64,000 bases of DNA from Temperatibacter marinus. GTDB lineage: Bacteria > Pseudomonadota > Alphaproteobacteria > Sphingomonadales > Kordiimonadaceae. The notes under the pieces were generated by a model, which did no database searches, was not told where the DNA came from, and saw only the letters and a program-made list of their open reading frames with translations. Both the position numbers and the translations under genes were made by a program. The stretch's first letter is position 1, and every line of letters starts with the position of its first letter. The stretch covers positions 310,001-374,000 of the forward strand of contig NZ_CP123872.1 in NCBI RefSeq assembly GCF_031598375.1, written 5' to 3'. Below are positions 1-64,000 of this stretch, one piece after another.

Positions 1-645
1 GCCTGCCGGACCATACCACATAAAACCATTATGCCAGTATTTCTCCATATCCATACTCATCAAACTTTTACCGTCGTATCGACCCAATCCGTGAAGCATA
101 TCCATCACAAGCTTTTGGGTTTTCCGGCCTTCAGCAATCGCGTGATCAGGTATCGACAATCCATCTTGCGTGGACGGCGGCAGGACACTGTCCATTTTCC
201 CTAGAGAGTGCCGGATAGGAAAGACACCAACTTGCTGCATGGCATCTAAAAAATCTGGGATAATATAGGCTTCTGTGATTTTACCGTCTTCCACACATAT
301 AAATTCGCCGTATCGAAGAAATAGAGCCTCTTTGCTCGCTGGAATGCCAAACAAGTCATTCATGAAGGAACCAACTAAATACCCCATGGAACATACCCAT
401 GTTCGGCCATTATAATCATCTTCAAAAGCAATAAATGGCTGCCGTTCAACATCGGGCAATGCTGACTTTATCGGATTCCAATAATCGCTCATAAAGGGAT
501 CTTTTCCTTTAAGATCATTCACAGGATGCGCTGCATGCCAACGCACATTATCCGATAAAACATCTAAGGCTGCGGCATTATCATCAACGCTCTTACTGCA
601 TATCAAACGATAAAACAGATCAACTGTTTCTAAAGCAATACTCAT
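1..645 (-). CDS. SnoaL/NTF2-like protein, C-terminus beyond the window
   Basis: An open frame of 215 codons starts at ATG 643-645 and runs off the left edge without a stop. It is a SnoaL/NTF2-like protein: small cone-shaped domains that hold hydrophobic substrates and act as cyclases, isomerases, hydratases or lyases. The first domain covers about residues 1-150. The second begins near residue 195 and carries the motif WYGPAG at the edge. The same domain order and a matching WYGPSG motif occur in the SnoaL-like gene at 5230-6255, so the two look like paralogues. The symporter gene ends 14 bases upstream, so both are probably co-transcribed from the operator region at 2355-2370. The reaction is unknown. 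A role in the catabolic pathway of this cluster is inferred from position. Confidence 0.75.
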   Translation of the reverse strand, partial: MSIALETVDLFYRLICSKSVDDNAAALDVLSDNVRWHAAHPVNDLKGKDPFMSDYWNPIKSALPDVERQPFIAFEDDYNGRTWVCSMGYLVGSFMNDLFGIPASKEALFLRYGEFICVEDGKITEAYIIPDFLDAMQQVGVFPIRHSLGKMDSVLPPSTQDGLSIPDHAIAEGRKTQKLVMDMLHGLGRYDGKSLMSMDMEKYWHNGFMWYGPAG

Positions 646-659
646 ACCTTAACTTCCAA

Positions 660-2279
660 CTAAATCAACGCATTGAATGCATATAGGAAAATCAATGTTA
701 CAAAGAAGAAGGCTATCAATATATAGCTGATAGGGTCAACTTTACCCGCTACACGATACCAACCATCCTGCTTATCTTCTTCGTCGTCTGCTTTGAATTT
801 GGCGATCTGCCCCTTGACAGAATAGTCAGACCATTCGTTTTGACGTCCATCCAGGATGAGCGATGCTGTCCATGAGACGGCAATATTAACAATTGCACCA
901 ATCGCGCAATACCAAGGCCATGCAACATCCGAACTGGTTGCAACAATCGCCACAGCAACAAATCCCACAAAAACGCCGACAAGAAGACCGCGTTCAGTTG
1001 TATGCTTTGAAAAGAACCCTAAGCCATACATAGAAAGACGCGCCCCAACAAAGTAAGACCCCACTTTGCTGAGAACTTCAAGAATAGAGCCCGTAGAGTC
1101 GATGTACATAAAAGCTGGAACAACAATGATCAGCGCCCAAACAAGCGTAAAAATACGAGAAGCTTTCAGGTAATGTTCGCTCGTTTCATGCTTACGAAAA
1201 TATTTTTGATAAAAGTCTACAACACTAATGGTCGCCATTGAGTTAAACGCGCTATCAAGGCTAGACATAGAAGCCGCCAAAACTGCCGCTGCGATTAATC
1301 CCATTAAGCCCGGCAAGCCATATTCTGATGCAAAGGTAAGAATAATGGTATTCGGATCTTCAAAACTACGGCCGCCATAGTAAGAATAGAAGAGGATACC
1401 CATTAACATAAACATAAAATAGATGAAGAAGGCGGCAAAACCCATCATCAAGAATGACTTCTTCGCATCACCGATTGTCTTAGCAACAAGTGTTCTTTGC
1501 ACCATCATCTGATTGGTGCCGTATACAGTGATATGATAAAGTGTCATAGCGATAATTCCTGTCCAGACCGTTGTTGTTTCTGTCCAGTCAATAGACGTGA
1601 CCAACGCATCCGTTTTGCCTTCAGCTTTTAGCGCAACAAGTGCATCAGATACAGGAATTTGCATTTGATCGATCAGGGCATAAAATATGATACCGGCTCC
1701 AACAAGAAGAATACCCGCTTGAATAACATCTGTCCAAATCACAGCTGCAATGCCGCCCATGACTGTATAAATCAAGGCAATAATAGTGACGACCACAATC
1801 GCAGTTTCAACGCTAATACCCGTGATAAATTCAATTACCAAAGCTGTCGCATATAAGATGGCCGCAGACGATAACGCTTGTGAAACTAAGAAAATGATCG
1901 ACATAATTGTACGAGTCGTCGGTCCAAAGCGCTTCTCTAGATATTCATATATTGACGCCACACCACTGTTCATGAAAAACGGAATAAAAAGCGTAATTAC
2001 AATAACAACCACAAGAGGATAATTCAGCTGCAAGGCTATAGAAGCCATACCATCTCCGTAAGCCCATCCTGGTGCCCCCAAGAAAGTCATGGCACTGATA
2101 TAAGTCGCGACTACAGAAACACCGATCGCCCACCATGGTGTAGACTTATCGCCAATGAAAAAATCTTCCGCAGTTGTCACTTTTTTACTGAGAATGTAGC
2201 CAAGGAATAAATTTCCAACCAAATAAAGGATCAAAATCGACCAGTTTAAAGTCCCAAAATTTTGTGCTATCTCTGACAT
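660..2279 (-). CDS. Sodium:solute symporter (SSS family)
   Basis: A 539-residue inner-membrane protein with about 13 hydrophobic segments, typical of the sodium:solute symporter (SGLT-type) family. After the first helix it shows the family pattern of a TAEDFFIGDKSTPWW stretch followed by a helix ending in SAMTFLGAPGWAYGDG. Charged residues near 500-515 precede a last helix. It should import a small organic solute with sodium ions, and being in the regulon makes it the best candidate for the importer of the pathway substrate or of its hydrolysis product. The family includes sugar, acid and amino-acid transporters, so specificity cannot be read. It starts 75 bases downstream of the operator at 2355-2370 and is followed 14 bases later by a SnoaL-like gene. 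Confidence 0.9.
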   Translation of the reverse strand: MSEIAQNFGTLNWSILILYLVGNLFLGYILSKKVTTAEDFFIGDKSTPWWAIGVSVVATYISAMTFLGAPGWAYGDGMASIALQLNYPLVVVIVITLFIPFFMNSGVASIYEYLEKRFGPTTRTIMSIIFLVSQALSSAAILYATALVIEFITGISVETAIVVVTIIALIYTVMGGIAAVIWTDVIQAGILLVGAGIIFYALIDQMQIPVSDALVALKAEGKTDALVTSIDWTETTTVWTGIIAMTLYHITVYGTNQMMVQRTLVAKTIGDAKKSFLMMGFAAFFIYFMFMLMGILFYSYYGGRSFEDPNTIILTFASEYGLPGLMGLIAAAVLAASMSSLDSAFNSMATISVVDFYQKYFRKHETSEHYLKASRIFTLVWALIIVVPAFMYIDSTGSILEVLSKVGSYFVGARLSMYGLGFFSKHTTERGLLVGVFVGFVAVAIVATSSDVAWPWYCAIGAIVNIAVSWTASLILDGRQNEWSDYSVKGQIAKFKADDEEDKQDGWYRVAGKVDPISYILIAFFFVTLIFLYAFNALI

Positions 2280-2354
2280 TAATTTTCCCCATCCCTAATT
2301 ATGAGCGCAGATCAATACATTTGCATACTAATCTGCATTCACTATTGACATATT

Positions 2355-2370
2355 TTGACTTCGAATGCAA
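2355..2370 (+). promoter_or_regulatory. LacI-type operator, copy 1
   Basis: The sequence TTGACTTCGAATGCAA matches the perfect palindrome found at 11407-11422 in 14 of 16 positions, with the right half intact. It lies between the divergent symporter and SnoaL-like genes and covers the proposed -35 box of the plus-strand promoter, so a bound repressor would block that promoter and could also control the minus-strand unit. Another half-site, CTGCATTC, lies at 2333-2340. Confidence 0.75.
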
Positions 2371-2383
2371 ACAAGAATATACA
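2355..2383 (+). promoter_or_regulatory. Candidate promoter for the SnoaL-amidohydrolase pair
   Basis: TTGACT (2355-2360) and TATACA (2378-2383) are separated by 17 bases, a good sigma70-type match. The operator overlaps the -35 box. A start about 7 bases after the -10 box would leave a leader of roughly 45 bases before the ATG at 2435. This is inferred from sequence only. Confidence 0.5.
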
Positions 2384-2434
2384 AACCGATAAAAATGCGT
2401 ATACTGTATAAAAAAGCAACCTGGAAAGCTCGAA

Positions 2435-3532
2435 ATGAAGACACCCTCTCCTCTCCCTGTCACCCTATGCTCTGTTACTGACTTATCAGACATGCTTACG
2501 CCTAAAGGGCCTCGCCGCCAGCCGATGAAAGGATTTGATGACGAATTCATCGATATTGTTGATTATATCGTGCGCATTACCTATCGCATTTGGGATGAGA
2601 AACAGGTCGACTTATGTAAGCGTTATTATGCTGATAGTGGTAACATTCAAACCCTTGCAGGTAATGTTATGGGTGTTGATACTGTCATCAAGAATACATG
2701 GGCAACACTAGAGGGGTTCCCAGATAGAACATTGGATGCGGATAATGTTGTCTGGTCTGGAGATGACAATGAGGGTTTCTATTCTTCCCATCTCATTACC
2801 AGTCACATGACTAATCTTGGGCCTAGTGAGTATGGTGAACCAACTGGGAGAACGGCGCGCATTCAGACAATTGCTGACTGTGTCTGCTTAGAAAATAAAA
2901 TTGTTGAAGAGTGGCTGATGCGCGACAATCTAGGCTTAGCACAGCAAATTGGTCAAGACGGCCATGAGATCGCAAAACGCCAAGCCCTTTCGGACCATGA
3001 AAGCCAGAATGATTTACGCGATATACACCTCAATCATTTCAATCGTACCATGAATACAGATGTTTCTGGATATGCAAAGAAACCGTCAAATCCAGAAGAC
3101 GATGCTACTGCTTTTGCACAAGCTGTTTTTGGGACCCTTTGGAATAACCGCTCACTTAAACAAGCAGATCAATATTATGATTATCGTGCTGATGTGAATG
3201 GCCCGTCTGGTCGTCGCTATTACGGTGCAAAACAGGTTATCAGCTATATTGAATCTCTCTTAGAGGTCATGCCAGACCTTAAAGTCACTGTAGACCATGT
3301 CGCAGACGTCCCCTATTTAGAGGGCGCCCGTGACATCGCCGTGCGCTGGTCTCTGGCCGGTACTCATACAGGCGACGGCATGTACGGCACTCCTACAGGT
3401 GAGCCAATTTACATTCTGGGAGGAAGCCACTTTAGAGTTATCAATGGCCGCATCCGCTCAGAATGGACCGTATGGGATGAGCTTGCTGTATTACGTCAAG
3501 TTGAGCGCAATCGACTCATCACTGGGAAATAA
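2435..3532 (+). CDS. Two-domain SnoaL-like protein
   Basis: A 365-residue soluble protein made of two SnoaL/NTF2-like domains, about residues 35-175 and 225-355. Each ends in the usual tryptophan-rich strand: EEWLMRDNLGLAQQIG in the first and SEWTVWDELAVLRQ in the second. The second holds NGPSGRRYYG, similar to the WYGPSG motif of the SnoaL-like proteins at 1-645 and 5230-6255. A purine-rich GGAAAG sits in front of the ATG at 2435, but later ATGs at 2492 and 2525 would still keep both domains. An amidohydrolase gene follows after 4 bases. The domain type suggests an isomerase, hydratase or lyase acting on a ring or enol compound; the reaction is not known. Confidence 0.8.
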   Translation: MKTPSPLPVTLCSVTDLSDMLTPKGPRRQPMKGFDDEFIDIVDYIVRITYRIWDEKQVDLCKRYYADSGNIQTLAGNVMGVDTVIKNTWATLEGFPDRTLDADNVVWSGDDNEGFYSSHLITSHMTNLGPSEYGEPTGRTARIQTIADCVCLENKIVEEWLMRDNLGLAQQIGQDGHEIAKRQALSDHESQNDLRDIHLNHFNRTMNTDVSGYAKKPSNPEDDATAFAQAVFGTLWNNRSLKQADQYYDYRADVNGPSGRRYYGAKQVISYIESLLEVMPDLKVTVDHVADVPYLEGARDIAVRWSLAGTHTGDGMYGTPTGEPIYILGGSHFRVINGRIRSEWTVWDELAVLRQVERNRLITGK

Positions 3533-3536
3533 TCAA

Positions 3537-4427
3537 ATGTCACTTCTGGCCAACATAAAAATCATCGATGCTCATCATCACCTATGGGACCTTGATGCCG
3601 TCGACTATCCTTGGCTAAATGCGCGCGGAGTTCAGAGGTTTTTTGGAGACCCGACACCTATACAGAAAAATTATTATCCTGAGAATCTTAGTGCCGATGC
3701 AGCACCCTTAAAACTTGAGAAATCAGTTCACATACAAGTCGGGGCTCAAGATAGCATGCAAGAAAGTCAGTGGATACAATCCATAGATGGATCAGTGCCC
3801 TCTGCTCATATAGCAGAGGCTGCCCTCCATTCTGGTAATATTGCCCATACTCTTCAAAACTTTAGCCTGCTATCAAAGATTAGAGGGGTGCGTCAAATCA
3901 TAGGAAGACATCCTGTAGAAGATGCCAAAACAGGCACCGATATGCTCCTAACAGACCCTCAATGGCAAAAAGGATTAAAAATACTGGAATCTTCAGGATT
4001 AAGCTTTGATTTACAACTGATTGCAGGCCAATATGAAAGAGCACATGCAGCCTTAGAAAAAGTGCCTGATTTAAAAGTAGCAATATGTCATTTTGGATCA
4101 CCTTGGGAAATGGACAATAACGCCTTTCAAAATTGGGAAACCTCTATGGAGCGGTTTGCTACATTACCCAACGTCATGATAAAATTGTCTGGATTTTCCA
4201 TGTTTAAGCCAACTTGGGTAAAAAAAGACTTAGCCCATTATATCCAATCAGCATTAAAGATATTCGGCCCAAAACGTTGTATGTTTGGCTCTAACTTCCC
4301 CGTGGACGGTCTTCACCGTAGTTACCAAGAGATTATTGAGACAACTGCTGATCTTGTTTCCAAGTATGACGCATCATCTCTTCCCCTCGTCTTTGCAGAA
4401 AACGCACAGTCATTTTATAGACTCTAA
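3537..4427 (+). CDS. Amidohydrolase-family (COG3618-type) metal-dependent hydrolase
   Basis: A 296-residue TIM-barrel hydrolase of the group that includes 2-pyrone-4,6-dicarboxylate lactonase and L-fuconolactonase. The HxH metal motif is present at the start (DAHHHLWD, H13 and H15), and the strand near residues 249-257 reads MFGSNFPVD, where many relatives have an aspartate two positions after the glycine. The open frame extends further 5', but the ATG at 3537 is preferred because GGGAA lies just upstream and the metal motif follows at the normal distance. It follows the SnoaL-like gene by 4 bases, so translation is probably coupled. Lactone opening or hydrolytic cleavage of a cyclic intermediate is likely; the substrate is unknown. 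Confidence 0.82.
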   Translation: MSLLANIKIIDAHHHLWDLDAVDYPWLNARGVQRFFGDPTPIQKNYYPENLSADAAPLKLEKSVHIQVGAQDSMQESQWIQSIDGSVPSAHIAEAALHSGNIAHTLQNFSLLSKIRGVRQIIGRHPVEDAKTGTDMLLTDPQWQKGLKILESSGLSFDLQLIAGQYERAHAALEKVPDLKVAICHFGSPWEMDNNAFQNWETSMERFATLPNVMIKLSGFSMFKPTWVKKDLAHYIQSALKIFGPKRCMFGSNFPVDGLHRSYQEIIETTADLVSKYDASSLPLVFAENAQSFYRL

Positions 4428-4521
4428 AATGTTTTTGAATTAAACTCGAATTTGCAATACAATATACCTTAATACATAGAGTTTTATGCGCAGAAAGTAT
4501 TTATTTCGTATAAGGGGGCCT

Positions 4522-5229
4522 ATGAGACTTTACTTGGTTACTATAATGCTTTTCATAATTTGCCCAAGCGCGGCAAATGCCGATGAGACTTGTAAAACTA
4601 TTAATGCTTACTCGGCAAATTGGCGCGGCATCTCTGAATTTGGCGACTCCATGCCTCTACAGGGTGTTGCCATAGACGCTGTTAAAAAACTTCTCACCCA
4701 TCAAGATCTTCCATACACCATAAAGCCTAGAAAAAACTGGCCTAGACTATTAGCTGCCCTTAAACGCGGTGAAATTGATATGATCGGTGGCATATATAAA
4801 ACGACAGACCGACTGAAAGATATTTCATTTATTGGCCCCATTCACCGTGTCCCCGTGCACATTTATACCACTAAAGGAAATGCTGAGTTCATTAAAACAA
4901 AAGAAGATTTGACTGGAAAAGTTACTATCATGTCTACTCACAGTAGCTTTGGAGAAGAAATTGAGGCCTATCTTGCTGAAAAAACTACAGTTTTAAAAAT
5001 AAGCAGTTATGATTTTCATATTACAAAAATGCTTGCAAGAGGACGAATTGACTTCTTTGTCGGAACTCAACTGAACTCGCTGAATGACATTAAAGTTGCA
5101 GGTTTAGAAGGGAAAATTATAGAGCTTGAAGAGCCTATAGGATTTAATGATGTCTATCTTGGTTTGAGCAAAAAGTCCCCATGCTATGATCACATTGTAA
5201 ACATTAGCATTTATCCTGTTGTGGAATAA
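4522..5229 (+). CDS. Periplasmic solute-binding protein, family 3-like
   Basis: A secreted protein of 235 residues resembling extracellular solute-binding proteins of family 3, which bind amino acids and similar small solutes. It has a clear signal peptide (MRLYLVTIMLFIICPSAANA). The central part reads KRGEIDMIGGIYKTTDRLKD, the usual hinge and ligand-site region, and a second lobe follows (ARGRIDFFVGTQ). An earlier ATG at 4486 exists, but AAGGGGG directly upstream of 4522 and the signal peptide favour the later start. No ABC permease or ATPase lies nearby and no operator precedes it, so it may be an orphan sensor or binding protein rather than part of the catabolic regulon. It converges on the SnoaL-like gene with no gap. 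Confidence 0.7.
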   Translation: MRLYLVTIMLFIICPSAANADETCKTINAYSANWRGISEFGDSMPLQGVAIDAVKKLLTHQDLPYTIKPRKNWPRLLAALKRGEIDMIGGIYKTTDRLKDISFIGPIHRVPVHIYTTKGNAEFIKTKEDLTGKVTIMSTHSSFGEEIEAYLAEKTTVLKISSYDFHITKMLARGRIDFFVGTQLNSLNDIKVAGLEGKIIELEEPIGFNDVYLGLSKKSPCYDHIVNISIYPVVE

Positions 5230-6255
5230 TCAGGGATCAAACTGAAGCCGTCGTGCTTTTGTCATTTCGCTCATTCTGTGAAGCACATTTACACCCAGTT
5301 GATGATAGACATGAAGCAAATCAACTAATACCCAATTTTCGCGGATCATCTGATTTTCACAGCGCCAAAAATCAAGGCTACGCATAGTAATTTCCTGTCC
5401 AGACGGCGCGATTCCAAGCCACCCATCCCCGGATACACTCATTGACATACCTGGCCATGCGGTAAAGCCAACAAAATCACCATCTGCGAATAAATACCCC
5501 TTTGACGCATCACCTACGCGGTCCGGTAATCCATTTAAAAATGGAATTTGATGCCAATTTCTAAACCCCTTGATCCCGCGTGCGGTACCAATACCACTTG
5601 GCCCGTACCAGCTACATCTTTCATGCCAATACCTCCCAAGTTCCATAGCTTCAACACCGCCCTCTGCATGATTGCCAAGAGCATTACACATATCCAGTAC
5701 GGTCTGATAACTGGACTGTGAGGAGGCTGCATCCCATGGTATTTGTGATAGACCGTTTTGAGGTGCTGGGGCTGGGACATGCCACTCTCTTCCCAAACTC
5801 GGGGACATCGGCCAGCAGTTTGCTTGCATCATGACTTCTGGAATATCCCAAAGGGCCTGCATTTCTATAATTTGATGATCTTCGATTTTATAAAATTCAT
5901 GAAAGCGCATGGAAACCTGATGGCCTGTAGGGACTATCCCAAGCCAAGGTTTTTCGAAGCTGCCCGTATAGTAGCCACAACATCCCACCCAATGAGAGCC
6001 GTCCTCGCTTGGACCAGACATTAAAAGAGTATCGCGACGCTCCAAGTCTGGAATAGCTTCATATAACGGTGCATAAGCACGGTCATATAAGTCTTCAATA
6101 CACGCCATATTTTCAAAAGGATGACACAGTTGTATTTTAGCATCTTGAGAGAAGGTAGACTGCAAAGCGTGTCGAACAGACATTTCTTCAAAATTATACA
6201 TAGCATTTCGAAGAGGGGCGATAAGAGTTTTATTCAGCAGATGAGGACAGAGCAT
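5230..6255 (-). CDS. Two-domain SnoaL-like protein
   Basis: A 341-residue soluble protein with two SnoaL/NTF2-like domains. The first contains IPDLERRD and ends near IEMQALWDIPEVMMQ. The second carries WHERCSWYGPSGIGTARG and ends in RENWVLVDLLHVYHQLG. It is clearly related in order and motifs to the truncated gene at 1-645. The open frame allows ATG at 6267, but ATG 6255 is chosen because it overlaps the aldolase stop as TAATG and has GGGAAGAG just upstream, the pattern of coupled translation. It is the last gene of the alpha/beta-hydrolase, MetE-like, aldolase operon. It probably acts on an intermediate of that pathway; the reaction is unknown. Confidence 0.8.
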   Translation of the reverse strand: MLCPHLLNKTLIAPLRNAMYNFEEMSVRHALQSTFSQDAKIQLCHPFENMACIEDLYDRAYAPLYEAIPDLERRDTLLMSGPSEDGSHWVGCCGYYTGSFEKPWLGIVPTGHQVSMRFHEFYKIEDHQIIEMQALWDIPEVMMQANCWPMSPSLGREWHVPAPAPQNGLSQIPWDAASSQSSYQTVLDMCNALGNHAEGGVEAMELGRYWHERCSWYGPSGIGTARGIKGFRNWHQIPFLNGLPDRVGDASKGYLFADGDFVGFTAWPGMSMSVSGDGWLGIAPSGQEITMRSLDFWRCENQMIRENWVLVDLLHVYHQLGVNVLHRMSEMTKARRLQFDP

Positions 6256-7028
6256 TACTCTTCCCATTTTCTAGAGAAATTGTCCTTCATGGCTTGAGCA
6301 CCACTTAAAATAAAGCTCTGTTCTGAACCAAGAATAAACACACTCGCCCCTACATCACGCCACATAGGAATTTCATCTGTTGACGGTGTAAACATGCCGA
6401 CGATTTTACCGTGCTTTTTCCCGACTGCGCATATTTTCTTTACTGCATCAACGACGCGATCATCCATCGGCGAAGGCGCACCAAGAGCGACTGTTAAATC
6501 TATACGCCCGACGAACAAACAATCTATACCGTCTACGCTTGCAATGTCGTCTAAACACTCTAGCGCCTCTATATCTTCAATTTGAGCGATTGTGACAGTT
6601 TCTGTCTGATTAATTTCAAGGTTTTTTGAGAGTGGAGATGTCGTAAAAGCAGCCGCCCGCGTTGACCCTGCATATCCTCGGGTCCCGCCATTCGCACCGC
6701 CAAATTTACACATTTTAGCAAAGGCCTCGGCACTTTCTTTTGTACAGATATGAGGCGCAACGATCCCTGTTGCACCACAGTCTAGAGCATTCAAAATCGT
6801 TGAAGCCTCCATGTTTGGCACCCGAACAAGGCAGGACATACCCTTCGCCATACTAATCGCCAGACATTGGTCTAGCTCTAGTCTACCAAAAGGTGCATGC
6901 TCTGCATCAAGGCATATCACATCAAGATCTGTCAATGCGAGGACTTCACAAACAATAGATGACGGCGTCTTCACCCAAGTGCCGATAATGCCCTCACCAG
7001 CTAATAATCTTTGTCTAAAGTCAGACAT
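6255..7028 (-). CDS. HpcH/HpaI-type class II aldolase
   Basis: A 257-residue member of the HpcH/HpaI aldolase family, metal-dependent enzymes that split 4-hydroxy-2-oxo acids (or related acids) into pyruvate or another 2-oxo acid plus an aldehyde. Family signatures are present: DAEHAPFG (H44), LVRVPN with the catalytic arginine R69, the glycine-rich GGTRGYAG segment, the metal glutamate in QIED (E151) and the metal aspartate in FVGRIDLT (D177). Length is normal. It starts about 20 bases after the MetE-like gene and overlaps the SnoaL-like gene by one base. In this cluster it is the best candidate for carbon-carbon bond cleavage near the end of the pathway. The exact substrate cannot be assigned. 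Confidence 0.9.
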   Translation of the reverse strand: MSDFRQRLLAGEGIIGTWVKTPSSIVCEVLALTDLDVICLDAEHAPFGRLELDQCLAISMAKGMSCLVRVPNMEASTILNALDCGATGIVAPHICTKESAEAFAKMCKFGGANGGTRGYAGSTRAAAFTTSPLSKNLEINQTETVTIAQIEDIEALECLDDIASVDGIDCLFVGRIDLTVALGAPSPMDDRVVDAVKKICAVGKKHGKIVGMFTPSTDEIPMWRDVGASVFILGSEQSFILSGAQAMKDNFSRKWEE

Positions 7029-7047
7029 GTCTTTTCCCTACTCATTT

Positions 7048-8193
7048 CTACGACCAAAGCTGCTTAGTTGCCAGTTGAGCCCCCTCAGCCATAGCGGCCA
7101 ATTTACCGTATACAATATCTTCATCTACAGCGCCGAACCCAGCAAAAGTCGAGAACCCACAGTCAGTCCCTGCGATGACGCGTTCTCTTCCGACAATAGC
7201 GGCAAAACGACAGAGACGTTCTGCAACCAATTTGGGGTGCTCAATAAAATTAGTCGTGCTGTCAATCACGCCAGGGATAAGAATTTTATCTTCAGGAATG
7301 TCCGCATCTCTAAACACGGTCCATTCATGAGCATGACGCGGATTTGACGATTCAAATAAAAGCGCTTGTGGTTTCGCCTTTAATGCTACAGGCAATACAA
7401 GATCCATGTCAGCGTCACAATGATGCGGTCCTTCGTAATTTCCCCAACAAACATGCAGTCGCATCTTGTCCGCAGGAATATTCCTTGTGGCATAATTCAA
7501 CGCCTCAATATGTGTTTCCGCCAGTTTTTGGTATTCACTATCTGGCTTATCTTTAAACATCATATGCCGCCCTAAACCAATGTCTGGGCTATCCAGTTGC
7601 AAGATTATCCCTGCCGCTACAATAGCTTCATACTCTGGGCGCATTGCCTCAGCCAAAGCTTCGAGATAGTCCTCTTGGGTCTTGTAATGATTATTCGGCT
7701 GGAAAAGGGCAATGACACCTGGTGAAGCTGCATTCATAAAACCTTCTGTCGCAGGATTGTCTACCATTGCCGCCTGCATATTATCAATATCTGCCTTTAA
7801 GGGGGCCATATTCACATGCTTGATCTCTCCGACACATTGAGGTCTTCGGTATGTTGGCGTTCCGCCGCCTTTCGCCTGTCGCTCCAGAAAACCAGGATAT
7901 TCTTCAAGATCAGCAGGAGCATTTCGCGGACTGTCGCCATCAAATCCGGAAATACGGTCCTTAATGTATGTAGCATATGAAATTTTGCTCATTTCACCGT
8001 CAGAAACCAAATCAACACCAGCATCTACCTGAAGCTTAACGACATCCTTAACAGCACCGCGTATGGTTTCTGCTAGGCCATTCAAGTCTTTAAGTGAGCC
8101 CTTCTCCTCAGCAAAAACGCCTTCACTCACAGCCTGGGACCGCGGTAAACTTCCCACATGTGTGGTTAAAATTCTATGCGTACTTTGCTTCAC
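7048..8193 (-). CDS. MetE C-terminal domain-like zinc methyl/alkyl-transfer enzyme
   Basis: A 381-residue protein corresponding to the catalytic barrel of cobalamin-independent methionine synthase, without the N-terminal half of MetE. The zinc ligands expected from MetE are all present: HVC (H247, C249), the glutamate in LLFESSNP (E281) and the cysteine in AGTDCG (C345). The start is set at GTG 8193 because AAGGAGGT stands 4 bases upstream; a TTG at 8208 is less likely. It overlaps the preceding hydrolase gene by 20 bases. Stand-alone relatives include epoxyalkane:coenzyme M transferase, so transfer to or from a thiol on a non-methionine substrate is plausible. No methionine gene is nearby, which argues for a catabolic role. 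Confidence 0.85.
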   Translation of the reverse strand: MKQSTHRILTTHVGSLPRSQAVSEGVFAEEKGSLKDLNGLAETIRGAVKDVVKLQVDAGVDLVSDGEMSKISYATYIKDRISGFDGDSPRNAPADLEEYPGFLERQAKGGGTPTYRRPQCVGEIKHVNMAPLKADIDNMQAAMVDNPATEGFMNAASPGVIALFQPNNHYKTQEDYLEALAEAMRPEYEAIVAAGIILQLDSPDIGLGRHMMFKDKPDSEYQKLAETHIEALNYATRNIPADKMRLHVCWGNYEGPHHCDADMDLVLPVALKAKPQALLFESSNPRHAHEWTVFRDADIPEDKILIPGVIDSTTNFIEHPKLVAERLCRFAAIVGRERVIAGTDCGFSTFAGFGAVDEDIVYGKLAAMAEGAQLATKQLWS

Positions 8194-8908
8194 GGTGACC
8201 TCCTTCAACTCGTGCTAATAAATCTCGCAGCATCATATTGACCATTGCAGGAGCCTCCATGGAAGACATATGGCCGCAATCTGGAAGAACTGTTAGACGC
8301 GCACCATCAATCCTGCTGGTGATTGTTTGATGATATTCTATTGGGCATAACTCATCTTCTTTGCCGCACAAAACCTCTACAGGGCATGTAATCTTGGATA
8401 AAATTGACATCTGATCCCCACGGTGCATCAATGCCACCGACTGTTGCTCAAACACTGTAACACCAAGACTGCTCCCCATATCCAAAATTTGATCTAACAA
8501 TTTTTTATTGTTACGGTGAATGGGTGCCAGATAATTCGGTTTTAATTCCTCAATTAGAATTTGCTCTAGTGCACCATCATTGGCTTCAACAATCTGACGT
8601 TCTCGTACCTTTTTTCGTGCTGGTGAGTCGGCATAAGCATTCGTGTCCATCAGAGCCATACCTAAAATGCGCTTTGGCGCCTGCTTCCACATTTCAAAGG
8701 CAACAATGCCCCCCATAGATAGCCCTACAGCGATAAATTCCGGTGGGGCGGCCTCAAGTGCCTTACTTGCCATATCTTCAATAGTTGAGCCATTTGAAAA
8801 ATCAGCGACAAAAACCTCTCGATCTTTGCCGAATTCTTCAATTTGATACTGCCACAAGATATGATTGCACATCATGCCCGGCAAAAAGAGTAAGGGTATA
8901 TTGGTCAT
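8174..8908 (-). CDS. Alpha/beta hydrolase
   Basis: A 244-residue cytoplasmic alpha/beta hydrolase with the nucleophile elbow GLSMGG (S64). The probable acid lies in GKEDELCP and the histidine in DCGHMSSMEAP near the C-terminus. The oxyanion region near residues 8-12 reads LPGMMC instead of the usual HG. Relatives include 3-oxoadipate enol-lactonase-like and carboxylesterase-like enzymes. It opens an operon of four genes, with its end overlapping the MetE-like gene, and the operator at 8928-8943 lies only about 20 bases before its ATG. It probably hydrolyses an ester, lactone or thioester of the imported compound. No export signal is seen. Confidence 0.85.
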   Translation of the reverse strand: MTNIPLLFLPGMMCNHILWQYQIEEFGKDREVFVADFSNGSTIEDMASKALEAAPPEFIAVGLSMGGIVAFEMWKQAPKRILGMALMDTNAYADSPARKKVRERQIVEANDGALEQILIEELKPNYLAPIHRNNKKLLDQILDMGSSLGVTVFEQQSVALMHRGDQMSILSKITCPVEVLCGKEDELCPIEYHQTITSRIDGARLTVLPDCGHMSSMEAPAMVNMMLRDLLARVEGGHREAKYA

Positions 8909-8927
8909 ACCTTATTTTTATGAAAAA

Positions 8928-8943
8928 TGTACTTCGAATGCAA
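8928..8943 (-). promoter_or_regulatory. LacI-type operator, copy 2
   Basis: TGTACTTCGAATGCAA keeps the right half (GAATGCAA) and the central TTCGAA of the repeated operator. It stands directly in front of the alpha/beta-hydrolase operon and about 100 bases beyond the stop of nothing else that could use it: the next gene on this side, the repressor, ends at 8985 and reads towards it. Because it is so close to the start codon, binding would cover the initiation region. Confidence 0.65.
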
Positions 8944-8984
8944 CTAAATTCCGAAGCGAACGCTTATATGGACCAGATTGATAT

Positions 8985-10046
8985 TTAATCCTCTGCTAAT
9001 CTTGCTGAATTACCAGGAATGATAACGCCAGCAAAAACACGTTTTTCAGGAGGCATGCCTGCGTCCTCGATACGCTCCATTAGCATTGTAACAGCAGCGT
9101 CAGTCATGCGGCCCACTGGCTGGCGCACTGTTGTCAGATTATAACTTGACCAACCTGCTGGCCCTACACCATCAAAGCCAACAACTGAGACTTCTTCTGG
9201 CACTTTCTTGCCAAAATCATGACGCAAACCATCTATGGCCCCAATCGCACACATATCATTTACACAGATAACAGCATCAGGAAACTCACCAAGCTTATCA
9301 TGCATAGTGGTCACTGCCCCTTCTCCTGCCTCATAACTAAATCCACCATTAATAAGAGTTACATTTTCTTGCTCTAGCTGCTTAAGGCGTTTCAAAGCGG
9401 CTTCTTGTCTTTCATTCCCAACAACAGAATCTGAAGGCCCTGCTATGAATGCAAAGGATTGATGGCCCGCCTTAACGAGATCATTAACAATTTGCCGCGC
9501 TCCCTCAGCTTGATCACAGCAAACCGTATTAATGGCATGGGATGTATAAAATCTATTATAAAAAACAAGAGGAATTGCCCGCTTATCAAATTCAGATAAT
9601 TGATCGTCTGTCAATTTAGCAGCGGCAATCACACCGTCGACTTGATACGGCCAAATTTGCTGAAGCACTTCATCTGCTTTACTTTCAGACTCAAGAGCAA
9701 ATAGTAGAACGCGCATGCCTTTATCAGATAAACACTGTGTAAGTTGCGCAAGAACTTCGGGATAATAGAGGTTCGTCAAGTTTGAGATGATAATCGCAAC
9801 AAGATTTGAACGTCTGGTTATAAGACTTCGCGCAATGGCATTGGGTTCATAGCCCAGTTCCTTTGCAGCTTTCATGACCCGGTCGCGCATTTTCTGCGAT
9901 ACACTGGCCCCAGGTTTGAAGCATCGCGAAACCGCAGACTGAGAGACCCCTGCTAACTCCGCAACATCGTAGGAAGTCGCCTTATGTCTCTCAGCTTTTT
10001 CTAGTAATTTATCAGTCTTATCAGTATTTTTCTTTACTTCCGGCAT
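8985..10046 (-). CDS. LacI-family transcriptional repressor of the cluster
   Basis: A 353-residue LacI-family regulator. The DNA-binding helix-turn-helix lies at about residues 23-43 ([20 protein letters not shown]) and the hinge at [15 protein letters not shown] periplasmic-binding-like sugar or small-molecule domain follows ([21 protein letters not shown]). Regulators of this family bind palindromes with a central CG, and seven such palindromes (TTGCATTCGAATGCAA and variants) stand in front of the transcription units of this region. It overlaps the end of the HisD-like gene by 26 bases and is therefore in the operon controlled by the operator at 11407-11422, which implies self-regulation. 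It should release DNA when the substrate or an early intermediate is present. The pairing with these sites is inferred, not shown. Confidence 0.93.
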
Positions 10047-11310
10047 AACGTCTCAGTCTAATGTCAGCTTGTTCTTTATGACCCATAAAGCCTTCAAGTT
10101 TGCACAAACGCGAACAATATTCACCCACAACAACCGAAGCCTCTTTTGTTACGCGCTGATAAGTACATGTTTTAATGAACTTACCAACCCACAGACCTCC
10201 CGTATATCGTGCTGCTTTCTTTGTCGGCAATGTATGGTTTGTGCCAATAACTTTATCGCCATAAGAAACATTTGTTTCTTCACCGAGGAACAGTGCACCG
10301 TAATTGGTCATGTTTTCAAGGAAATAATTTGGATCCTTTGTCATTACTTGAACATGCTCCGAAGCTATTTCATCAGCTTTCTCTACCATCTCCTCATATG
10401 TATCGCATACAATGACTTGGCCATATTCGGCCCAAGCAACGCCTGCAATATCTGCTGTAGGTAGTTCTGTGAGCTGACGCTCAACCTCAGCCATCGTTTC
10501 CTTCGCAAGTACCTCACTATTCGTCAGCAAGACAGCGGGCGAATTAGGACCGTGCTCTGCTTGCCCTAAAAGATCTGCTGCACAAAGTTCTCCATCCACG
10601 CTTTCATCCGCAATGACCAAAGTTTCTGTTGGACCCGCAAATAAATCAATGCCGACACGACCAAAAAGCTGCCTCTTGGCTTCTGCAACAAACGCATTAC
10701 CAGGACCAACGAGGAAATCAACAGGCGCAATTGTTTCTGTACCAATTGCCATGGCACCGATCGCTTGAACGCCTCCAAAACAATATATTTCATCAGCGCC
10801 AGCAAGGTCCATTGCGACGACAATCGCAGGGCTAGGACGACCATTAAAAGGCGGTGCGCAAGCAATAACCCGCTTCACCCCTGCAACCTTAGCCGTCACA
10901 ACAGACATATGGGCTGAGGCAACCAAGGGATATTTACCGCCTGGGACATAACAACCGACACTATTCATTGGTGTATGTTTATGGCCAAGGATTACCCCAG
11001 GCAGTGTTTCAACTTCAACATCAAGCATGCTATCGCGTTGTGCTTGAGCAAAATTGCGAACCTGTTCTTGTGCAAATTTTATATCATGCAACTCTTGGTC
11101 TGTTACCTCATCATAGCACGCTTTAATCTCTTGAGCGCTGAGTCGATAAGAAGTCGGAGACCAGTTATCAAATTTTTCAGAATATTCACGAACAGCTGCA
11201 TCACCATTTTTTTGAATATCTTCTAAAATACCCTCAACAATGCCTTGAACCTTTTTATCGGTTGCTTCTGCGATTTCTACATCAATACCATCTTTTAAAT
11301 ATCTGATCAT
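10021..11310 (-). CDS. Histidinol dehydrogenase-family oxidoreductase (HpsN-like)
   Basis: A 429-residue member of the histidinol dehydrogenase family, which oxidises a primary alcohol to the acid with two NAD molecules. The residues known in HisD are kept: Q and H in [10 protein letters not shown] in IASEHVQV, D in [12 protein letters not shown] and the late H in EGFMGHKEQ. The context has no his genes. The protein resembles the non-biosynthetic branch that includes HpsN, the NAD-dependent sulfopropanediol 3-dehydrogenase, so a sulfonate or another hydroxylated acid could be the substrate. ATG 11310 is chosen because GGAG lies 8 bases before it; an upstream ATG at 11325 has no such site. The repressor gene overlaps its end. 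Confidence 0.85.
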
Positions 11311-11405
11311 TTTACATCTCCACATGATCGATCACTGCAAACTAACTAGAGAAAGCTCTCAGTTTCAGCCTATGATTTACGTTATATATGTGCTGTTTAG
11401 GATAT

Positions 11406-11423
11406 TTTGCATTCGAATGCAAA
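11406..11423 (-). promoter_or_regulatory. LacI-type operator, copy 3 (perfect palindrome)
   Basis: TTTGCATTCGAATGCAAA is a perfect 18-base palindrome with a central CG and is the best copy in the window. It lies about 96 bases before the ATG of the HisD-like gene, whose operon includes the repressor itself, and just beyond the end of the TRIC-channel gene. Confidence 0.85.
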
Positions 11424-11443
11424 CAAAATATAAAAAGAGTAAG

Positions 11444-12067
11444 TCAGCCATATTTAGGAAGGCTCCAACCGTAGACTATTGAACAAGCCCGAACCGTAAA
11501 AGAAACGACAACAGCAATTGAGAGTTTGAAGGCATCATCAAGGCCCACAGGCAGAAGTAAAAGAGTAACACCGCCGATAAGAGCTGCGGTAATATAGATT
11601 TCTTTTCTAAAGAGAACTGGAATTTCATTACAGATAACGTCTCTTACAATGCCGCCGAATGTGGCACTCATGGCACCAAACAGAATGACTGTCAGAGGGT
11701 GAGCGCCGTACTGCTGTGCTTTAGCCGCACCCAGGACAGCAAATAAAGCCATTCCAACGGCATCAGCCCAAAGAAGTAGATCAAGTCGTCGGCCTATAAT
11801 TTGTTTGTTTGCAACAACTGTTAGGCCAGCAAAAGTAACACAAACAATAATATCAGTTGGGTCATTGACCCAAGCAACTGGGGTAGCTCCCAGTAAAAGA
11901 TCACGCATTGTACCGCCGCCTACACCTGTGACACAGGCTATAAAGGAGACGCCGACAATATCCATGTCATTACGCAGAGCCTGCAGGGCTCCACTCACTG
12001 CGAAAACAGCTGTCCCTGCAAGAGAAAGCCAGAAAAATAATATTGTGATTGTCACTTCCATAACCAT
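11444..12067 (-). CDS. TRIC/UPF0126-family membrane channel
   Basis: A 207-residue inner-membrane protein with seven predicted hydrophobic segments made of two similar halves. Each half has the glycine-rich helix of the trimeric intracellular cation channel (UPF0126, formerly glycine-transporter) family: GVGGGTMRDLLLG in the first and TFGGIVRDVICNEIP in the second. Bacterial TRIC proteins conduct monovalent cations, mainly potassium, and some relatives were linked to amino-acid movement. It follows the SDR gene by 14 bases, so the two appear to share the operator at 12880-12895. Its place in a catabolic regulon is unusual; it could balance charge during uptake of an ionic substrate. Confidence 0.88.
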   Translation of the reverse strand: MVMEVTITILFFWLSLAGTAVFAVSGALQALRNDMDIVGVSFIACVTGVGGGTMRDLLLGATPVAWVNDPTDIIVCVTFAGLTVVANKQIIGRRLDLLLWADAVGMALFAVLGAAKAQQYGAHPLTVILFGAMSATFGGIVRDVICNEIPVLFRKEIYITAALIGGVTLLLLPVGLDDAFKLSIAVVVSFTVRACSIVYGWSLPKYG

Positions 12068-12081
12068 ATATAGACAGCTAA

Positions 12082-12813
12082 TTAATGCGCTGTCCAGCCA
12101 CCATCAACTTTTAAAGAGGTACCGGTAACCATGCTCGCAGAGCCGCTTGCTAGATAGGATACAGCCGCTGCAATATCATCGACCTTTCCTATCCGGCCGA
12201 GGGGAATCATCCGATTTACAAATTCCATAAATTCAGGATTTTCAAGCATAGGCTTTGTCATAGGTGTTTCGATAAAGGTGGGCGCAATTGTATTTACACG
12301 AATGTTTTCTGGTCCAAGCTCGACAGCCATGGCTTTACTCAAGCCTTCAATTGCATGTTTCGTCATACAGTATACTGACCTATTTGGCGAACCGACATGA
12401 CCCATTTGGGATGACATATGTATTATTGAACCACCCTTTCCAGCTTTCTTCATGACATTGACGACTGCTTGCGACACAAGAAAAGCCCATTTCACATTCA
12501 AATTCATAACAAAATCTAAATTTTCTTCACTCACATCTGTAAATGCCTCAGGTCTATTCGTTCCTGCATTGTTAACAAGAATGTCAATACACTCAAGCCC
12601 TTCAATCTTTGAAAGAAAAGCTTGTGATGTAACATCCATAGCCCAAGCCTCAACAGAACCAGATGACTCGGCCATGACAGCCTGCAGGTCAGACTCTGTT
12701 CTTGCCACTGCAATCACGTGAGCTCCCTCTGCTGCAAGCTTTAAAACGCATGCTTTGCCAATACCCTTGCCTGCACCCGTCACAACGGCCACCTTATCTT
12801 TCAGCGTCTGCAT
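12082..12813 (-). CDS. Short-chain dehydrogenase/reductase (SDR)
   Basis: A 243-residue classical SDR. It has the nucleotide-binding TGAGKGIG (12-19), NNAG (81-84), the catalytic serine in HMSSQ (134-135) and YxxxK (Y148, K152). The N-terminal motif, together with A37-R38 after the second strand, does not settle NAD versus NADP preference. ATG 12813 is preferred over 12837 because GAGGAG lies 8 bases upstream. It should oxidise or reduce a secondary hydroxyl or keto group of a pathway intermediate. It is the first gene of the unit under the operator at 12880-12895 and is followed by the TRIC-channel gene. Confidence 0.92.
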   Translation of the reverse strand: MQTLKDKVAVVTGAGKGIGKACVLKLAAEGAHVIAVARTESDLQAVMAESSGSVEAWAMDVTSQAFLSKIEGLECIDILVNNAGTNRPEAFTDVSEENLDFVMNLNVKWAFLVSQAVVNVMKKAGKGGSIIHMSSQMGHVGSPNRSVYCMTKHAIEGLSKAMAVELGPENIRVNTIAPTFIETPMTKPMLENPEFMEFVNRMIPLGRIGKVDDIAAAVSYLASGSASMVTGTSLKVDGGWTAH

Positions 12814-12879
12814 CTCTATTCTCCTCAAATCATCCATACTTACAAGTAGTCTACCTACAGGTCAGCATATTGCAATCAA

Positions 12880-12895
12880 CTGCATTCGAATGCAA
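12880..12895 (-). promoter_or_regulatory. LacI-type operator, copy 4
   Basis: CTGCATTCGAATGCAA matches the perfect palindrome at 15 of 16 positions. It lies 66 bases before the ATG of the SDR gene. Confidence 0.82.
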
Positions 12896-13006
12896 TTATT
12901 ATTTACACCTCTTACATACTTAGGTACAAAGACCAAAACGCCTGGTGTAGCTTGACTTACTTTGGGAAATTACCAATAGTCAGGTCAAATCAACAATACG
13001 GACACT

Positions 13007-14863
13007 ATGATGCATCCTGAGATACAAAAAAAACTATTGGCAGCTTTTGAAATTCAAAAAAAGGGACAGTTTGATCAAGCGGCCCAAGAGTATCAATCCA
13101 TCTTAAAAGTGGAGCCTAAAAACGTTCATGCCCTCAATCTTCTCGGGATGATTTATCTAGAACAAAGCAACTTTGAAAATGCCCTACCCCTTATTGAAAA
13201 AGCAACGCGCCTTCAGCCAAACGATCCGGAAGCGCAAAATAATTTAGGCCTCGCTTACAAGGGCACTGGTCAGGTCGATAAGGCTGCGCAAGCATTTCAC
13301 TCATCATTGCAGCTTGCTCCAAAAAACCCACAAGCGCTGCATAATATCGGCGCTATTAATTTTGAGGCTGGACAATATGAAGAAGCTATAAAGCTTTTTA
13401 TGCAGGCTGTCCGACTAAATCCCAATTATTTTGAATGCTTCTGTCTCCTATCAAAAGCCTTTCTAAATCTAGGTAAACTAGACGACGCTTTCGGCACCGC
13501 CCAACGAGCCTTGCAAATCAACTCAAATAATGTAGGCGGTCACTTAGCTATTGGCGAGGCTCTCTTCATGCGAAGTGATTTCAACCAAGCACTTAAAGCA
13601 TTCAGAAAAACAGTTGACCTCGAGCCTCTTAATCGTGCTGCTCAAACAAAAATCTCTGACTGTCTTATTGAGCTAGGAAAACTCGATGAGGCTGAAACAC
13701 ATTTAAAGACTGTTATCGAAAACGACAGCGATTACGTATATGCCATTCAAAGCCTTGGTATTTTGAAGGAACAGCTTGGTCATTTTGACAAGGCTGCAAC
13801 CCTTTATAAACAGGCAATTGCCTTAGCACCAGACTATGCAGAGGTCTATTACTTACTCGCTCAACTAAGAGGTCGCCCCGTTTCTGAGGAAGAGTTTCAG
13901 GCAATTCAGTCTGGATATACTGCCTCACTAGACGGAACTGAAAGTCGGCAATTTTTCGCTTTCGCTCTTGCTTGTGCTTTCGACAAAGAAAAGGACTATG
14001 AACAGTCCCTTATCTATATGAAAGAAGCACAAAGCATCATTGCTGCGGGCGCCCCTTACGATGACCAAGATGCACAGGGGAAAATTGAAGAAATCAAGAA
14101 GGCTACACTCTCGTCTTTCCAAAATATAAAAATGGATGACAAAATGCCTACCCCCATCTTTGTTTTTGGTATGCCGCGCTCAGGCACTAGCCTCGTGGAA
14201 CAAATTCTTGCTAGTCATGGGTCCATCCGGGGGGGCGGTGAAAGCACTTACATCGCGGATATGTCTGCACAAGCCAGTCAAATGGTCAGAATGTCCTTCC
14301 CACATCATATAAGAAACCTATCCAGAGAACATCTCGATATACTGCGAAAGACTTACCTTAATAGACTCGTGGAAGCGAATGGCACCGCTCCCTACATCGT
14401 AGATAAAACCCCGAGCAATTTCAAATATTTAGGTCTAATCAAAGCAGTTTTTCCGGATGCAGTTCTGATCAATTGCAGACGCGATCCAATTGATAATAGT
14501 GTTTCAATATTTAAGCTGCCTTTTGAAGCAAGCCAAACTTATGCTCATGATTTATCTGCTCTGGGTCGATACCATATGCACTACCTTGATCTAATGGATC
14601 ACTGGCAAACTACTTTTGGTAACGACATGCTTGTTGTCCATTACGAAGACAATATTCATGATCAAGAAGCAGAAGCTAAGCGTATGCTCGATCATATTGG
14701 ACTTTCGTTTGATGATGCTGTCACCCGCTTTTATGAGACAGATCGGATTGTAAAAACACCCAGTGCAAGTCAAGTACGGCAGCCTATCTTTAAAACCTCT
14801 CTAAAAATGGGAGAGCGATACGGTGAAGGTCTGAACGATTTACTCTTAGCTCTTCAGTCTTAA
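13007..14863 (+). CDS. TPR-repeat sulfotransferase
   Basis: A 618-residue protein in two parts. Residues 1-370 hold about nine tetratricopeptide repeats, shown by the repeating LG...GQ..EA....A..L.P pattern. From residue 382 there is a sulfotransferase domain with the PAPS 5'-phosphosulfate loop FGMPRSGTSLVEQIL and the 3'-phosphate region NCRRDPIDNSVSIF. Proteins of this architecture are common in alphaproteobacteria and transfer sulfate from PAPS to a protein or glycan that the repeats probably recognise. ATG 13007 is followed at once by a second ATG. It is the only plus-strand gene between the SDR and the TonB receptor and has no operator copy of its own, so it need not belong to the regulon. 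A terminator follows. Confidence 0.88.
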   Translation: MMHPEIQKKLLAAFEIQKKGQFDQAAQEYQSILKVEPKNVHALNLLGMIYLEQSNFENALPLIEKATRLQPNDPEAQNNLGLAYKGTGQVDKAAQAFHSSLQLAPKNPQALHNIGAINFEAGQYEEAIKLFMQAVRLNPNYFECFCLLSKAFLNLGKLDDAFGTAQRALQINSNNVGGHLAIGEALFMRSDFNQALKAFRKTVDLEPLNRAAQTKISDCLIELGKLDEAETHLKTVIENDSDYVYAIQSLGILKEQLGHFDKAATLYKQAIALAPDYAEVYYLLAQLRGRPVSEEEFQAIQSGYTASLDGTESRQFFAFALACAFDKEKDYEQSLIYMKEAQSIIAAGAPYDDQDAQGKIEEIKKATLSSFQNIKMDDKMPTPIFVFGMPRSGTSLVEQILASHGSIRGGGESTYIADMSAQASQMVRMSFPHHIRNLSREHLDILRKTYLNRLVEANGTAPYIVDKTPSNFKYLGLIKAVFPDAVLINCRRDPIDNSVSIFKLPFEASQTYAHDLSALGRYHMHYLDLMDHWQTTFGNDMLVVHYEDNIHDQEAEAKRMLDHIGLSFDDAVTRFYETDRIVKTPSASQVRQPIFKTSLKMGERYGEGLNDLLLALQS

Positions 14864-14898
14864 TCAATTCCTTAAATCACTTATCGCTCTCCAAATAA

Positions 14899-14927
14899 AA
14901 AAGCCCGCATCTCAGACACGGGCTTTT
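14899..14927. terminator. Bidirectional terminator
   Basis: AAAAGCCCG (14899-14907) pairs with CGGGCTTTT (14919-14927) around an 11-base loop. A and T runs on both sides make it usable from both strands. It separates the convergent TPR-sulfotransferase and TonB receptor genes. Confidence 0.85.
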
Positions 14928-14950
14928 CTCTTACATTATTTCACTTCTGT

Positions 14951-17290
14951 TTAGAAGTTGTAGCCAAAACGAATTCCAAATGTACGCGGATCAGAATAAT
15001 CAGCCATCACCCGAGCGCGTGAGAATGTACTGATTGAATTCACATTGATCACGTCCGTAACATTCTTAATAAAGGCTTTAACATTGAACTGCTCATCCGC
15101 AGATATCCATGTCATAGATAAATCAATCTTTGTATAGCCATCTTGGCGAGAGAAGAAATACCCAACTGGATGAGCCTTATAACTTGTGGATGTATACGAT
15201 TGGAAACGCGGGATTAACATACCCGAATCGCCGAGATCAAGCTCATAAGTCATCGCTAAACCTAAGGTAAACTTAGGCGTGAACGGAAGATCTTTTCCGT
15301 CAAGAACAAAGAGCTCTGGACCAACGTCATAGTTATTCGGCGCCCCAAACTCATCAAAGTTAGAGAAATCGATAGAAGTATTCGCTTCAATATGGAAATT
15401 CTCCATTGGGCTGAATTTCAATTCAGCTTCAATACCTTTAGATTTGATCGAGCCACCAATGATAGACCGTGCAATGGCAATATCATTTGGTCCTGTATCG
15501 TAAACAGTTGTCAGAAGGTTATCATAGCTCACCATAAAAGCCGATGCGTTGATTTGCATGCGACCGTCAAGCCATGTTGACTTAAAGCCAGCTTCATAAG
15601 AAGCCGCTGTTTGGTTTGGTAGAAGTTGGCTATCAGACCCGCCAGATAGACCACCCAAAATATAGCCTGAAGCCGTATTTGCATAAACCATCATGTCATC
15701 ATTCACATGATAAACAAGACCGATTTTATAATCAACATTATCGCCAGACTCAGTGGTATAGCTTGTCGCAGGGTCATACTCAGGGACGGTATTGCCGCCT
15801 GTATTATGTGTCCCGTAAATGGTACTTTGATTACCATTTGTCCGTTCATCATCTGTATACCGTAGACCAACCTCAGCAATTAATTTTTCTGAAAGGTTAT
15901 AAGTCGCATTACCATAGAGCGCTAATGATTTGGCACCGAAATCAGATCGACCACCAACCCAGCTCCACGGAGACCAATATACTTCGTCTCTCGCAAGGCC
16001 TGTCCACTCACCGTTATACCCAAACAACCAAGCATAGCCTGTACCTGGGTCAACTGAATCGTAATAGTAACCACCAACGGTATATTGGAGGTCACCATCA
16101 TGTGTTGAGTTAATATAAGCGTCAATCTGTGTTGAAGTAACACCGTTATCCTGACCTTCTACCCAATTTCTTTTCGGTGAAAAATCAGCATCTGAAATAC
16201 GCACTTCCGTAAATTCAGTACGCTCAGCATTGATTTTCAACTCATGCCCTTCGAAAGCCCAATCTAGTGCAACAAAGATTGTATCTTCGTCGATATCTCT
16301 ATACGGGGTAAAATCAAAAGAAACTTGCATAGGATCAGGAAGCACAAGACCTTCGCCGTTCTCATAAAGACCCGCATTATCGCGGCCCCCATTAAAGCCT
16401 ACACGTGTACTATAGCGCTGATCGAGATACCCATTCTTACCGTCAGTCATGTAATTACCGTTCGCATCAACACGATCTAGATTAATGGGAACCCCAATTG
16501 GCTTCGCGCCATAAGACCCATTGCCGTTCGCATTATCACGCCAATATGTATATCCAGCGCGCAGTGCAAGATCTTCAGTGACATCATACTGAACTTGAAG
16601 ACGGGCATAAGTATTGTCTTCATCTTTAAAGCCTGTTCCTGGATTATAAACATTCTCTTGATATGGATCTCGCTTAGCGTCGCGCGCAGTTAAGCGAAAT
16701 GCTAGCTTTTCTCCCAGCGGAACGTTTACAAAGCCTTCAAACTTCGCGGCTCCGTAATTCCCGAATGTCATGGCGCCGCCGTAATCAATACCCTCAGTGC
16801 TTGGCTTCTTTGTAACAATATGAATTAATCCACCCATCGAGTTACGACCAAAAAGGGTTCCCTGAGGGCCGCGCAGTGTTTCTACACGCTCAACATCAAG
16901 GAAGCCTGCCAGAGCCATAATGGTATTCGACTTATATGCACCGTCAATATAGACTGGAACAGCCACGTCGCTTGTTCCAGCGACACCAGCACCACGAATA
17001 ATTGGCGTCACATTGTTACCGTTCATACGGAAGGATAGACCCGCAACATTCTTATCCAAATCACGAATTTCAGTTGTCAATGAATCTTTGAGACTATCGC
17101 CTGAAAGAGCAGTGATCGCCATAGGCACATCCTGAATACTTGCAGACCTCTTTGTCGCGGTCACAACAATCTCTTCTAACATGTGCTCGTCGTCATCTTG
17201 TGCAGATCCTGCAGCACTCATACCAAAAGAAAGGGCAGCAACAGATGCTGTCCCCATTAAAAACTTTGAAATTTTAGCGTTACTATTCAC
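14951..17290 (-). CDS. TonB-dependent outer-membrane receptor
   Basis: A 779-residue TonB-dependent receptor. A signal peptide (about 30 residues, ending near AGSAQ) is followed by the plug domain, which begins at EEIVVTATKRSASIQDVP, and then by a 22-strand barrel ending in FGIRFGYNF with a terminal phenylalanine. It should take a large or scarce substrate across the outer membrane with energy from TonB-ExbBD, which is not in the window. GTG 17290 is chosen because GGGAG lies 7 bases upstream; the longer frame begins at a TTG without such a site. Two operator copies and a good promoter stand upstream, so the substrate of the regulon is probably what it binds. Siderophore uptake is less likely, since no iron gene is near. 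Confidence 0.93.
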   Translation of the reverse strand: MNSNAKISKFLMGTASVAALSFGMSAAGSAQDDDEHMLEEIVVTATKRSASIQDVPMAITALSGDSLKDSLTTEIRDLDKNVAGLSFRMNGNNVTPIIRGAGVAGTSDVAVPVYIDGAYKSNTIMALAGFLDVERVETLRGPQGTLFGRNSMGGLIHIVTKKPSTEGIDYGGAMTFGNYGAAKFEGFVNVPLGEKLAFRLTARDAKRDPYQENVYNPGTGFKDEDNTYARLQVQYDVTEDLALRAGYTYWRDNANGNGSYGAKPIGVPINLDRVDANGNYMTDGKNGYLDQRYSTRVGFNGGRDNAGLYENGEGLVLPDPMQVSFDFTPYRDIDEDTIFVALDWAFEGHELKINAERTEFTEVRISDADFSPKRNWVEGQDNGVTSTQIDAYINSTHDGDLQYTVGGYYYDSVDPGTGYAWLFGYNGEWTGLARDEVYWSPWSWVGGRSDFGAKSLALYGNATYNLSEKLIAEVGLRYTDDERTNGNQSTIYGTHNTGGNTVPEYDPATSYTTESGDNVDYKIGLVYHVNDDMMVYANTASGYILGGLSGGSDSQLLPNQTAASYEAGFKSTWLDGRMQINASAFMVSYDNLLTTVYDTGPNDIAIARSIIGGSIKSKGIEAELKFSPMENFHIEANTSIDFSNFDEFGAPNNYDVGPELFVLDGKDLPFTPKFTLGLAMTYELDLGDSGMLIPRFQSYTSTSYKAHPVGYFFSRQDGYTKIDLSMTWISADEQFNVKAFIKNVTDVINVNSISTFSRARVMADYSDPRTFGIRFGYNF

Positions 17291-17348
17291 GATGAACTCC
17301 CTATGTCCCACATACTTCAACTTATCATTAATTTACTATCTCAAAACT

Positions 17349-17377
17349 AATATACTTCGAATGCAAAATTTAGGCAA
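17349..17377 (-). promoter_or_regulatory. Candidate promoter of the TonB receptor
   Basis: On the minus strand TTGCCT (17372-17377) and TATATT (17349-17354) are 17 bases apart, a good sigma70-type match. Operator copy 5 occupies most of the spacer and the edge of the -10 box, so a bound repressor would block polymerase. Read from sequence only. Confidence 0.5.
17351..17366 (-). promoter_or_regulatory. LacI-type operator, copy 5
   Basis: TATACTTCGAATGCAA keeps TTCGAATGCAA of the operator. It is the downstream member of a pair in front of the TonB receptor gene; its centre is 34 bases from copy 6. Confidence 0.7.
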
Positions 17378-17384
17378 TCTTTTT

Positions 17385-17400
17385 TTGCATTCGAATTCAT
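17385..17400 (-). promoter_or_regulatory. LacI-type operator, copy 6
   Basis: TTGCATTCGAATTCAT has the left half intact and two changes in the right half. It is the upstream member of the pair before the TonB receptor gene. Confidence 0.65.
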
Positions 17401-17460
17401 TTTACAATCTAATTTGTAGTATTTTTACCACAAATACTCAACATCCGCAGAAAACCCAGT

Positions 17461-18837
17461 TTAATTTGACTTGAATTTTTCAATATCACGCGCAATCATT
17501 ATATCAAACCCTTCCCTGGACCCCTCTGGAGAGAACCATTTATGCTTGCTCAACTTCATAGAATGGGTATTACCGCCATATTGATATCCAACACACTGTC
17601 CGCCGCCTTTATTAATCCGCTTACACAAACTTTCATTCCATTTGGGTATTGAATAGAAATCACGGTCTGGATAATGAAGAAACAAGGGAACGTTAATTAA
17701 GTCATGTCTATGAAAGGCACCAATATTATCCATAGCGTCAGCAATTTGAGAGTCATGTGCATAGATCGTTTTTCCGTCAGTATTTTTTTCAATTGAAAAA
17801 TCTGCACTTTTGATTGTATCAACGCCTGCATTTAAAGCAGCATACATTTCTTCGTATTTCTCTCGTACACTTTCAGCAACTGTTAATCGATCATAAGTAT
17901 CCCTTTGCCAAGTCCAGTCTTTATAAATAAGCGTTCCGATCCACTCTGAAGGATAAGCAAAGATAAAATCCTGATTAATGGACCCATTCACACCCACTGC
18001 GGAACCAGTCCATGAACCATCCCCAGACAGGAAAGCTTGAGGGCTATTTTGCATCGGCGCATAGGTCTCTGCTTGCGTAAAGCGACTGGGGAATGTGCCA
18101 GACCAAATTGAGGCCTTTCTAAAGTTATTTCCCATAGACGAGCCATCCGCTTGAATTGCAAGTGCGACTAAAGCTGCATCTCCCCCTTGAGAATGGGCCG
18201 TGAGATTAATGTTCTTAAGGTCAATGTCCAAGTCTTGATACTCTGAGAATGCAGCCTTCATCGTATGCACACCGCCTAATAAATTCAGAACATCCTTTGC
18301 GTAAAATATTGGACTAAGATAACTACCGTTATCCCAATCTCTCATAAATTCAATACCACCTGCTGGTTTGCCTTTTACTGTACCATGCCCTCTATATCCA
18401 GGCGTTAGAACGACAAAGCCTGCGTCTACAAATCTATCAATATAAGCGCCGTAATAGCTTTTAGGCTCATAGCCGAATTTATAAAGGGGCGCGGCTTCAA
18501 TTCCTACATAGCCATGAGCAAAAATTACAACGGGATACCCACCCTCTGGCATCGGGGTCACTGGTATATCTATGCGCGTGTAGAGAGTCAGCTCATCAGA
18601 TTTGTATGACCCCATATAGGTTTTATAAGCTTTTGATCCATCTTTAGAATGAAACTCTTGATAGCCTTCAGACGTGATTTCTTCAATAACTTGAAGCCGC
18701 GAGGTGTAATCTTCTTTTCGAAGGGCATCGACTGTCATACTCTCTAGTGACAGGATTGACGTGTCTACTTTAGTCTCCGAACATGCAGAAAGCTGGATAC
18801 AGAAAAACAAAAAAGGTAACCAGCTATACTTTAACAT
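17461..18837 (-). CDS. Lipoprotein alpha/beta hydrolase
   Basis: A 458-residue exported hydrolase. A short signal ends in a lipobox (LSAC, C19), so it should be a lipoprotein of the periplasm or outer membrane. The mature part is an alpha/beta hydrolase of the dienelactone hydrolase or prolyl-oligopeptidase type: oxyanion region FAHGYVG (H108), TPGYRGHG, and nucleophile elbow TAHSQGGD (S216). The last histidine may be in NTHSMKLS. It sits just upstream of the TonB receptor gene, with its own operator at 18881-18896, so it probably acts on the substrate outside the cytoplasm, for example by cutting an ester before or after outer-membrane passage. The substrate is unknown. Confidence 0.82.
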   Translation of the reverse strand: MLKYSWLPFLFFCIQLSACSETKVDTSILSLESMTVDALRKEDYTSRLQVIEEITSEGYQEFHSKDGSKAYKTYMGSYKSDELTLYTRIDIPVTPMPEGGYPVVIFAHGYVGIEAAPLYKFGYEPKSYYGAYIDRFVDAGFVVLTPGYRGHGTVKGKPAGGIEFMRDWDNGSYLSPIFYAKDVLNLLGGVHTMKAAFSEYQDLDIDLKNINLTAHSQGGDAALVALAIQADGSSMGNNFRKASIWSGTFPSRFTQAETYAPMQNSPQAFLSGDGSWTGSAVGVNGSINQDFIFAYPSEWIGTLIYKDWTWQRDTYDRLTVAESVREKYEEMYAALNAGVDTIKSADFSIEKNTDGKTIYAHDSQIADAMDNIGAFHRHDLINVPLFLHYPDRDFYSIPKWNESLCKRINKGGGQCVGYQYGGNTHSMKLSKHKWFSPEGSREGFDIMIARDIEKFKSN

Positions 18838-18880
18838 TTACACTCCTATTCATAGATACGTCTTATAGAGTTACACAATA

Positions 18881-18896
18881 AAGACTTCGAATGCAA
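18881..18896 (-). promoter_or_regulatory. LacI-type operator, copy 7
   Basis: AAGACTTCGAATGCAA keeps CTTCGAATGCAA of the operator. It lies 43 bases before the ATG of the lipoprotein hydrolase gene and is the outermost copy on this side. Confidence 0.68.
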
Positions 18897-18972
18897 ATTG
18901 AAAATTATGGGCACAAATGGCATTGGCAAAGTAACTTGTTGTGCAGATTTATGCGAGTGATAATCTGATCCC

Positions 18973-19143
18973 ATGAACATATCCTTCAAATACTTTAAAC
19001 ACAATCCAGCCGTCATCCAACTGGCTGCACTTCTTTATATCCGATTTCAACTTTCACTTCGCCAGGTTGAAGAACTGTTGTTTGAGATGCCCCTATTAAA
19101 AAAACATACCTTCGAAGAATTTAAGAAAACTATTTTTTTGTGA
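18973..19143 (+). pseudogene. IS6-family transposase remnant
   Basis: A 56-residue open frame too short to be a working gene. Its first part (FKYFKHNPAVIQ, LYIRFQLSLRQVEELL) resembles the N-terminal helix-turn-helix region of IS6/IS26-type transposases, which read FK.RHF...VI..A...Y.RY.LS.RD.EE. After residue 40 the similarity ends abruptly, so the catalytic domain is lost. No terminal inverted repeats were recognised. It lies in the 450-base stretch between the lipoprotein hydrolase start and the tRNA, which otherwise holds only operator copy 7 and no other gene I can support. It marks an old insertion at the edge of the catabolic cluster. Confidence 0.65.
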
Positions 19144-19287
19144 ATACAACAAAACAAATTAACAACATGATTAAAGAGAGAATTCAAAGTGAACTCACGA
19201 GAGAACTAATATAGTCACCGATTGGTCACCTAGCTGACATCTGAAATCCTAGATCTTGATAAGCTATTGAAATATAATGAGAAAATA

Positions 19288-19363
19288 TGGTGGTCGGTAC
19301 TGGGTTCGAACCAGCGACCTCTTCGATGTCAACGAAACGCTCTACCAGCTGAGCTAACCGACC
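19288..19363 (-). tRNA. tRNA-Val (anticodon GAC)
   Basis: On the minus strand the 76 bases fold as a standard tRNA. The acceptor stem is GGTCGGT with ACCGACC, followed by discriminator A and an encoded CCA (19288-19290). The D arm holds AGCTGGTAGAG, the anticodon arm TTCG-TTGACAT-CGAA has GAC at positions 34-36, and the T arm contains GGTTCGAACC. GAC reads the valine codons GUC and GUU. Its 3' end faces the catabolic cluster. Confidence 0.96.
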
Positions 19364-19446
19364 TAACCACGTAAGAGACTGAACTGTCTTGGAGGACTGT
19401 TTAGGGGCTTTTCTTATGGAGTTCAAGCAAGAAATGTGTCTCATCG

Positions 19447-20466
19447 TTATTTATTTGATGCAAAGAGACCCACTCCTGTCATATAAACCGTATAAATCAT
19501 CCACTTTAGTGAAAAGCGAACCATCAAGGCAATCCTGGCATAATGGGCTGCCACTTTCATCTTCCCCTGCTCTTTCAAAAACAGACTAAGGTGACGGGCC
19601 ACATCCCCTTGCCCAATACGCGCCAACTCGCGGATCAAAGGCGTACGAGCATTCATATGTAAATTTGTATAAAGGCGGAATTGATACTGCAATTTTATCA
19701 ACTTTGATTGCTGTGTTGTGACTGTCTCTGCTTTGCCAGGGTCAGGAATATAATGTTTCGAAACAATTCGATCATTAATCAGCACGCGCGCCCCTTGGTC
19801 GATGGCTCGCAAATATATCTCTCGGTCCCCTTCATAGCGAAGATCTTCATCAAAAGCCCCGATGTCCAGAATAAACTGGCGGCGCAAAATGAGCGTATTT
19901 GCATGGCAAAAAATACCTTTATCGACACATTCTTCCGGACGGCCATAGTAAAATCCTGAATGTTGGGCAGGATTTTTAATAAAGCGATCGCGATTTAATC
20001 CATGCCATAATAACTCAGCAGTCTCTTCTCCTTGATGATCCACAGCCACTTGTAATGCACAGAGCATATCTGGCTGTTGCTGCGTCTGTTTGACCTCTTC
20101 TGTTAGTGCCGCTAATGAAGTGGAAAGATAGTCGGGATCCGTCCAATGGTCATCATCATCTAAAAAAGCGAGATACTCAGCTTGCGCAGCAAGAATGCCT
20201 TGATTTAAAGCATGATAGGCGCCGTGTCCCTGCAGGGAATGATCGAGTGTTATAAAAGAAACCGACGTTGGGGCTTCCTCTATAATGGCTTTATATGCTG
20301 CCCTATGCTCTTCGAGGGATCCATCATTGATGACAACAACTTGAAAGGTTACATTTTTTTGGTCTAAAACAGATGCTAAAGCCCGCTTGAAAAGAGCTGG
20401 TCTATTACGCGTGGTTATTACAACCGAAAAGTCGTAATCAACTGCTATCTCTTGATCTTCAACCAT
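19447..20466 (-). CDS. Family 2 glycosyltransferase
   Basis: A 339-residue GT-A fold glycosyltransferase of family 2. The N-terminus has the nucleotide-sugar site (SVVITTRNRPALFKRALAS) and the metal DxD region appears as AFLDDDDHWTDPDYL. A hydrophobic C-terminal stretch may anchor it to the membrane. ATG 20466 is chosen because it overlaps the sulfotransferase stop as ATGGTTGA; a TTG further upstream is less likely. It is the last gene of the minus-strand run that starts with the type I secretion genes. It should add a sugar to a lipid, polysaccharide or protein; donor and acceptor are unknown. Confidence 0.87.
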   Translation of the reverse strand: MVEDQEIAVDYDFSVVITTRNRPALFKRALASVLDQKNVTFQVVVINDGSLEEHRAAYKAIIEEAPTSVSFITLDHSLQGHGAYHALNQGILAAQAEYLAFLDDDDHWTDPDYLSTSLAALTEEVKQTQQQPDMLCALQVAVDHQGEETAELLWHGLNRDRFIKNPAQHSGFYYGRPEECVDKGIFCHANTLILRRQFILDIGAFDEDLRYEGDREIYLRAIDQGARVLINDRIVSKHYIPDPGKAETVTTQQSKLIKLQYQFRLYTNLHMNARTPLIRELARIGQGDVARHLSLFLKEQGKMKVAAHYARIALMVRFSLKWMIYTVYMTGVGLFASNK

Positions 20467-21217
20467 TTTGATTAACCCAAGCGGGCTCAATCACCATCTC
20501 CGCTTCCTTATATCCGCAAAAGGACAGAATCTCTTTGATACCCTCTTCCTTATTCATCATCTCCAAGGGGTAAACTTTGACATTTTCTGGATAGTCTAGG
20601 GCAAACATGTGTGCCTGTTTGTAATAATAATCATAATAGTGACCGATTGCTTCTTCCTTTGAGGCCGCTTCAAACGTTGGAAAACATTTGTCCCACAGTC
20701 GGTCTATGGCCCACTGTCTTCCATCATGCTCCATGAAATGATTACTTGATGAAATATAGGGCTTCCTCTTAATTAGGGCTGCACACCGATAAAGCAGCTT
20801 TTCGATGAAGCCATAGTTCAAAGTGGTTTTTTTCATAAAACTTTGTATGGTGGCAGTCCGATCTCGTTGCAGACAGACGAATTTCACGGCTGAATTCTCT
20901 GCCAGCATATCGGGCACATATTGCAGATAGTAGAGCCCCGCATCTGAAAGTACGTCAACCTTGTTTGCTACTTTTACTTTAGAAAAATCAGCGACACTAG
21001 GTTTACGGGAAAGGTCAACAGTTAGATATGAAGGATCTCCCCCTTCAATAATGGCTTTAAATTCTCGCAGTGTGTTCACCACCGGTGCCACTGTGCCCTT
21101 ATACGCCATCACCGAGGGATTCATTTCGTGAAAAGAATAGGAATTCTGCTGCTTAGCTATCATCGCAGCAAATGAATTTGTTCCACTTCGTCCTGAGCCT
21201 AACCCAATAATGATCAC
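20459..21217 (-). CDS. Sulfotransferase-family protein
   Basis: A 252-residue cytoplasmic protein with the PAPS-binding P-loop variant GLGSGRSGTNSFAAM near the N-terminus and VCLQRDRTATIQSF in the position of the 3'-phosphate-binding segment. It is therefore likely to move sulfate from PAPS onto a sugar or another acceptor. The start is a GTG with AGAAG before it. It overlaps the glycosyltransferase by 8 bases and lies 95 bases after the deacetylase-like gene, suggesting that the glycan handled by this operon may be sulfated. Confidence 0.75.
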   Translation of the reverse strand: MIIIGLGSGRSGTNSFAAMIAKQQNSYSFHEMNPSVMAYKGTVAPVVNTLREFKAIIEGGDPSYLTVDLSRKPSVADFSKVKVANKVDVLSDAGLYYLQYVPDMLAENSAVKFVCLQRDRTATIQSFMKKTTLNYGFIEKLLYRCAALIKRKPYISSSNHFMEHDGRQWAIDRLWDKCFPTFEAASKEEAIGHYYDYYYKQAHMFALDYPENVKVYPLEMMNKEEGIKEILSFCGYKEAEMVIEPAWVNQNG

Positions 21218-21312
21218 GTTCTTCTATCCCTCATTCTCTTCACGCCAGTACACTATCATGCCCGTTATCCCCGCTGCAACTGAAAAGCCTTTAGGATCAA
21301 GGGTTAATCGGC

Positions 21313-22332
21313 CTACTCTTCTGGTAATTCTTTAGCGGCAAATACTGCAAAGTCCGTGACAGAGATGAACTCTCCCCCAAGATCTTCCTTAAAATAAGTC
21401 GCGACACTGCTTAAGCAATCACAAAGGTGGTCAATATTTTCTTCACTGGCAGCATAGGGAGACCCACCCTTCATCAAGGAGGAAGAGTGATAAGCCATTG
21501 AAAAGAAGCGATCCCCTTTCGCCACTCGCTCTGCTAACAAAGAGTATAACGCTGAAGTCGGCATGCCTTCTGGTGACAAAACCACCCGGGAAATGCCGAG
21601 CCGGGAAAGCAAGCCGATTAGCTTAAGCTTTTTTGCAAGCGGATAATCAAATAGGCCGCCAAGAGCAGGCCCTATCAGGGAGAGCCACCCTGTAAAATGG
21701 CGTGTCAGGGGCTGAAAGGCCATCTGCTGTAGTTCAAAGGGTTGGTGAGGTGCACGCAAATAATTAGTGCCACCATCTTGATATTGGTAAGTGCCGTTTG
21801 GAACTACGCTCAAATCTATTTCATAACCTGCACGGTGTAGCAGTGCGATACTATTTGGGCCAAGGCCGTATCGTCCTGCCTTAAAAATCTTTGGGGAAAA
21901 GCCTATTCGCCTCTCAAAAAGGGCTGTGATGGTCTCGATTTTTTTAAATTCCAGATCCTCAGACAGGTTCCCTTGATAGCTATTGTAGGCAGAAACTTCT
22001 TCCTCATAAGGGGGCGTCAGCCAAGGGTGAAGGTGAACACCTAAATCTATTTCACCGAGGCCGTGTAACGTCTTGAAGTACTCAACTGACCAATCATCTT
22101 CCAGCACTGCCTGATCAAGTACGTAACAAGGCTTAATGTCAAAGGTTTTAAAAACCGCCTGATGCATACGATGTTGATGTTTGATATTTTCTACAGACCG
22201 TGCTGACCTAGAAAAAGGCGCAGACCAGTCAAATTCTTCTTCTGTATCAATAACCACGGTCATCAAGGGATGAGTGAGGTCTTGGACAGCATTCTTCATA
22301 ACAAGGCTATCTCGCTTTACAACTTCATCCAT
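21313..22332 (-). CDS. Polysaccharide deacetylase-like protein
   Basis: A 339-residue protein with a NodB-type barrel. The early metal motif is seen as VVIDTEEEFDW, the histidine motif as GVHLHPW, and a late one as MAYHSSSL. This matches carbohydrate esterase 4-like proteins that act on capsule, teichoic-acid-like or other surface glycans. ATG 22332 is chosen because it overlaps the upstream stop as ATGGATGA with GAGAGG before it; the longer open frame is a shadow. No signal peptide is seen, so it probably works on a cytoplasmic precursor. Removal of an acetyl group is inferred from the family. Confidence 0.75.
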   Translation of the reverse strand: MDEVVKRDSLVMKNAVQDLTHPLMTVVIDTEEEFDWSAPFSRSARSVENIKHQHRMHQAVFKTFDIKPCYVLDQAVLEDDWSVEYFKTLHGLGEIDLGVHLHPWLTPPYEEEVSAYNSYQGNLSEDLEFKKIETITALFERRIGFSPKIFKAGRYGLGPNSIALLHRAGYEIDLSVVPNGTYQYQDGGTNYLRAPHQPFELQQMAFQPLTRHFTGWLSLIGPALGGLFDYPLAKKLKLIGLLSRLGISRVVLSPEGMPTSALYSLLAERVAKGDRFFSMAYHSSSLMKGGSPYAASEENIDHLCDCLSSVATYFKEDLGGEFISVTDFAVFAAKELPEE

Positions 22333-24010
22333 TATGAGACCTCTCAATATACTCAATAATTTTAGCGCCTGCTGCCTCAATCTGAGCATAACAGGCATCA
22401 AAAGCGTCTCGCCCCTTTCCATAGGGGTCAACAATATCCTGTGGTTGATTTAAGAAATCCCCCACATTCAACGATTTAGAGAAGGATTCCGGATAAAATG
22501 CTTGTATGTCATCTTCGTTTTTATGATCAAAATAAAGAATGAGATCTGCCTTCTCCATAAGAGACGGCGATGCATAACGCGACCGGTGTGCTCCCAAACT
22601 CTGCCCTAATTTTTCCGAGGCCGCTTTCGCATCAGGCGGAGACATACGCGCTTCAGGCATATGAAATCCTGCACTTATCACTGAGATCTGATTGTCATCA
22701 AAGTGATTCTGAAGATACTGCCCGAGGAAGGGGCTTCGACAAATATTGCCGTAACAAAGAACCAGTATGTTTTTGAGAGGCTTAGAGGACAGCGAACATT
22801 TCTGGTGATGCGCTGTTTTTCGATCTATTGCTGTGCGCCCCAAAAGTTTACGTATTTTGTTGTTGATCATCTTCTTCAAGCTCGCCCATTCCTGTTCAAA
22901 TGGTGCTGGATCATCCTTACTCTGGGTATCAATCGTCGCTTTATTGATCAAATGATGAAAGGCTGCCTTTAGTCCATGAAAGACCAGAGACACCGCTTTA
23001 CTGAAACTATTTTTCTGCTCTAAAGATCTATTCAAGTCATAAATTGACGCTGTTAATGCTCGAGAGATTTTTCCCGCAGTATAAGAGAAATTTTTCGCAC
23101 ATGCCTTTTTCCTCTGCAAGCTTTCTATGTAGAGCGATGGGAAATCTACCCCTGCAAATAGAGCTAAAGGTAAGGACCCCCAAAAGCGGGCGTTCACCTC
23201 TAATAAACAATGGGCTTTAGTAGAGGGGTTGTAGCGAAACTCAAACATAGCAACGCCGTTCAACTGTGTAGCCTCCGCCAGTTTCTTCACATCCTTCAGC
23301 ATGACTTTAGAGAGGGGAACAGATTTCCTGATACTACTGCCACCTGCAATCCCTTCGCTTACTCTTTCATGTTGAAACGCATGGCTTACCTCTCCTGCCC
23401 AAGCAAGGACAGAAACGCCGACACCGATGCCTTCAAATGACGATTCCAGGAAATACTCTTCGTGATGATCAAGAGAAGAAAGGTTGGCCTCTAATTCTTG
23501 CATAGAGCCTATCTTCACTACCATTTGTTTCCCAGACAATTTATCCAGCGTTATGCTTGATTTAGGCTTTAAGAAAAGGGGGTAATGATGTGTATCATGT
23601 GGCGTATCAATCATAGAGACTTCGGGCCTTGCAATACCCAATTTGACTGCCAATTCATGTGTTTCCCATTTATCTATAAAAGTCGAAAAGGCTCTGTCCC
23701 CTGGGGTTGCAATCTTATCGCTATTGATACCATGCTCTTTAAGCATCAACGGCACCATAGCTTGATCTGTGCAAGGAATGATATAATCAAAAGCCTCATT
23801 TTGATCAAGCTGAGTAAGAAGCATCAACCACCTATCGAGGTCACTATAGGCGGGGGCAATTTTATGAATTTTTTTAATGAACGAGGAGGAAAGAGATATA
23901 GAATTTAATCGTTCAGGCAAAACATGGACTTCATGCCCTGCCCGTCCCAATGAGCGCACGACCGCAAGAAAACTTCTTAAATCATCACCAATGACTAGTA
24001 TTTTCGCCAT
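22325..24010 (-). CDS. ATP-grasp / low-molecular-weight tyrosine phosphatase fusion
   Basis: A 561-residue protein joining two enzymes. Residues 1-310 form an ATP-grasp unit: an N-terminal Rossmann-like part (KILVIGDDLRSF), lysine at KPKSS and the metal residues E257, E271 and N273 in CLLEVNARFWG. ATP-grasp enzymes join a carboxylate to an amine, thiol or other group via an acyl phosphate. After a linker of about 100 residues, 412-561 form a low-molecular-weight phosphotyrosine phosphatase: CX5R loop CYGNICRS (C419, R425) and the general acid in VDPYGKG (D528). Phosphatases of this type often control Wzc-like polysaccharide kinases. The gene is 84 bases after the secretion adaptor and overlaps the deacetylase-like gene by 8 bases. 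Confidence 0.85.
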   Translation of the reverse strand: MAKILVIGDDLRSFLAVVRSLGRAGHEVHVLPERLNSISLSSSFIKKIHKIAPAYSDLDRWLMLLTQLDQNEAFDYIIPCTDQAMVPLMLKEHGINSDKIATPGDRAFSTFIDKWETHELAVKLGIARPEVSMIDTPHDTHHYPLFLKPKSSITLDKLSGKQMVVKIGSMQELEANLSSLDHHEEYFLESSFEGIGVGVSVLAWAGEVSHAFQHERVSEGIAGGSSIRKSVPLSKVMLKDVKKLAEATQLNGVAMFEFRYNPSTKAHCLLEVNARFWGSLPLALFAGVDFPSLYIESLQRKKACAKNFSYTAGKISRALTASIYDLNRSLEQKNSFSKAVSLVFHGLKAAFHHLINKATIDTQSKDDPAPFEQEWASLKKMINNKIRKLLGRTAIDRKTAHHQKCSLSSKPLKNILVLCYGNICRSPFLGQYLQNHFDDNQISVISAGFHMPEARMSPPDAKAASEKLGQSLGAHRSRYASPSLMEKADLILYFDHKNEDDIQAFYPESFSKSLNVGDFLNQPQDIVDPYGKGRDAFDACYAQIEAAGAKIIEYIERSHNG

Positions 24011-24094
24011 AACCCCTCATAATTCCTTAAGAATTAGATTTACAAAAAAGCCCGCAAATTGCAACCCATACAAAGACACCTTCATATAGGGCCC

Positions 24095-25441
24095 TTAATC
24101 TTCTCTCATAGAGCGTCTGACTAAGTCGGTAATTGGATCTAGAAAATATTCCATGGCAGTACGTTTACCAGCTTCAATAAGAATTTCCACAGGCATTCCA
24201 GGTAAAAGTGTTTCATTTTTCACTCTAGAAAATTCTTCAGGGCTAATAAAAATCCGCACCTCAAAAAACTGTTCTCCTGTGATATCATCTTTCTTAGCAT
24301 CCCCTGATACATCCATCACCGTCCCCTTTAATTCAGGTGTCGTTCTTTGCTTTAATCCTGATAGTCTTATTCTTACAGGCATGGTGGCGATCACATTATC
24401 TGCATCCGTTGGCTTAATCCTTCCCCTTACAAAAAGGCCATCCATAGGAACAATATCTAGAATTGGCTGCCCCGGAGGAATAACACCACCAACAGTAAAG
24501 ACAGAAAGCCCAATTACTTTTCCAGCTTGAGGTGCAATAATTTCTGATCGGATATAAATATCTCTAGCAGCAATAAATTCCTCTTGAAGTTCAAAAAGTT
24601 GCTCTGTCACTGACATCGTTTTTTCTTCAACATCCTGCCGTCGGTCATGTGTAAGCTGGAGTATTTGCATGCGGGTTTCACTGATGCCGATGGCAGCGGC
24701 ACTAACATCTGTATTCAAGCGTGCAATCATGCCTTCAGCCTGTGTTTTTTCTTTTCTTTGCGCAAGGACACGAGGCAAGTCAACTGTGCCCCTTTTGGCC
24801 AGCTTTTCAAGCCGGTTGAGTTCATCCTGAATATACGTAAGCTCTTCTTTCTTGGCATTGAGTTGGGCTGCAAAACCTTTTTTCTGCCCCTCTAGCTGCT
24901 TCACCTTTTCCTGTAAAATGCCAATTTCACCATTCAATTGATCTCGCCGCGCATTGAATAAATTCTCTTGGGCGATACGGATGCCTTGTTTATTTCTTTC
25001 ATTTCGGATAGGAACCGCAGGCGCTGTCCATGTAATCTTTTTGAGGTCACTGCGCTCTGCAGTTAATCGGTCTAGGATGGCTTGGGTCATCAAAAAGCGT
25101 GTTTCTAACAAATTCAACCTTACTTCAGCACGCGTCTGATCCAAGCTGATTAGTCGTTGACCTTGGCTCACTTGTTCACCCTCTTTGATGTGAACCTTTG
25201 CAACAATTCCGCCCTCTAAATGTTGAATTGTTTTTCTATTGCCATCAGCAACGAGCGACCCTTGAGAGACGACGCCCTCAGAAAGCGGTACAAACAGTGC
25301 CCATAAGAGAAAGAATCCAAATCCCAGCCCTGCGATCCAAAGTCCGTAAACAGAAACGCGCAGACTATCTGGCTTTTCGAGGCCATCTTCAGGTCCAAAG
25401 TCTTGCCAAATTTTCTCAATCCATTGAGTAAGCTTACTCAT
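24095..25441 (-). CDS. Type I secretion membrane-fusion protein (HlyD family)
   Basis: A 448-residue adaptor of the HlyD/PrtE type. One transmembrane helix lies at about residues 30-50, followed by a biotinyl-lipoyl-like half (GNRKTIQHLEGGIVAKVHIKEGEQVSQGQ), a long coiled-coil hairpin to about residue 290 (many E, K, Q and L) and the second lipoyl half with a beta-barrel (IIAPQAGKVIGLSVFTVGGVIPPGQPIL). It links the inner-membrane ATPase with a TolC-type outer-membrane channel. Its start overlaps the ATPase stop as ATGA. Confidence 0.92.
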   Translation of the reverse strand: MSKLTQWIEKIWQDFGPEDGLEKPDSLRVSVYGLWIAGLGFGFFLLWALFVPLSEGVVSQGSLVADGNRKTIQHLEGGIVAKVHIKEGEQVSQGQRLISLDQTRAEVRLNLLETRFLMTQAILDRLTAERSDLKKITWTAPAVPIRNERNKQGIRIAQENLFNARRDQLNGEIGILQEKVKQLEGQKKGFAAQLNAKKEELTYIQDELNRLEKLAKRGTVDLPRVLAQRKEKTQAEGMIARLNTDVSAAAIGISETRMQILQLTHDRRQDVEEKTMSVTEQLFELQEEFIAARDIYIRSEIIAPQAGKVIGLSVFTVGGVIPPGQPILDIVPMDGLFVRGRIKPTDADNVIATMPVRIRLSGLKQRTTPELKGTVMDVSGDAKKDDITGEQFFEVRIFISPEEFSRVKNETLLPGMPVEILIEAGKRTAMEYFLDPITDLVRRSMRED

Positions 25442-27198
25442 TCTACTTCTCCTTTAAGAGGAGTATCTTTTATCTCAGGCGCCACTTTGGAAAATTGCTT
25501 AATGACAGCTTCCGTCGTATCAAACTGCCTCACTTGCCCTTCATGTAAAACAAGCATATGGGTTGTCATCTGCATCAATCTCACATTATGAGAAATTAAG
25601 ACGGTGCAGATATCCTCATGCCGAAGCAGCTGGATAACTTTCACAAGCTCCTGCTCACCGACTGTATCTAAATTGCTGTCCGGCTCGTCAAGTACGACCA
25701 AAAGCGGATCCCCAAAAAGAGCTCTTGCTAAGGCTATGCGCTGTGCTTGTCCTCCTGATACGACGAGACCACCTGGGCCAATTTTAGTCTGATAACCTTC
25801 GGGAAAGGCAAGGATAAGATCATGACATTGGGCGCGCTCTGCAGCACGAATGATATGAGCATCCTCAACCTCAGAAAAGCGGGCGATATTTTGGGCGACA
25901 GTACCGGGAAAGAGTTCGACGGACTGCGGTAAATATCCAATCAACTCTCCCTTTTGCTGATTATTAAACTGAGTGACCTCAACCCCGCCAAGCCGAACAG
26001 CGCCCCGCGTAGGTTTCACTGTTCCAATAAGATAGTTGCTCAGATAGGTTTTCCCTGCACCGCTTGGCCCAATAATACCTAGGGTCGACCGAGTGGGGAT
26101 GTCAAATGTAATGCCTTTTAAAATCGCATCATGGCCACTTTTTCCTGCCACTAAGGATTTCACAGACAACCGACTATCTGGCCTCGGCAAATCTAAATGT
26201 TCTTCTAAGTCTGCCAATTCATCTAGGCGGGCCCGCATTCTTCTATAAGCTGCATTGGCTTTCACAATCTGACGCCAGACGCCAATGGCTTGCTCAACAG
26301 GCGCAAAAGCACGGCCCGCAAGAATTGAGCCTGCAACAATGGCTCCTGCGGTGATTTGCTGTTGAATAGCAAGATAGCCACCAAGACCAAGCATGCCGAT
26401 TTGAAGCCCCAGCCTCAGAGCTTTGGTAATCCCAAGCAGTAAGCCAACTCTCCCGTTTGCCGCGCCTTGAAGCATAACACTAGGGTCTCTATCATGAGTC
26501 CAATTTGATTTAATACCATCTGCCAAATTCATCGATTGCAGTACAGCGGCATTTCGTAGGCTTGTATCAAAAAAATTATTGGCTAATGCCCCATGCTTCG
26601 CTGCCTCTTCCATTAAGGGCTTTGAAAGACGATCCGTCGCAATCGCAAGCAATAATATAAGCAGAGCCCCCACTAAAGCAAAAAGGCCGAGAAGGGGGTG
26701 AATAAGAGCAATAACTAGAATAAAAAGGGGCGCCCAAGGCGCGTCGAAGAAAATCAACGGAGCATTGCTGCCAATGAATTGTCTCACAGTATCCAGGTCC
26801 CGAACTATTTGCCCAGCTTGACTACCGCGAGCTGCATCTCCTACAGCAATTTTAAAGGTATCTTCTCGTGTAATGGCGTCTAGCTCAACGCCGAAATGCA
26901 CTAGCATTCTATTCCTTATGGAATCGAGTGCCCCAAAGATGATCAATAGCAGCAAGGCAATACCCGTTAAGGCGATCAATGTTTCGACACTACCATTAGA
27001 CATAACACGATCATATAATTGCAACATATAGATTGGTGAGACCAGAAAAAGTAGATTCACAATGGCGGAAAATAAAATCACTCGCACAACGATTTTTCTC
27101 GCCCGCGTGACGAGTCTTTCAGATTCTTTTGACCAACTTTTAAAAAGCGACACTCTTTTACCCCTGTAATCCTCGACCTTTACAACACTGTATGCCAT
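25438..27198 (-). CDS. Type I secretion ABC transporter (PrtD-like)
   Basis: A 586-residue exporter half-transporter. A membrane part with about six helices (residues 35-310) is followed by the ATPase: Walker A GPSGAGKTY, signature VVSGGQAQRIALARAL and Walker B LLVVLDEPDSNLD. It lacks the N-terminal C39 peptidase-like region of HlyB, as PrtD-type exporters do, and these usually move RTX proteins with uncleaved C-terminal signals. No RTX or other substrate gene is visible nearby. The gene leads the minus-strand run and is divergent from the TolC-like gene. Confidence 0.92.
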   Translation of the reverse strand: MAYSVVKVEDYRGKRVSLFKSWSKESERLVTRARKIVVRVILFSAIVNLLFLVSPIYMLQLYDRVMSNGSVETLIALTGIALLLLIIFGALDSIRNRMLVHFGVELDAITREDTFKIAVGDAARGSQAGQIVRDLDTVRQFIGSNAPLIFFDAPWAPLFILVIALIHPLLGLFALVGALLILLLAIATDRLSKPLMEEAAKHGALANNFFDTSLRNAAVLQSMNLADGIKSNWTHDRDPSVMLQGAANGRVGLLLGITKALRLGLQIGMLGLGGYLAIQQQITAGAIVAGSILAGRAFAPVEQAIGVWRQIVKANAAYRRMRARLDELADLEEHLDLPRPDSRLSVKSLVAGKSGHDAILKGITFDIPTRSTLGIIGPSGAGKTYLSNYLIGTVKPTRGAVRLGGVEVTQFNNQQKGELIGYLPQSVELFPGTVAQNIARFSEVEDAHIIRAAERAQCHDLILAFPEGYQTKIGPGGLVVSGGQAQRIALARALFGDPLLVVLDEPDSNLDTVGEQELVKVIQLLRHEDICTVLISHNVRLMQMTTHMLVLHEGQVRQFDTTEAVIKQFSKVAPEIKDTPLKGEVE

Positions 27199-27309
27199 AT
27201 CTTGCTCTTAATGAAAAAGCTATATATCACTATGATTGATCGTTATGAAACTATAAAGAAAAAAGCAAAAATTTCGGATATATTGTAACGATACCTTGAG
27301 GAGACTTCC

Positions 27310-28656
27310 ATGCGCCGCTTAATAATCGCTCCCCTTGCGACTGTCCTAATGATAACCCCTGCATCAGCCGCTCAATGTTTAACAAGCCCTGCTGCAGAAA
27401 AAAGCATCACCACCTCAGTTCTTTCCTTGAAAAGGGTTTTAGAACTGACCCTAGAAAATGATCAACGCATTGAAGCCGCAAGATTTGGTATTGATATGGC
27501 GCGCCATGACCTATCTGATGCCAAGTCTTTCTATCGACCAAAGATCTCCGGCATTGGTCGTCTGTCTGTGAATGACCGGCCAACCCTTGTCCAACAATCC
27601 ATCACAGGGGCTGAGCAACGATTAGATCAGGATGGCACAAGCTATTACGGAGGCCTTGAGGTTTCACAAAATATATACGGATTTGGTCGCTACGCGGCCT
27701 TAATCGGAAAGAACAAAGCCGCTATTGAACAAAACCGATATCATTTAAAAATGACCGAGCAAGAAGCGCTTCTTGAAGCCATCTTTGCTTATCTTGACTA
27801 TGGCAGCGCCTTAGCCCGCCACAAAGCCTTTGAAGCCTATTCAGCAGATATGCGTGACTTAGTAAAAAGAACCAAAGATAAGTTCGACAATCAGCTTATA
27901 GGACGGGGTGAGTTCATGCTTGTTCGCTCAAGACTACAGCAAGCGAAAGCCTCTCTCAATACAAACAAAATCTCTACAACACGCGCTTTCCAGCGCTTGG
28001 CAAAGTTAATTAACAAGCAAGATTTTGATATAAACGTACAACAATTTCCCACCTATGAGCGCTTCCTTCCCAAAACTCTCAACGAAGCAATTGATCGCTC
28101 TCAAGAGTATGACCCTCGAGTAAAAGCGGCTCAGGAATTAGTAAAAATAAAACAATTAGAAGCCAAATATTCTAAAGCCCAAAGCCATCCGCAAATCAGC
28201 CTTTCTGCCAGTGTTGTCAGAGGTCAAGGGCAATTGGAAGAAAGAAGCACTCAGGAAGCAGTCGTAGGTCTAAATCTCTCTATGCCCCTCTATGACGGTG
28301 GTAGCACACGGTCAAAAACACGCCGTGCAAAATCTGCAACAAATCAAGCCAATGCCCTGCTTGTCGACGAAGTTGCCAGTGCTGAAGAAAGAGTGACTGC
28401 GGCTTGGAAAATTTATGAAAGTTTACAGGTGAGTGAATTAACTTGGGCAAAGGCTTATGATGCTGAAATGAAAGCAGTAGAAGAAATCAAACAAGAAGTT
28501 GATAATCAACTGAGCTCTCTTATTGTGCTCCTGGAAGCGAGAGAACAACTGGTCCAGACTGAAGTAAACAAAATCTCCTCAGTCTATGAAAAACTAAAAT
28601 CAGGGTATGAGCTTCTTACATATTCTGGGAAACTAACTGACCTACTGAAACCCTAG
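27310..28656 (+). CDS. TolC-family outer-membrane channel
   Basis: A 448-residue outer-membrane efflux protein. The signal peptide ends near PASAA. Two similar halves with long helices follow, with family features such as LKRVLELTLENDQRIEAARF near the start and LSLPLYDGGSTRSKTRRA-like segment (NLSMPLYDGG) in the second half. It provides the exit duct for the divergent ABC exporter and adaptor. The 111-base gap between the divergent genes should hold both promoters. Confidence 0.9.
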   Translation: MRRLIIAPLATVLMITPASAAQCLTSPAAEKSITTSVLSLKRVLELTLENDQRIEAARFGIDMARHDLSDAKSFYRPKISGIGRLSVNDRPTLVQQSITGAEQRLDQDGTSYYGGLEVSQNIYGFGRYAALIGKNKAAIEQNRYHLKMTEQEALLEAIFAYLDYGSALARHKAFEAYSADMRDLVKRTKDKFDNQLIGRGEFMLVRSRLQQAKASLNTNKISTTRAFQRLAKLINKQDFDINVQQFPTYERFLPKTLNEAIDRSQEYDPRVKAAQELVKIKQLEAKYSKAQSHPQISLSASVVRGQGQLEERSTQEAVVGLNLSMPLYDGGSTRSKTRRAKSATNQANALLVDEVASAEERVTAAWKIYESLQVSELTWAKAYDAEMKAVEEIKQEVDNQLSSLIVLLEAREQLVQTEVNKISSVYEKLKSGYELLTYSGKLTDLLKP

Positions 28657-28745
28657 AGGGCTGTCATTCTTTGAGGAATTCTGAGCTCTGAGATCCATGT
28701 CCGAAAACGGCGAGAAATATTAAAGCACTATGGTACCCTTCGCCC

Positions 28746-29312
28746 ATGACAAAAGATGAAAACATTTTATACCAAGCGCTCGTGGCTCGGGATGCCAACT
28801 TTGACGGCCATTTCTATTTTGGGGTAACCTCTACAGGAATATATTGCAGGCCTATATGCCCCGCGATTAAACCCAAACCACAAAATGTCCTTTTCTTCAC
28901 ATCCTATTCTGATGCCGAGGATGCAGGCTTTAGAGCCTGCAAAAGATGTCGCCCGGAGAGCCGCCCTGGCAGCCCAGCATGGCACGGAACAGAAACCACT
29001 GTAAAAAAAGCACTCCGCTACATAGCTCAAGGGTTTTTAGAGCAAAATTCCCTCAATGACTTAGCCGATAAATGTGGTATTTCCTCTCGCCATTTACGCC
29101 GGCTATTTCAGCAACATCTTGGAAGATCGCCCCATCAAATTTCTAGTCAGAGACGGATAGAAATTGCCGTTAAACTTTTGGAAACGACCGATCACTCAAT
29201 TGCAACGATTGCTTTTGCCAGTGGCTTTAAAAGCCTGCGTCGCTTTAATGATCACTTTAAGGAAATATATCGGACGTCACCTTCCCTTTATAGAAGGAAA
29301 ACTAATGGCTGA
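28746..29312 (+). CDS. Ada-type methylphosphotriester repair activator
   Basis: A 188-residue protein corresponding to the N-terminal half of Ada. Four zinc cysteines are present (C34, C38, C65, C68), in IYCRPICPA and RACKRCRPES; C34 aligns with the residue that takes a methyl group from DNA phosphotriesters in E. coli Ada. An AraC-type helix-turn-helix follows (about 85-185: NSLNDLADKCGISSRHLRRLF). It should repair phosphotriesters and then activate alkylation-damage genes. The methylguanine half is a separate gene that overlaps its end. Confidence 0.92.
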   Translation: MTKDENILYQALVARDANFDGHFYFGVTSTGIYCRPICPAIKPKPQNVLFFTSYSDAEDAGFRACKRCRPESRPGSPAWHGTETTVKKALRYIAQGFLEQNSLNDLADKCGISSRHLRRLFQQHLGRSPHQISSQRRIEIAVKLLETTDHSIATIAFASGFKSLRRFNDHFKEIYRTSPSLYRRKTNG

Positions 29313-29811
29313 TTTAAGAAAATCACAGTTTCAAACGCCCATAGGCTGCCTCACACTCTTACACTCCAAAGAAGGCCTTTGTCTGGCAGAATTTACAGAT
29401 CGAGTTGAGAGAATTTCACGATTTATTGGAACTCAGTCCGTGAAAGACGATCACCCCCCTCAAGAAGTGAAACATGCCCTAACCGACTATTTTAATGGTA
29501 GATTATCCGCGCTTGAGGCAATAGAAATTTTTCCAATTGGCACAGACTATCAAAGAAAAGTATGGACTTATCTCCAGACGATCCCTTTAGGGACAACACA
29601 ATCATACGGGGAAATGGCAACGGCAATTAATAGCAGTGCGCGTGCTGTGGGCACGGCAAATGGAAGAAATAATTTAGCCCTTTTCATCCCCTGTCACCGT
29701 GTCATAGGAAAAGATGGTCGCTTAACTGGGTATGCTGGTGGATTGGACCGCAAACATTGGCTATTGCGGCATGAAGAAGCTCTTGAGGGCACTCATGAAT
29801 TTCCTTTCTAA
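29305..29811 (+). CDS. ogt: Methylated-DNA-protein cysteine methyltransferase
   Basis: A 168-residue O6-alkylguanine-DNA alkyltransferase. The acceptor cysteine is in IPCHRVIG (C130), and the upstream helix-turn-helix with arginine finger reads SARAVGTANGRN. It removes alkyl groups from O6-guanine in a one-time reaction. ATG 29305 is used because GAAGGA stands before it and ATGGCTGA overlaps the stop of the Ada-type gene, so both are translated together. A longer frame starting at 29164 is within the other gene and is not used. Confidence 0.93.
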   Translation: MADLRKSQFQTPIGCLTLLHSKEGLCLAEFTDRVERISRFIGTQSVKDDHPPQEVKHALTDYFNGRLSALEAIEIFPIGTDYQRKVWTYLQTIPLGTTQSYGEMATAINSSARAVGTANGRNNLALFIPCHRVIGKDGRLTGYAGGLDRKHWLLRHEEALEGTHEFPF

Positions 29812-30434
29812 AGGCTACACTGCTGAGACACGGACTTTAATTTTATCGCCGCACGATGGGAAACAGTATATGTGGCATTCATGAAGGACTGGATAATCGA
29901 ATCACTCCCTACCTCATTCACATCGACATTTTCGCTCACAGTAAATTCAGAAATAATCATCCCTGTCTTCAGCTGTATCAGAACCATTTCCATTTTAATC
30001 TGAACTTGGCCAAAATCTGTTTCTGTCTGAACATCTGGACTTCTAAGCTGATAATCCACCAACCGTACGCCCAGCCGACACCCCACCTGGATATCCAGAG
30101 ACCCTTCGCCGTATGCTCTCATGTTACCACGGGCTCGTACTGCAGAAACCATATAATCTCTTATCATATCAGCAGGATGGCCGGCCCAAGCAACACCCGA
30201 CATTTCCAACTGCTCCCCAGAAGGCATCCGAACAACGATGGATTCACCATCCAAACCTGCGCTGAAGGTAAATTCATCCACAAAAACAGTGGAGGTTTCT
30301 GAAGGTAATTCAGAAATTTCATCCGGATATTGTACAGAATAAATACGATCAGAACTCTTATTTCCAAGATCAATAATCGGACCACATCCTGCCATCGCAA
30401 GCGCTAGAAGAAATAGTGCTAAATATCGGATCAT
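29808..30434 (-). CDS. ABC-type transport auxiliary lipoprotein (PqiC-like)
   Basis: A 208-residue lipoprotein with lipobox AMAGC and a mature part resembling the PqiC/YmbA transport auxiliary family (FVDEFTFSAGLDGESIVVRM; MEMVLIQLKTGMIISEFTVSENVDV). Such lipoproteins sit at the outer membrane and help MCE-type tunnels hand over lipids. Its start overlaps the MCE gene stop as ATGA, and its end overlaps the convergent ogt gene by 4 bases. Confidence 0.8.
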   Translation of the reverse strand: MIRYLALFLLALAMAGCGPIIDLGNKSSDRIYSVQYPDEISELPSETSTVFVDEFTFSAGLDGESIVVRMPSGEQLEMSGVAWAGHPADMIRDYMVSAVRARGNMRAYGEGSLDIQVGCRLGVRLVDYQLRSPDVQTETDFGQVQIKMEMVLIQLKTGMIISEFTVSENVDVNEVGSDSIIQSFMNATYTVSHRAAIKLKSVSQQCSL

Positions 30435-31396
30435 TTTTCTTTCTCCACTTTCCCTGTATTGGGATTGTATTTTTGTGGCTCCGGTGGAAATACCACGCGT
30501 GCAGGATTTGCTTCAATCTTTCGAGTCAATCTAGAGAGCGCACGCGCCGTAGAGCGCAGGTCCATAATCATTCGACTAATTTCCGGCAATGTCCCGCTAA
30601 CAAATGTTGTCACGGTTCCTTCATTTGCAGCTACCAATTGATCCATTCTCTTTGCCATGGAATTGATATTCACCAGCGCTTCTGTAGCCTGATTAATCAG
30701 ACGTTTAGCATCCTGAGCAAGCAATTCATTTCCAGAATCAGCAAGAGCATTAACCTTTGATAGAGTGACCGTCACATTTTGCATTAAGCTCTTTGCTTCT
30801 GCGACCATCAAATCCAAGTCCTCTGTACCCTGGGCTAAATTCCCTGTTAATCGATTTGTATTTTTTAAAATGCCTGAAACTTCTGAGCGATTTTCTTCAT
30901 TCAGAAGTAATTGCAAAGCGCCAACAGCTTTGATCGCCTCATCTACGAGGTTTGGTGCTTTATCAAAAATAGCTTGGAAGTTAGACGATTCAGCCTGAAT
31001 GACGGGAAAGTCTTGCCCTTCTTGAATAAGGAGAGGGGGGGCCGATGCGTCCCCGCCCATAATTTCAATATAGGCAACGCCAGTGAGACCTTGGAATTCT
31101 AGCCGGGCTCGAGATTGGCTGTTCACTTGCACTTCTTTTCGAATCCTCACATGAACTCTTACTTCTTGAGGATTTGGAGCTAAGGTAATTCGACGAACAT
31201 CTCCAACTGGAATTCCGAGATAATAGACAGTACCTCTATTAACCAAACCAGAGACTGAACCTGTAAAATATATGTCATAATCACTATATTCTGCATCAGG
31301 ATCTACTTTCGCCATCCAGATGGCAAAGGCGACCAAGCCTGCTAAAAAGACGAGAACAAATGACCCGACAAGTAAATGTGATGCACGCGTTTCCAT
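30431..31396 (-). CDS. mlaD: MCE-family lipid transport protein (MlaD-like)
   Basis: A 321-residue protein with one N-terminal transmembrane helix (about 8-30) and a single MCE domain (about 42-120: GSVSGLVNRGTVYYLGIPVGDVRRI ends the first part in split form). A long helical C-terminal tail follows. MCE proteins form rings in the periplasm that bind lipids for the ABC transporter. It is 3 bases after the ATPase gene and overlaps the lipoprotein gene. The direction of lipid movement cannot be told. Confidence 0.88.
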   Translation of the reverse strand: METRASHLLVGSFVLVFLAGLVAFAIWMAKVDPDAEYSDYDIYFTGSVSGLVNRGTVYYLGIPVGDVRRITLAPNPQEVRVHVRIRKEVQVNSQSRARLEFQGLTGVAYIEIMGGDASAPPLLIQEGQDFPVIQAESSNFQAIFDKAPNLVDEAIKAVGALQLLLNEENRSEVSGILKNTNRLTGNLAQGTEDLDLMVAEAKSLMQNVTVTLSKVNALADSGNELLAQDAKRLINQATEALVNINSMAKRMDQLVAANEGTVTTFVSGTLPEISRMIMDLRSTARALSRLTRKIEANPARVVFPPEPQKYNPNTGKVEKEK

Positions 31397-31399
31397 ACT

Positions 31400-32224
31400 T
31401 TATCCTTCCCCTGCTGTCATTTGGGGGGTTAACTCTTTTTGACTGCGCTCTTTCATAGAAATGCCTGCCGCTCTTGCCCTTGGCCCTTTAAAATATTCTC
31501 GTATCCAAGGATGGTCATAGTTGATCACCTCGTCAAGGGGCGCATTAATTAAAATCCGCTTTTCACCAAGCACTGCGATCCGATCACATACTCTGTAGAG
31601 TGTGTCTAGATCGTGCGTTATGAGGAAAACCGTTAAGCCAAGTGTTTCCGTTAATTCCCGAATTAAATCATCAAAGGCAGCTGCGCCAATGGGATCCAAT
31701 CCGGCAGTCGGTTCGTCGAGAAACAGTACATCAGGGTCTAAGGCCAAAGCGCGTGCCAAAGCTGCTCTTTTCCTCATACCTCCCGACAACTCAGAGGGTA
31801 GTTTCATAGCTGCATCTAACGGCAAGCCTGCCAGCCTAATCTTTACAGTTGTGATATCATCCAATAACCCTTGCCGCATGGAAAAATGCTCTCGAAGAGG
31901 TACTTGAACATTTTGCCCGACAGTTAAAGAGGAAAATAAGGCCCCATCTTGAAAAAGCACACCCCAGTCTCTGCGTGACTTAAACGATTGTGCCGAGGTT
32001 AACTGAGACTGCACATCCCCATTAATTCTGATACTTCCCTCTTGGGGTGTAAGCAAACCAATGATATTTTTCATGAGAACTGATTTACCAGTACCAGAGC
32101 CCCCAACAACACCCACAATCTCACCGCGGCGCACGTCCATATCCAAATTATCATGAATAATTGTTGAGCCAAAGGCAGTCTTGAGCCCCCGGATTTCAAT
32201 AATATTATCTGTCTCTGTCATCAT
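31400..32224 (-). CDS. mlaF: Lipid ABC transporter ATPase (MlaF-like)
   Basis: A 274-residue ATPase with Walker A GGSGTGKSVL, signature ELSGGMRKRAALARAL and Walker B DVLFLDEPTAGLD. The SGGM form of the signature is typical of MlaF. It starts 6 bases after the permease gene. It powers the MlaE-like permease. Confidence 0.92.
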   Translation of the reverse strand: MMTETDNIIEIRGLKTAFGSTIIHDNLDMDVRRGEIVGVVGGSGTGKSVLMKNIIGLLTPQEGSIRINGDVQSQLTSAQSFKSRRDWGVLFQDGALFSSLTVGQNVQVPLREHFSMRQGLLDDITTVKIRLAGLPLDAAMKLPSELSGGMRKRAALARALALDPDVLFLDEPTAGLDPIGAAAFDDLIRELTETLGLTVFLITHDLDTLYRVCDRIAVLGEKRILINAPLDEVINYDHPWIREYFKGPRARAAGISMKERSQKELTPQMTAGEG

Positions 32225-32230
32225 CTACCC

Positions 32231-33412
32231 CTACATATTCAAAGCTGTGAAGAAGATGGCAAAAAGAGCATCAAGAATGATGACTAAGAAAATGGATTGA
32301 ACCACCGATTTTGTTGTGTGGTAGCCAAGGCTATCCGCATTATTTTTGACGCTTAAACCTTCGTAACAACCACTGACTGCAATGACTGCCGCAAAGGCCG
32401 GGGCTTTCAAAATACCTACCCAGTAATGAGTGAGAGGGACTTCCTCTTGCAAGTAAACAAGAAAGCTAGCGAATGAAATATCCAGTTGAACTGCAGCCAT
32501 CGTAGCACCGCCGAGAATACCGAGCACGTCCGCATAAACGGTCAATAAAGGCATTGCGATAACGAGGGCAATGAACCGGGGTATGACAAGGACTTCCATA
32601 GGACTCAGTCCTAAGGTCTTCATCGCGTCAATCTCTTCATTGATTTTCATAGACCCAATTTGGGCCGTAAACGCACTGCCTGACCTTCCGGCAACAATGA
32701 TCGCAGTTAATAGAACCCCTAATTCCCTTAAATGAGTAATACCCAGCATATCAATCACCAGAATATCGGCTCCGAATTTAGCCAATTGGATTGACCCTTG
32801 ATTTACCATCACGGCTCCGATGAGAAATGAAATCAACCCAACAATTCCCAGCGCCCGAAGGCCGACAGCTTCTAATTGAATAATCATGGCTTTATATCGA
32901 AAGCGCCAGGGCATAAAAATGACCCGCGCTAGAGTTGCCAAAATAAACCCAATGAAACTTAACAACTGTCCGAGGTTCAGCGCTGCAGATTCGATCGATT
33001 TTCCTATATCGCTGACAAGTTCCGTAAACCAATTTGGCTCTGGCGGCATACAATCTGCCCGTTCGAAACTATTCTCTACCATCTCCAGTAGGTGATCATA
33101 TTTTGGTGACAAATTTGAACGAGAAACAGGACCCGCAGGGGCAAGATGAGCTGTTAATTTCCTGATTAAAATCGCTCCTGCCGTATCAAGACGGTTTACG
33201 CGAGAACAATCTATCTCAACAGGATGTCGTCCTGTGATAGCGATATTTCTAATTTCTTCATCAAGCGAGCCTGCATGATCGACAACCCACTCTCCTATAA
33301 GAGAGGCCCTAAAAGCCCCTTCTTTCATCTCTGTTAGGAGAGCAGTTTTTGTATCACGATCTTGCATAGATAAATCTTTGACCTCAAAGTATTTTTTCGT
33401 TAAAGCTATCAT
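32231..33412 (-). CDS. mlaE: STAS-MlaE fusion permease
   Basis: A 393-residue inner-membrane protein. Residues 25-115 look like a STAS domain (VEIDCSRVNRLDTAGAILIRKL). From residue 150 follows the MlaE permease with five helices and the conserved LTAIIVAGRSGSAFTAQIG and MKINEEIDAMKTLGLSPM segments. In E. coli the STAS part is the separate MlaB; fusions are common in alphaproteobacteria. It leads an operon with ATPase, MCE protein and lipoprotein, forming a lipid transporter for the outer membrane. Confidence 0.92.
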   Translation of the reverse strand: MIALTKKYFEVKDLSMQDRDTKTALLTEMKEGAFRASLIGEWVVDHAGSLDEEIRNIAITGRHPVEIDCSRVNRLDTAGAILIRKLTAHLAPAGPVSRSNLSPKYDHLLEMVENSFERADCMPPEPNWFTELVSDIGKSIESAALNLGQLLSFIGFILATLARVIFMPWRFRYKAMIIQLEAVGLRALGIVGLISFLIGAVMVNQGSIQLAKFGADILVIDMLGITHLRELGVLLTAIIVAGRSGSAFTAQIGSMKINEEIDAMKTLGLSPMEVLVIPRFIALVIAMPLLTVYADVLGILGGATMAAVQLDISFASFLVYLQEEVPLTHYWVGILKAPAFAAVIAVSGCYEGLSVKNNADSLGYHTTKSVVQSIFLVIILDALFAIFFTALNM

Positions 33413-33468
33413 ACTTTATACGTGTGCCTTATGCTAAACAGATTCAAGGCAAAAAAGAAGGTAAAATT

Positions 33469-34869
33469 TTGTCCACTACTGAGCAAAACCCACTTTTTAT
33501 CCTCGCTGACTGGATCTCGGCCATTCAGTCAAACTGGAGTGATCAATCTCTCCTAACTGCTCAAAACTGTTTTGTTGATACTGTAGGCTGCATGGTCCCT
33601 GGGTCTAGAGAAGAGGTGACAGAACGCATCTTGCCTGTTGCGTCCCGTTGGGGTATTGGGAAATGCTCCCTTGTCGGATCCCCCCAAGGCCTATCAGCAC
33701 CTATGGCAGCGCTTGTAAACGGCACAGCTGCTCATGCTCTTGATTTTGATGACGATTTCGACCCTGGCAAATGCCACCCTTCTGCTGCGATCATTCCTGC
33801 TCTTCTCGCAAAAGCTGAAGAAATGGATAAAACCGGTTTAGATCTTCTTGACGCTTACATCGTTGCCCTTGAGGTCACAGGGCGTGTGGGCCAAGCACTG
33901 AATCCCTTCCATAGAAGGCGCGGATGGCATGCGACAGCGACTATAGGCACTATTGGCGCCACCGCCGGTCTGTGCCGCTTAATGGAACTCAATAGTGAAG
34001 CAACGCGACATGCACTTTCAGCATGTACAAGCATGGCCGCTGGCTTTATGAGCCAATTTGGATCCATGATCAAACCGATGCATGCAGGATTAGCTGCGAT
34101 GCGGGCAGTCATGGCTGCTGAACTAGCAGAAGCTGGTATTACAGCAGGAGCTCATAGCTTTGATGGCCCTTATAGCCTGAGAACTCTGATGGTAGGTCTA
34201 GATGTTGACGAGTTAGCAGAAGAGATGAAGTCGAAGGACGAATACGGACAAAAGAGCATGTTCCTCCTAGACGACCTTGGCGCTCCGCTTATCATTGATG
34301 AGTTCGGCGTAAAGGTGAAAAGATTTCCAAATTGTGGCAGTGTGCACCGTGCTTTAGATAACCTCCTAGATCTTATGAAGGCCCATAATTTCTCTGCTCA
34401 ATCGGTAGAAAACATTCATGTTAGAGCCCCTGTCGCCCATCTAAAAAACATCCCTTACGACACTCCCAAAACACCATTAGAGGCGAAATTTAGCCTTCCT
34501 TACGGACTGGCTGTCGGGTTAAATTCGGGTCACATTGGACTTGATGACTTTAAGGAAACTGCCCTTAACAGGCCCGAAATTTTGAAGCTATATTCTCTAA
34601 TATCCTATGAAGGAGTGAATGAGCTTGAAAGTGATTTCCCGACAGAAACATCTGTTAAGCTTAAAGATGGTCGCGAACTGGTAAAGAGTCGCTATCATGC
34701 GGTTGGTAGCAAGGCTTATCCTTTGAAGACTGAGGAAATCTGGAAGAAATTTTATAGTAATACTAATTCATTTCGGATTCATAATGATATAACAACTTTC
34801 TTAAGCAAGATGACAACCGGACCTTCTTGCCGCCGTTTCATGCATGCATTAAAAAATATTTCTTCCTAA
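33469..34869 (+). CDS. MmgE/PrpD-family protein
   Basis: A 466-residue MmgE/PrpD-family protein, a fold that includes 2-methylcitrate dehydratase, cis-aconitate decarboxylase and iminodisuccinate epimerase. Characteristic segments are HALDFDDDFDPGKCHPSAAIIPALLA, GWHATATIGTIGATAG and KRFPNCGSVHRALDN. TTG 33469 is preferred since AGAAGG is 8 bases before it; a GTG at 33424 adds 15 atypical residues. It is divergent from the lipid transporter operon with no methylcitrate genes nearby, so the substrate is uncertain. Confidence 0.85.
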   Translation: MSTTEQNPLFILADWISAIQSNWSDQSLLTAQNCFVDTVGCMVPGSREEVTERILPVASRWGIGKCSLVGSPQGLSAPMAALVNGTAAHALDFDDDFDPGKCHPSAAIIPALLAKAEEMDKTGLDLLDAYIVALEVTGRVGQALNPFHRRRGWHATATIGTIGATAGLCRLMELNSEATRHALSACTSMAAGFMSQFGSMIKPMHAGLAAMRAVMAAELAEAGITAGAHSFDGPYSLRTLMVGLDVDELAEEMKSKDEYGQKSMFLLDDLGAPLIIDEFGVKVKRFPNCGSVHRALDNLLDLMKAHNFSAQSVENIHVRAPVAHLKNIPYDTPKTPLEAKFSLPYGLAVGLNSGHIGLDDFKETALNRPEILKLYSLISYEGVNELESDFPTETSVKLKDGRELVKSRYHAVGSKAYPLKTEEIWKKFYSNTNSFRIHNDITTFLSKMTTGPSCRRFMHALKNISS

Positions 34870-34945
34870 TTCTTTCTTATTTCCATCAAAGTTTTGACTC
34901 TATTGCTGAATAGCTTTTAAGCTAAGGGTAGGAGAATCGAAAACC

Positions 34946-35809
34946 ATGAAAAATCACTTTTGTATTTTTGTCTTTTTACTATCTGGGATGGCTTTCCCTC
35001 TAAAAGCTCAGGACTTTGATATTGTTGAACAGTTCAATAATACAATTGCCATTGTTCAAGGCGGTATTGACGACCTCATGGATACAAAGCTGATGAAGGG
35101 GACGCGCATGAAAGTCGGGTTTGCGATCGGCACAACCCCTGATTATCAAGGATCAAACAATTACAGCTTTCGCTTCCTCCCAATGATCAACATTCAATAT
35201 AAAGATAAATGGGCCATGGAAAATGGCCATTTCCATTATAATTTATGGCGACAAGGTCATTGGACTGCTGGTCCCCTTGCTTCTCTCAACTTTGGGAGAG
35301 AGGAAAGGCAAAATAAAGTTCTAGCTGGAATCGGCAATGTGGGTGACACCCTCGACTTAGGACTTTTTCTAAAATATAGCCGCCGAGAGACTGGCTCTGT
35401 CGCAGAAGTAAAAGTTAGGCACGGTCTCTCTAATGGGCAAGGGATGCGGGCTGAACTCACCGTTGGTCAAGCCTTTTATAAAAAAGGCAATTTACTTCTC
35501 ATCGGCGGCCTTCGTGCCAAATATATGGCCAAGAAAACCATGCAAACTAATTTTGGCATTTCCCCAGAGCAAGCCAGCACCTCTATCTACGGCCTAGAGG
35601 CCTTTGAAGCTAAAGGGGGGCTAAGTCAAATTATGTCTGCGATTATAGCCGTGAGAGAATTTCCAAAAAAGAGATTTCGTATTATGGGCGTTCTCAGTTA
35701 CGGCCATATGTTAAGCAGCGCAGCGAATAGCCCCCTCGTCTCTGGAGGTAAATCAGTAGGTGACAGCAGTCAGTTTGTTTTTGGAACAGCTATCACCTAT
35801 AATTTCTAG
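34946..35809 (+). CDS. MipA/OmpV-family outer-membrane protein
   Basis: A 287-residue protein with a signal peptide (ends near LKAQ) and a beta-barrel ending in ITYNF. It matches the MipA/OmpV family: FAIGTTPDYQGSNNYSFRFLP near the start and YSRRETGSVAEVKVRHGLSNGQG in the middle. Family members act as porins or as scaffolds of murein enzymes. It overlaps the convergent nitroreductase gene by 4 bases. Confidence 0.82.
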   Translation: MKNHFCIFVFLLSGMAFPLKAQDFDIVEQFNNTIAIVQGGIDDLMDTKLMKGTRMKVGFAIGTTPDYQGSNNYSFRFLPMINIQYKDKWAMENGHFHYNLWRQGHWTAGPLASLNFGREERQNKVLAGIGNVGDTLDLGLFLKYSRRETGSVAEVKVRHGLSNGQGMRAELTVGQAFYKKGNLLLIGGLRAKYMAKKTMQTNFGISPEQASTSIYGLEAFEAKGGLSQIMSAIIAVREFPKKRFRIMGVLSYGHMLSSAANSPLVSGGKSVGDSSQFVFGTAITYNF

Positions 35810-36486
35810 CTAATGAAGGTCGAGATTTGATCTAACGGCTTCTTGTTAATGACCGGCACCTCTGCGTCCTTAGTTGGATGTCCTGCAACCACAAGCATAA
35901 TCGGCTTTTCATGTTTAGGCCGCCCACAAATCATATTCAAAAAGCCCATTGGCGAAGGTGTGTGAGTCAGAGTAGCAAGCCCTGAGTTATGTAGGGATGT
36001 TATGAGCATGCCCGCAGCTAACCCTACACTTTCATGCACATAATAATGTGTTTCTTTCTCACCTGTGTCTTCATCAAGACCATAGGACTGGCGGAAAACC
36101 GCAATCAACCACGGAGCTGTCTCAAGGAAAGGTTTATGCTCGTCAGTGCCAAAAGGCACCAAATCATCCAACCACTCTTCACTGGCACGACCACCATAAA
36201 ATTCACGTTCTTCTTCTTCGGCCGCTTCGCGCAGTTTTGCCTTAATATCCGCTTTAGAGATTGCAACAAAATGCCAAGGCTGCTTGTTGGCCCCACTCGG
36301 TGCTCGTCCTGCAGCCAATATTGCATTTTCGATGATCTCTTTCGGCACTGGCTGGTCCGTAAAGTCCCTGACTGTCCGGCGTGAGGCCATCAACTGAAAA
36401 AACTCTTTTGAGCGTTCAATCCTTTCTTCATCTGTATAAGATGGCAGAGGAGATAAGGGGGCAAATGGTGCATCTTTTCTTTGCAT
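35806..36486 (-). CDS. Nitroreductase resembling iodotyrosine deiodinase
   Basis: A 226-residue FMN-dependent nitroreductase-fold enzyme. The FMN site is seen in SRRTVRDFTDQPV and RAPSGANKQPW, and the second half has ESVGLAAGMLITSLHNSGLATLTHTP in the usual dimer position. The run of glutamates followed by EFYGG near residue 95, the EEWLDDL region and the C-terminal KPLDQI resemble the reductive dehalogenase iodotyrosine deiodinase, whose active-site lid uses E, Y and K. It could remove halogens from aromatic acids or act as a general flavin reductase. It is alone on its strand. Confidence 0.83.
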   Translation of the reverse strand: MQRKDAPFAPLSPLPSYTDEERIERSKEFFQLMASRRTVRDFTDQPVPKEIIENAILAAGRAPSGANKQPWHFVAISKADIKAKLREAAEEEEREFYGGRASEEWLDDLVPFGTDEHKPFLETAPWLIAVFRQSYGLDEDTGEKETHYYVHESVGLAAGMLITSLHNSGLATLTHTPSPMGFLNMICGRPKHEKPIMLVVAGHPTKDAEVPVINKKPLDQISTFIS

Positions 36487-36549
36487 ATTTTTGATCCGAT
36501 TTACAAAAGTTACAGACTATGATTAAACTGGACCATAACGGGAGGTCCT

Positions 36550-38334
36550 ATGATAAGTCTAGTCCGAAATCTAATCATTATTATCAGTGTCTTAATGATC
36601 ATTGGCGCGCCTGCCTATTCACAGGTTATCTCTCTTAGTCAGGACCGCATGACACAGCTCATAGAAACCGCTCATAAAAATGGCCTTAGCCTCACGTTTA
36701 GTAATGGATTTTTTGTAACAGACAAAACTGGCCGCCATCCTATCAAAGACGCCAGCACTTGGGTTCAAAGTCGTGAGATCACTCATTATGTCTACGGCCT
36801 CCTAGCTTTCAGACTGGCTGATAAAGGAAAAGTCAGCCTTGACGCTCCTCTTTATGAAGTTTTCCCTGATTATGATCTTGGAGAGTTTTTTTCAGTGCCA
36901 GTTACCATCCGTCACTTAATGGCTCAAACAGCTGGATTTTCAACGCCGCCTTTTTATGCTTACCCTTCAGGTCAACAGCCTATGAGTCTCGACTTGGGAT
37001 CATATATTAAATCCATCCGTCCCGCAGGGCAAAAAACCCATGATGACATCGTTTCTACCCTCCTTCTGATCAAAGCACTTGAGACGATAACCGGCGAAGA
37101 ACTGAGCTTACTTATCGAACAAGAACTATTGAAGCCCCATGGCCTGTCCAGTATAGATATGAGGCAATCCACAGATCAAAACCGTCTCTATCCTGAGATT
37201 TTCGCCCCTGCTTTTGAATTATCACTTACGAAAAGAGCTTTGTTCTCTCTATCCCCCTACCTCAATCGAAATCGAGGCATGGATCCAGCATTTTTAAGTG
37301 AGAGCAGCTTCAGAGATATAACCACTATCGTGACCTATGCTCACCATCCCCTTGATCACACGAGAACAACCTTGCAAAGTCAATTTGCAGTCGGCAAACA
37401 TATGATGCGGACTACAGCCCTTTACTGCCATCCTTCAATTCGAGATCAAGCGTCAGTTTTTGTCCTGAACGATAGTCGCCTGTCAGTTCTATTAGAAAGA
37501 AAGAGCAATGGGGCATGCCTTTTCTCTTCCGCACGAAATATTGCAGCAGACATTATCGAAAAGGATGTTCCGAGCAATCTCATCTATAGTGAAATCAGAC
37601 AACGTCGTGACATCTTTGAGAAAATGGGAGACCCGGATGACCCCATCCAAGGATTGTTCATGGAAGACAATACGCCGTCTCACTGGCTCACTGATCGCCT
37701 TAACCGAATTATGCATAGAACCTTACAAATTGATCCTGTCGCTGGCACAAAAAACCTCTTACTAAAGCGAGAAAAGGACCCTCAATCAATGGAGTTTATC
37801 TATGAGGGCCCCTATCTCTATAAAAGCCGTGATGGACGGCAGCTCTCCTTTTCTCAGCGAATGAGGGGTGGATATGCGAATTTAGACGGCGAGACCTATA
37901 GATTTACGGGCCCTATTGGTAGTAAAGGGCTGCTAATCGATCCATATTATCTGATAATCCTTCTGAATCTGACAGTCTTAATTTATCTCAAGAAAGCTCC
38001 CTCTCCGGCTTGGCGAACCATGGCAAAGGTTGTTGGGATCTCTACACTCATCTTTGCTATAAGCATAGAGCTCGAAAAACATTACGGCGTTTACTTCACC
38101 CATTATAAAGGATTGGCCTACCTTGTGATTTTGTGGCGTATCTTTTTGAACATAGCCATGATGGGCTTATTCACCATGCCATTCTTTGCAATGACCTTTT
38201 CAAAACAGCATATGATCCCTAAAGGTGTGCCTATGATTTTGACCAGTGTGCACCTTACAGTTTTAACTGCATCATCCTTAGCAATATTTTTGTGGGCAAT
38301 GACTGTAAACATTTCAGGAAACTTCATCCCATGA
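36550..38334 (+). CDS. Beta-lactamase-fold membrane protein without the usual catalytic motifs
   Basis: A 594-residue exported protein. A signal helix is followed by a serine beta-lactamase/class C-like domain (residues 30-340: LADKGKVSLDAPLYEVFPDY; TIRHLMAQTAGFSTPP; ALETITGEELSLLIEQELLKPHGLSS) and, from about 455, four hydrophobic helices. The position where active relatives have SxxK reads SREITHYV, without the lysine, and the YxN motif is not seen. It therefore looks like a non-catalytic member, perhaps binding peptidoglycan-like ligands. It overlaps the next gene as ATGA. Confidence 0.75.
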   Translation: MISLVRNLIIIISVLMIIGAPAYSQVISLSQDRMTQLIETAHKNGLSLTFSNGFFVTDKTGRHPIKDASTWVQSREITHYVYGLLAFRLADKGKVSLDAPLYEVFPDYDLGEFFSVPVTIRHLMAQTAGFSTPPFYAYPSGQQPMSLDLGSYIKSIRPAGQKTHDDIVSTLLLIKALETITGEELSLLIEQELLKPHGLSSIDMRQSTDQNRLYPEIFAPAFELSLTKRALFSLSPYLNRNRGMDPAFLSESSFRDITTIVTYAHHPLDHTRTTLQSQFAVGKHMMRTTALYCHPSIRDQASVFVLNDSRLSVLLERKSNGACLFSSARNIAADIIEKDVPSNLIYSEIRQRRDIFEKMGDPDDPIQGLFMEDNTPSHWLTDRLNRIMHRTLQIDPVAGTKNLLLKREKDPQSMEFIYEGPYLYKSRDGRQLSFSQRMRGGYANLDGETYRFTGPIGSKGLLIDPYYLIILLNLTVLIYLKKAPSPAWRTMAKVVGISTLIFAISIELEKHYGVYFTHYKGLAYLVILWRIFLNIAMMGLFTMPFFAMTFSKQHMIPKGVPMILTSVHLTVLTASSLAIFLWAMTVNISGNFIP

Positions 38335-38960
38335 CATCGTCTTATGCTCTAACGACTGAAGCTGTAAAATCCATGCTGGATCACTTGGCAACAACATGTC
38401 CACATATTAAATCTGCCCTTGAATTAGTGGATTACCCGAAAGAACGACGTGCGGATGTGGGTTACCCCTATTTAATGAGAATAATTTCAGGGCAGCAGCT
38501 TTCTGTGAAGGCTGCTGCCAGCATCTGGCAGAGGGTAGAGCTTCTCCTAGACGGTGATGTGACGCCAGAAAATTATCTAAGCAAGAGTGATGAAAGTCTG
38601 AGAGCAGCTGGGTTTTCTTTTCAAAAAATAAAATATGGTCGCTCCCTTTCAGAAGCTGTCAGAAGAGGTGACCTGGACCCCCATGGCATGGATAGTATGA
38701 GAGACGATGAAATATTAAAATCTATCACTGCGGTAAAAGGCTTTGGCCGATGGTCTGCCGAAATGTATATGATGTTTTCGCTTGGCAGAGAAAATGTATG
38801 GCCCGTGGGCGATCTTGCCGTACGGAAAGGGGTGGGACGTATTTTAGGCATTGATGAACCAACTGAAAAAGAAATGGATAAATTAGGAGAGCGATGGCAG
38901 CCCTATAGAAGCGCAGTAGCCTTGCTCTGTTGGCACTATTACTCAAATGCCCCTTTTTAA
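38331..38960 (+). CDS. alkA: DNA-3-methyladenine glycosylase (AlkA-like)
   Basis: A 209-residue glycosylase of the HhH-GPD family. The helix-hairpin-helix is ITAVKGFGRWSAEMYMM (about 132-148) and the catalytic aspartate is in VWPVGDLAVRKG (D161). It removes alkylated bases such as 3-methyladenine. The ATG at 38331 overlaps the preceding stop (ATGA); an earlier start at 38292 lies in the other gene. It lacks the N-terminal beta domain of E. coli AlkA. Confidence 0.9.
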   Translation: MTSSYALTTEAVKSMLDHLATTCPHIKSALELVDYPKERRADVGYPYLMRIISGQQLSVKAAASIWQRVELLLDGDVTPENYLSKSDESLRAAGFSFQKIKYGRSLSEAVRRGDLDPHGMDSMRDDEILKSITAVKGFGRWSAEMYMMFSLGRENVWPVGDLAVRKGVGRILGIDEPTEKEMDKLGERWQPYRSAVALLCWHYYSNAPF

Positions 38961-38993
38961 GAGTTTTACGATAATCAATACGGAGTATACCAG

Positions 38994-39428
38994 ATGAGCT
39001 TTAACAAAATAGAAGAAACGACCTTTGCTAGCCCGCAGATCACGACTGCGGATATTGATAGGGCGATTGCTCAAGGGGTCAAAGTTATTATTAACAATCG
39101 GCCTGATTATGAAGAAGGCGGCCAACCCTTGAATGCTGATTTACAGTCTTATGCAGAAGAAAAAGGACTAACTTGGCATCATATTCCTCTAGTGGGAGGT
39201 AATTTAAGTGAAGAACATATCACACTGTCTGTTGCCGCTTTTAAAGAAAGCGCGCCCACGCTAGCTTTCTGCCGGTCAGGAACACGGTCCACAATGCTTT
39301 GGGGCCTAGCGATGGCAGCCACTCATGCGCTATCCACAGATGAAATCTTAGAAAAAGCTTCGGGAGCTGGCTATGACTTTGCCATGCAACGGGGCCTATT
39401 TGAACAAGTCAGAAATTTGCACCCTTAA
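38994..39428 (+). CDS. DUF442/TIGR01244-type phosphatase-like protein
   Basis: A 144-residue protein with the fold of a cysteine phosphatase and the loop CRSGTRS (CX5R). It matches the group annotated as beta-lactamase hydrolase-like or TIGR01244, sometimes linked to sulfide oxidation when fused to other domains. Here it stands alone. The start (ATG 38994) follows an AT-rich leader. A phosphatase or sulfurtransferase role is possible; the substrate is unknown. Confidence 0.8.
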   Translation: MSFNKIEETTFASPQITTADIDRAIAQGVKVIINNRPDYEEGGQPLNADLQSYAEEKGLTWHHIPLVGGNLSEEHITLSVAAFKESAPTLAFCRSGTRSTMLWGLAMAATHALSTDEILEKASGAGYDFAMQRGLFEQVRNLHP

Positions 39429-39433
39429 TACTC

Positions 39434-39471
39434 AAAGGGGTTTATGGCATCTAACCGTCGTCGACCCCTTT
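39434..39471. terminator. Possible hairpin between convergent genes
   Basis: AAAGGGGT (39434-39441) pairs with ACCCCTTT (39464-39471) around a 22-base loop. It lies between the ends of the DUF442 gene and the small cysteine-containing gene. There is no long T run, so termination is uncertain. Confidence 0.3.
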
Positions 39472-39633
39472 AACATTTTCTCTGACTTTCTGAACACATG
39501 CGTCAGGCATCTTGCCAGATTCGACCATGGCCTGCGTAGCCTCTTTCCCTTTTTCCTCATAAAAACCGGCACAGGTTGGATACCCGTCAGGCACCTGTTG
39601 GCCACACCAGTCACAGGCTGTCGCTTTTTTCAT
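39451..39633 (-). CDS. Small cysteine-containing protein
   Basis: A 60-residue protein starting MKKATACDWCGQQVP. It has CDWCG, a further cysteine in PTCAGF and one in DACVQK, so it may bind a metal ion. No family was recognised. ATG 39633 is supported by GGAG a few bases upstream (with a longer frame starting at 39666 possible), and the start overlaps the stop of the acetyltransferase gene as ATGA. It is the last gene of the run oligopeptidase B, acetyltransferase, small protein. Confidence 0.55.
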   Translation of the reverse strand: MKKATACDWCGQQVPDGYPTCAGFYEEKGKEATQAMVESGKMPDACVQKVRENVKGVDDG

Positions 39634-40208
39634 CGAGTAGTCTCCTCTTTCCAATTTAGCCACCAAACATCGACGCTTTTTCCGTTCGGCACATCCATCG
39701 AGCTTGACCTCGTCACTTCAAGCCCCACTTTTTCTAACACGCGGCGACTGGCTCCATTACCTGCCATGACATGGGCAGAAATGTCTATAAGAGGAAAATC
39801 CATTGCCTCCGCACAAGCCTGACAGACTGCACTCGCTGCTTCTGTTGCATAGCCCTTCCCCCAATAGGGGGGCATGAGCCAATACCCTACTTCCATGGTG
39901 TCACCCTCAGGCATCGGCCTCATAATTACTAAGCCTATCATGGTCTGGTCTTCTTCTTTTGGAAAAATGGAATAGAAGAATTTAAAGTCCTGATTAGTGT
40001 TTTTCTTCTGAGCCTCAGTTCGACATTCAGCTAATGTTTTCACAGGGGGCATGCCAATAAATTGCATCACTTGAGGATCCATTCGCATTTTCACAAAGGC
40101 ATCCATATCGCGCTCAAAAAGCATCTTCCTTAAAATCAAACGGTCAGTTCTTATGGCTAACGGCTTTAAGGACATTGCCTCTCTGCTATATGTATCATGT
40201 GCTGCCAT
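39630..40208 (-). CDS. GNAT-family acetyltransferase
   Basis: A 192-residue N-acetyltransferase of the RimJ/RimL type: IRTDRLILRKM at the start, VGYWLMPPYWGKGYATEA as the acetyl-CoA site and GNGASRRVLEKVGLE near the end. It directly follows the oligopeptidase stop (TAAATG) and has GGGAGAG upstream. It may acetylate a ribosomal protein N-terminus or a small molecule. Confidence 0.87.
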   Translation of the reverse strand: MAAHDTYSREAMSLKPLAIRTDRLILRKMLFERDMDAFVKMRMDPQVMQFIGMPPVKTLAECRTEAQKKNTNQDFKFFYSIFPKEEDQTMIGLVIMRPMPEGDTMEVGYWLMPPYWGKGYATEAASAVCQACAEAMDFPLIDISAHVMAGNGASRRVLEKVGLEVTRSSSMDVPNGKSVDVWWLNWKEETTR

Positions 40209-42284
40209 TTACACTCTCCCAAAGGACATCAGCAGAAATGTATATTCTTCGGCTACTTCCTTAAGGCGTTCGAACCGTCCAGATTTTCCTGCATGGCCCG
40301 CCCCCATGTTCATTTTCATCATCACTAAATTCTTATCCGTTTTCATCGCTCGCATTTTAGCTGTCCACTTTGCAGGCTCCCAGTATGTCACTCGCGGGTC
40401 ATTGAGCCCCCCTGTCACCAATTGAGGGGGATAGTCTTTGGCCCCGATATTTGAATAAGGACAGTAAGAGGCAATGGTCTCATAATCTTCTGCGCTTTTG
40501 ATAGGGTTGCCCCACTCTGGCCATTCAATTGGCGTCAAAGGAAGACTATCATCAAGCATGGTGTTCAAAACATCCACAAAAGGAACATGCAGTACTGCTG
40601 CTTTAAACAAGTCAGGTGCCTGGTTTAAGACAGCGCCCATCAATTCGCCGCCCGCAGATCCACCGGAGATAGAGATTGAGCCCTTTGTTGTAAGCCCCCT
40701 GTCTATCAGAGACTGAGCACAGTCTACGAAATCATTAAAACTATTTGTGCGGGACTTTAATTTTCCAGCCGTATACCAATCATATCCCATTTCATCCCCC
40801 CCGCGAATATGGGCAATGGCATAAGCAAAACCGCGATCCAACAACGAGAGTCGTGCACTTGAAAAACTAGGGCTCATCCCAAGACCATAAGCTCCATAAC
40901 CGTAGAGGTGAACAGGCGCGTCAGCCCCCTTTTTCCAGTCTTTTCTGTGAACAATGGAGATAGGGATATGTTCACCGTCCCTTGCTTCAATTAACACGCG
41001 CGATGTGGTATAATCATCTTTTGAATACCCGCTGGGGATTGCTTGTTCTTTCATCAAGGTTAGAGATTGCTGAGTCACGTGGTAGTCATATACACTCAGA
41101 GGTGAAATCATGCTTGTATAAGCAACCCTAATGACCTCAGTCTCATACCTATAATTTGATCCTAAGCTACATTCACAAACATCCTCTGGAAATTGCACTG
41201 CATGCTCTTCTCCGCCTCTTAGAATAATCGTTATTTTATCAAGGCCATTTAGCCGTTCTTGTACGACAATGAACTCTTTAAAGAGCTGATGCCCTCTAAT
41301 ATATCGAGTCTTATCGCCCGAGAGAAACAATGTCCACTCCGTCGGCGTCGAGGTTTCTTCTGCAGAACATAGATACAAGTCAAAATTACTTTGCCGTCGA
41401 TTGCTTCTAATGACAAATTGATTGTCCCACCCATGATCCACCGTATAATCGTGTCCGGCAGATCGCGGTGCAAGGCAAATAGGATCCGCTAGAGGAGTCG
41501 CAAGTGGAACCATGTGATTCTCTGCCGTGACATGGTCTGCACTTCTTATCTCAAGCCATTGTTTGCTGCTGGTACTTGATATGTGGACGAAGAAACTGGT
41601 CTCTTTTTCTTCGTATATAACAGAGTCCTCTGCCTTTCCAAGGGCGTGATATTGAACCAAATAAGGGCGCCATTCCTGGCTAACAATCACATAGCAGAAC
41701 CCTAGGCTATCAGATGACCAGACCACTTCTCCAGAGGTGTTTTCAATTGCGTCAGAAAGAGTCTCTCCGGTCATCAAGTCTTTAACGTTGATGGTAAACC
41801 GTTCACTGCCATTTGTGTCAGTAGACCATGCTAGATAGCGACCGTCAGGACTGACGGCTAGATCATGCAGTTTAAAAAAGTCTAATCCTTCGGCTTCTTT
41901 AACTTCATCAAAGTAAAGATCCCATGAGGCTTGTGTCCCAGACTTTCTTCTATACCAACTTCTATATTGAGCCCCCTTTTCGAAGACCCAACGATATTCA
42001 TAAGCGCCGTCAACGAAGGGGACACCTTCATCATCCTCTTTGATCCGACCTTTAAGCTCTGAAAAAATTTCATCTGTTATCGCCTTATGGTCTCCCATAA
42101 TATTTTCAAAATAGCTATTTTCCTGCTTCAAATATGAAAGGACAGACTCGTCCGTCACTTCAGGATAGCCTTGATCTTTCAACCAGAAATAATCATCTTT
42201 CAAAATCTTTCCATGGAACGACCGCTCAGTCGGCTGAATAGAGGCTCGCGGCGGATTGCTCGTTGTTGGAGCTGTTAGGCGCAT
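40209..42284 (-). CDS. ptrB: Oligopeptidase B (S9 family)
   Basis: A 691-residue prolyl-oligopeptidase-family peptidase. Residues 90-410 form the propeller, followed by the alpha/beta-hydrolase part with the nucleophile GGSAGG (S543), aspartate in GGLNDPRVTYWEP and histidine in GAGHAGKSGRFE. RGGDEMGYDWYTAGK is typical of oligopeptidase B, which cuts after lysine or arginine in short peptides. No signal peptide, so it is cytoplasmic. Confidence 0.93.
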   Translation of the reverse strand: MRLTAPTTSNPPRASIQPTERSFHGKILKDDYFWLKDQGYPEVTDESVLSYLKQENSYFENIMGDHKAITDEIFSELKGRIKEDDEGVPFVDGAYEYRWVFEKGAQYRSWYRRKSGTQASWDLYFDEVKEAEGLDFFKLHDLAVSPDGRYLAWSTDTNGSERFTINVKDLMTGETLSDAIENTSGEVVWSSDSLGFCYVIVSQEWRPYLVQYHALGKAEDSVIYEEKETSFFVHISSTSSKQWLEIRSADHVTAENHMVPLATPLADPICLAPRSAGHDYTVDHGWDNQFVIRSNRRQSNFDLYLCSAEETSTPTEWTLFLSGDKTRYIRGHQLFKEFIVVQERLNGLDKITIILRGGEEHAVQFPEDVCECSLGSNYRYETEVIRVAYTSMISPLSVYDYHVTQQSLTLMKEQAIPSGYSKDDYTTSRVLIEARDGEHIPISIVHRKDWKKGADAPVHLYGYGAYGLGMSPSFSSARLSLLDRGFAYAIAHIRGGDEMGYDWYTAGKLKSRTNSFNDFVDCAQSLIDRGLTTKGSISISGGSAGGELMGAVLNQAPDLFKAAVLHVPFVDVLNTMLDDSLPLTPIEWPEWGNPIKSAEDYETIASYCPYSNIGAKDYPPQLVTGGLNDPRVTYWEPAKWTAKMRAMKTDKNLVMMKMNMGAGHAGKSGRFERLKEVAEEYTFLLMSFGRV

Positions 42285-42391
42285 TTTTATCTCTCACATT
42301 TCTTATTTTATTTGCAGACAAGACTTGCATTAGACGACTGAAACTGTCAAAGACTTTGAAAAGAAATATGAATGATTGAGGGATATTCAAT

Positions 42392-44170
42392 ATGTCTGTA
42401 GCTACTAATTTAGAGGCCCTACGCGGCGAACTCAAAGCCCAAGGCTTAAGCGCTTTTTTAATTCCAATCACGGATGAACATATGAGTGAATATGTGGGTG
42501 ACTATGCCCAACGCATCACCTGGGCAACTGGCTTTGCCGGCTCTGCTGGCAATGCAGCAATCGGGCTTGATGCTGCCGCTGTGTTCATTGATGGTCGGTA
42601 TACAATTCAAGTAAAACAAGAAGTAGACGGCACTTTGTTTGGTCGCCACCATTTTCAAGAATATCCAATGCTCAAGTGGCTTCAAGACCATGTGACGTCT
42701 GGTGAAAAAGTTGGATACGATCCTGAACTTGCAACAATTGAATTTGTCGAAAGCCTTCAGCTCGCCCTTGATAAAGTTGGGGCGGTTGCTGTAGCCGTTG
42801 ATCAAAATCCTGTTGATATAGTCTGGGAGAGCCAGCCTGCTGAACCTCTTTCTCCTGTTGTAATGCACGACGCAAAATATGCGGGTAAAACAGCCGCAGA
42901 AAAGCGGACTGATATCGCAGCAGAACTTGAGAAAAAAGGTGCTGATAGTGCTGTCATCACGATGCTCGACAGCGTAGCTTGGGCGTTCAATATTCGGGGT
43001 AAAGATGTATTGAACACCCCTGTTGTCCATGCTTTTGCTTTGATGCATAAAGATGAAACTGCTGATCTGTTTGTAGAGCAAAGTAAAGTATCAGACGATG
43101 TTCGCACCGCCCTTGGCAATGCCGTTCGCATTAGACCGCGCGAAGAATTCTATTCTGCGCTTCAGGATTTGGGCCGTCAGAACAGCACAGTCCTCGTCGA
43201 TGCAACCACGAATAACAGCAAGGTTTTCAAAAGCCTTGAAAAGGCTGGTGCCACTCTCGTTAAGGGACAAGACCCTTGCATTCTGCCAAAAGCAGTGAAA
43301 AACCCTGTTGAACAACAAGGGACACGAGATGCGCATATTCGCGATGGTGCAGCAATTTCAAAGATGCTTCACTGGCTTTCTATCGAGGCTCCTAAAGGGG
43401 AAATTGATGAATTGGATTGTGTGGATAAACTCTGGTCTTTTAGAAAAGAACTTTCCATGATCAATGACCGTAGTTTTGATACCATTTCAGGCGCAGGGCC
43501 TAACGGGGCGTTATGCCACTACCGCGTATCTGAAGAGACAAATAGAAAACTTGATCAGAATAGCCTGTATCTATTTGACAGCGGCGGACAGTTTAACGAC
43601 GGAACAACAGACATCACACGTACGATAGCCGTTGGAACCCCCACTGCTGAAATGATTGAAAATTACACCAGAGTCCTCAAGGGCCACATTCAGCTGACTT
43701 TGATGAAATTCCCCCAAGGCACATCAGGGGCTGCTCTAGATACCATTGCCCGCAAACCATTATGGGATGTTGGTTTAGACTATGACCACGGGACTGGTCA
43801 CGGCGTTGGAAGTTATCTGGCTGTGCATGAAGGTCCCCAACGTATTGCAAAAGGGAATAATGAAATTCCTCTTCAAGCTGGAATGATTTTATCAAACGAA
43901 CCCGGCTATTATAAAGCAGAAGAATATGGAATTCGTATTGAAAACCTTGTTCTTGTTAAAGAATTGGAAGGGACTTATGAACGTCCAATGCTTGGCTTTG
44001 AAAATCTCACTTGGGCACCGCTTGACCCGACACTTATAGACCGTGCTCTTCTAACTGAGGAAGAAAAGCAATGGGTAAATGACTATCATGCCACGGTTCT
44101 TGAAATGATCTCCCCTCAAATTGACGGCGAGGCAGCAGACTGGCTTAAGAAGGTTTGCGCACCTATCTAA
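42392..44170 (+). CDS. Xaa-Pro aminopeptidase (M24B)
   Basis: A 592-residue three-domain aminopeptidase P like the long eukaryotic-type enzymes. Two creatinase-like N-terminal domains (to about 310) are followed by the pita-bread domain. Metal residues are in LYLFDSGGQFNDGTTDITRT (two aspartates), GTGHGVGSYLAVHEGP (histidine), NEPGYYK and GIRIENL (glutamates). It removes N-terminal residues before proline. It is divergent from oligopeptidase B. Confidence 0.94.
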   Translation: MSVATNLEALRGELKAQGLSAFLIPITDEHMSEYVGDYAQRITWATGFAGSAGNAAIGLDAAAVFIDGRYTIQVKQEVDGTLFGRHHFQEYPMLKWLQDHVTSGEKVGYDPELATIEFVESLQLALDKVGAVAVAVDQNPVDIVWESQPAEPLSPVVMHDAKYAGKTAAEKRTDIAAELEKKGADSAVITMLDSVAWAFNIRGKDVLNTPVVHAFALMHKDETADLFVEQSKVSDDVRTALGNAVRIRPREEFYSALQDLGRQNSTVLVDATTNNSKVFKSLEKAGATLVKGQDPCILPKAVKNPVEQQGTRDAHIRDGAAISKMLHWLSIEAPKGEIDELDCVDKLWSFRKELSMINDRSFDTISGAGPNGALCHYRVSEETNRKLDQNSLYLFDSGGQFNDGTTDITRTIAVGTPTAEMIENYTRVLKGHIQLTLMKFPQGTSGAALDTIARKPLWDVGLDYDHGTGHGVGSYLAVHEGPQRIAKGNNEIPLQAGMILSNEPGYYKAEEYGIRIENLVLVKELEGTYERPMLGFENLTWAPLDPTLIDRALLTEEEKQWVNDYHATVLEMISPQIDGEAADWLKKVCAPI

Positions 44171-44186
44171 AAAAAGAGTGACGGAA

Positions 44187-44217
44187 AATGAGGGCCAATA
44201 GGTCCTCATTATTTTTA
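44187..44217. terminator. Bidirectional terminator
   Basis: AATGAGGGCC (44187-44196) pairs with GGTCCTCATT (44201-44210) around an AATA loop, with one G-T pair. A T-rich tail follows to 44217. It separates the aminopeptidase and the RES toxin genes, which converge. Confidence 0.8.
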
Positions 44218-44937
44218 TAGGTCTTTCCAGTAGAGATCTCGGTAATCAAAGAGGGTGACAAACCGTGTGCCATCCCATTTCATCGCGACAGCACGTTCCG
44301 CCTGTACAGAATGAAGAACAGTAGGATTAAAGATCACAGCATCATTTTGCTGTCCTTGACCAAAGATAAAACCTGAACTGTTTGCCAACAGCAAATTCCG
44401 CGCTGTTGCTTGCCCGCCTTGCCATTCCTCTGCCTGATATAGCGCTCCAAAAGAGTCAATATCGGTCAAATCATGTAAGTCCGCTTTGATGGTCATTCGG
44501 TCAATAATGAATTGCATCGTCGTGGGTCCTATCGAAGCATCTTTCAAAAAGCCACCATAGACTGATTGCGCATGAGATAATGCATGCTGTAGAGTTCTTG
44601 AAACCACAAAGCCTGGATGTTGGCCGTCATTAAAAAGCCACTCAACAGGCTGGTAGAAAATAGCGGAATAGAGCGAGGATTTATCAACGTCAGGTCCAAC
44701 ACAAACATGCCCAACCTCTTGATCGACGACCCGACGACGCATATCGGTCAAATCTGCAAGTTTATTTAACGCGTCAAAAGCTTCGGTCGTATCAGCAAGG
44801 CGCTGAAGGCTGTCTCTTGATGGTAACCTAACCGCACGAAGGCGCATGGCGGTAGGCCAATGGAAACTTCCCATTGGGATGGCCCGTGGATCCACCCCGT
44901 TCGCATCAAATGTTCGATTATCAATCAGAGACGTCAT
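44215..44937 (-). CDS. RES-domain toxin
   Basis: A 240-residue protein resembling RES-domain toxins, which degrade NAD. An early arginine (AMRLRAVRLPS), a long helix region (VSRTLQHALSHAQSVYGGF) and a C-terminal strand set (GFIFGQGQQNDAVIFNPTVLHSV) match the family layout. In the helix where other members have the catalytic glutamate, this reads LSHAQ, so the glutamate is not obvious and activity should be tested. The antitoxin-like gene lies just upstream and the two overlap as ATGA. The pair is bounded by a terminator and a palindrome. Confidence 0.75.
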   Translation of the reverse strand: MTSLIDNRTFDANGVDPRAIPMGSFHWPTAMRLRAVRLPSRDSLQRLADTTEAFDALNKLADLTDMRRRVVDQEVGHVCVGPDVDKSSLYSAIFYQPVEWLFNDGQHPGFVVSRTLQHALSHAQSVYGGFLKDASIGPTTMQFIIDRMTIKADLHDLTDIDSFGALYQAEEWQGGQATARNLLLANSSGFIFGQGQQNDAVIFNPTVLHSVQAERAVAMKWDGTRFVTLFDYRDLYWKDL

Positions 44938-45350
44938 GCGGATTGTACCATACCATCTAGATAGCCACGGATAATGGCAATATCCGCCAAGTCACCTGCA
45001 AGGAGCCTATCAAGAGGTGTTTGACCGCCCAATTGAGCATTTGCACTCATCACCCACTCTTTGGACTTTTCTGCATCAGGAAAAAGCATCCCCAAAGCAC
45101 GGTGAATAGCCATAATATGAGACAGGCGAGACAAGGTGTCGTGGGGTACACCAGCAATTTTCTCCGCCTTCCAATTATAGAAAGTGCTGCGCGAGGGGTG
45201 TCCCAGAATTGTCATTTGTTCTGAAACACTCAAATTCCATTCTTCAGCCAGCTTGAAAAAGGCTAGTAATGCAAAAGGAGCAAGCTGCTTATTTTGGGCT
45301 TTTTCTTCTCTAATTTTCCGAAGACGCTCTTCACCGCTTAACCGTTGCAT
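44934..45350 (-). CDS. Xre/MbcA/ParS-type antitoxin
   Basis: A 138-residue protein with an N-terminal helix-turn-helix (about 45-75: LSVSEQMTILGHPSRSTFYNWK) and a C-terminal toxin-binding domain ending in GGQTPLDRLLAGDLADIAIIRGYLD, the signature of MbcA/ParS/Xre antitoxins. ATG 45350 is chosen as AAGGAGAG lies in front; a TTG 18 bases upstream is less likely. It should neutralise the RES toxin and repress the operon at the palindrome 45390-45403. Confidence 0.85.
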   Translation of the reverse strand: MQRLSGEERLRKIREEKAQNKQLAPFALLAFFKLAEEWNLSVSEQMTILGHPSRSTFYNWKAEKIAGVPHDTLSRLSHIMAIHRALGMLFPDAEKSKEWVMSANAQLGGQTPLDRLLAGDLADIAIIRGYLDGMVQSA

Positions 45351-45389
45351 CCATCTCTCCTTGCACAAGAATCACAAGAAGAGTAGCGC

Positions 45390-45403
45390 GTCCATATTTG
45401 GAC
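45390..45403 (-). promoter_or_regulatory. Candidate autoregulatory palindrome of the toxin-antitoxin pair
   Basis: GTCCATATTTGGAC has arms GTCCA and TGGAC around TATT. It lies 40 bases before the antitoxin ATG, where Xre-type antitoxins usually bind. Inferred from position and symmetry. Confidence 0.4.
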
Positions 45404-45438
45404 ATCAAGGGGGAAGCGAAGAAAACTTTTGCTATTCC

Positions 45439-45846
45439 TCAGAGATCAGCCTCAAGAATTTCGTAACTCGTTGTAATCTCTGCAAGTGCAGCCACCTGAG
45501 CGGAAGCGGAACAATATTTCTCCATTGCTAAGTCAATAGCCCGTTTCACATGTTGCTCTTTAACTTGAACGCCTTTAACGAAAAACTTCATCTCAACTCG
45601 TGTATAATATTGAGGCATCTCTTCACGGCGCTCACCGTCAAGTTCAACCCAGCAATCAACAACTTTTTGGCGTGCTTTCTCAAGAATCATCACTAAATCA
45701 ATGCAAGCGCAGGTTCCCACTGACAACAACATTGTTTCCATCGGTGACATTGCTTTTGCCTTATCACCATCAAGAACAATACTATGGCCAGATTCTGACT
45801 GTCCTACAAACTCTAATCCACCCGCCCATTTTACGACATGTGCCAT
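45439..45846 (-). CDS. OsmC-family protein
   Basis: A 135-residue OsmC/Ohr-fold protein with the two expected cysteines in GTCACIDL and EKYCSASA. Such proteins reduce organic hydroperoxides, though the YhfA-like branch, which this resembles, has no proven substrate. It stands alone between the toxin-antitoxin pair and the BLUF gene. Confidence 0.85.
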   Translation of the reverse strand: MAHVVKWAGGLEFVGQSESGHSIVLDGDKAKAMSPMETMLLSVGTCACIDLVMILEKARQKVVDCWVELDGERREEMPQYYTRVEMKFFVKGVQVKEQHVKRAIDLAMEKYCSASAQVAALAEITTSYEILEADL

Positions 45847-45936
45847 GATTTTTCCTCTTATACCTTGTTAAATTCTACGAAAGATATATAGATTTTAAGG
45901 CAGAGGTAAAGAAAAACAGTTTTAATGGGGAATCCG

Positions 45937-46356
45937 ATGTATTCAATTTTATACTTGAGTACGAAGCACGCCGATGTCACTACACAAGACATCCGGAATA
46001 TTTATACTCAGTCCATACGCAATAATTCTGGGCAAGATTTAACTGGTATGCTCGCTTTTAGTAAAGATATTTTCCTGCAAGTTCTTGAAGGTGACAAGGA
46101 TGATATTTTAGCAACATTCGCTAAAATTAAGAAGGACTGGCGCCACGAAAACATTGTTGTTCTATCAGAGGGTAGCATTGAAAAAAGAACTTTCGCTAAA
46201 TGGGCCATGGCTTATAAAACACTGTCCGATGAAGAAACCAAAGATTTTGGGTTTCTTCTAAAATGGGAGTGGTCAAAAGCCAATATTAAATCACTTAAGC
46301 AGCAGAATGATGTAGCCGAACTTTTCATTACAATGCACAAGGCCTTGCTGGACTAA
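45937..46356 (+). CDS. Short BLUF photoreceptor
   Basis: A 139-residue protein that is a BLUF (blue light using FAD) domain with a short tail. The residues that make the light switch in AppA are all here: Y6 (SILYLS), N30 (RNNSG), Q48 (FLQVLEG) and W89 (KWAM), with M91. A conserved DWRH segment is also present. There is no output domain, so it would act by binding a partner. ATG 45937 is preferred over 45925 because GGGGAA precedes it. The next gene is convergent and has no space. Confidence 0.92.
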   Translation: MYSILYLSTKHADVTTQDIRNIYTQSIRNNSGQDLTGMLAFSKDIFLQVLEGDKDDILATFAKIKKDWRHENIVVLSEGSIEKRTFAKWAMAYKTLSDEETKDFGFLLKWEWSKANIKSLKQQNDVAELFITMHKALLD

Positions 46357-47817
46357 TTACAGATAGGGGCTAAGAAGCCAGAGAAGCCGACCTGTAACAC
46401 GATTCCAAAGAGGTCGTTTCTCATGTTCTTCTGACCTGAGAAGGGTTGCTTCAGAAAATTTATGATGGATATGCTCCGATAGGCCTTTAATGGCCTGAGA
46501 GCCATATAATTCCATATTAAATTCGAAATTCAACCGCAGGGACCGGGCATCCCAATTGCTTGAACCGACCAAACCATAATGGTCATCAATCACGAGAAGT
46601 TTGCTATGATCGAATGTCGGTTCTGATTGATAAACTTTTACATCCGCTCGAAGTAATCTTGAAAACCCTGAACTTGTAGCTAGCGAAAACAAGGGAATAT
46701 TTGATTTCTTTGGGACTAGAATTTGTACATCAACGCCTCTCAATGCCGCTTGTTGAAGTGCATGAATTAGGCTGACATCGGGTATAAAATAAGGGGTCAC
46801 GATACGCACTGACTGTCGCGCTGCATACAGGGCACTCTCTAAAATATTGAGAGTAACTGGTCGCTCTTCATCAGGACCATCGCTAAAACCTCGAAGAATG
46901 TGCCCCTCCTTTTGCTGCTTTTGTTGCTCCCTATACCAAGGTCTCCCTTCAAGTTCTTCCCCGGTTACAAAAGACCAGTCATCTGAGAAAACATCCATCA
47001 TTTGATCAACAATAGGCCCTTGAAAAGAAAAATGCGTATCTTTTACTAGGGGTAGCCCATTCTTTTTTGGCAAATAATGGCGATGAATATTCACGCCGCC
47101 TGCAAAGCCTTTCTGACCATCCACCACGAGAATTTTACGGTGTGTTCTCAAATTAAAAAAGGCCAAGCGCCAAGTCAGGGATGGCGGATTAAAAGAGGCG
47201 ACTGGAATTTTATGGCGCCTCAATAACCCCAGGACAGGCCGAAACCCATACCAATTACCTACAGCGTCTACCAGCACTCTAATCGCAACCCCTCTCTCTT
47301 GTGCCTTTACAAGAGCGGAAACAAAGCGTCGCCCCGCTTGATCCACTTGGAAGATATAAGACGTTAGAGCTACCGAATGTTCTGCTTCATTAATTGCTAA
47401 CAGCATGGCATCCAATGCCTGTTTTCCGCCGGGAATAACCTCTACAGAATTGCCTGCCGTTAGAGAATTCCTTGAGAGGCGTGCTGATAACCTAGCATGA
47501 GCTCGCCATCGTCGTGGCGCATCTTCCCAGGCATCAACCAAGCCTTTTTTCTTTGGATCATCCCCAATGATTTCTTTGGGGGACAATCCTTGGCGCTGAC
47601 GAACTGCCCTCGCTCGCCTTCGAATGCGATTAATTCCGAGCAACATATAAAGGACGACGCCCAGCACAGGGACAAACCAGACAAAGCTCATCCAGGCAAT
47701 TGCACTACCAACGTCTTCTCTTGAGCGCAGAATATGGATACTCGCTAAGATCGGAAGCGATAGAGCAAACGCAAGAACCATTATCCAGTCAATAATTTCA
47801 ATGAGCCCTGCAATCAT
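46357..47817 (-). CDS. cls: Cardiolipin synthase
   Basis: A 486-residue phospholipase D-type enzyme. Two N-terminal helices (about 8-60) anchor it, and two HxK motifs are present: HRKILVVDGQKGFAGG (about 230) and HSKLLVIDDHYGLVGS (about 405). It joins two phosphatidylglycerols to cardiolipin and glycerol. Its stop abuts the BLUF stop on the other strand. Confidence 0.93.
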   Translation of the reverse strand: MIAGLIEIIDWIMVLAFALSLPILASIHILRSREDVGSAIAWMSFVWFVPVLGVVLYMLLGINRIRRRARAVRQRQGLSPKEIIGDDPKKKGLVDAWEDAPRRWRAHARLSARLSRNSLTAGNSVEVIPGGKQALDAMLLAINEAEHSVALTSYIFQVDQAGRRFVSALVKAQERGVAIRVLVDAVGNWYGFRPVLGLLRRHKIPVASFNPPSLTWRLAFFNLRTHRKILVVDGQKGFAGGVNIHRHYLPKKNGLPLVKDTHFSFQGPIVDQMMDVFSDDWSFVTGEELEGRPWYREQQKQQKEGHILRGFSDGPDEERPVTLNILESALYAARQSVRIVTPYFIPDVSLIHALQQAALRGVDVQILVPKKSNIPLFSLATSSGFSRLLRADVKVYQSEPTFDHSKLLVIDDHYGLVGSSNWDARSLRLNFEFNMELYGSQAIKGLSEHIHHKFSEATLLRSEEHEKRPLWNRVTGRLLWLLSPYL

Positions 47818-47925
47818 TTATTCTTTGCCCCTTGTTTCAGTTGATTAAAGTCATTTTCAATCACTAAAATATGGATTTATAAGCCAAACATCTATAAGAA
47901 AGAAGAAATAACCCAAAGGATAAGA

Positions 47926-48609
47926 ATGAGCAAGCCAGCAGATTGTTTCGTGGACATGAAGGATGTTACTGTCTATCGCAGTGGCCGTATTCTTCTATCG
48001 GAATTATCACTCACGCTAAAACAAGGGCAGATGATTGTTTTAAAAGGAGCAAATGGCTGCGGGAAGTCCAGTCTCCTTCGATCCATGATGGGTTATCTCC
48101 CGTTCAAAACGGGCTACCTTTTGATCAATCAAGAAGACTGTACAGACGACCGTGAACTCTTTCATGATGAGGCTGTCTATCTTGGCCATCATAATGGATT
48201 AAAACCAAGCCTAACGCTGCGGGAAAATTTACACCTCATCTATGCCATGACAAAAGGAGAAGCGCTTTCCGATGCGTGCCTTCATCATGCGACTGATCAA
48301 TTTACAATGACAGCGCTCTTAGATGACCCAGTGAAATATTTCTCAAGCGGTCAATTACGGCGTGCAGCTCTCTGCCGTTTTCCCCTCTTAGAAAAACCAC
48401 TTTGGTTAATGGATGAGCCCACCGTTGGTCTAGACATGGATAATAAAAACTCCTTGGCGGCCTTGATGAAAAACCATCTCGAGAGTCAAGGCAGTATACT
48501 TTTAGCGACCCATGAAGATGTTGATGTTGAGGGTCAAATCATAGACCTCCATCAGTTCAAAGCAAATCTTCACGCAGGAGATAAAAGTTTGGAGGACTGG
48601 ATCTCATGA
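47926..48609 (+). CDS. ccmA: Heme exporter ATPase CcmA
   Basis: A 227-residue ABC ATPase of the cytochrome c maturation system. Walker A is GANGCGKSSL, the signature region is FSSGQLRRAALCRF and Walker B is PLWLMDEPTVGLD. With CcmB it drives release of holo-CcmE from CcmCD. It starts the nine-gene operon and overlaps ccmB by 4 bases. Confidence 0.95.
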   Translation: MSKPADCFVDMKDVTVYRSGRILLSELSLTLKQGQMIVLKGANGCGKSSLLRSMMGYLPFKTGYLLINQEDCTDDRELFHDEAVYLGHHNGLKPSLTLRENLHLIYAMTKGEALSDACLHHATDQFTMTALLDDPVKYFSSGQLRRAALCRFPLLEKPLWLMDEPTVGLDMDNKNSLAALMKNHLESQGSILLATHEDVDVEGQIIDLHQFKANLHAGDKSLEDWIS

Positions 48610-49289
48610 CCTCCCCTTCTCTGAGCTATATATTTTCTATGATTTTTAAAAGAGACACGAAGCTGGCATGGTCTCAAGGCGGCAGTGGTACTTTAGGGTT
48701 AAGTTTCTTTTTGATTGCAAGCAGTCTCTTTCCTTTTGGAATTGGTGCGGATCCTAACCTCTTACAGGATGTCTCCGTCTCCATTATTTGGATTATGGCT
48801 CTGCTTGCAGGATTGCTCTCGCTTGACAGATTATATCAGGTTGATTTTGAAGATGGCACACTAGAAGAGATGATGATAAGCCCCATAGGAGTCACGGGTG
48901 TGATCATTGCTAAGTCTCTCGCCCACTGGGTCAATAGCATTGTTCCTCTCATTCTTTTTGCCCCGCTACTAGGTGTTTTATATTTTTTACCTGACCAAGC
49001 TTTTGGTGCTCTTATTCTGAGCTTACTAGTCGGCTCTCCTGCTCTAAGCTTCATTGGATCGATCGGAGCCTCTCTCACTCTCGCAGTAAAACGAGGAGGC
49101 GTACTTCTGGCCCTCATCATTTTACCGCTCTATATCCCCACCTTGATATTTGGAGCCTCTGTTGTAAAAAATGCCATTTCAGGCCTTGACTATTACCCTG
49201 AGCTTTCAATATTAGGAGCAGTCACATTAGTGTCTATGGTGATTGCACCCATTGCATCAAAAGCCGCACTGAAATTGGCGCTGGAATAA
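48606..49289 (+). CDS. ccmB: Heme exporter permease CcmB
   Basis: A 227-residue membrane protein with six helices, matching CcmB (FKRDTKLAWSQGGSGTLGLSF; FEDGTLEEMMISPI). It is the membrane partner of CcmA. It overlaps ccmA and precedes ccmC by 15 bases. Confidence 0.95.
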   Translation: MTSPSLSYIFSMIFKRDTKLAWSQGGSGTLGLSFFLIASSLFPFGIGADPNLLQDVSVSIIWIMALLAGLLSLDRLYQVDFEDGTLEEMMISPIGVTGVIIAKSLAHWVNSIVPLILFAPLLGVLYFLPDQAFGALILSLLVGSPALSFIGSIGASLTLAVKRGGVLLALIILPLYIPTLIFGASVVKNAISGLDYYPELSILGAVTLVSMVIAPIASKAALKLALE

Positions 49290-49304
49290 AGGCAGGTAAA
49301 CAGA

Positions 49305-50033
49305 ATGCATAAATATGCGAACCCCGCACAGTTCAATCGCTTAGCAGATCGACTTTTACCCTGGATAAAAGGGCTGTTGATCCTAACCTTAAGCTATGGA
49401 CTTTATAGTAGTATTTTTATTGCTCCTGAAGATTATCAACAAAGTGCCACTTCTCGAATTATGTTTATTCATGTACCAAGCGCGTGGATGAGTATGCTTG
49501 TTTATATGGTAATGGCGACAGCAAGTTTCACCGCACTGGTTTGGAAACATCCTTTAGCCTATCTGGGGGCTAAATCTGCGGCCCCTATTGGTGCACTGTT
49601 TACAGCGGCAGCCCTCCTTACCGGCGCCTTATGGGGGAAACCCACATGGGGCACATATTGGATGTGGGATGGTCGCATGACCAGTGTCCTCGTCTTGTTT
49701 TTTCTTTATTTGGGCTATATGGCAATCTGGTCAACTATGGACGATGAAGAAAAAGCAGGTAAGGCCAGCAGCATCTTGGCACTGGTCGGCGTCATCAACA
49801 TTCCAATCATTAAATTCTCGGTCGATTGGTGGAACGGGCTCCATCAAGGCGCTAGTATCATGAAAGCAAAAGGTCCGAGCATGCCATCTGAAATGTGGGT
49901 GACGTTATTTATCATGTTCTTTGCTTTTCAATTCTATTTCGCCTTAATGTTTTTATGGCGCATGAAGACAGAAATTAATGCTAAAAAAATTGCAGCCTAT
50001 AGACAGGCTAGAATCGCGGAAGAAAGCAGGTAG
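49305..50033 (+). CDS. ccmC: Heme handling protein CcmC
   Basis: A 242-residue protein with six helices and the tryptophan-rich motif WGTYWMWDGRMTS of the heme handling family. Histidines on its periplasmic side should hold heme. It attaches heme to CcmE. It follows ccmB and precedes ccmD. Confidence 0.95.
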   Translation: MHKYANPAQFNRLADRLLPWIKGLLILTLSYGLYSSIFIAPEDYQQSATSRIMFIHVPSAWMSMLVYMVMATASFTALVWKHPLAYLGAKSAAPIGALFTAAALLTGALWGKPTWGTYWMWDGRMTSVLVLFFLYLGYMAIWSTMDDEEKAGKASSILALVGVINIPIIKFSVDWWNGLHQGASIMKAKGPSMPSEMWVTLFIMFFAFQFYFALMFLWRMKTEINAKKIAAYRQARIAEESR

Positions 50034-50038
50034 CTCCT

Positions 50039-50224
50039 ATGAATGAACCCTCAGGAATTGTTGATAATGCAGCTGCCATGCCCTACATATATGGGGCCTA
50101 CGCAGTGGTTGCTTTTTTACTCATTGGCATGGGCGTGTATATCTATAGTCGATTTAAGCGCAGTGAGAAAGAAGCAGACAGCCTCAATCCTAGGAACCGA
50201 AAGAAGGATGCAAGCAAGTCATGA
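50039..50224 (+). CDS. ccmD: Heme exporter small subunit CcmD
   Basis: A 61-residue protein with one helix (about 18-38) and a charged tail, in the place and size of CcmD. It helps release holo-CcmE. It overlaps ccmE by 4 bases. Confidence 0.85.
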   Translation: MNEPSGIVDNAAAMPYIYGAYAVVAFLLIGMGVYIYSRFKRSEKEADSLNPRNRKKDASKS

Positions 50225-50691
50225 GCCGGATGGTCCATAAAAAACGTCGTCGATTAATATTTGGGCTCCTCTCAGTGACGGCTCTTATTCTCGCTGGCTT
50301 TATGCTTTTAGTGAGCGTTGATGCTGATCTTTATGTTCAGCCTAGTGATATTAAAAATAAAAATATACAAATTGGCGAAGACTTCCGATTAGGCGGCATG
50401 GTAGAAGCCGGCAGCCACAGCAAAGCAGCTGATGGTCTCACTCACCTCTTTCGTGTTACAGATTGTGCGGAAAATATTTCTGTCAGCTTCAAGGGTATGA
50501 TGCCAAGTCTTTTTCGCGAGGGCCAAGGCGTAATAGCTGAAGGTAAGCTCGACGAGAATAAAGTCTTCATCGCCAGTCGCGTTCTCGCCAAGCACGATGA
50601 AAATTACGAAGCAAAAGGAACAAAGCCCAAAGGGGATGCGTTTAAAGATGGTACCTGCAAACACCCATCTGACACAGCATATTCATACTAA
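50221..50691 (+). CDS. ccmE: Heme chaperone CcmE
   Basis: A 156-residue membrane-anchored chaperone with the heme-binding LAKHDENY motif near residue 125, whose histidine makes the covalent bond with heme. One N-terminal helix anchors it in the inner membrane. It carries heme to CcmF. Confidence 0.95.
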   Translation: MSRMVHKKRRRLIFGLLSVTALILAGFMLLVSVDADLYVQPSDIKNKNIQIGEDFRLGGMVEAGSHSKAADGLTHLFRVTDCAENISVSFKGMMPSLFREGQGVIAEGKLDENKVFIASRVLAKHDENYEAKGTKPKGDAFKDGTCKHPSDTAYSY

Positions 50692-50702
50692 AGGGGGTTA
50701 TT

Positions 50703-52703
50703 TTGATCGCAGAAATTGGACATTTTTCTTTAATCCTTGCCTTAGTGCTTTCTTTCATTGGTGCTATTGCACCGCATGTGGGCATTTCCAGACAACATCT
50801 TGATATGATGGCACTCGCTCCGAATACGGCGATCTCAGCTTTTCTGCTATCACTGGTTTCTTTTGCTTGCTTGACATATGCCTATATCACCTCTGATTTT
50901 TCTGTCATTAACGTGGCAACAAATAGCCACCTTGATAAACCTCTCATGTATAAAATAAGCGGTGTTTGGGGCAATCATGAAGGCAGCCTTCTTTTACAGA
51001 TTGTCATAATGACAGCTTATAATGCAGCTGTTGCCGTCTTTGGTACTAAGCTGCCTGCTTCTTTTAGAGCCAGAGTGATTGCAGTTCAGCATCTAGTCAC
51101 CCTTGGTTTCCTACTTTTTGTTATATTTACCAGCAATCCATTTCTAAGATTAGACCCGGCACCGCTGAATGGTAACGGGCTCAACCCGCTGTTGCAGGAT
51201 CCGGGATTAATCATTCACCCTCCTATGCTGTATCTAGGATATATTGGCCTCTCTATTCCCTTCTCCTTTGCTATTGCGGCGCTGATTGATGGCCATGTAA
51301 CCCCCTTGTGGGCACGGTGGGTGAGACCTTGGGCCTTGTGGGCATGGATATTTCTGACAGCTGGCATCACTCTTGGAAGTTGGTGGGCCTATTATGAACT
51401 GGGCTGGGGTGGCTGGTGGTTTTGGGACCCTACAGAGAATGCGAGTTTCATGCCCTGGCTTGCGGCGGCTGCTCTGCTTCATTCCGCCATCGTCGTAGAG
51501 AAACGTGGCGCTTTGAAGAATTGGACGGTCCTATTGGCTATCATCGCTTTCAGTTTTAGTTTGTTGGGGATGTTTATCGTTAGGTCTGGTATTGTTGTAA
51601 GTGTTCATTCTTTTGCTTCCGATCCAGAGCGCGGTGTCTTCATTCTCGGGTTCCTCGCTGTCATCATCGGCTCCACATTAACCCTATATGCATGGCGGGC
51701 ACCAAGTTTAAAAGGCGGCGGATTATTCACAATGCTGAGCCGGGAAAGTGCTTTGGTCCTCAACAATATATTACTGTCAATCTATGCGGCAGTAGTGTTA
51801 ATTGGCACGCTCTATCCCATGATTCTCGAAGCCTGGAATGGGAGCCAAATTTCGGTAGGCCCGCCTTTCTTTGACTTTGCGACTGCTGTCATTATGGCTC
51901 CCTTAATCTTAGCCTTAGGTGCAGGTCCAATGCTGGCTTGGAAACGCGGAAAAATAGACCGATTAAAAGCGCTGTTAATCCCGGCTTTTATTTTTGCAAC
52001 CTTGCTCAGTCTTGCGATCACTTGGCATTTTGTAGGGAACGGTCTTATGACAGTTCTTGGCCTGTCCCTTGCTGTCTATTTAATTGTGAGTAGTCTGGGT
52101 GAAATGACAGACCGCATCAAACTGTTCAGCGCTCCTTCTAAAGCCCTCAAACGCCTTTGGTCTCTTCCGAGAGCAACAAAGGGGATGACCTTAGCTCATA
52201 CTGGCCTTGGTATTATGGTTCTATCAATGACAGTCTCTGAGGCTTGGCAGCAAGAAAAACTCTTGGTGATGCAAGCAGGGGACACGACCACTCTTAGTGG
52301 CTATGAATTTAAACTAACAGCGGTCCAAGCCATTGCAGGTCCAAATTATACTGCTATCCAAGGACAATTTGATGTCACAAAAGACGGCAGCAAAATCGCA
52401 GAGCTGAAACCAGAAGATCGCCTCTACACCAGCCCCTTTATGAATACGACTGAGGCCGCCATTCACTCTCTTGTGAGCGGTGACCTTTATGCGGTTATTG
52501 GAGAAAGTTCAGGATTTGATGAAACAAAGGGTCGTTCTAAATTTGCCATGCGACTATACTTTAAGCCATTCATCTCGGGCATTTGGTTTGGCGCCTTCCT
52601 TATGGTCGTTGGAGGTTTCTTTAGCTTATTCGACCGTCGTCTCAGGCTCGGCACTACGGAAAGCATGCCCAACCAACAGAAAGCGCAAGGAGGACAATCA
52701 TGA
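50703..52703 (+). CDS. ccmF: Cytochrome c heme lyase CcmF
   Basis: A 666-residue protein with about 15 helices and the WWD motif GWGGWWFWDPTENASF. It receives heme from CcmE and joins it to apocytochrome. The start is TTG 50703 with AAGGGGG in front. It overlaps ccmG by 4 bases. Confidence 0.95.
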   Translation: MIAEIGHFSLILALVLSFIGAIAPHVGISRQHLDMMALAPNTAISAFLLSLVSFACLTYAYITSDFSVINVATNSHLDKPLMYKISGVWGNHEGSLLLQIVIMTAYNAAVAVFGTKLPASFRARVIAVQHLVTLGFLLFVIFTSNPFLRLDPAPLNGNGLNPLLQDPGLIIHPPMLYLGYIGLSIPFSFAIAALIDGHVTPLWARWVRPWALWAWIFLTAGITLGSWWAYYELGWGGWWFWDPTENASFMPWLAAAALLHSAIVVEKRGALKNWTVLLAIIAFSFSLLGMFIVRSGIVVSVHSFASDPERGVFILGFLAVIIGSTLTLYAWRAPSLKGGGLFTMLSRESALVLNNILLSIYAAVVLIGTLYPMILEAWNGSQISVGPPFFDFATAVIMAPLILALGAGPMLAWKRGKIDRLKALLIPAFIFATLLSLAITWHFVGNGLMTVLGLSLAVYLIVSSLGEMTDRIKLFSAPSKALKRLWSLPRATKGMTLAHTGLGIMVLSMTVSEAWQQEKLLVMQAGDTTTLSGYEFKLTAVQAIAGPNYTAIQGQFDVTKDGSKIAELKPEDRLYTSPFMNTTEAAIHSLVSGDLYAVIGESSGFDETKGRSKFAMRLYFKPFISGIWFGAFLMVVGGFFSLFDRRLRLGTTESMPNQQKAQGGQS

Positions 52704-53248
52704 GAGATCAAATGACACGTTTCTTACCACTTTTTCTCTTTGCAGCCATGGCGCTTTTATTTGCAGTCATGCTTACGGATGAAGAGAGAAATCCTAAGCA
52801 AATTAAAAGCGCCTTAATTGGAAAAGCCGCTCCTTCTGTAAGCCTCAAGCCCTTATATGAGGGACAAAAAGGCATTGACACTGAAGACTTTCAAATCAGC
52901 AAGCCCATTGTCGTTAACTTTTTTGCCAGTTGGTGTATCCCCTGTCGTGCTGAGCATGACAATCTGATGAAACTTGCCGCAATGAACAAAATCACACTCT
53001 ATGGTATTGCCCATAAAGACAAGCCGCAAGATTCGAGAAAATTTTTAGACCAACTTGGTAACCCCTATGATCGTATTGGCGTTGACTTAGATGGATTTCA
53101 GGCCAGTATAGATTTTGGTATTTCAGGTGTGCCCGAGACTTTTATTATTAACGGCAAGGGAATAATCACATATCGTCACTGGGGACCTATCATTGGCGAT
53201 CAACTGACCACAGAGGTTCTTCCTGCGATTGAGGAGGCTTTCAAATGA
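52700..53248 (+). CDS. ccmG: Thiol:disulfide reductant CcmG
   Basis: A 182-residue anchored thioredoxin-like protein. One helix (about 7-24) is followed by the thioredoxin fold with WCIPC (about 77-81). It keeps apocytochrome cysteines reduced. It overlaps ccmF and ccmH by 4 bases each. Confidence 0.94.
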   Translation: MRDQMTRFLPLFLFAAMALLFAVMLTDEERNPKQIKSALIGKAAPSVSLKPLYEGQKGIDTEDFQISKPIVVNFFASWCIPCRAEHDNLMKLAAMNKITLYGIAHKDKPQDSRKFLDQLGNPYDRIGVDLDGFQASIDFGISGVPETFIINGKGIITYRHWGPIIGDQLTTEVLPAIEEAFK

Positions 53249-53730
53249 TACGCCTTTTATTTCTTGTCCTATTCATTCTGACCGCCCCTGTTTTTGCTCA
53301 GGCCTCAAATCCTGAAGCTCTACCTGATCCTGTTCAAGAGCAATTAGCCCGGGAGATCATGAAAGAAATCCGCTGCCTTCAATGCCAAAACCAAAGCATT
53401 GTGGACAGTAACGCTGATCTTGCGAAGGATTTAAGAAAGCTCATCCGAATAAAAGTCTCTGAAGGTCTGGATCGGCAGGCTATTAAAGACTATTTGGTCG
53501 CACGATATGGGGACTGGATTCTTCTCAAACCGCCGGTTAAATCATCCACATATTTATTATGGGGCTCTCCCCTTATCTTGTTACTCGGTATGAGCTTCTT
53601 TCTCATCAGAAGACGTATCACGCCCTCTCGCCCTGAAGACCATCCTCTGACAGAGGCTGAAGAGTTAAGGCTTCAATCCCTGCTAGAAGATACGGAAAGG
53701 CAACTTGCCGAAGAGGAGACTAAATCATGA
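53245..53730 (+). CDS. ccmH: Cytochrome c maturation protein CcmH
   Basis: A 161-residue protein with signal peptide, the redox motif RCLQCQNQSI and a C-terminal helix (about 103-120). It takes part in reduction of the apocytochrome CXXCH motif. It overlaps ccmI. Confidence 0.94.
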   Translation: MIRLLFLVLFILTAPVFAQASNPEALPDPVQEQLAREIMKEIRCLQCQNQSIVDSNADLAKDLRKLIRIKVSEGLDRQAIKDYLVARYGDWILLKPPVKSSTYLLWGSPLILLLGMSFFLIRRRITPSRPEDHPLTEAEELRLQSLLEDTERQLAEEETKS

Positions 53731-54839
53731 CTCTGTGGATTGTCCTGGCTGTATTGATGGTTTTCTGTCTCTTGCTTTTGATTAGACGAGCGCCTTCTTC
53801 TGATACCATTAATCTGAAACAAGTTGCACGGATGCATTATGACGAACAATTATCCTTGCTCGAGCATGACCTTCAAAATGGTAAAATTGATAAAGACTCG
53901 TACAGGATCAATAAAGCTGAAATCACCAGAACCTTCATGAGAGAGGCGGACGCTTCCTCAGAAAATGCAGAATCCAATGCCCTTTCGACGTTCCTTCTCA
54001 TTTCACTGGTGGTCTTCACAACCGGACTATCGCTCATCATCTATATGAATAAGGGCCGCCCAGATCTTGAAAGTGTCAGTCACGCCAGTGCTACATCGAT
54101 GCTTGAGCAAAAGATTGGTAAGAGTGAAACTACCCTCGGCGAGGCCCTTGAGCGTTTAGAAGCGGATTTACGAAGAAAACCAGACGATCCTTATCTTTTG
54201 GGACTTTATGCCAACACCCAATTTCAACTGAAAAACTATCATATAGCTTTGAATGGTTTCAGTAAACTTGAGGACCTCCAACCCGAAGATAGACGGTGGC
54301 CAATATCCAAGGTCGAGGCGCTCATGGCCATCGCAGAAGGACAAGTAACACCAGCGTCGCTTATGATCATTGATCAAATTCTCTTCAAGGACCCTAAGAA
54401 TCCTTCTGCCCACTATATTAAAGGCCTTTTCCATCAACAACGCGGTGAGAATGATAAAGCGCTGGCAATATGGGAAGCTTTTACGAGCCAGTCTGCACCC
54501 GACGCCCCGTGGATGAAAACACTCATGCCACAAATTAGAGCGCTCAAATACCCAATGCCTACAATTGATCCACAAACAATTCAACAGATCACATCCCTTC
54601 CGGAGTCAGAACAACTGGCTTTCTTTAAGGCTATGGCAGATCGATTAGAAACACGCCTTCATGATATACCTGATTTTCCAGAAGCCTATATGCGCTTGGC
54701 ACGTACACGCTTGATGACAGGGAATAAACAAGCTGCAATAAAGGCGCTTCAGCTTGGCATAAAAGGAAGTTCTGATCCTGCCCAAGCAACACCGTTAAGG
54801 CAAATGCTTGACAATTTGAGAGAATCAGACGAAAATTAG
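53727..54839 (+). CDS. ccmI: Apocytochrome chaperone CcmI
   Basis: A 370-residue protein with two N-terminal helices (about 1-18 and 88-106) joined by a charged cytoplasmic loop and then TPR repeats (LGLYANTQFQLKNYHIALNGF; HYIKGLFHQQRGENDKALAIW). It holds the C-terminal helix of apocytochrome c. It closes the operon. Confidence 0.92.
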   Translation: MTLWIVLAVLMVFCLLLLIRRAPSSDTINLKQVARMHYDEQLSLLEHDLQNGKIDKDSYRINKAEITRTFMREADASSENAESNALSTFLLISLVVFTTGLSLIIYMNKGRPDLESVSHASATSMLEQKIGKSETTLGEALERLEADLRRKPDDPYLLGLYANTQFQLKNYHIALNGFSKLEDLQPEDRRWPISKVEALMAIAEGQVTPASLMIIDQILFKDPKNPSAHYIKGLFHQQRGENDKALAIWEAFTSQSAPDAPWMKTLMPQIRALKYPMPTIDPQTIQQITSLPESEQLAFFKAMADRLETRLHDIPDFPEAYMRLARTRLMTGNKQAAIKALQLGIKGSSDPAQATPLRQMLDNLRESDEN

Positions 54840-54931
54840 CTCATGATCATTGGGACCTCAAAACGCGGTCTTATCTTGCCAGAATAGCGTAATCTATAGA
54901 GTACACCCTGTAAGGTGTTGGTGAAAACTGC

Positions 54932-55276
54932 ATGGTTATGAATATCAAGCCAGACCCAAACACACTAAATATCTTATCTCAGCAACAGTCTAATACTGTG
55001 TCTACAAAGACTGTTGATCTGAATAGAAAACCTATCGAGGAAAACCGAGACCGGCCGAATACGCCTCAAGGACAGCTCATCAAGCGTAAGTCTGCCAGCG
55101 ATAGTCGTGTTTCTGGCGGCCTTTCTTCGCCCGAAGAATTAGAAGCTGCAAAGAAAAAGGCCATCGAATTTTCTAGTACAAACAGAGAAGCTCCTTTTGG
55201 TCGCCTGTCTTCAAGCGTTGATGCTAATGGCAACAGAGACATTCCTCTCGGTCAAATTATTGACATCCGCGTATAA
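54932..55276 (+). CDS. Hypothetical 114-residue protein
   Basis: A polar protein without signal or membrane segment. Two related blocks occur: TPQGQLIKRKSA near residue 45 and a C-terminal block ending in IPLGQIIDIRV. Between them are many S, E and K residues, so the first two thirds may be disordered. No family was recognised. A second ATG lies 6 bases after the first, and neither has a clear ribosome-binding site. It lies 92 bases after ccmI and 17 bases before the Nudix gene. Confidence 0.6.
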   Translation: MVMNIKPDPNTLNILSQQQSNTVSTKTVDLNRKPIEENRDRPNTPQGQLIKRKSASDSRVSGGLSSPEELEAAKKKAIEFSSTNREAPFGRLSSSVDANGNRDIPLGQIIDIRV

Positions 55277-55293
55277 GACGATAGGTTTGTGGT

Positions 55294-55836
55294 ATGACCA
55301 TTATACAACCACAGCTCAACGATACCTTTTCAAAAAAAGTTCCTAAAGGGGATGATCATGAACGCTTAGTTTGTGATACGTGTGATTTTATCCATTACGA
55401 AAACCCAAAACTCATTGTGGGGTGTGTGGCAACCTATCAAGATAAAATTCTCCTGTGCAAGCGCGCAATCCAGCCTCAAAAGGGGCTATGGACACTGCCT
55501 GCAGGATTCATGGAACTTGGTGAAAATCCAGAAGAAGGCGCTGCGAGAGAAGCTTGGGAAGAGGCTCAAGCTAAAGTCACTATCAAAGATCTTCTTGCTG
55601 TATACACAGTGAAGCGTATCTCTCAAGTCCACCTCTTTTATAGGGCTGAGCTTTCGGAACCGGTATTTTCTGCTGGGATAGAAAGCATGGATGTCCAGCT
55701 CTTCAGATGGACCGAAATTCCATGGAAATTTCTTGCATTTCCAAGTGTAACCTGGGCCTTAAAAGATTACGAAAAAGTCATGGGATCCAAACATTTTGCC
55801 CCCTTCAGCAATCCTGAACCTTACAAAGATATATAA
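55294..55836 (+). CDS. Nudix hydrolase
   Basis: A 180-residue Nudix enzyme. The Nudix box is GFMELGENPEEGAAREAWEEAQ, with the final glycine replaced by glutamine. A CDTCDFIHYENPK segment in front is half of the zinc ribbon of NudC-like ADP-ribose or NADH hydrolases. It probably hydrolyses a nucleotide diphosphate linkage. Confidence 0.87.
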   Translation: MTIIQPQLNDTFSKKVPKGDDHERLVCDTCDFIHYENPKLIVGCVATYQDKILLCKRAIQPQKGLWTLPAGFMELGENPEEGAAREAWEEAQAKVTIKDLLAVYTVKRISQVHLFYRAELSEPVFSAGIESMDVQLFRWTEIPWKFLAFPSVTWALKDYEKVMGSKHFAPFSNPEPYKDI

Positions 55837-55898
55837 CAGTTTCGTGATCTCTAAAAATATAATAATCCAATTTCTCCCCTATTGTGTAGCAAGATATA

Positions 55899-55925
55899 CC
55901 AAGTTCTGAACTCTCAGATACTTGG
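55899..55925. repeat. Hairpin upstream of the fasciclin gene
   Basis: CCAAG-T-TCTGA (55899-55909) pairs with TCAGA-TA-CTTGG (55914-55925) around ACTC, with a small internal loop. There is no T run, so it is not an evident terminator. It lies 53 bases before the fasciclin ATG. Confidence 0.5.
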
Positions 55926-55977
55926 CTTCTGGTAGAGCCGCTATGGTGTAGGCTCATCAGTTTCGGAGAAAAATGAA

Positions 55978-56484
55978 ATGTTTAAATTTTCTAAAAAAAT
56001 TGCTGTGATTGCAGCAGTGACAGCGAGCGTTTTCGCTCTTCAACCTACAGCCCATGCAGGATCTAACTCTAAAGCAGATATTGTGGATACAGCAGTAGGC
56101 GCCGGCAGTTTCAATACCCTAGTCGCAGCAGTGAAAGCCGCAGGCCTTGTCGATGTGCTGAAAGGGGATGGACCGTTTACGGTTTTCGCACCAACTGACG
56201 CAGCCTTTGCAAAACTGCCAGATGGGACAGTTGAAAGCCTTCTTAAACCTGAAAACAAAGATAAACTTATTGCCATTCTTACCTACCATGTCGTCCCAGG
56301 TAAAGTGTATAAGAAAAGTTTAATCGGTAAAAAAATTACGGCTTCAACAGTTCAAGGTTCCAAAATACAAATGAAAGGGACTAATGGCCGTGTAACTGTC
56401 GATAACGCTCGTATTTTAAAAGCCGATATCAAGACTTCGAATGGTATCATTCATGTGATTGACAGAGTAATCCTTCCTGAGTAA
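55978..56484 (+). CDS. Secreted fasciclin (FAS1) domain protein
   Basis: A 168-residue exported protein. A signal peptide ends at AHAG and one FAS1 domain follows (residues 33-168), with [12 protein letters not shown] and YHVVPGKVY, and the closing [15 protein letters not shown]1 domains mediate adhesion and matrix contact. It probably sits in the periplasm or is released. It stands alone with a terminator after it. Confidence 0.92.
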
Positions 56485-56561
56485 AGTTTGATTTCGGATT
56501 TCACCTGTGCACTGGGATTATCCCACAGGAATTCACCTGACAGGAAGCATCCAAATTCAAC

Positions 56562-56593
56562 CCCCGCTAGGCAATACGATCTGGCGGGGTTTT
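56562..56593 (+). terminator. Terminator after the fasciclin gene
   Basis: CCCCGCTAG (56562-56570) pairs with CTGGCGGGG (56581-56589) with one T-G pair and a 10-base loop; TTTT and a T-rich run follow. Confidence 0.8.
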
Positions 56594-56692
56594 CTTTTTA
56601 CAGTACTTGATAGTGGATGCATAGAAAACAGAGTAATACTTTTAGTTGAACGTAACACTAAAAAGTATATATTTCCCTTTAAGGGGAAAAGA

Positions 56693-56929
56693 ATGCCAGT
56701 TTATCTAAAGTCTGAAATAGAAAAGCTCCTATTAACCTATCTGCTCTACGTGCTGACTGGGACAATAACTGTCTATTTAAATGTTGTCATGATGAACTCA
56801 CTCTATAACAGTGACTCGAGTGCGATAAGTCTCTTTTTGCGGTTCACTCTTGTAGAAATTCTCGTGGGCTTTATGATCTTTGGGGCCCTTTACATCAAAG
56901 TCAAATATATCGATAAATATCTTGATTAA
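56693..56929 (+). CDS. Small membrane protein, unknown
   Basis: A 78-residue protein with two hydrophobic helices (about 11-35 and 48-70) and charged ends. ATG 56693 is chosen because AAGGGGAA lies 5 bases upstream; the longer frame would run through the terminator at 56562-56593 and is rejected. No family was recognised. It overlaps the convergent yciB gene by 4 bases. Confidence 0.6.
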   Translation: MPVYLKSEIEKLLLTYLLYVLTGTITVYLNVVMMNSLYNSDSSAISLFLRFTLVEILVGFMIFGALYIKVKYIDKYLD

Positions 56930-57582
56930 AGATTTTCACTTTTGTCTTCACGCCGAGTTTGATCAGCTTTTTTTTGCTCAAGAGCATCAGTATCTATATA
57001 TTTCATCAGCAACATCATCTGAACAAAAATAAAGACCATCATCATTGGTAAGACTCCAAAAGATTTAAAGCCAGCCCAAAACTCGTCAGACTGCGTCCGC
57101 CAAACGGCTTCATTCAGACCCGCGACCAAAAGGCTGAAGAGAGCATAATTCCGGGTAAAAATTCGCCACCCAATATCATTCATAGAGATGGCCTCACCCA
57201 GAAGAGACTTGATAAAGAGTTTCCCTCTCATCATGCCAACCAGCAGAATAGCTGCAATGAGGCAGTTAATGACTGTGAGCTTCATTTTCACAAAAACTGG
57301 ATTATCAAAAATAAGGGTTAACGCCCCCAGACCGACGATAAGTCCAGTAGAAAGCTTCAGCATTTTGGGAATATGGCGCTCTACAAACCAGTGAATGCCC
57401 ATTGATATGACTGAGAGAACCATAAACATAGCGGTGGCGAACATAATTCCTTTGAACTTAATGGCAAAGAAAAAGAGCACAAGAGGAAGGAAATCCAACA
57501 TAAATTTAAGGCCGCTGGGTATTTTCCCATGTTTCTCTGCCTTAAGACTAGTGTCACTCTGTGGCTTTTCTGCTTCAGTCAT
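56926..57582 (-). CDS. yciB: Inner-membrane protein YciB (IspZ-like)
   Basis: A 218-residue membrane protein with five to six helices. LDFLPLVLFFFAIKFKGIMFAT at the start, the FDNPVFVKMKLTVINCL segment and NEAVWRTQSDEFWAGFK are typical of the YciB/septation protein A family, which affects envelope synthesis and division. The N-terminal 20 residues are a charged extension. Confidence 0.92.
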   Translation of the reverse strand: MTEAEKPQSDTSLKAEKHGKIPSGLKFMLDFLPLVLFFFAIKFKGIMFATAMFMVLSVISMGIHWFVERHIPKMLKLSTGLIVGLGALTLIFDNPVFVKMKLTVINCLIAAILLVGMMRGKLFIKSLLGEAISMNDIGWRIFTRNYALFSLLVAGLNEAVWRTQSDEFWAGFKSFGVLPMMMVFIFVQMMLLMKYIDTDALEQKKADQTRREDKSENL

Positions 57583-57753
57583 GGTCTTTACGCTCCCCGA
57601 CGTTTATTTATCACACATATTCTTATGGAATTTATAGCGGGATCCCCATAGGGTTCAAGCTAATTGGTAAATTAACCGCTTTGGCTTTGGTCACAAAAAA
57701 AGCCGCACTCTATTTTACCCCATTGTATAGGTTATACTTTAAAGGAGTATTTG

Positions 57754-59022
57754 ATGTTTGCTCTGTTAAAAGAGAAAACTTTTGGCCTCTTTTGGTGGTC
57801 CAACTTGGTGAATGTGATCGGTGATCATATTACCCTGTTAGCCTTCCCGTGGATTGCTTTGCAAATGACGGGTGATGTGGGTATTACAGCAACAGTGTTG
57901 GCCATTCAAGGATTGCCCCGAGCTGTTCTGATGCTCGTAGGGGGCGGCATTCTTGATCGCACAAACCCTGTTATTATTATACAGGTGACGAATATTACCC
58001 GGGGCATACTCGTTGCTGGACTTGCTGCACTCACCTATTATGACATGGCTACGCTGACCCATGTCTTTCTGGTTGCAATACTCTTTGGAATTTCAGATGC
58101 TTTTTATTATCCTGCAAGCATTTCAATGGTCCCCGCTATTCTCCAAGACGAAAAACGCCAGGCCGGTAATGCACTCATACAGGTAACCAATCAACTGGCT
58201 GTTTTTGTTGGTCCTATGGTTGCAGGGCTTATCATTGCCGGACAGATTGACACGACCCATGTTGATGCTTCCACAACGCTGAGTAACTATCAAGATGATC
58301 GACTTGGGCTATCCCGTGCTTTCTTATTTGATGCGATGACATTCGCCTGCGCTAGCCTGCTACTCTTCTTTGTAAAAACCAAACCCAAAAGCCATGAAGA
58401 CGAAACCAAGAGTCTTATGCAACAAATTATTGATGGCATAAAATTTGTTTGGTCAATTCCGTCGATGAGACTTTGTTTTCTTGGCATTGGGGCCATTGAA
58501 TTTTGCTATCATGCTCCCATATTTGTTGGCCTTCCTGCCCTAACAAAAGGGCGATTTACAGAAGGAGCACTAATTTTCGGATGGATGGTTTCTGCCTATG
58601 GTATTGGAGGCTTGCTTGGCGGTATTACAGCTGGGATGACACGCTCACCAAAAGCCGAAAACATCGCTCGTTATCTATTTCTCTGCTTTGCACTTTCCAG
58701 CGGATCGATCGCCGTGATCGCTGTTGTAGAAAGCTATGTCGTTGCCATGATTCTCTTTTTCTTAGGAGGATTTTTGGATAATTATATGTGGATTCATTTC
58801 ATGACATGGATCCAAAAGGTCACCCCAGAGCGTATGATGGGCCGCGTGATGAGTTTATTGATGTTCATCGCGATTGGTATGCTCCCAATTGCTTATATTA
58901 TCATGGGGGTTTTATTTAAGATTGATTTGATCGGAACCATGTTCATTGCAGGGTCTACTATGCTTATTCTCTGCATAATTGCGGCTTTTCATCCTGACGG
59001 TAAACGTGTAGAGATGACATAA
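57754..59022 (+). CDS. Major facilitator transporter
   Basis: A 422-residue MFS transporter with 12 helices. The loop after helix 2 reads GGGILDRTNPV, the family A-motif in modified form, and a large cytoplasmic loop is at about 200-220. It resembles the drug or siderophore exporter group (EntS-like). ATG 57754 is chosen as AAAGGAG is 6 bases upstream. The substrate is unknown. Confidence 0.86.
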   Translation: MFALLKEKTFGLFWWSNLVNVIGDHITLLAFPWIALQMTGDVGITATVLAIQGLPRAVLMLVGGGILDRTNPVIIIQVTNITRGILVAGLAALTYYDMATLTHVFLVAILFGISDAFYYPASISMVPAILQDEKRQAGNALIQVTNQLAVFVGPMVAGLIIAGQIDTTHVDASTTLSNYQDDRLGLSRAFLFDAMTFACASLLLFFVKTKPKSHEDETKSLMQQIIDGIKFVWSIPSMRLCFLGIGAIEFCYHAPIFVGLPALTKGRFTEGALIFGWMVSAYGIGGLLGGITAGMTRSPKAENIARYLFLCFALSSGSIAVIAVVESYVVAMILFFLGGFLDNYMWIHFMTWIQKVTPERMMGRVMSLLMFIAIGMLPIAYIIMGVLFKIDLIGTMFIAGSTMLILCIIAAFHPDGKRVEMT

Positions 59023-59058
59023 GAGCAGGCATTCTTATAAAAGTGAAGTGAGACGACT

Positions 59059-59625
59059 ATGCGTGGGTATTTTGGCATTGGCATTGACGGGGCGACAAAG
59101 ACCGGCAACATGGGTAATTTGATCCGCACTGCATATTCTTTTGGTGCAGCCTATGCCTTTATAACCAAGCCCCAAGGCGGTGAGACAAAAAACAATCTGG
59201 CCATCACTAAAGATTTCGCAGACACAAGTAAGACATGGAAACAAATCCCTTTTTACATGTATCAAGGACCCGATGAGATTCAAATGCCTAAAGGGTGCCG
59301 AATGGTGGGCGTTGAATTAACGGATGAAAGTATTGACCTTCCAAGCTTTCGTCATCCGCATCAAGCGGTCTATGTTTTAGGCGCTGAAATATACGGGCTT
59401 TCTAAACCCATGCTTGATCGCTGTGATGATGTCATCAAAATACCGACACAATTTTCATTAAATGTTGCAACAGCTGGCGCAATTGTTATGTATGATAGAA
59501 TGAGAATGCTGGGTGGCTTTCCGGATCGTCCCATTATGACCGGACAGCCCATAGAAGAGAAGACACATATTCAAGGGGGCCCAAAAATGAGAGCCTTGAA
59601 AAACAAGAACAAACAGGAAGAGTAA
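59059..59625 (+). CDS. SpoU/TrmH-type RNA methyltransferase
   Basis: A 188-residue SPOUT-fold methyltransferase with NMGNLIRTAYSFGA, VLGAEIYGLSKPMLDRCD and the SAM knot SLNVATAGAIVMYDRM. It probably methylates a 2'-OH in tRNA or rRNA. It overlaps the IalB-like gene by one base (TAATG). Confidence 0.9.
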   Translation: MRGYFGIGIDGATKTGNMGNLIRTAYSFGAAYAFITKPQGGETKNNLAITKDFADTSKTWKQIPFYMYQGPDEIQMPKGCRMVGVELTDESIDLPSFRHPHQAVYVLGAEIYGLSKPMLDRCDDVIKIPTQFSLNVATAGAIVMYDRMRMLGGFPDRPIMTGQPIEEKTHIQGGPKMRALKNKNKQEE

Positions 59626-60152
59626 TGTCACAGATTAAATTATTTACTTTAAGTCTTTTAGCCTTAGTCGTTGCAGGCATTGCTCCCCTTGTAGAAGCGC
59701 AAGATAAGCGCGATACACTCGGTAGTTTCCGCAAATGGGATGCGATGAAGATGCGCGATAGCGGGGCAGATATGTGTTATATGATCAGCACACCAACCCG
59801 CTGGTCAGCCAGTAGGAAAGGTGTCCGCCGAGGCGATATATATTTTACTGTCACCTCTCGTCCGCGCTTCAAAATTAAAAACCAAATTAATACAGTTGTT
59901 GGCTATACGCTCAAAGCAGGGAGTGAAGTGACAATTTCTATTGATGGCAGAAAAAACTTTAAACTCTTCACTGAAGGGGGCGGGGCTTGGGCCTATGATC
60001 CACGCGATGATCAACGCTTAGTAACAGCGATGAAAGCCGGAAATTCTATGGTGGTTACGGCCACTTCAAGTCGTGGTACACGAACAACGGATGTATATAG
60101 TCTATCCGGCTTTACGGCGGCAAATAACGCCATCAATAGGCGCTGCAAATAA
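59625..60152 (+). CDS. IalB-family exported protein
   Basis: A 175-residue exported protein with signal peptide (ends near VEAQ). It matches the invasion-associated locus B family of alphaproteobacteria: a central GGAWAYDPRDDQRLVTAMKAG segment, SSRGTRTTDVYSLSGF near the end and two cysteines (MCYMI, RRC). The role is not well known, although it was linked to host-cell entry in Bartonella. Here it follows an RNA methyltransferase with 1-base overlap. Confidence 0.82.
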   Translation: MSQIKLFTLSLLALVVAGIAPLVEAQDKRDTLGSFRKWDAMKMRDSGADMCYMISTPTRWSASRKGVRRGDIYFTVTSRPRFKIKNQINTVVGYTLKAGSEVTISIDGRKNFKLFTEGGGAWAYDPRDDQRLVTAMKAGNSMVVTATSSRGTRTTDVYSLSGFTAANNAINRRCK

Positions 60153-60158
60153 GAGAGG

Positions 60159-60180
60159 GCCCCTGTGACTGGGGCTTTTT
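60159..60180 (+). terminator. Terminator after the IalB-like gene
   Basis: GCCCC (60159-60163) pairs with GGGGC (60171-60175) around a 7-base loop; five T follow. The T run touches the stop of the convergent dehydrogenase gene. Confidence 0.8.
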
Positions 60181-61351
60181 AATCACTCCCGAAGAGGTCG
60201 CGCGTATAAACCTTTTCCTTCACAGAGATTAGATCATCTACAAATCTATTGGCGACAATGATATCTGACTGCTGTTTAAAACTCTCTAGGTTATGAAGCA
60301 CAGGACTGTTAAAAAAGGTATCCTCTTTCAGCTCAGGCTCGTAAACAATTACGCGAATACCTTTGGCCTTAATTCGTTTCATAATCCCTTGAATAGAGGA
60401 AGATCTAAAATTGTCTGATCCAGCCTTCATAACAAGGCGGTATATTCCTACAGTCATAGGATTTTTTTCAATAATTTGATCCGCAATAAAGTCTTTCCGC
60501 GTAGTATTTGCATTCACGATGGCTTCAATCATATTGTTTGGAACATCACTATAATTTGCCAATAGTTGCTTGGTATCTTTCGGCAGACAATACCCACCGT
60601 AACCAAAAGAAGGATTATTATAGTGATTTCCAATGCGGGGGTCCAAGCAGACACCGTCAATAATATGACGACTGTTCAAGCCTTGTTTCTCAGCGAAACT
60701 ATCCAATTCGTTAAAATAGGCGACGCGCATCGCAAGATACGTATTTGCAAAAAGCTTCACAGCTTCGGCCTCTGTATTTCCAACTAAGAGAATAGGAGCA
60801 TCGGGTTTACGACTACAGTCCCTTAACATCTCTGCAAAAATTTGTGCTCTCTCGGATTGCTCTCCAACGATAATCCGAGAAGGGTATAAATTATCGTAAA
60901 GGGCTTTTCCTTCCCTCAAAAATTCGGGTGAAAAGACAATATTCTCGTGTCCTGTTTCATTTGTTAAATTATTTGTATATCCGACGGGTATCGTTGATTT
61001 TATAACGACCATTGCAGCCGGGTTGAAAGTAATGATGTCACTGATCACAGCCTCAATGCTGCTTGTATTAAAATAATTAGTTGCTGCATCATAATCTGTA
61101 GGCGTGGCGATGATGATCACATCGGCCCCTTTATAAGCTTCTTCTTTATCTAGTGTAGCTCGGAAATTCAAATTCTTATTGGTCAAGAAGTCTTCAATCT
61201 CGACATCAACGATTGGGGCAACCTTATTATTCAGCCCTTCAACGCGTTCTGCATCAATATCTAAGGAAACAACTTCATATTTTTGCGCTAAAAGTAGAGC
61301 ATTTGACAGACCAACATAGCCTGTTCCTACAACAGCAATTTTCTTTGACAT
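60179..61351 (-). CDS. ugd: UDP-glucose/nucleotide-sugar dehydrogenase
   Basis: A 390-residue nucleotide-sugar dehydrogenase. NAD site: [11 protein letters not shown]. Catalytic cysteine in [15 protein letters not shown] (C255). It oxidises the C6 hydroxyl of a UDP-sugar to the acid, giving building blocks for capsule or lipopolysaccharide. ATG 61351 is preferred over 61378 since AAGGTTGAAG lies before it. UDP-glucose is the likely substrate; other UDP-sugars are possible. Confidence 0.9.
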
Positions 61352-61442
61352 AACTTCAACCTTTTTACTGGATTCCATGGGAATACTACCTGATTATAGC
61401 ATTTATTAAACTGAAATCTGTTGCTTATCACGGAAAATCAGC

Positions 61443-61522
61443 TTTTATCGTCATGCTGATAAAATAGAGAGTCCTTTCCCAACTCTCTCTAAAAACTGTT
61501 CGCGACTTGATGGTTATCAAGT
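61443..61522. repeat. Three adjacent inverted repeats in a divergent gap
   Basis: The 226-base gap between ugd and the oxygenase gene has three inverted repeats in a row: TTTTATC/GATAAAA (61443-61464), AGAGAGT/ACTCTCT (61466-61488) and ACTTGAT/ATCAAGT (61505-61522). They may be regulator sites or a structured leader of the oxygenase gene, which starts at 61578. Nothing else was seen in the gap. Confidence 0.5.
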
Positions 61523-61577
61523 GACTTATCTCGCAGAATGGGATACACAGACTATCAAGAATTAGGGAGAGTATTTC

Positions 61578-62426
61578 ATGACAGAATTAGTTGCTGTAGA
61601 TTTTGAAGCCGAAAAAGCCGCTGAGTTATTTACAAAGTCTTTGCATGAGACTGGCTTTGGTGTCCTCAAAAATCATCCTATCCAAAAACAACTGGTAGAA
61701 ACCATCTATCAAGAGTGGGAAGAATGGTTCAAAGGCGACGAAAACGACAAGGAAGCATATTTATATAATAAAGAAACCCAAGATGGATTCTTTCCCAGTC
61801 GTGTGTCTGAAACTGCTAAAGGACACAAGCATAAGGATATTAAGGAATATTATCATGTCTATCCTAATGGTCGTTGCCCAGAAAGCTTAGAGAAGCATAT
61901 TCGCGCCTATTATAAGGAAGCAGGCTTACTCGCACAAACTCTTCTTTCATGGGTCGAAGCCTATTCGCCCCCAGACATTGCTGCAGCTTATAGCAGTCCT
62001 TTGCCTGAAATGATCAAAGAGAGTCACAAAACGTTACTGCGTATTCTTCATTATCCACCGATGACCGGAGATGAAGAACCTGGAGCGATCCGAGCTGCTG
62101 CCCATGGTGACATTAATTTACTCACCGTTCTTCCTGCCGCAAACGAACCTGGTCTACAGGTACAACGTAAGGATGGGAGTTGGATGGATGCACCCAGTGA
62201 TTTTGGCCTAATCATTGTGAACATAGGGGATATGCTTCAAGAAGCTTCTCAGGGCTATTATCCCTCAACAATTCACAGAGTAATAAACCCCTCAGGCAAA
62301 GCCAGTGATAAGTCTCGAATTTCACTCCCTCTGTTCTTGCATCCTCGACCAGATGTGGTCCTCTCGGAACGTCACACTGCTGATACTTACTTAGAAGAAC
62401 GATTAAGAGAATTAGGTGTAAAATAA
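61578..62426 (+). CDS. 2-oxoglutarate/Fe(II)-dependent oxygenase
   Basis: A 282-residue double-stranded beta-helix oxygenase of the isopenicillin N synthase type. The iron ligands are in AAHGDINLLTVL (HxD) and STIHRVIN (H), and the arginine that holds 2-oxoglutarate is in SRISLPLFLHP. FGVLKNHPI is the family N-terminal segment. It may hydroxylate or desaturate a small molecule. GGGAGAG precedes the ATG. Confidence 0.9.
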   Translation: MTELVAVDFEAEKAAELFTKSLHETGFGVLKNHPIQKQLVETIYQEWEEWFKGDENDKEAYLYNKETQDGFFPSRVSETAKGHKHKDIKEYYHVYPNGRCPESLEKHIRAYYKEAGLLAQTLLSWVEAYSPPDIAAAYSSPLPEMIKESHKTLLRILHYPPMTGDEEPGAIRAAAHGDINLLTVLPAANEPGLQVQRKDGSWMDAPSDFGLIIVNIGDMLQEASQGYYPSTIHRVINPSGKASDKSRISLPLFLHPRPDVVLSERHTADTYLEERLRELGVK

Positions 62427-62452
62427 AAAAAGGAGGCCCATACCTCCTTTTT
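62427..62452. terminator. Bidirectional terminator
   Basis: AAAAAGGAGG (62427-62436) pairs with CCTCCTTTTT (62443-62452) around a 6-base loop. It separates the convergent oxygenase and old yellow enzyme genes. Confidence 0.85.
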
Positions 62453-62471
62453 CTTAACTATCTTAGCATCC

Positions 62472-63575
62472 CTAGACAAGCTGGGTTAACATTTCCCGAT
62501 CAAAGGTCTTGAGATCCTCTTCGAGGCCATCTCGAACCATATTTGCCCATTCAGGATTTGCAATAAGGGCTCTTCCAACAGCGACCAAATCAAATTCTGT
62601 ATTATCCATTCGTTGAACAAGAGTGGAAATATCCTGTGGAGGTGCGGATCCATCCGCCTTCGGGTTGAAGGCTGTCAAAAAGTCACTATCAAGACCAACG
62701 CTGCCGACTGTTATTGTCGGAATTCCTGTCAACTTTTGCGTCCAGCCGGCCAAGTTTAAATCGCTCCCTTCAAATTCAGGCTCCCAGAAACGGCGTGTAG
62801 AGGCATGGAAGATATCCACACCTGCATCGACAAGCGGTTCCAAGAATTGCGCTAATTCTTCTGGGTTTTTTGCTAGCTTTGCATCATAACTATGTTGCTT
62901 CCACTGAGAAAAACGGAAAATAATAGGAAATTCTGGACCGCATTTCTCTCGAATTCCTTTTATAATTTCGACTGCGAAACGACTTCTATTTTCCATAGAT
63001 CCGCCCCATTCATCTGTGCGAATATTGAGCTCTTCGCTAAAGAACTGATCTACTAAATACCCATGAGCACCGTGAATTTCAACGCCGTCAAAGCCTAAGG
63101 TCTTTGCCTGTATACCGCCTTCAACAAATGCGTCGATACACTCTTGAATATCTTCAACTGACATTTCATGACATCTTTTCTTTCCAGGAGCGACAAGTCC
63201 TGAGGGGCCATATCCTGGCACTTCAGGATCGGGTTCACTACCAACCTTACGGATTGCGCCTACATGCCAAAGTTGAGGGGCAATTTTACCGCCTTCCGCA
63301 TGAACGGCCTCGACAACTTTTTTCCAGCCTGCCAATGCTTCTTTTCCATAAAAGAATGGAACATTTGGATACCCGCTTGCAGCAGGATGCCCAACGCAGG
63401 TACCTTCCGTGATAATCAGACCAACACCACCTGCCGCACGCTTGCGGTAATATTCTACATTAAGATCATTAGGCACATTTCCTGGTGAATAACTACGTGT
63501 CATCGGTGCCATTACTATGCGGTTGGCAAGCGTAAGCGTGCCCAGATCAAATGGGGTGAATAGGCTGTTTGTCAT
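62472..63575 (-). CDS. NADH:flavin oxidoreductase (old yellow enzyme family)
   Basis: A 367-residue FMN barrel of the old yellow enzyme family. LANRIVMAPMTRS at the start, the FDGVEIHGAHGYLVDQFFS substrate site, and DLVAVGRALIANPEW near the end are typical. It reduces activated double bonds. ATG 63575 is chosen as GGAGGG lies in front. No FeS domain follows, unlike 2,4-dienoyl-CoA reductase. Confidence 0.92.
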   Translation of the reverse strand: MTNSLFTPFDLGTLTLANRIVMAPMTRSYSPGNVPNDLNVEYYRKRAAGGVGLIITEGTCVGHPAASGYPNVPFFYGKEALAGWKKVVEAVHAEGGKIAPQLWHVGAIRKVGSEPDPEVPGYGPSGLVAPGKKRCHEMSVEDIQECIDAFVEGGIQAKTLGFDGVEIHGAHGYLVDQFFSEELNIRTDEWGGSMENRSRFAVEIIKGIREKCGPEFPIIFRFSQWKQHSYDAKLAKNPEELAQFLEPLVDAGVDIFHASTRRFWEPEFEGSDLNLAGWTQKLTGIPTITVGSVGLDSDFLTAFNPKADGSAPPQDISTLVQRMDNTEFDLVAVGRALIANPEWANMVRDGLEEDLKTFDREMLTQLV

Positions 63576-63648
63576 ATATCCCTCCAAGACAAGTTGAAGT
63601 CACTATATGGGCGCTAAAATAGAATCTTCAACAGGCAATGATAATTTA

Positions 63649-64000
63649 TTACACAATCGACCAGGTCATTGGTGTGTCCATACCCAAAGGCAGGGGAATG
63701 ATTGTCTCTCCTGCCATCGCTAAAGGCTTTATATTTTCTGCAGTTTTTTCGATGGTAAACGTGCCTTGAGCTTTAGGAAGGTCGTAATAAGTCTGACCAA
63801 TCTCGCAAAGGAATTTTCTAAAAACTTCCTGCCCCTGAGCTATGCTAAGGTCCACACCGGCCATTTCAAAAGCTTGCGCATACAACTGCGGCGCAATGCC
63901 CCCTGTATAACACCCAGCAGCACAGCCACACGGAGTTACTTTTTTAACATGAGGGGCGCTATCAGTGCCGGCGAAAAATTTCGTATTCTCCGGATCAGTT
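63649..64000 (-). CDS. pyrC: Dihydroorotase, C-terminal part
   Basis: The last 116 residues of a gene that enters from the right edge. KFFAGTDSAPHV holds the catalytic aspartate region of homodimeric dihydroorotase, and CGCAAGCYTGGIAPQLYAQAF is the segment after it. Dihydroorotase closes carbamoyl-aspartate in pyrimidine synthesis. The part seen ends normally at 63649. The N-terminal metal site is outside the window. Confidence 0.9.
   Translation of the reverse strand, partial: TDPENTKFFAGTDSAPHVKKVTPCGCAAGCYTGGIAPQLYAQAFEMAGVDLSIAQGQEVFRKFLCEIGQTYYDLPKAQGTFTIEKTAENIKPLAMAGETIIPLPLGMDTPMTWSIV

What the first reader, a model, noticed from the sequence alone, without database searches (positions are those of the whole stretch)
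22325..24010. Fusion of ATP-grasp ligase and tyrosine phosphatase
Both halves keep their key residues (E257, E271, N273; C419, R425, D528) in one 561-residue frame. The combination joins a ligase activity with a phosphatase type that usually controls polysaccharide kinases. It suggests that the state of surface-glycan synthesis is tied to a modification step.
Basis: partly seen in the sequence, partly recalled or inferred. Interest (0 to 1): 0.6.

Follow-up and report, generated by a model that had tools for sequence, protein, structure and literature searches.

The report
Ligase–phosphatase fusion for bacterial polysaccharides
One bacterial gene joins an enzyme that makes chemical bonds using ATP to a tyrosine phosphatase, and it usually travels with a sugar-trimming-type enzyme in gene clusters for surface polysaccharides, so it may link how the polymer is modified to how its production is switched.

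Summary
The fusion is real. It lies on the minus strand (24010 to 22325): one 561-residue frame with an ATP-grasp domain, helical linker and low-molecular-weight tyrosine phosphatase (LMW-PTP). It is no sequencing error: 51 distinct records, the window included, hold it (Alpha-, Beta- and Gammaproteobacteria), and the catalytic residues are invariant in 47 of 47 aligned. It is rare: 4 of 398 sampled Pseudomonadota, own genome included. The next gene, overlapping by 8 bases, encodes a NodB-fold deacylase-like protein that no Pfam model matches; a relative lies within 2.5 kb in 43 of 51 records. The XrtA/PEP-CTERM tyrosine autokinase scores over cut-off in 26 of 47 fusion genomes, 35 of 200 phylum-sample genomes and 0 of 25 genomes with unfused relatives; in 18 of the 47 it lies 8-42 kb from the fusion. 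Best reading: a cytosolic module that N-deacylates an amino sugar and re-acylates it with an ATP-activated acid, carrying a phosphatase that answers to polysaccharide tyrosine phosphorylation. Against a simple kinase-partner story: in the window genome the XrtA locus is far off, three genomes have a separate phosphatase beside the kinase, and haloarchaea pair the two proteins without that kinase. Substrates and coupling are untested.

The parts
22325..24010 (-). Fusion gene, 561 aa, ATG start at 24010, TGA at 22327-22325
23111..24010 (-). ATP-grasp domain, residues 1-300; E257 codon 23242-23240, E271 23200-23198, N273 23194-23192
   Evidence: Pfam; fold matches; conservation
22775..23110 (-). 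Helical linker, residues 301-412; D361, D367, P370 are invariant in all 52 rows of alignment A3, six unfused relatives included, so it belongs to the ligase half
22328..22774 (-). LMW-PTP domain, residues 413-561; C419 codon 22756-22754, R425 22738-22736, D528 22429-22427
22325..22332 (-). 8-base overlap of the fusion's stop with the likely ATG of the next gene; ribosome-binding-like GAGAGG at 22345-22340
   Evidence: read directly
21313..22332 (-). Partner gene, 339 aa, NodB/CE4-fold deacylase-like protein (the mechanical ORF list gives a longer TTG start at 22434)
20459..21217 (-). Sulfotransferase-like neighbour (PF17784, 23.1 bits, barely over cut-off 22.8); membership in the module uncertain
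19447..20490 (-). Family 2 glycosyltransferase; belongs to a neighbour cluster found in 27 of 86 sources

Best explanation
The protein is a two-headed enzyme of exopolysaccharide building, probably cytosolic (inferred; no signal-peptide program was run). Step 1 (inferred): the coupled NodB-fold partner removes an N-acyl group from an amino sugar of a polysaccharide precursor. Step 2 (inferred from fold and site): the ATP-grasp half activates a carboxylic or amino acid as an acyl phosphate and joins it to the freed amine. Step 3 (inferred): the LMW-PTP half removes phosphate from tyrosines of the polysaccharide export and polymerisation machinery, most likely a BY-kinase such as the XrtA-associated autokinase, so that the modification enzyme sits at, or is timed by, the cycling export complex. 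Shown: the fusion, both intact active-site residue sets, a high-confidence model, the overlapping partner gene and the locus association. Not shown: substrates, the phosphatase target and any crosstalk between the halves.
For: Fused frame in 55 of 109 records holding either domain, 51 after removing four records with identical frames (L001, L029, L040, L083). Catalytic residues invariant in 47 of 47. Model pLDDT 93.1, pTM 0.91 (no pairwise-error map was seen). Ligase half nearest to 2pn1 (Z 27.3), PylC (Z 27.2) and L-amino acid ligases (3vot Z 24.7; 4wd3 Foldseek E 2.9e-16), though biotin carboxylases and PurK score close behind. Partner within 2.5 kb in 47 of 55 records, 43 of 51 distinct, against 2 of 40 unfused loci, both cut off by contig ends; candidate start overlaps or abuts the fusion's stop in 25 of 29 downstream cases; NodB/CE4 fold, e.g. 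HP0310 Z 21.3, ArnD Z 17.6. A different NodB-type gene is the same-strand neighbour (under 1 kb) of the ATP-grasp gene in 5 of 40 unfused loci, with a sixth match too weak to count. XrtA autokinase over cut-off: 26 of 47 fusion genomes, 35 of 200 phylum sample, 0 of 25 genomes with unfused relatives, 0 of 14 control genomes; same contig and 7.6-42 kb away in 18 of 47. PTP half best matches AmsI and Wzb.
Against: In the window genome the XrtA locus lies at 3.010-3.029 Mb, the fusion at 0.33 Mb. In 3 of 18 genomes with a linked kinase (G108, G135, G142) a separate LMW-PTP lies 2.7-2.8 kb from that kinase. Of 34 other XrtA-kinase genomes, 12 have no LMW-PTP match at E 1e-8 and only two have one on the same contig within 50 kb of the kinase, one of them the fusion itself (many of these genomes are fragmented), so the kinase does not need such a partner. 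Four haloarchaea have LMW-PTP next to ATP-grasp but no kinase match. Below the cut-off, 3 of the 25 unfused genomes still have an XrtA-like kinase at 185-210 bits (G346, G086, G348), so the contrast is not absolute; and 21 of 47 fusion genomes do not reach the cut-off. The genome counts are not independent: the fusion genomes were chosen for the fusion and cluster in a few families.
Confidence: 0.4

Rival explanations
1. The phosphatase half acts on a small molecule or on a phosphorylated intermediate of the same pathway (or relieves phosphate on the ligase itself) rather than on a tyrosine kinase; the fusion is a metabolic, not a signalling, coupling.
For: Four haloarchaea keep LMW-PTP and ATP-grasp as adjacent genes with no XrtA kinase match at E 1e-10; separate LMW-PTPs lie beside the kinase in 3 of 18 genomes; two genomes of the window's family and order have convergent LMW-PTP and ATP-grasp genes, in one of them with the LMW-PTP on the end of a membrane acyltransferase-like frame (the name acyltransferase-like is my reading of the sequence).
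Against: Sequence matches are to protein-tyrosine phosphatases of polysaccharide systems first; none of 25 genomes with unfused relatives has the XrtA kinase over its cut-off.
Confidence: 0.25
2. The halves are functionally independent: an ordinary Wzb-like phosphatase and an ordinary glycan-modifying ligase fused only for equal expression or placement, without gating.
For: Linker residues D361, D367 and P370 are conserved also in the six unfused relatives of alignment A3, and unfused relatives form nested groups in the ATP-grasp tree, so the ligase works without the PTP half.
Against: Unfused loci lack the NodB-fold partner (38 of 40) and over-cut-off XrtA kinase (25 of 25 tested); the model is compact with pTM 0.91, although that score does not show crosstalk.
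Confidence: 0.3
3. The frame is an artefact that joins two genes.
For: None found.
Against: 51 distinct records with the fused frame; the window genome is a single contig with completeness 100.
Confidence: 0.01

Closest known systems
LMW protein tyrosine phosphatases of polysaccharide systems (Wzb, AmsI, VpsU)
   Same: CX5R(S/T) loop, Asp-Pro loop, over-cut-off PF01451 match, best solved-structure matches AmsI and Wzb
   Different: The matched solved chains are of about 150-170 residues; here the domain is the C-terminus of a ligase. The VpsU-VpsO pair as a kinase-phosphatase precedent is taken from the abstract of PMC7485978.
PylC and L-amino acid ligases (ATP-grasp carboxylate-amine ligases)
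   Same: ATP-grasp fold over residues 1-379 (PylC Z 27.2)
   Different: 14% identity to PylC; no known substrate; carries an extra phosphatase domain
NodB/CE4 deacylases (HP0310, PuuE, ArnD)
   Same: Partner shares the fold (Z 21.3, 20.3, 17.6)
   Different: 0 of 44 partner proteins match any Pfam model at E 0.01; conserved motifs read EEE and HLHPW rather than the classical NodB motifs (the classical motifs are recalled)
XrtA/PEP-CTERM exopolysaccharide system
   Same: Loci near the fusion hold PrsT-like proteins, flippases and glycosyltransferases, and in 18 of 47 genomes the XrtA-type kinase
   Different: No NCBIfam model describes the fusion. A word search of the main text of PMC1569441, the 2006 PEP-CTERM/EpsH paper, finds neither phosphatase nor ATP-grasp (passages only).

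Membership tests
LMW protein tyrosine phosphatase (PF01451) | Curated domain score | tested here: met
   68.4 bits, cut-off 23.2
LMW protein tyrosine phosphatase (PF01451) | Cys and Arg of CX5R(S/T) and catalytic Asp of the DP loop | tested here: met
   C419, R425, S426, D528, P529 invariant in 47 of 47
Wzb (equivalog) | Dephosphorylates a cognate BY-kinase | not testable with these tools
   only co-occurrence and distance tested
Wzb (equivalog) | Equivalog model score for Wzb (PRK10126) | tested here: not met
   65.4 bits against a cut-off of 243; so it is not filed as a Wzb
ATP-grasp superfamily | Fold and Mg-ATP ligands | tested here: met
   PF15632 over cut-off; Z 27 to 2pn1 and PylC; K148, E189, E257, E271, N273 invariant in 47 of 47; their roles are assigned from family knowledge
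Carboxylate-amine ligase (PylC-like) | ATP-dependent amide bond formation | not testable with these tools
   fold only
NodB/CE4 deacylase (partner gene) | NodB-type fold | tested here: met
   HP0310 Z 21.3 over 235 residues, rmsd 3.1; GH57 enzymes also match
NodB/CE4 deacylase (partner gene) | Match to a Pfam polysaccharide deacetylase model | tested here: not met
   0 of 44 members match any Pfam family at E 0.01
NodB/CE4 deacylase (partner gene) | Metal site and catalytic base | tested here: inconclusive
   E31-E33, H100, H102, R154, D173 and H282 are at least 95% conserved in 46 rows, but their roles are not shown
XrtA/PEP-CTERM polysaccharide system component | System present in the window genome | tested here: met
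   autokinase, deacetylase, FemAB, ATPase and glycosyltransferase over cut-off; exosortase over the general exosortase cut-off but 181 bits against 208 for XrtA; amidotransferase and chain-length models below their cut-offs
XrtA/PEP-CTERM polysaccharide system component | Gene lies in the system's locus in the window genome | tested here: not met
   fusion at 0.33 Mb, locus at 3.01-3.03 Mb; kinase linked within 42 kb in 18 other genomes

The most novel reading that the evidence does not exclude
A phosphotyrosine-linked glycan editing enzyme: the phosphatase half reads or resets the tyrosine state of the polysaccharide export kinase, and this state gates amide modification of the repeat unit by the ligase half together with the NodB-fold partner, so polymer chemistry and export cycle are set by one protein.
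Probability: 0.25. Interest if true: 0.75.

Novelty: new variant of a known kind. Interest (0 to 1): 0.5.

Why it matters
Bacterial tyrosine kinases and their phosphatases are known to set polysaccharide output (VpsO-VpsU, abstract of PMC7485978). A phosphatase built into an enzyme that would change the polysaccharide's chemistry offers a direct, testable link between signalling and polymer structure. The recurring three-activity unit (ligase, phosphatase, NodB-fold protein) also gives a concrete hypothesis for a gene pair that databases leave unnamed: 'ATP-grasp domain-containing protein' and 'hypothetical protein' in the annotated Vibrio alfacsensis plasmid.

Tried and rejected
Sequencing-error or chance explanation: rejected by homologues.

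'The fused PTP is the missing dedicated phosphatase of the XrtA kinase': weakened, not kept as fact. Of 34 XrtA-kinase genomes in the phylum sample only two show an LMW-PTP on the kinase's contig within 50 kb, and three fusion genomes have a separate one by the kinase.

One-origin test: the PTP-domain tree puts the 50 fused rows on one side of a branch, but with support of only 38/63. In the ATP-grasp tree a 63-row group (support 98) holds 48 fused rows, which is every fused row long enough to enter, and 15 unfused ones (two of them, L079 and L081, cut by contig ends); one fusion with later losses fits, inner support is moderate. The group-statistics part of that second tree's output was cut from view.

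Viral contigs: no match to the six peptide patterns used. Paper searches with combinations of ATP-grasp, low molecular weight, tyrosine phosphatase, fusion, exosortase, WalW, polysaccharide deacetylase, exopolysaccharide, capsular polysaccharide and amide listed no paper whose title or abstract start describes this architecture; I saw listings only, apart from passages of PMC3684757, PMC1569441 and PMC8620434 and the outline and abstract of PMC7485978. The held library lacks most subscription papers, so absence from print is not claimed. The name WalW for the partner's family is recalled and comes from no call. A Bordetella O-antigen parallel (wbmS; PDB 3hft appears) was looked for (listing only) and not pursued.

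One search printed 42 unfused loci where one search lists 40; one search shows why (three fused loci, L034, L053 and L078, have a second ATP-grasp frame that could overwrite their class), and 40 is the number used. L019's NodB match (E 3.6e-5, fragmentary) was dropped, leaving L008, L102, L105, L106 and L107. Nine unfused loci (L003, L007-L012, L019, L021) have flanks of about 1.5 kb, so a partner further off would be missed there. One search tested 25 genomes chosen by me: those of 25 of the 40 unfused loci (the four haloarchaeal pairs included); the genomes of L003, L008-L012, L019, L021, L079, L081, L094, L103 and L105-L107 were not in it.
Full report
What is there. The frame at 24010-22325 runs on the minus strand and encodes 561 residues. 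Pfam finds ATPgrasp_Ter (residues 188-301) and LMWPc (415-547), both over their cut-offs. The best solved-structure sequence matches of the C-terminal part are the exopolysaccharide phosphatases AmsI (E 8e-16) and Wzb (E 5e-14 to 7e-14). AlphaFold2 on alignment A3 (52 rows) gives pLDDT 93.1 and pTM 0.91 with no residue under 50. The ligase half resembles 2pn1, PylC and L-amino acid ligases, with biotin carboxylases and PurK close behind, so the fold says ATP-grasp carboxylate activation and not which amine or acid.

Is it real and is it kept? In the window's own genome it occurs once at full length. Among 98 genomes searched, the window's own included, three others have a full-length or near-full-length match (46, 36 and 34% identity). 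A scan of genome contigs with alignment A1 returned 80 loci, the ceiling; 140 of 150 candidate stretches were relatives, so the list is a part. A six-frame profile scan finds both domains in one frame in 55 of 109 records that hold either domain; four records repeat others with identical frames (L001, L029, L040, L083), leaving 51, the window included. They are Alpha-, Beta- and Gammaproteobacteria, among them Acetobacteraceae, Rhodoferax, Vibrio and Photobacterium. Of the 55, eight were dropped before counting residues (the four duplicates; L074, L088, L090 cut by contig ends; L078 broken over two frames); in the remaining 47 the catalytic residues of both halves are invariant. In an even sample of 398 Pseudomonadota genomes, six have a match at E 1e-40, four of them full-length, the window genome included: rare, scattered, conserved.

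The partner. The fusion's stop overlaps by 8 bases the ATG of the next gene (22332), with GAGAGG seven bases upstream of that ATG. In 47 of 55 fused records (43 of 51 distinct) a relative lies within 2.5 kb; the exceptions are L035, L057 and L062 (none found), L036 (weak match 3.4 kb off), L065 (2.9 kb) and the contig-cut L074, L088, L090. Among 40 unfused loci only L079 and L081 have it, and both ligase frames run off their contigs. Of 29 downstream cases a candidate start overlaps or abuts the fusion's stop in 25 (four of these read by eye from the printed bases), is 9-10 bases off in three and 2.7 kb off in one. No Pfam model matches any of 44 partner proteins, but the model (pLDDT 92.1) has the NodB/CE4 fold, with HP0310, a Mycobacterium smegmatis deacetylase, PuuE and ArnD among the matches; GH57 enzymes share the fold and also rank, so fold alone does not fix the chemistry. 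In five unfused loci (L008, L102, L105, L106, L107) a different NodB-type gene is the same-strand neighbour of the ATP-grasp gene. That recurrence is my main reason to think of deacylation followed by ATP-driven acylation.

The setting. Among 86 sources, duplicates and unfused loci included, recurrent neighbours are family 2 glycosyltransferases (27), flippases (25), O-antigen-ligase-like membrane proteins (14), GNAT/FemAB-like proteins (12) and PrsT-like TPR proteins (10) (cluster names are my reading of their sequences and, where it is a member, of the annotated Vibrio alfacsensis plasmid). The XrtA-associated tyrosine autokinase (TIGR03018) scores over its cut-off in 26 of 47 genomes with the fusion, in 35 of 200 of a phylum sample, in 0 of 25 genomes whose ATP-grasp relative is unfused and in 0 of 14 control genomes. 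At 150 bits or more the first two are 42 of 47 and 46 of 200 (my count's rows), and the third is 3 of 25. In 18 of the 47 the kinase lies 7.6-42 kb from the fusion on the same contig. These samples are neither independent nor matched for kinship, so I take from the Fisher values the direction only.

The window genome. At 3.010-3.029 Mb it has the XrtA kinase, deacetylase, FemAB, ATPase and glycosyltransferase over their cut-offs and an exosortase over the general exosortase cut-off; the XrtA-specific exosortase, amidotransferase and chain-length models are matched below theirs. No LMW-PTP lies there; the genome's four LMW-PTP-like places are at 0.33 (the fusion), 0.70, 1.47 and 1.83 Mb. The fusion's own surroundings hold a weak sulfotransferase match and a glycosyltransferase downstream and a type I secretion pair upstream. 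So in this genome any link to the XrtA kinase would act at a distance.

Results against a simple kinase-phosphatase story. Three of 18 genomes with a linked kinase (G108, G135, G142) carry a separate LMW-PTP 2.7-2.8 kb from the kinase. Of 34 XrtA-kinase genomes in the phylum sample, 22 have any LMW-PTP at E 1e-8; on the kinase's contig within 50 kb only G158, which is itself a fusion, and G161; several of these genomes are in many contigs. Haladaptatus (L097, L099, L101) and Halosimplex (L108) have LMW-PTP and ATP-grasp as adjacent same-strand genes without a kinase match at E 1e-10. G071 and G013 have the two as convergent neighbours; in G071 the LMW-PTP ends a membrane acyltransferase-like frame.

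Evolution. The ATP-grasp tree has one group (98) with 48 fused and 15 unfused rows, the latter a nine-row group (Maritalea, Chelativorans, Bradyrhizobium and kin; support 89), a four-row group (Erythrobacteraceae, Parasphingopyxis, G086; support 93) and the two contig-cut rows; the unfused pairs of haloarchaea and of L008 and L011 lie outside. One fusion and later loss of the phosphatase half together with the partner is the simplest reading; the support inside is moderate.

Verdict. The fusion is a real, rare, conserved two-domain protein of polysaccharide loci with a usually adjacent NodB-fold partner. The modification chemistry is a reasonable inference; the phosphatase target and any gating are open. 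VpsO-VpsU (abstract of PMC7485978) shows that such kinase-phosphatase pairs can set polysaccharide output. I found no description of the architecture in the searches named under Tried and rejected; NCBIfam matches it only with models of its parts, all below their cut-offs.

Noticed in passing
L008 2722-4032 (minus): An LMW-PTP domain forms the C-terminus of a multi-helix membrane acyltransferase-like frame (my reading), next to an ATP-grasp gene that has a NodB-type gene on its other side: a second kind of phosphatase fusion to a possible glycan-modifying enzyme.
   Followed up: partly
window 13007-14863 (plus): TPR repeats fused to a sulfotransferase domain (PF13469, 134.5 bits) in one 618-residue protein.
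   Followed up: no
window 24095-28656: Type I secretion set: HlyD-type adaptor and PrtD-type ABC transporter on minus, TolC-type outer membrane protein divergent on plus; no substrate looked for.
   Followed up: no
L112 409-2399 (minus): Frames that read like a nucleotidyltransferase and an HPr(Ser)-kinase-like protein (my reading, not scanned) beside the XrtA locus of the window genome; an HPr(Ser) kinase/phosphatase gene is listed in the Rubrivivax PEP-CTERM locus table (PMC3684757, passages).
   Followed up: no
genome G104, contig C323 7168-8379: A second relative (40% identity, residues 2-397) in an 822-residue open frame; domain content beyond the ATP-grasp part not examined.
   Followed up: no
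L097, L099, L101, L108: Haloarchaea encode an LMW-PTP gene directly upstream of an ATP-grasp gene, in overlapping or abutting stop-to-stop frames.
   Followed up: partly
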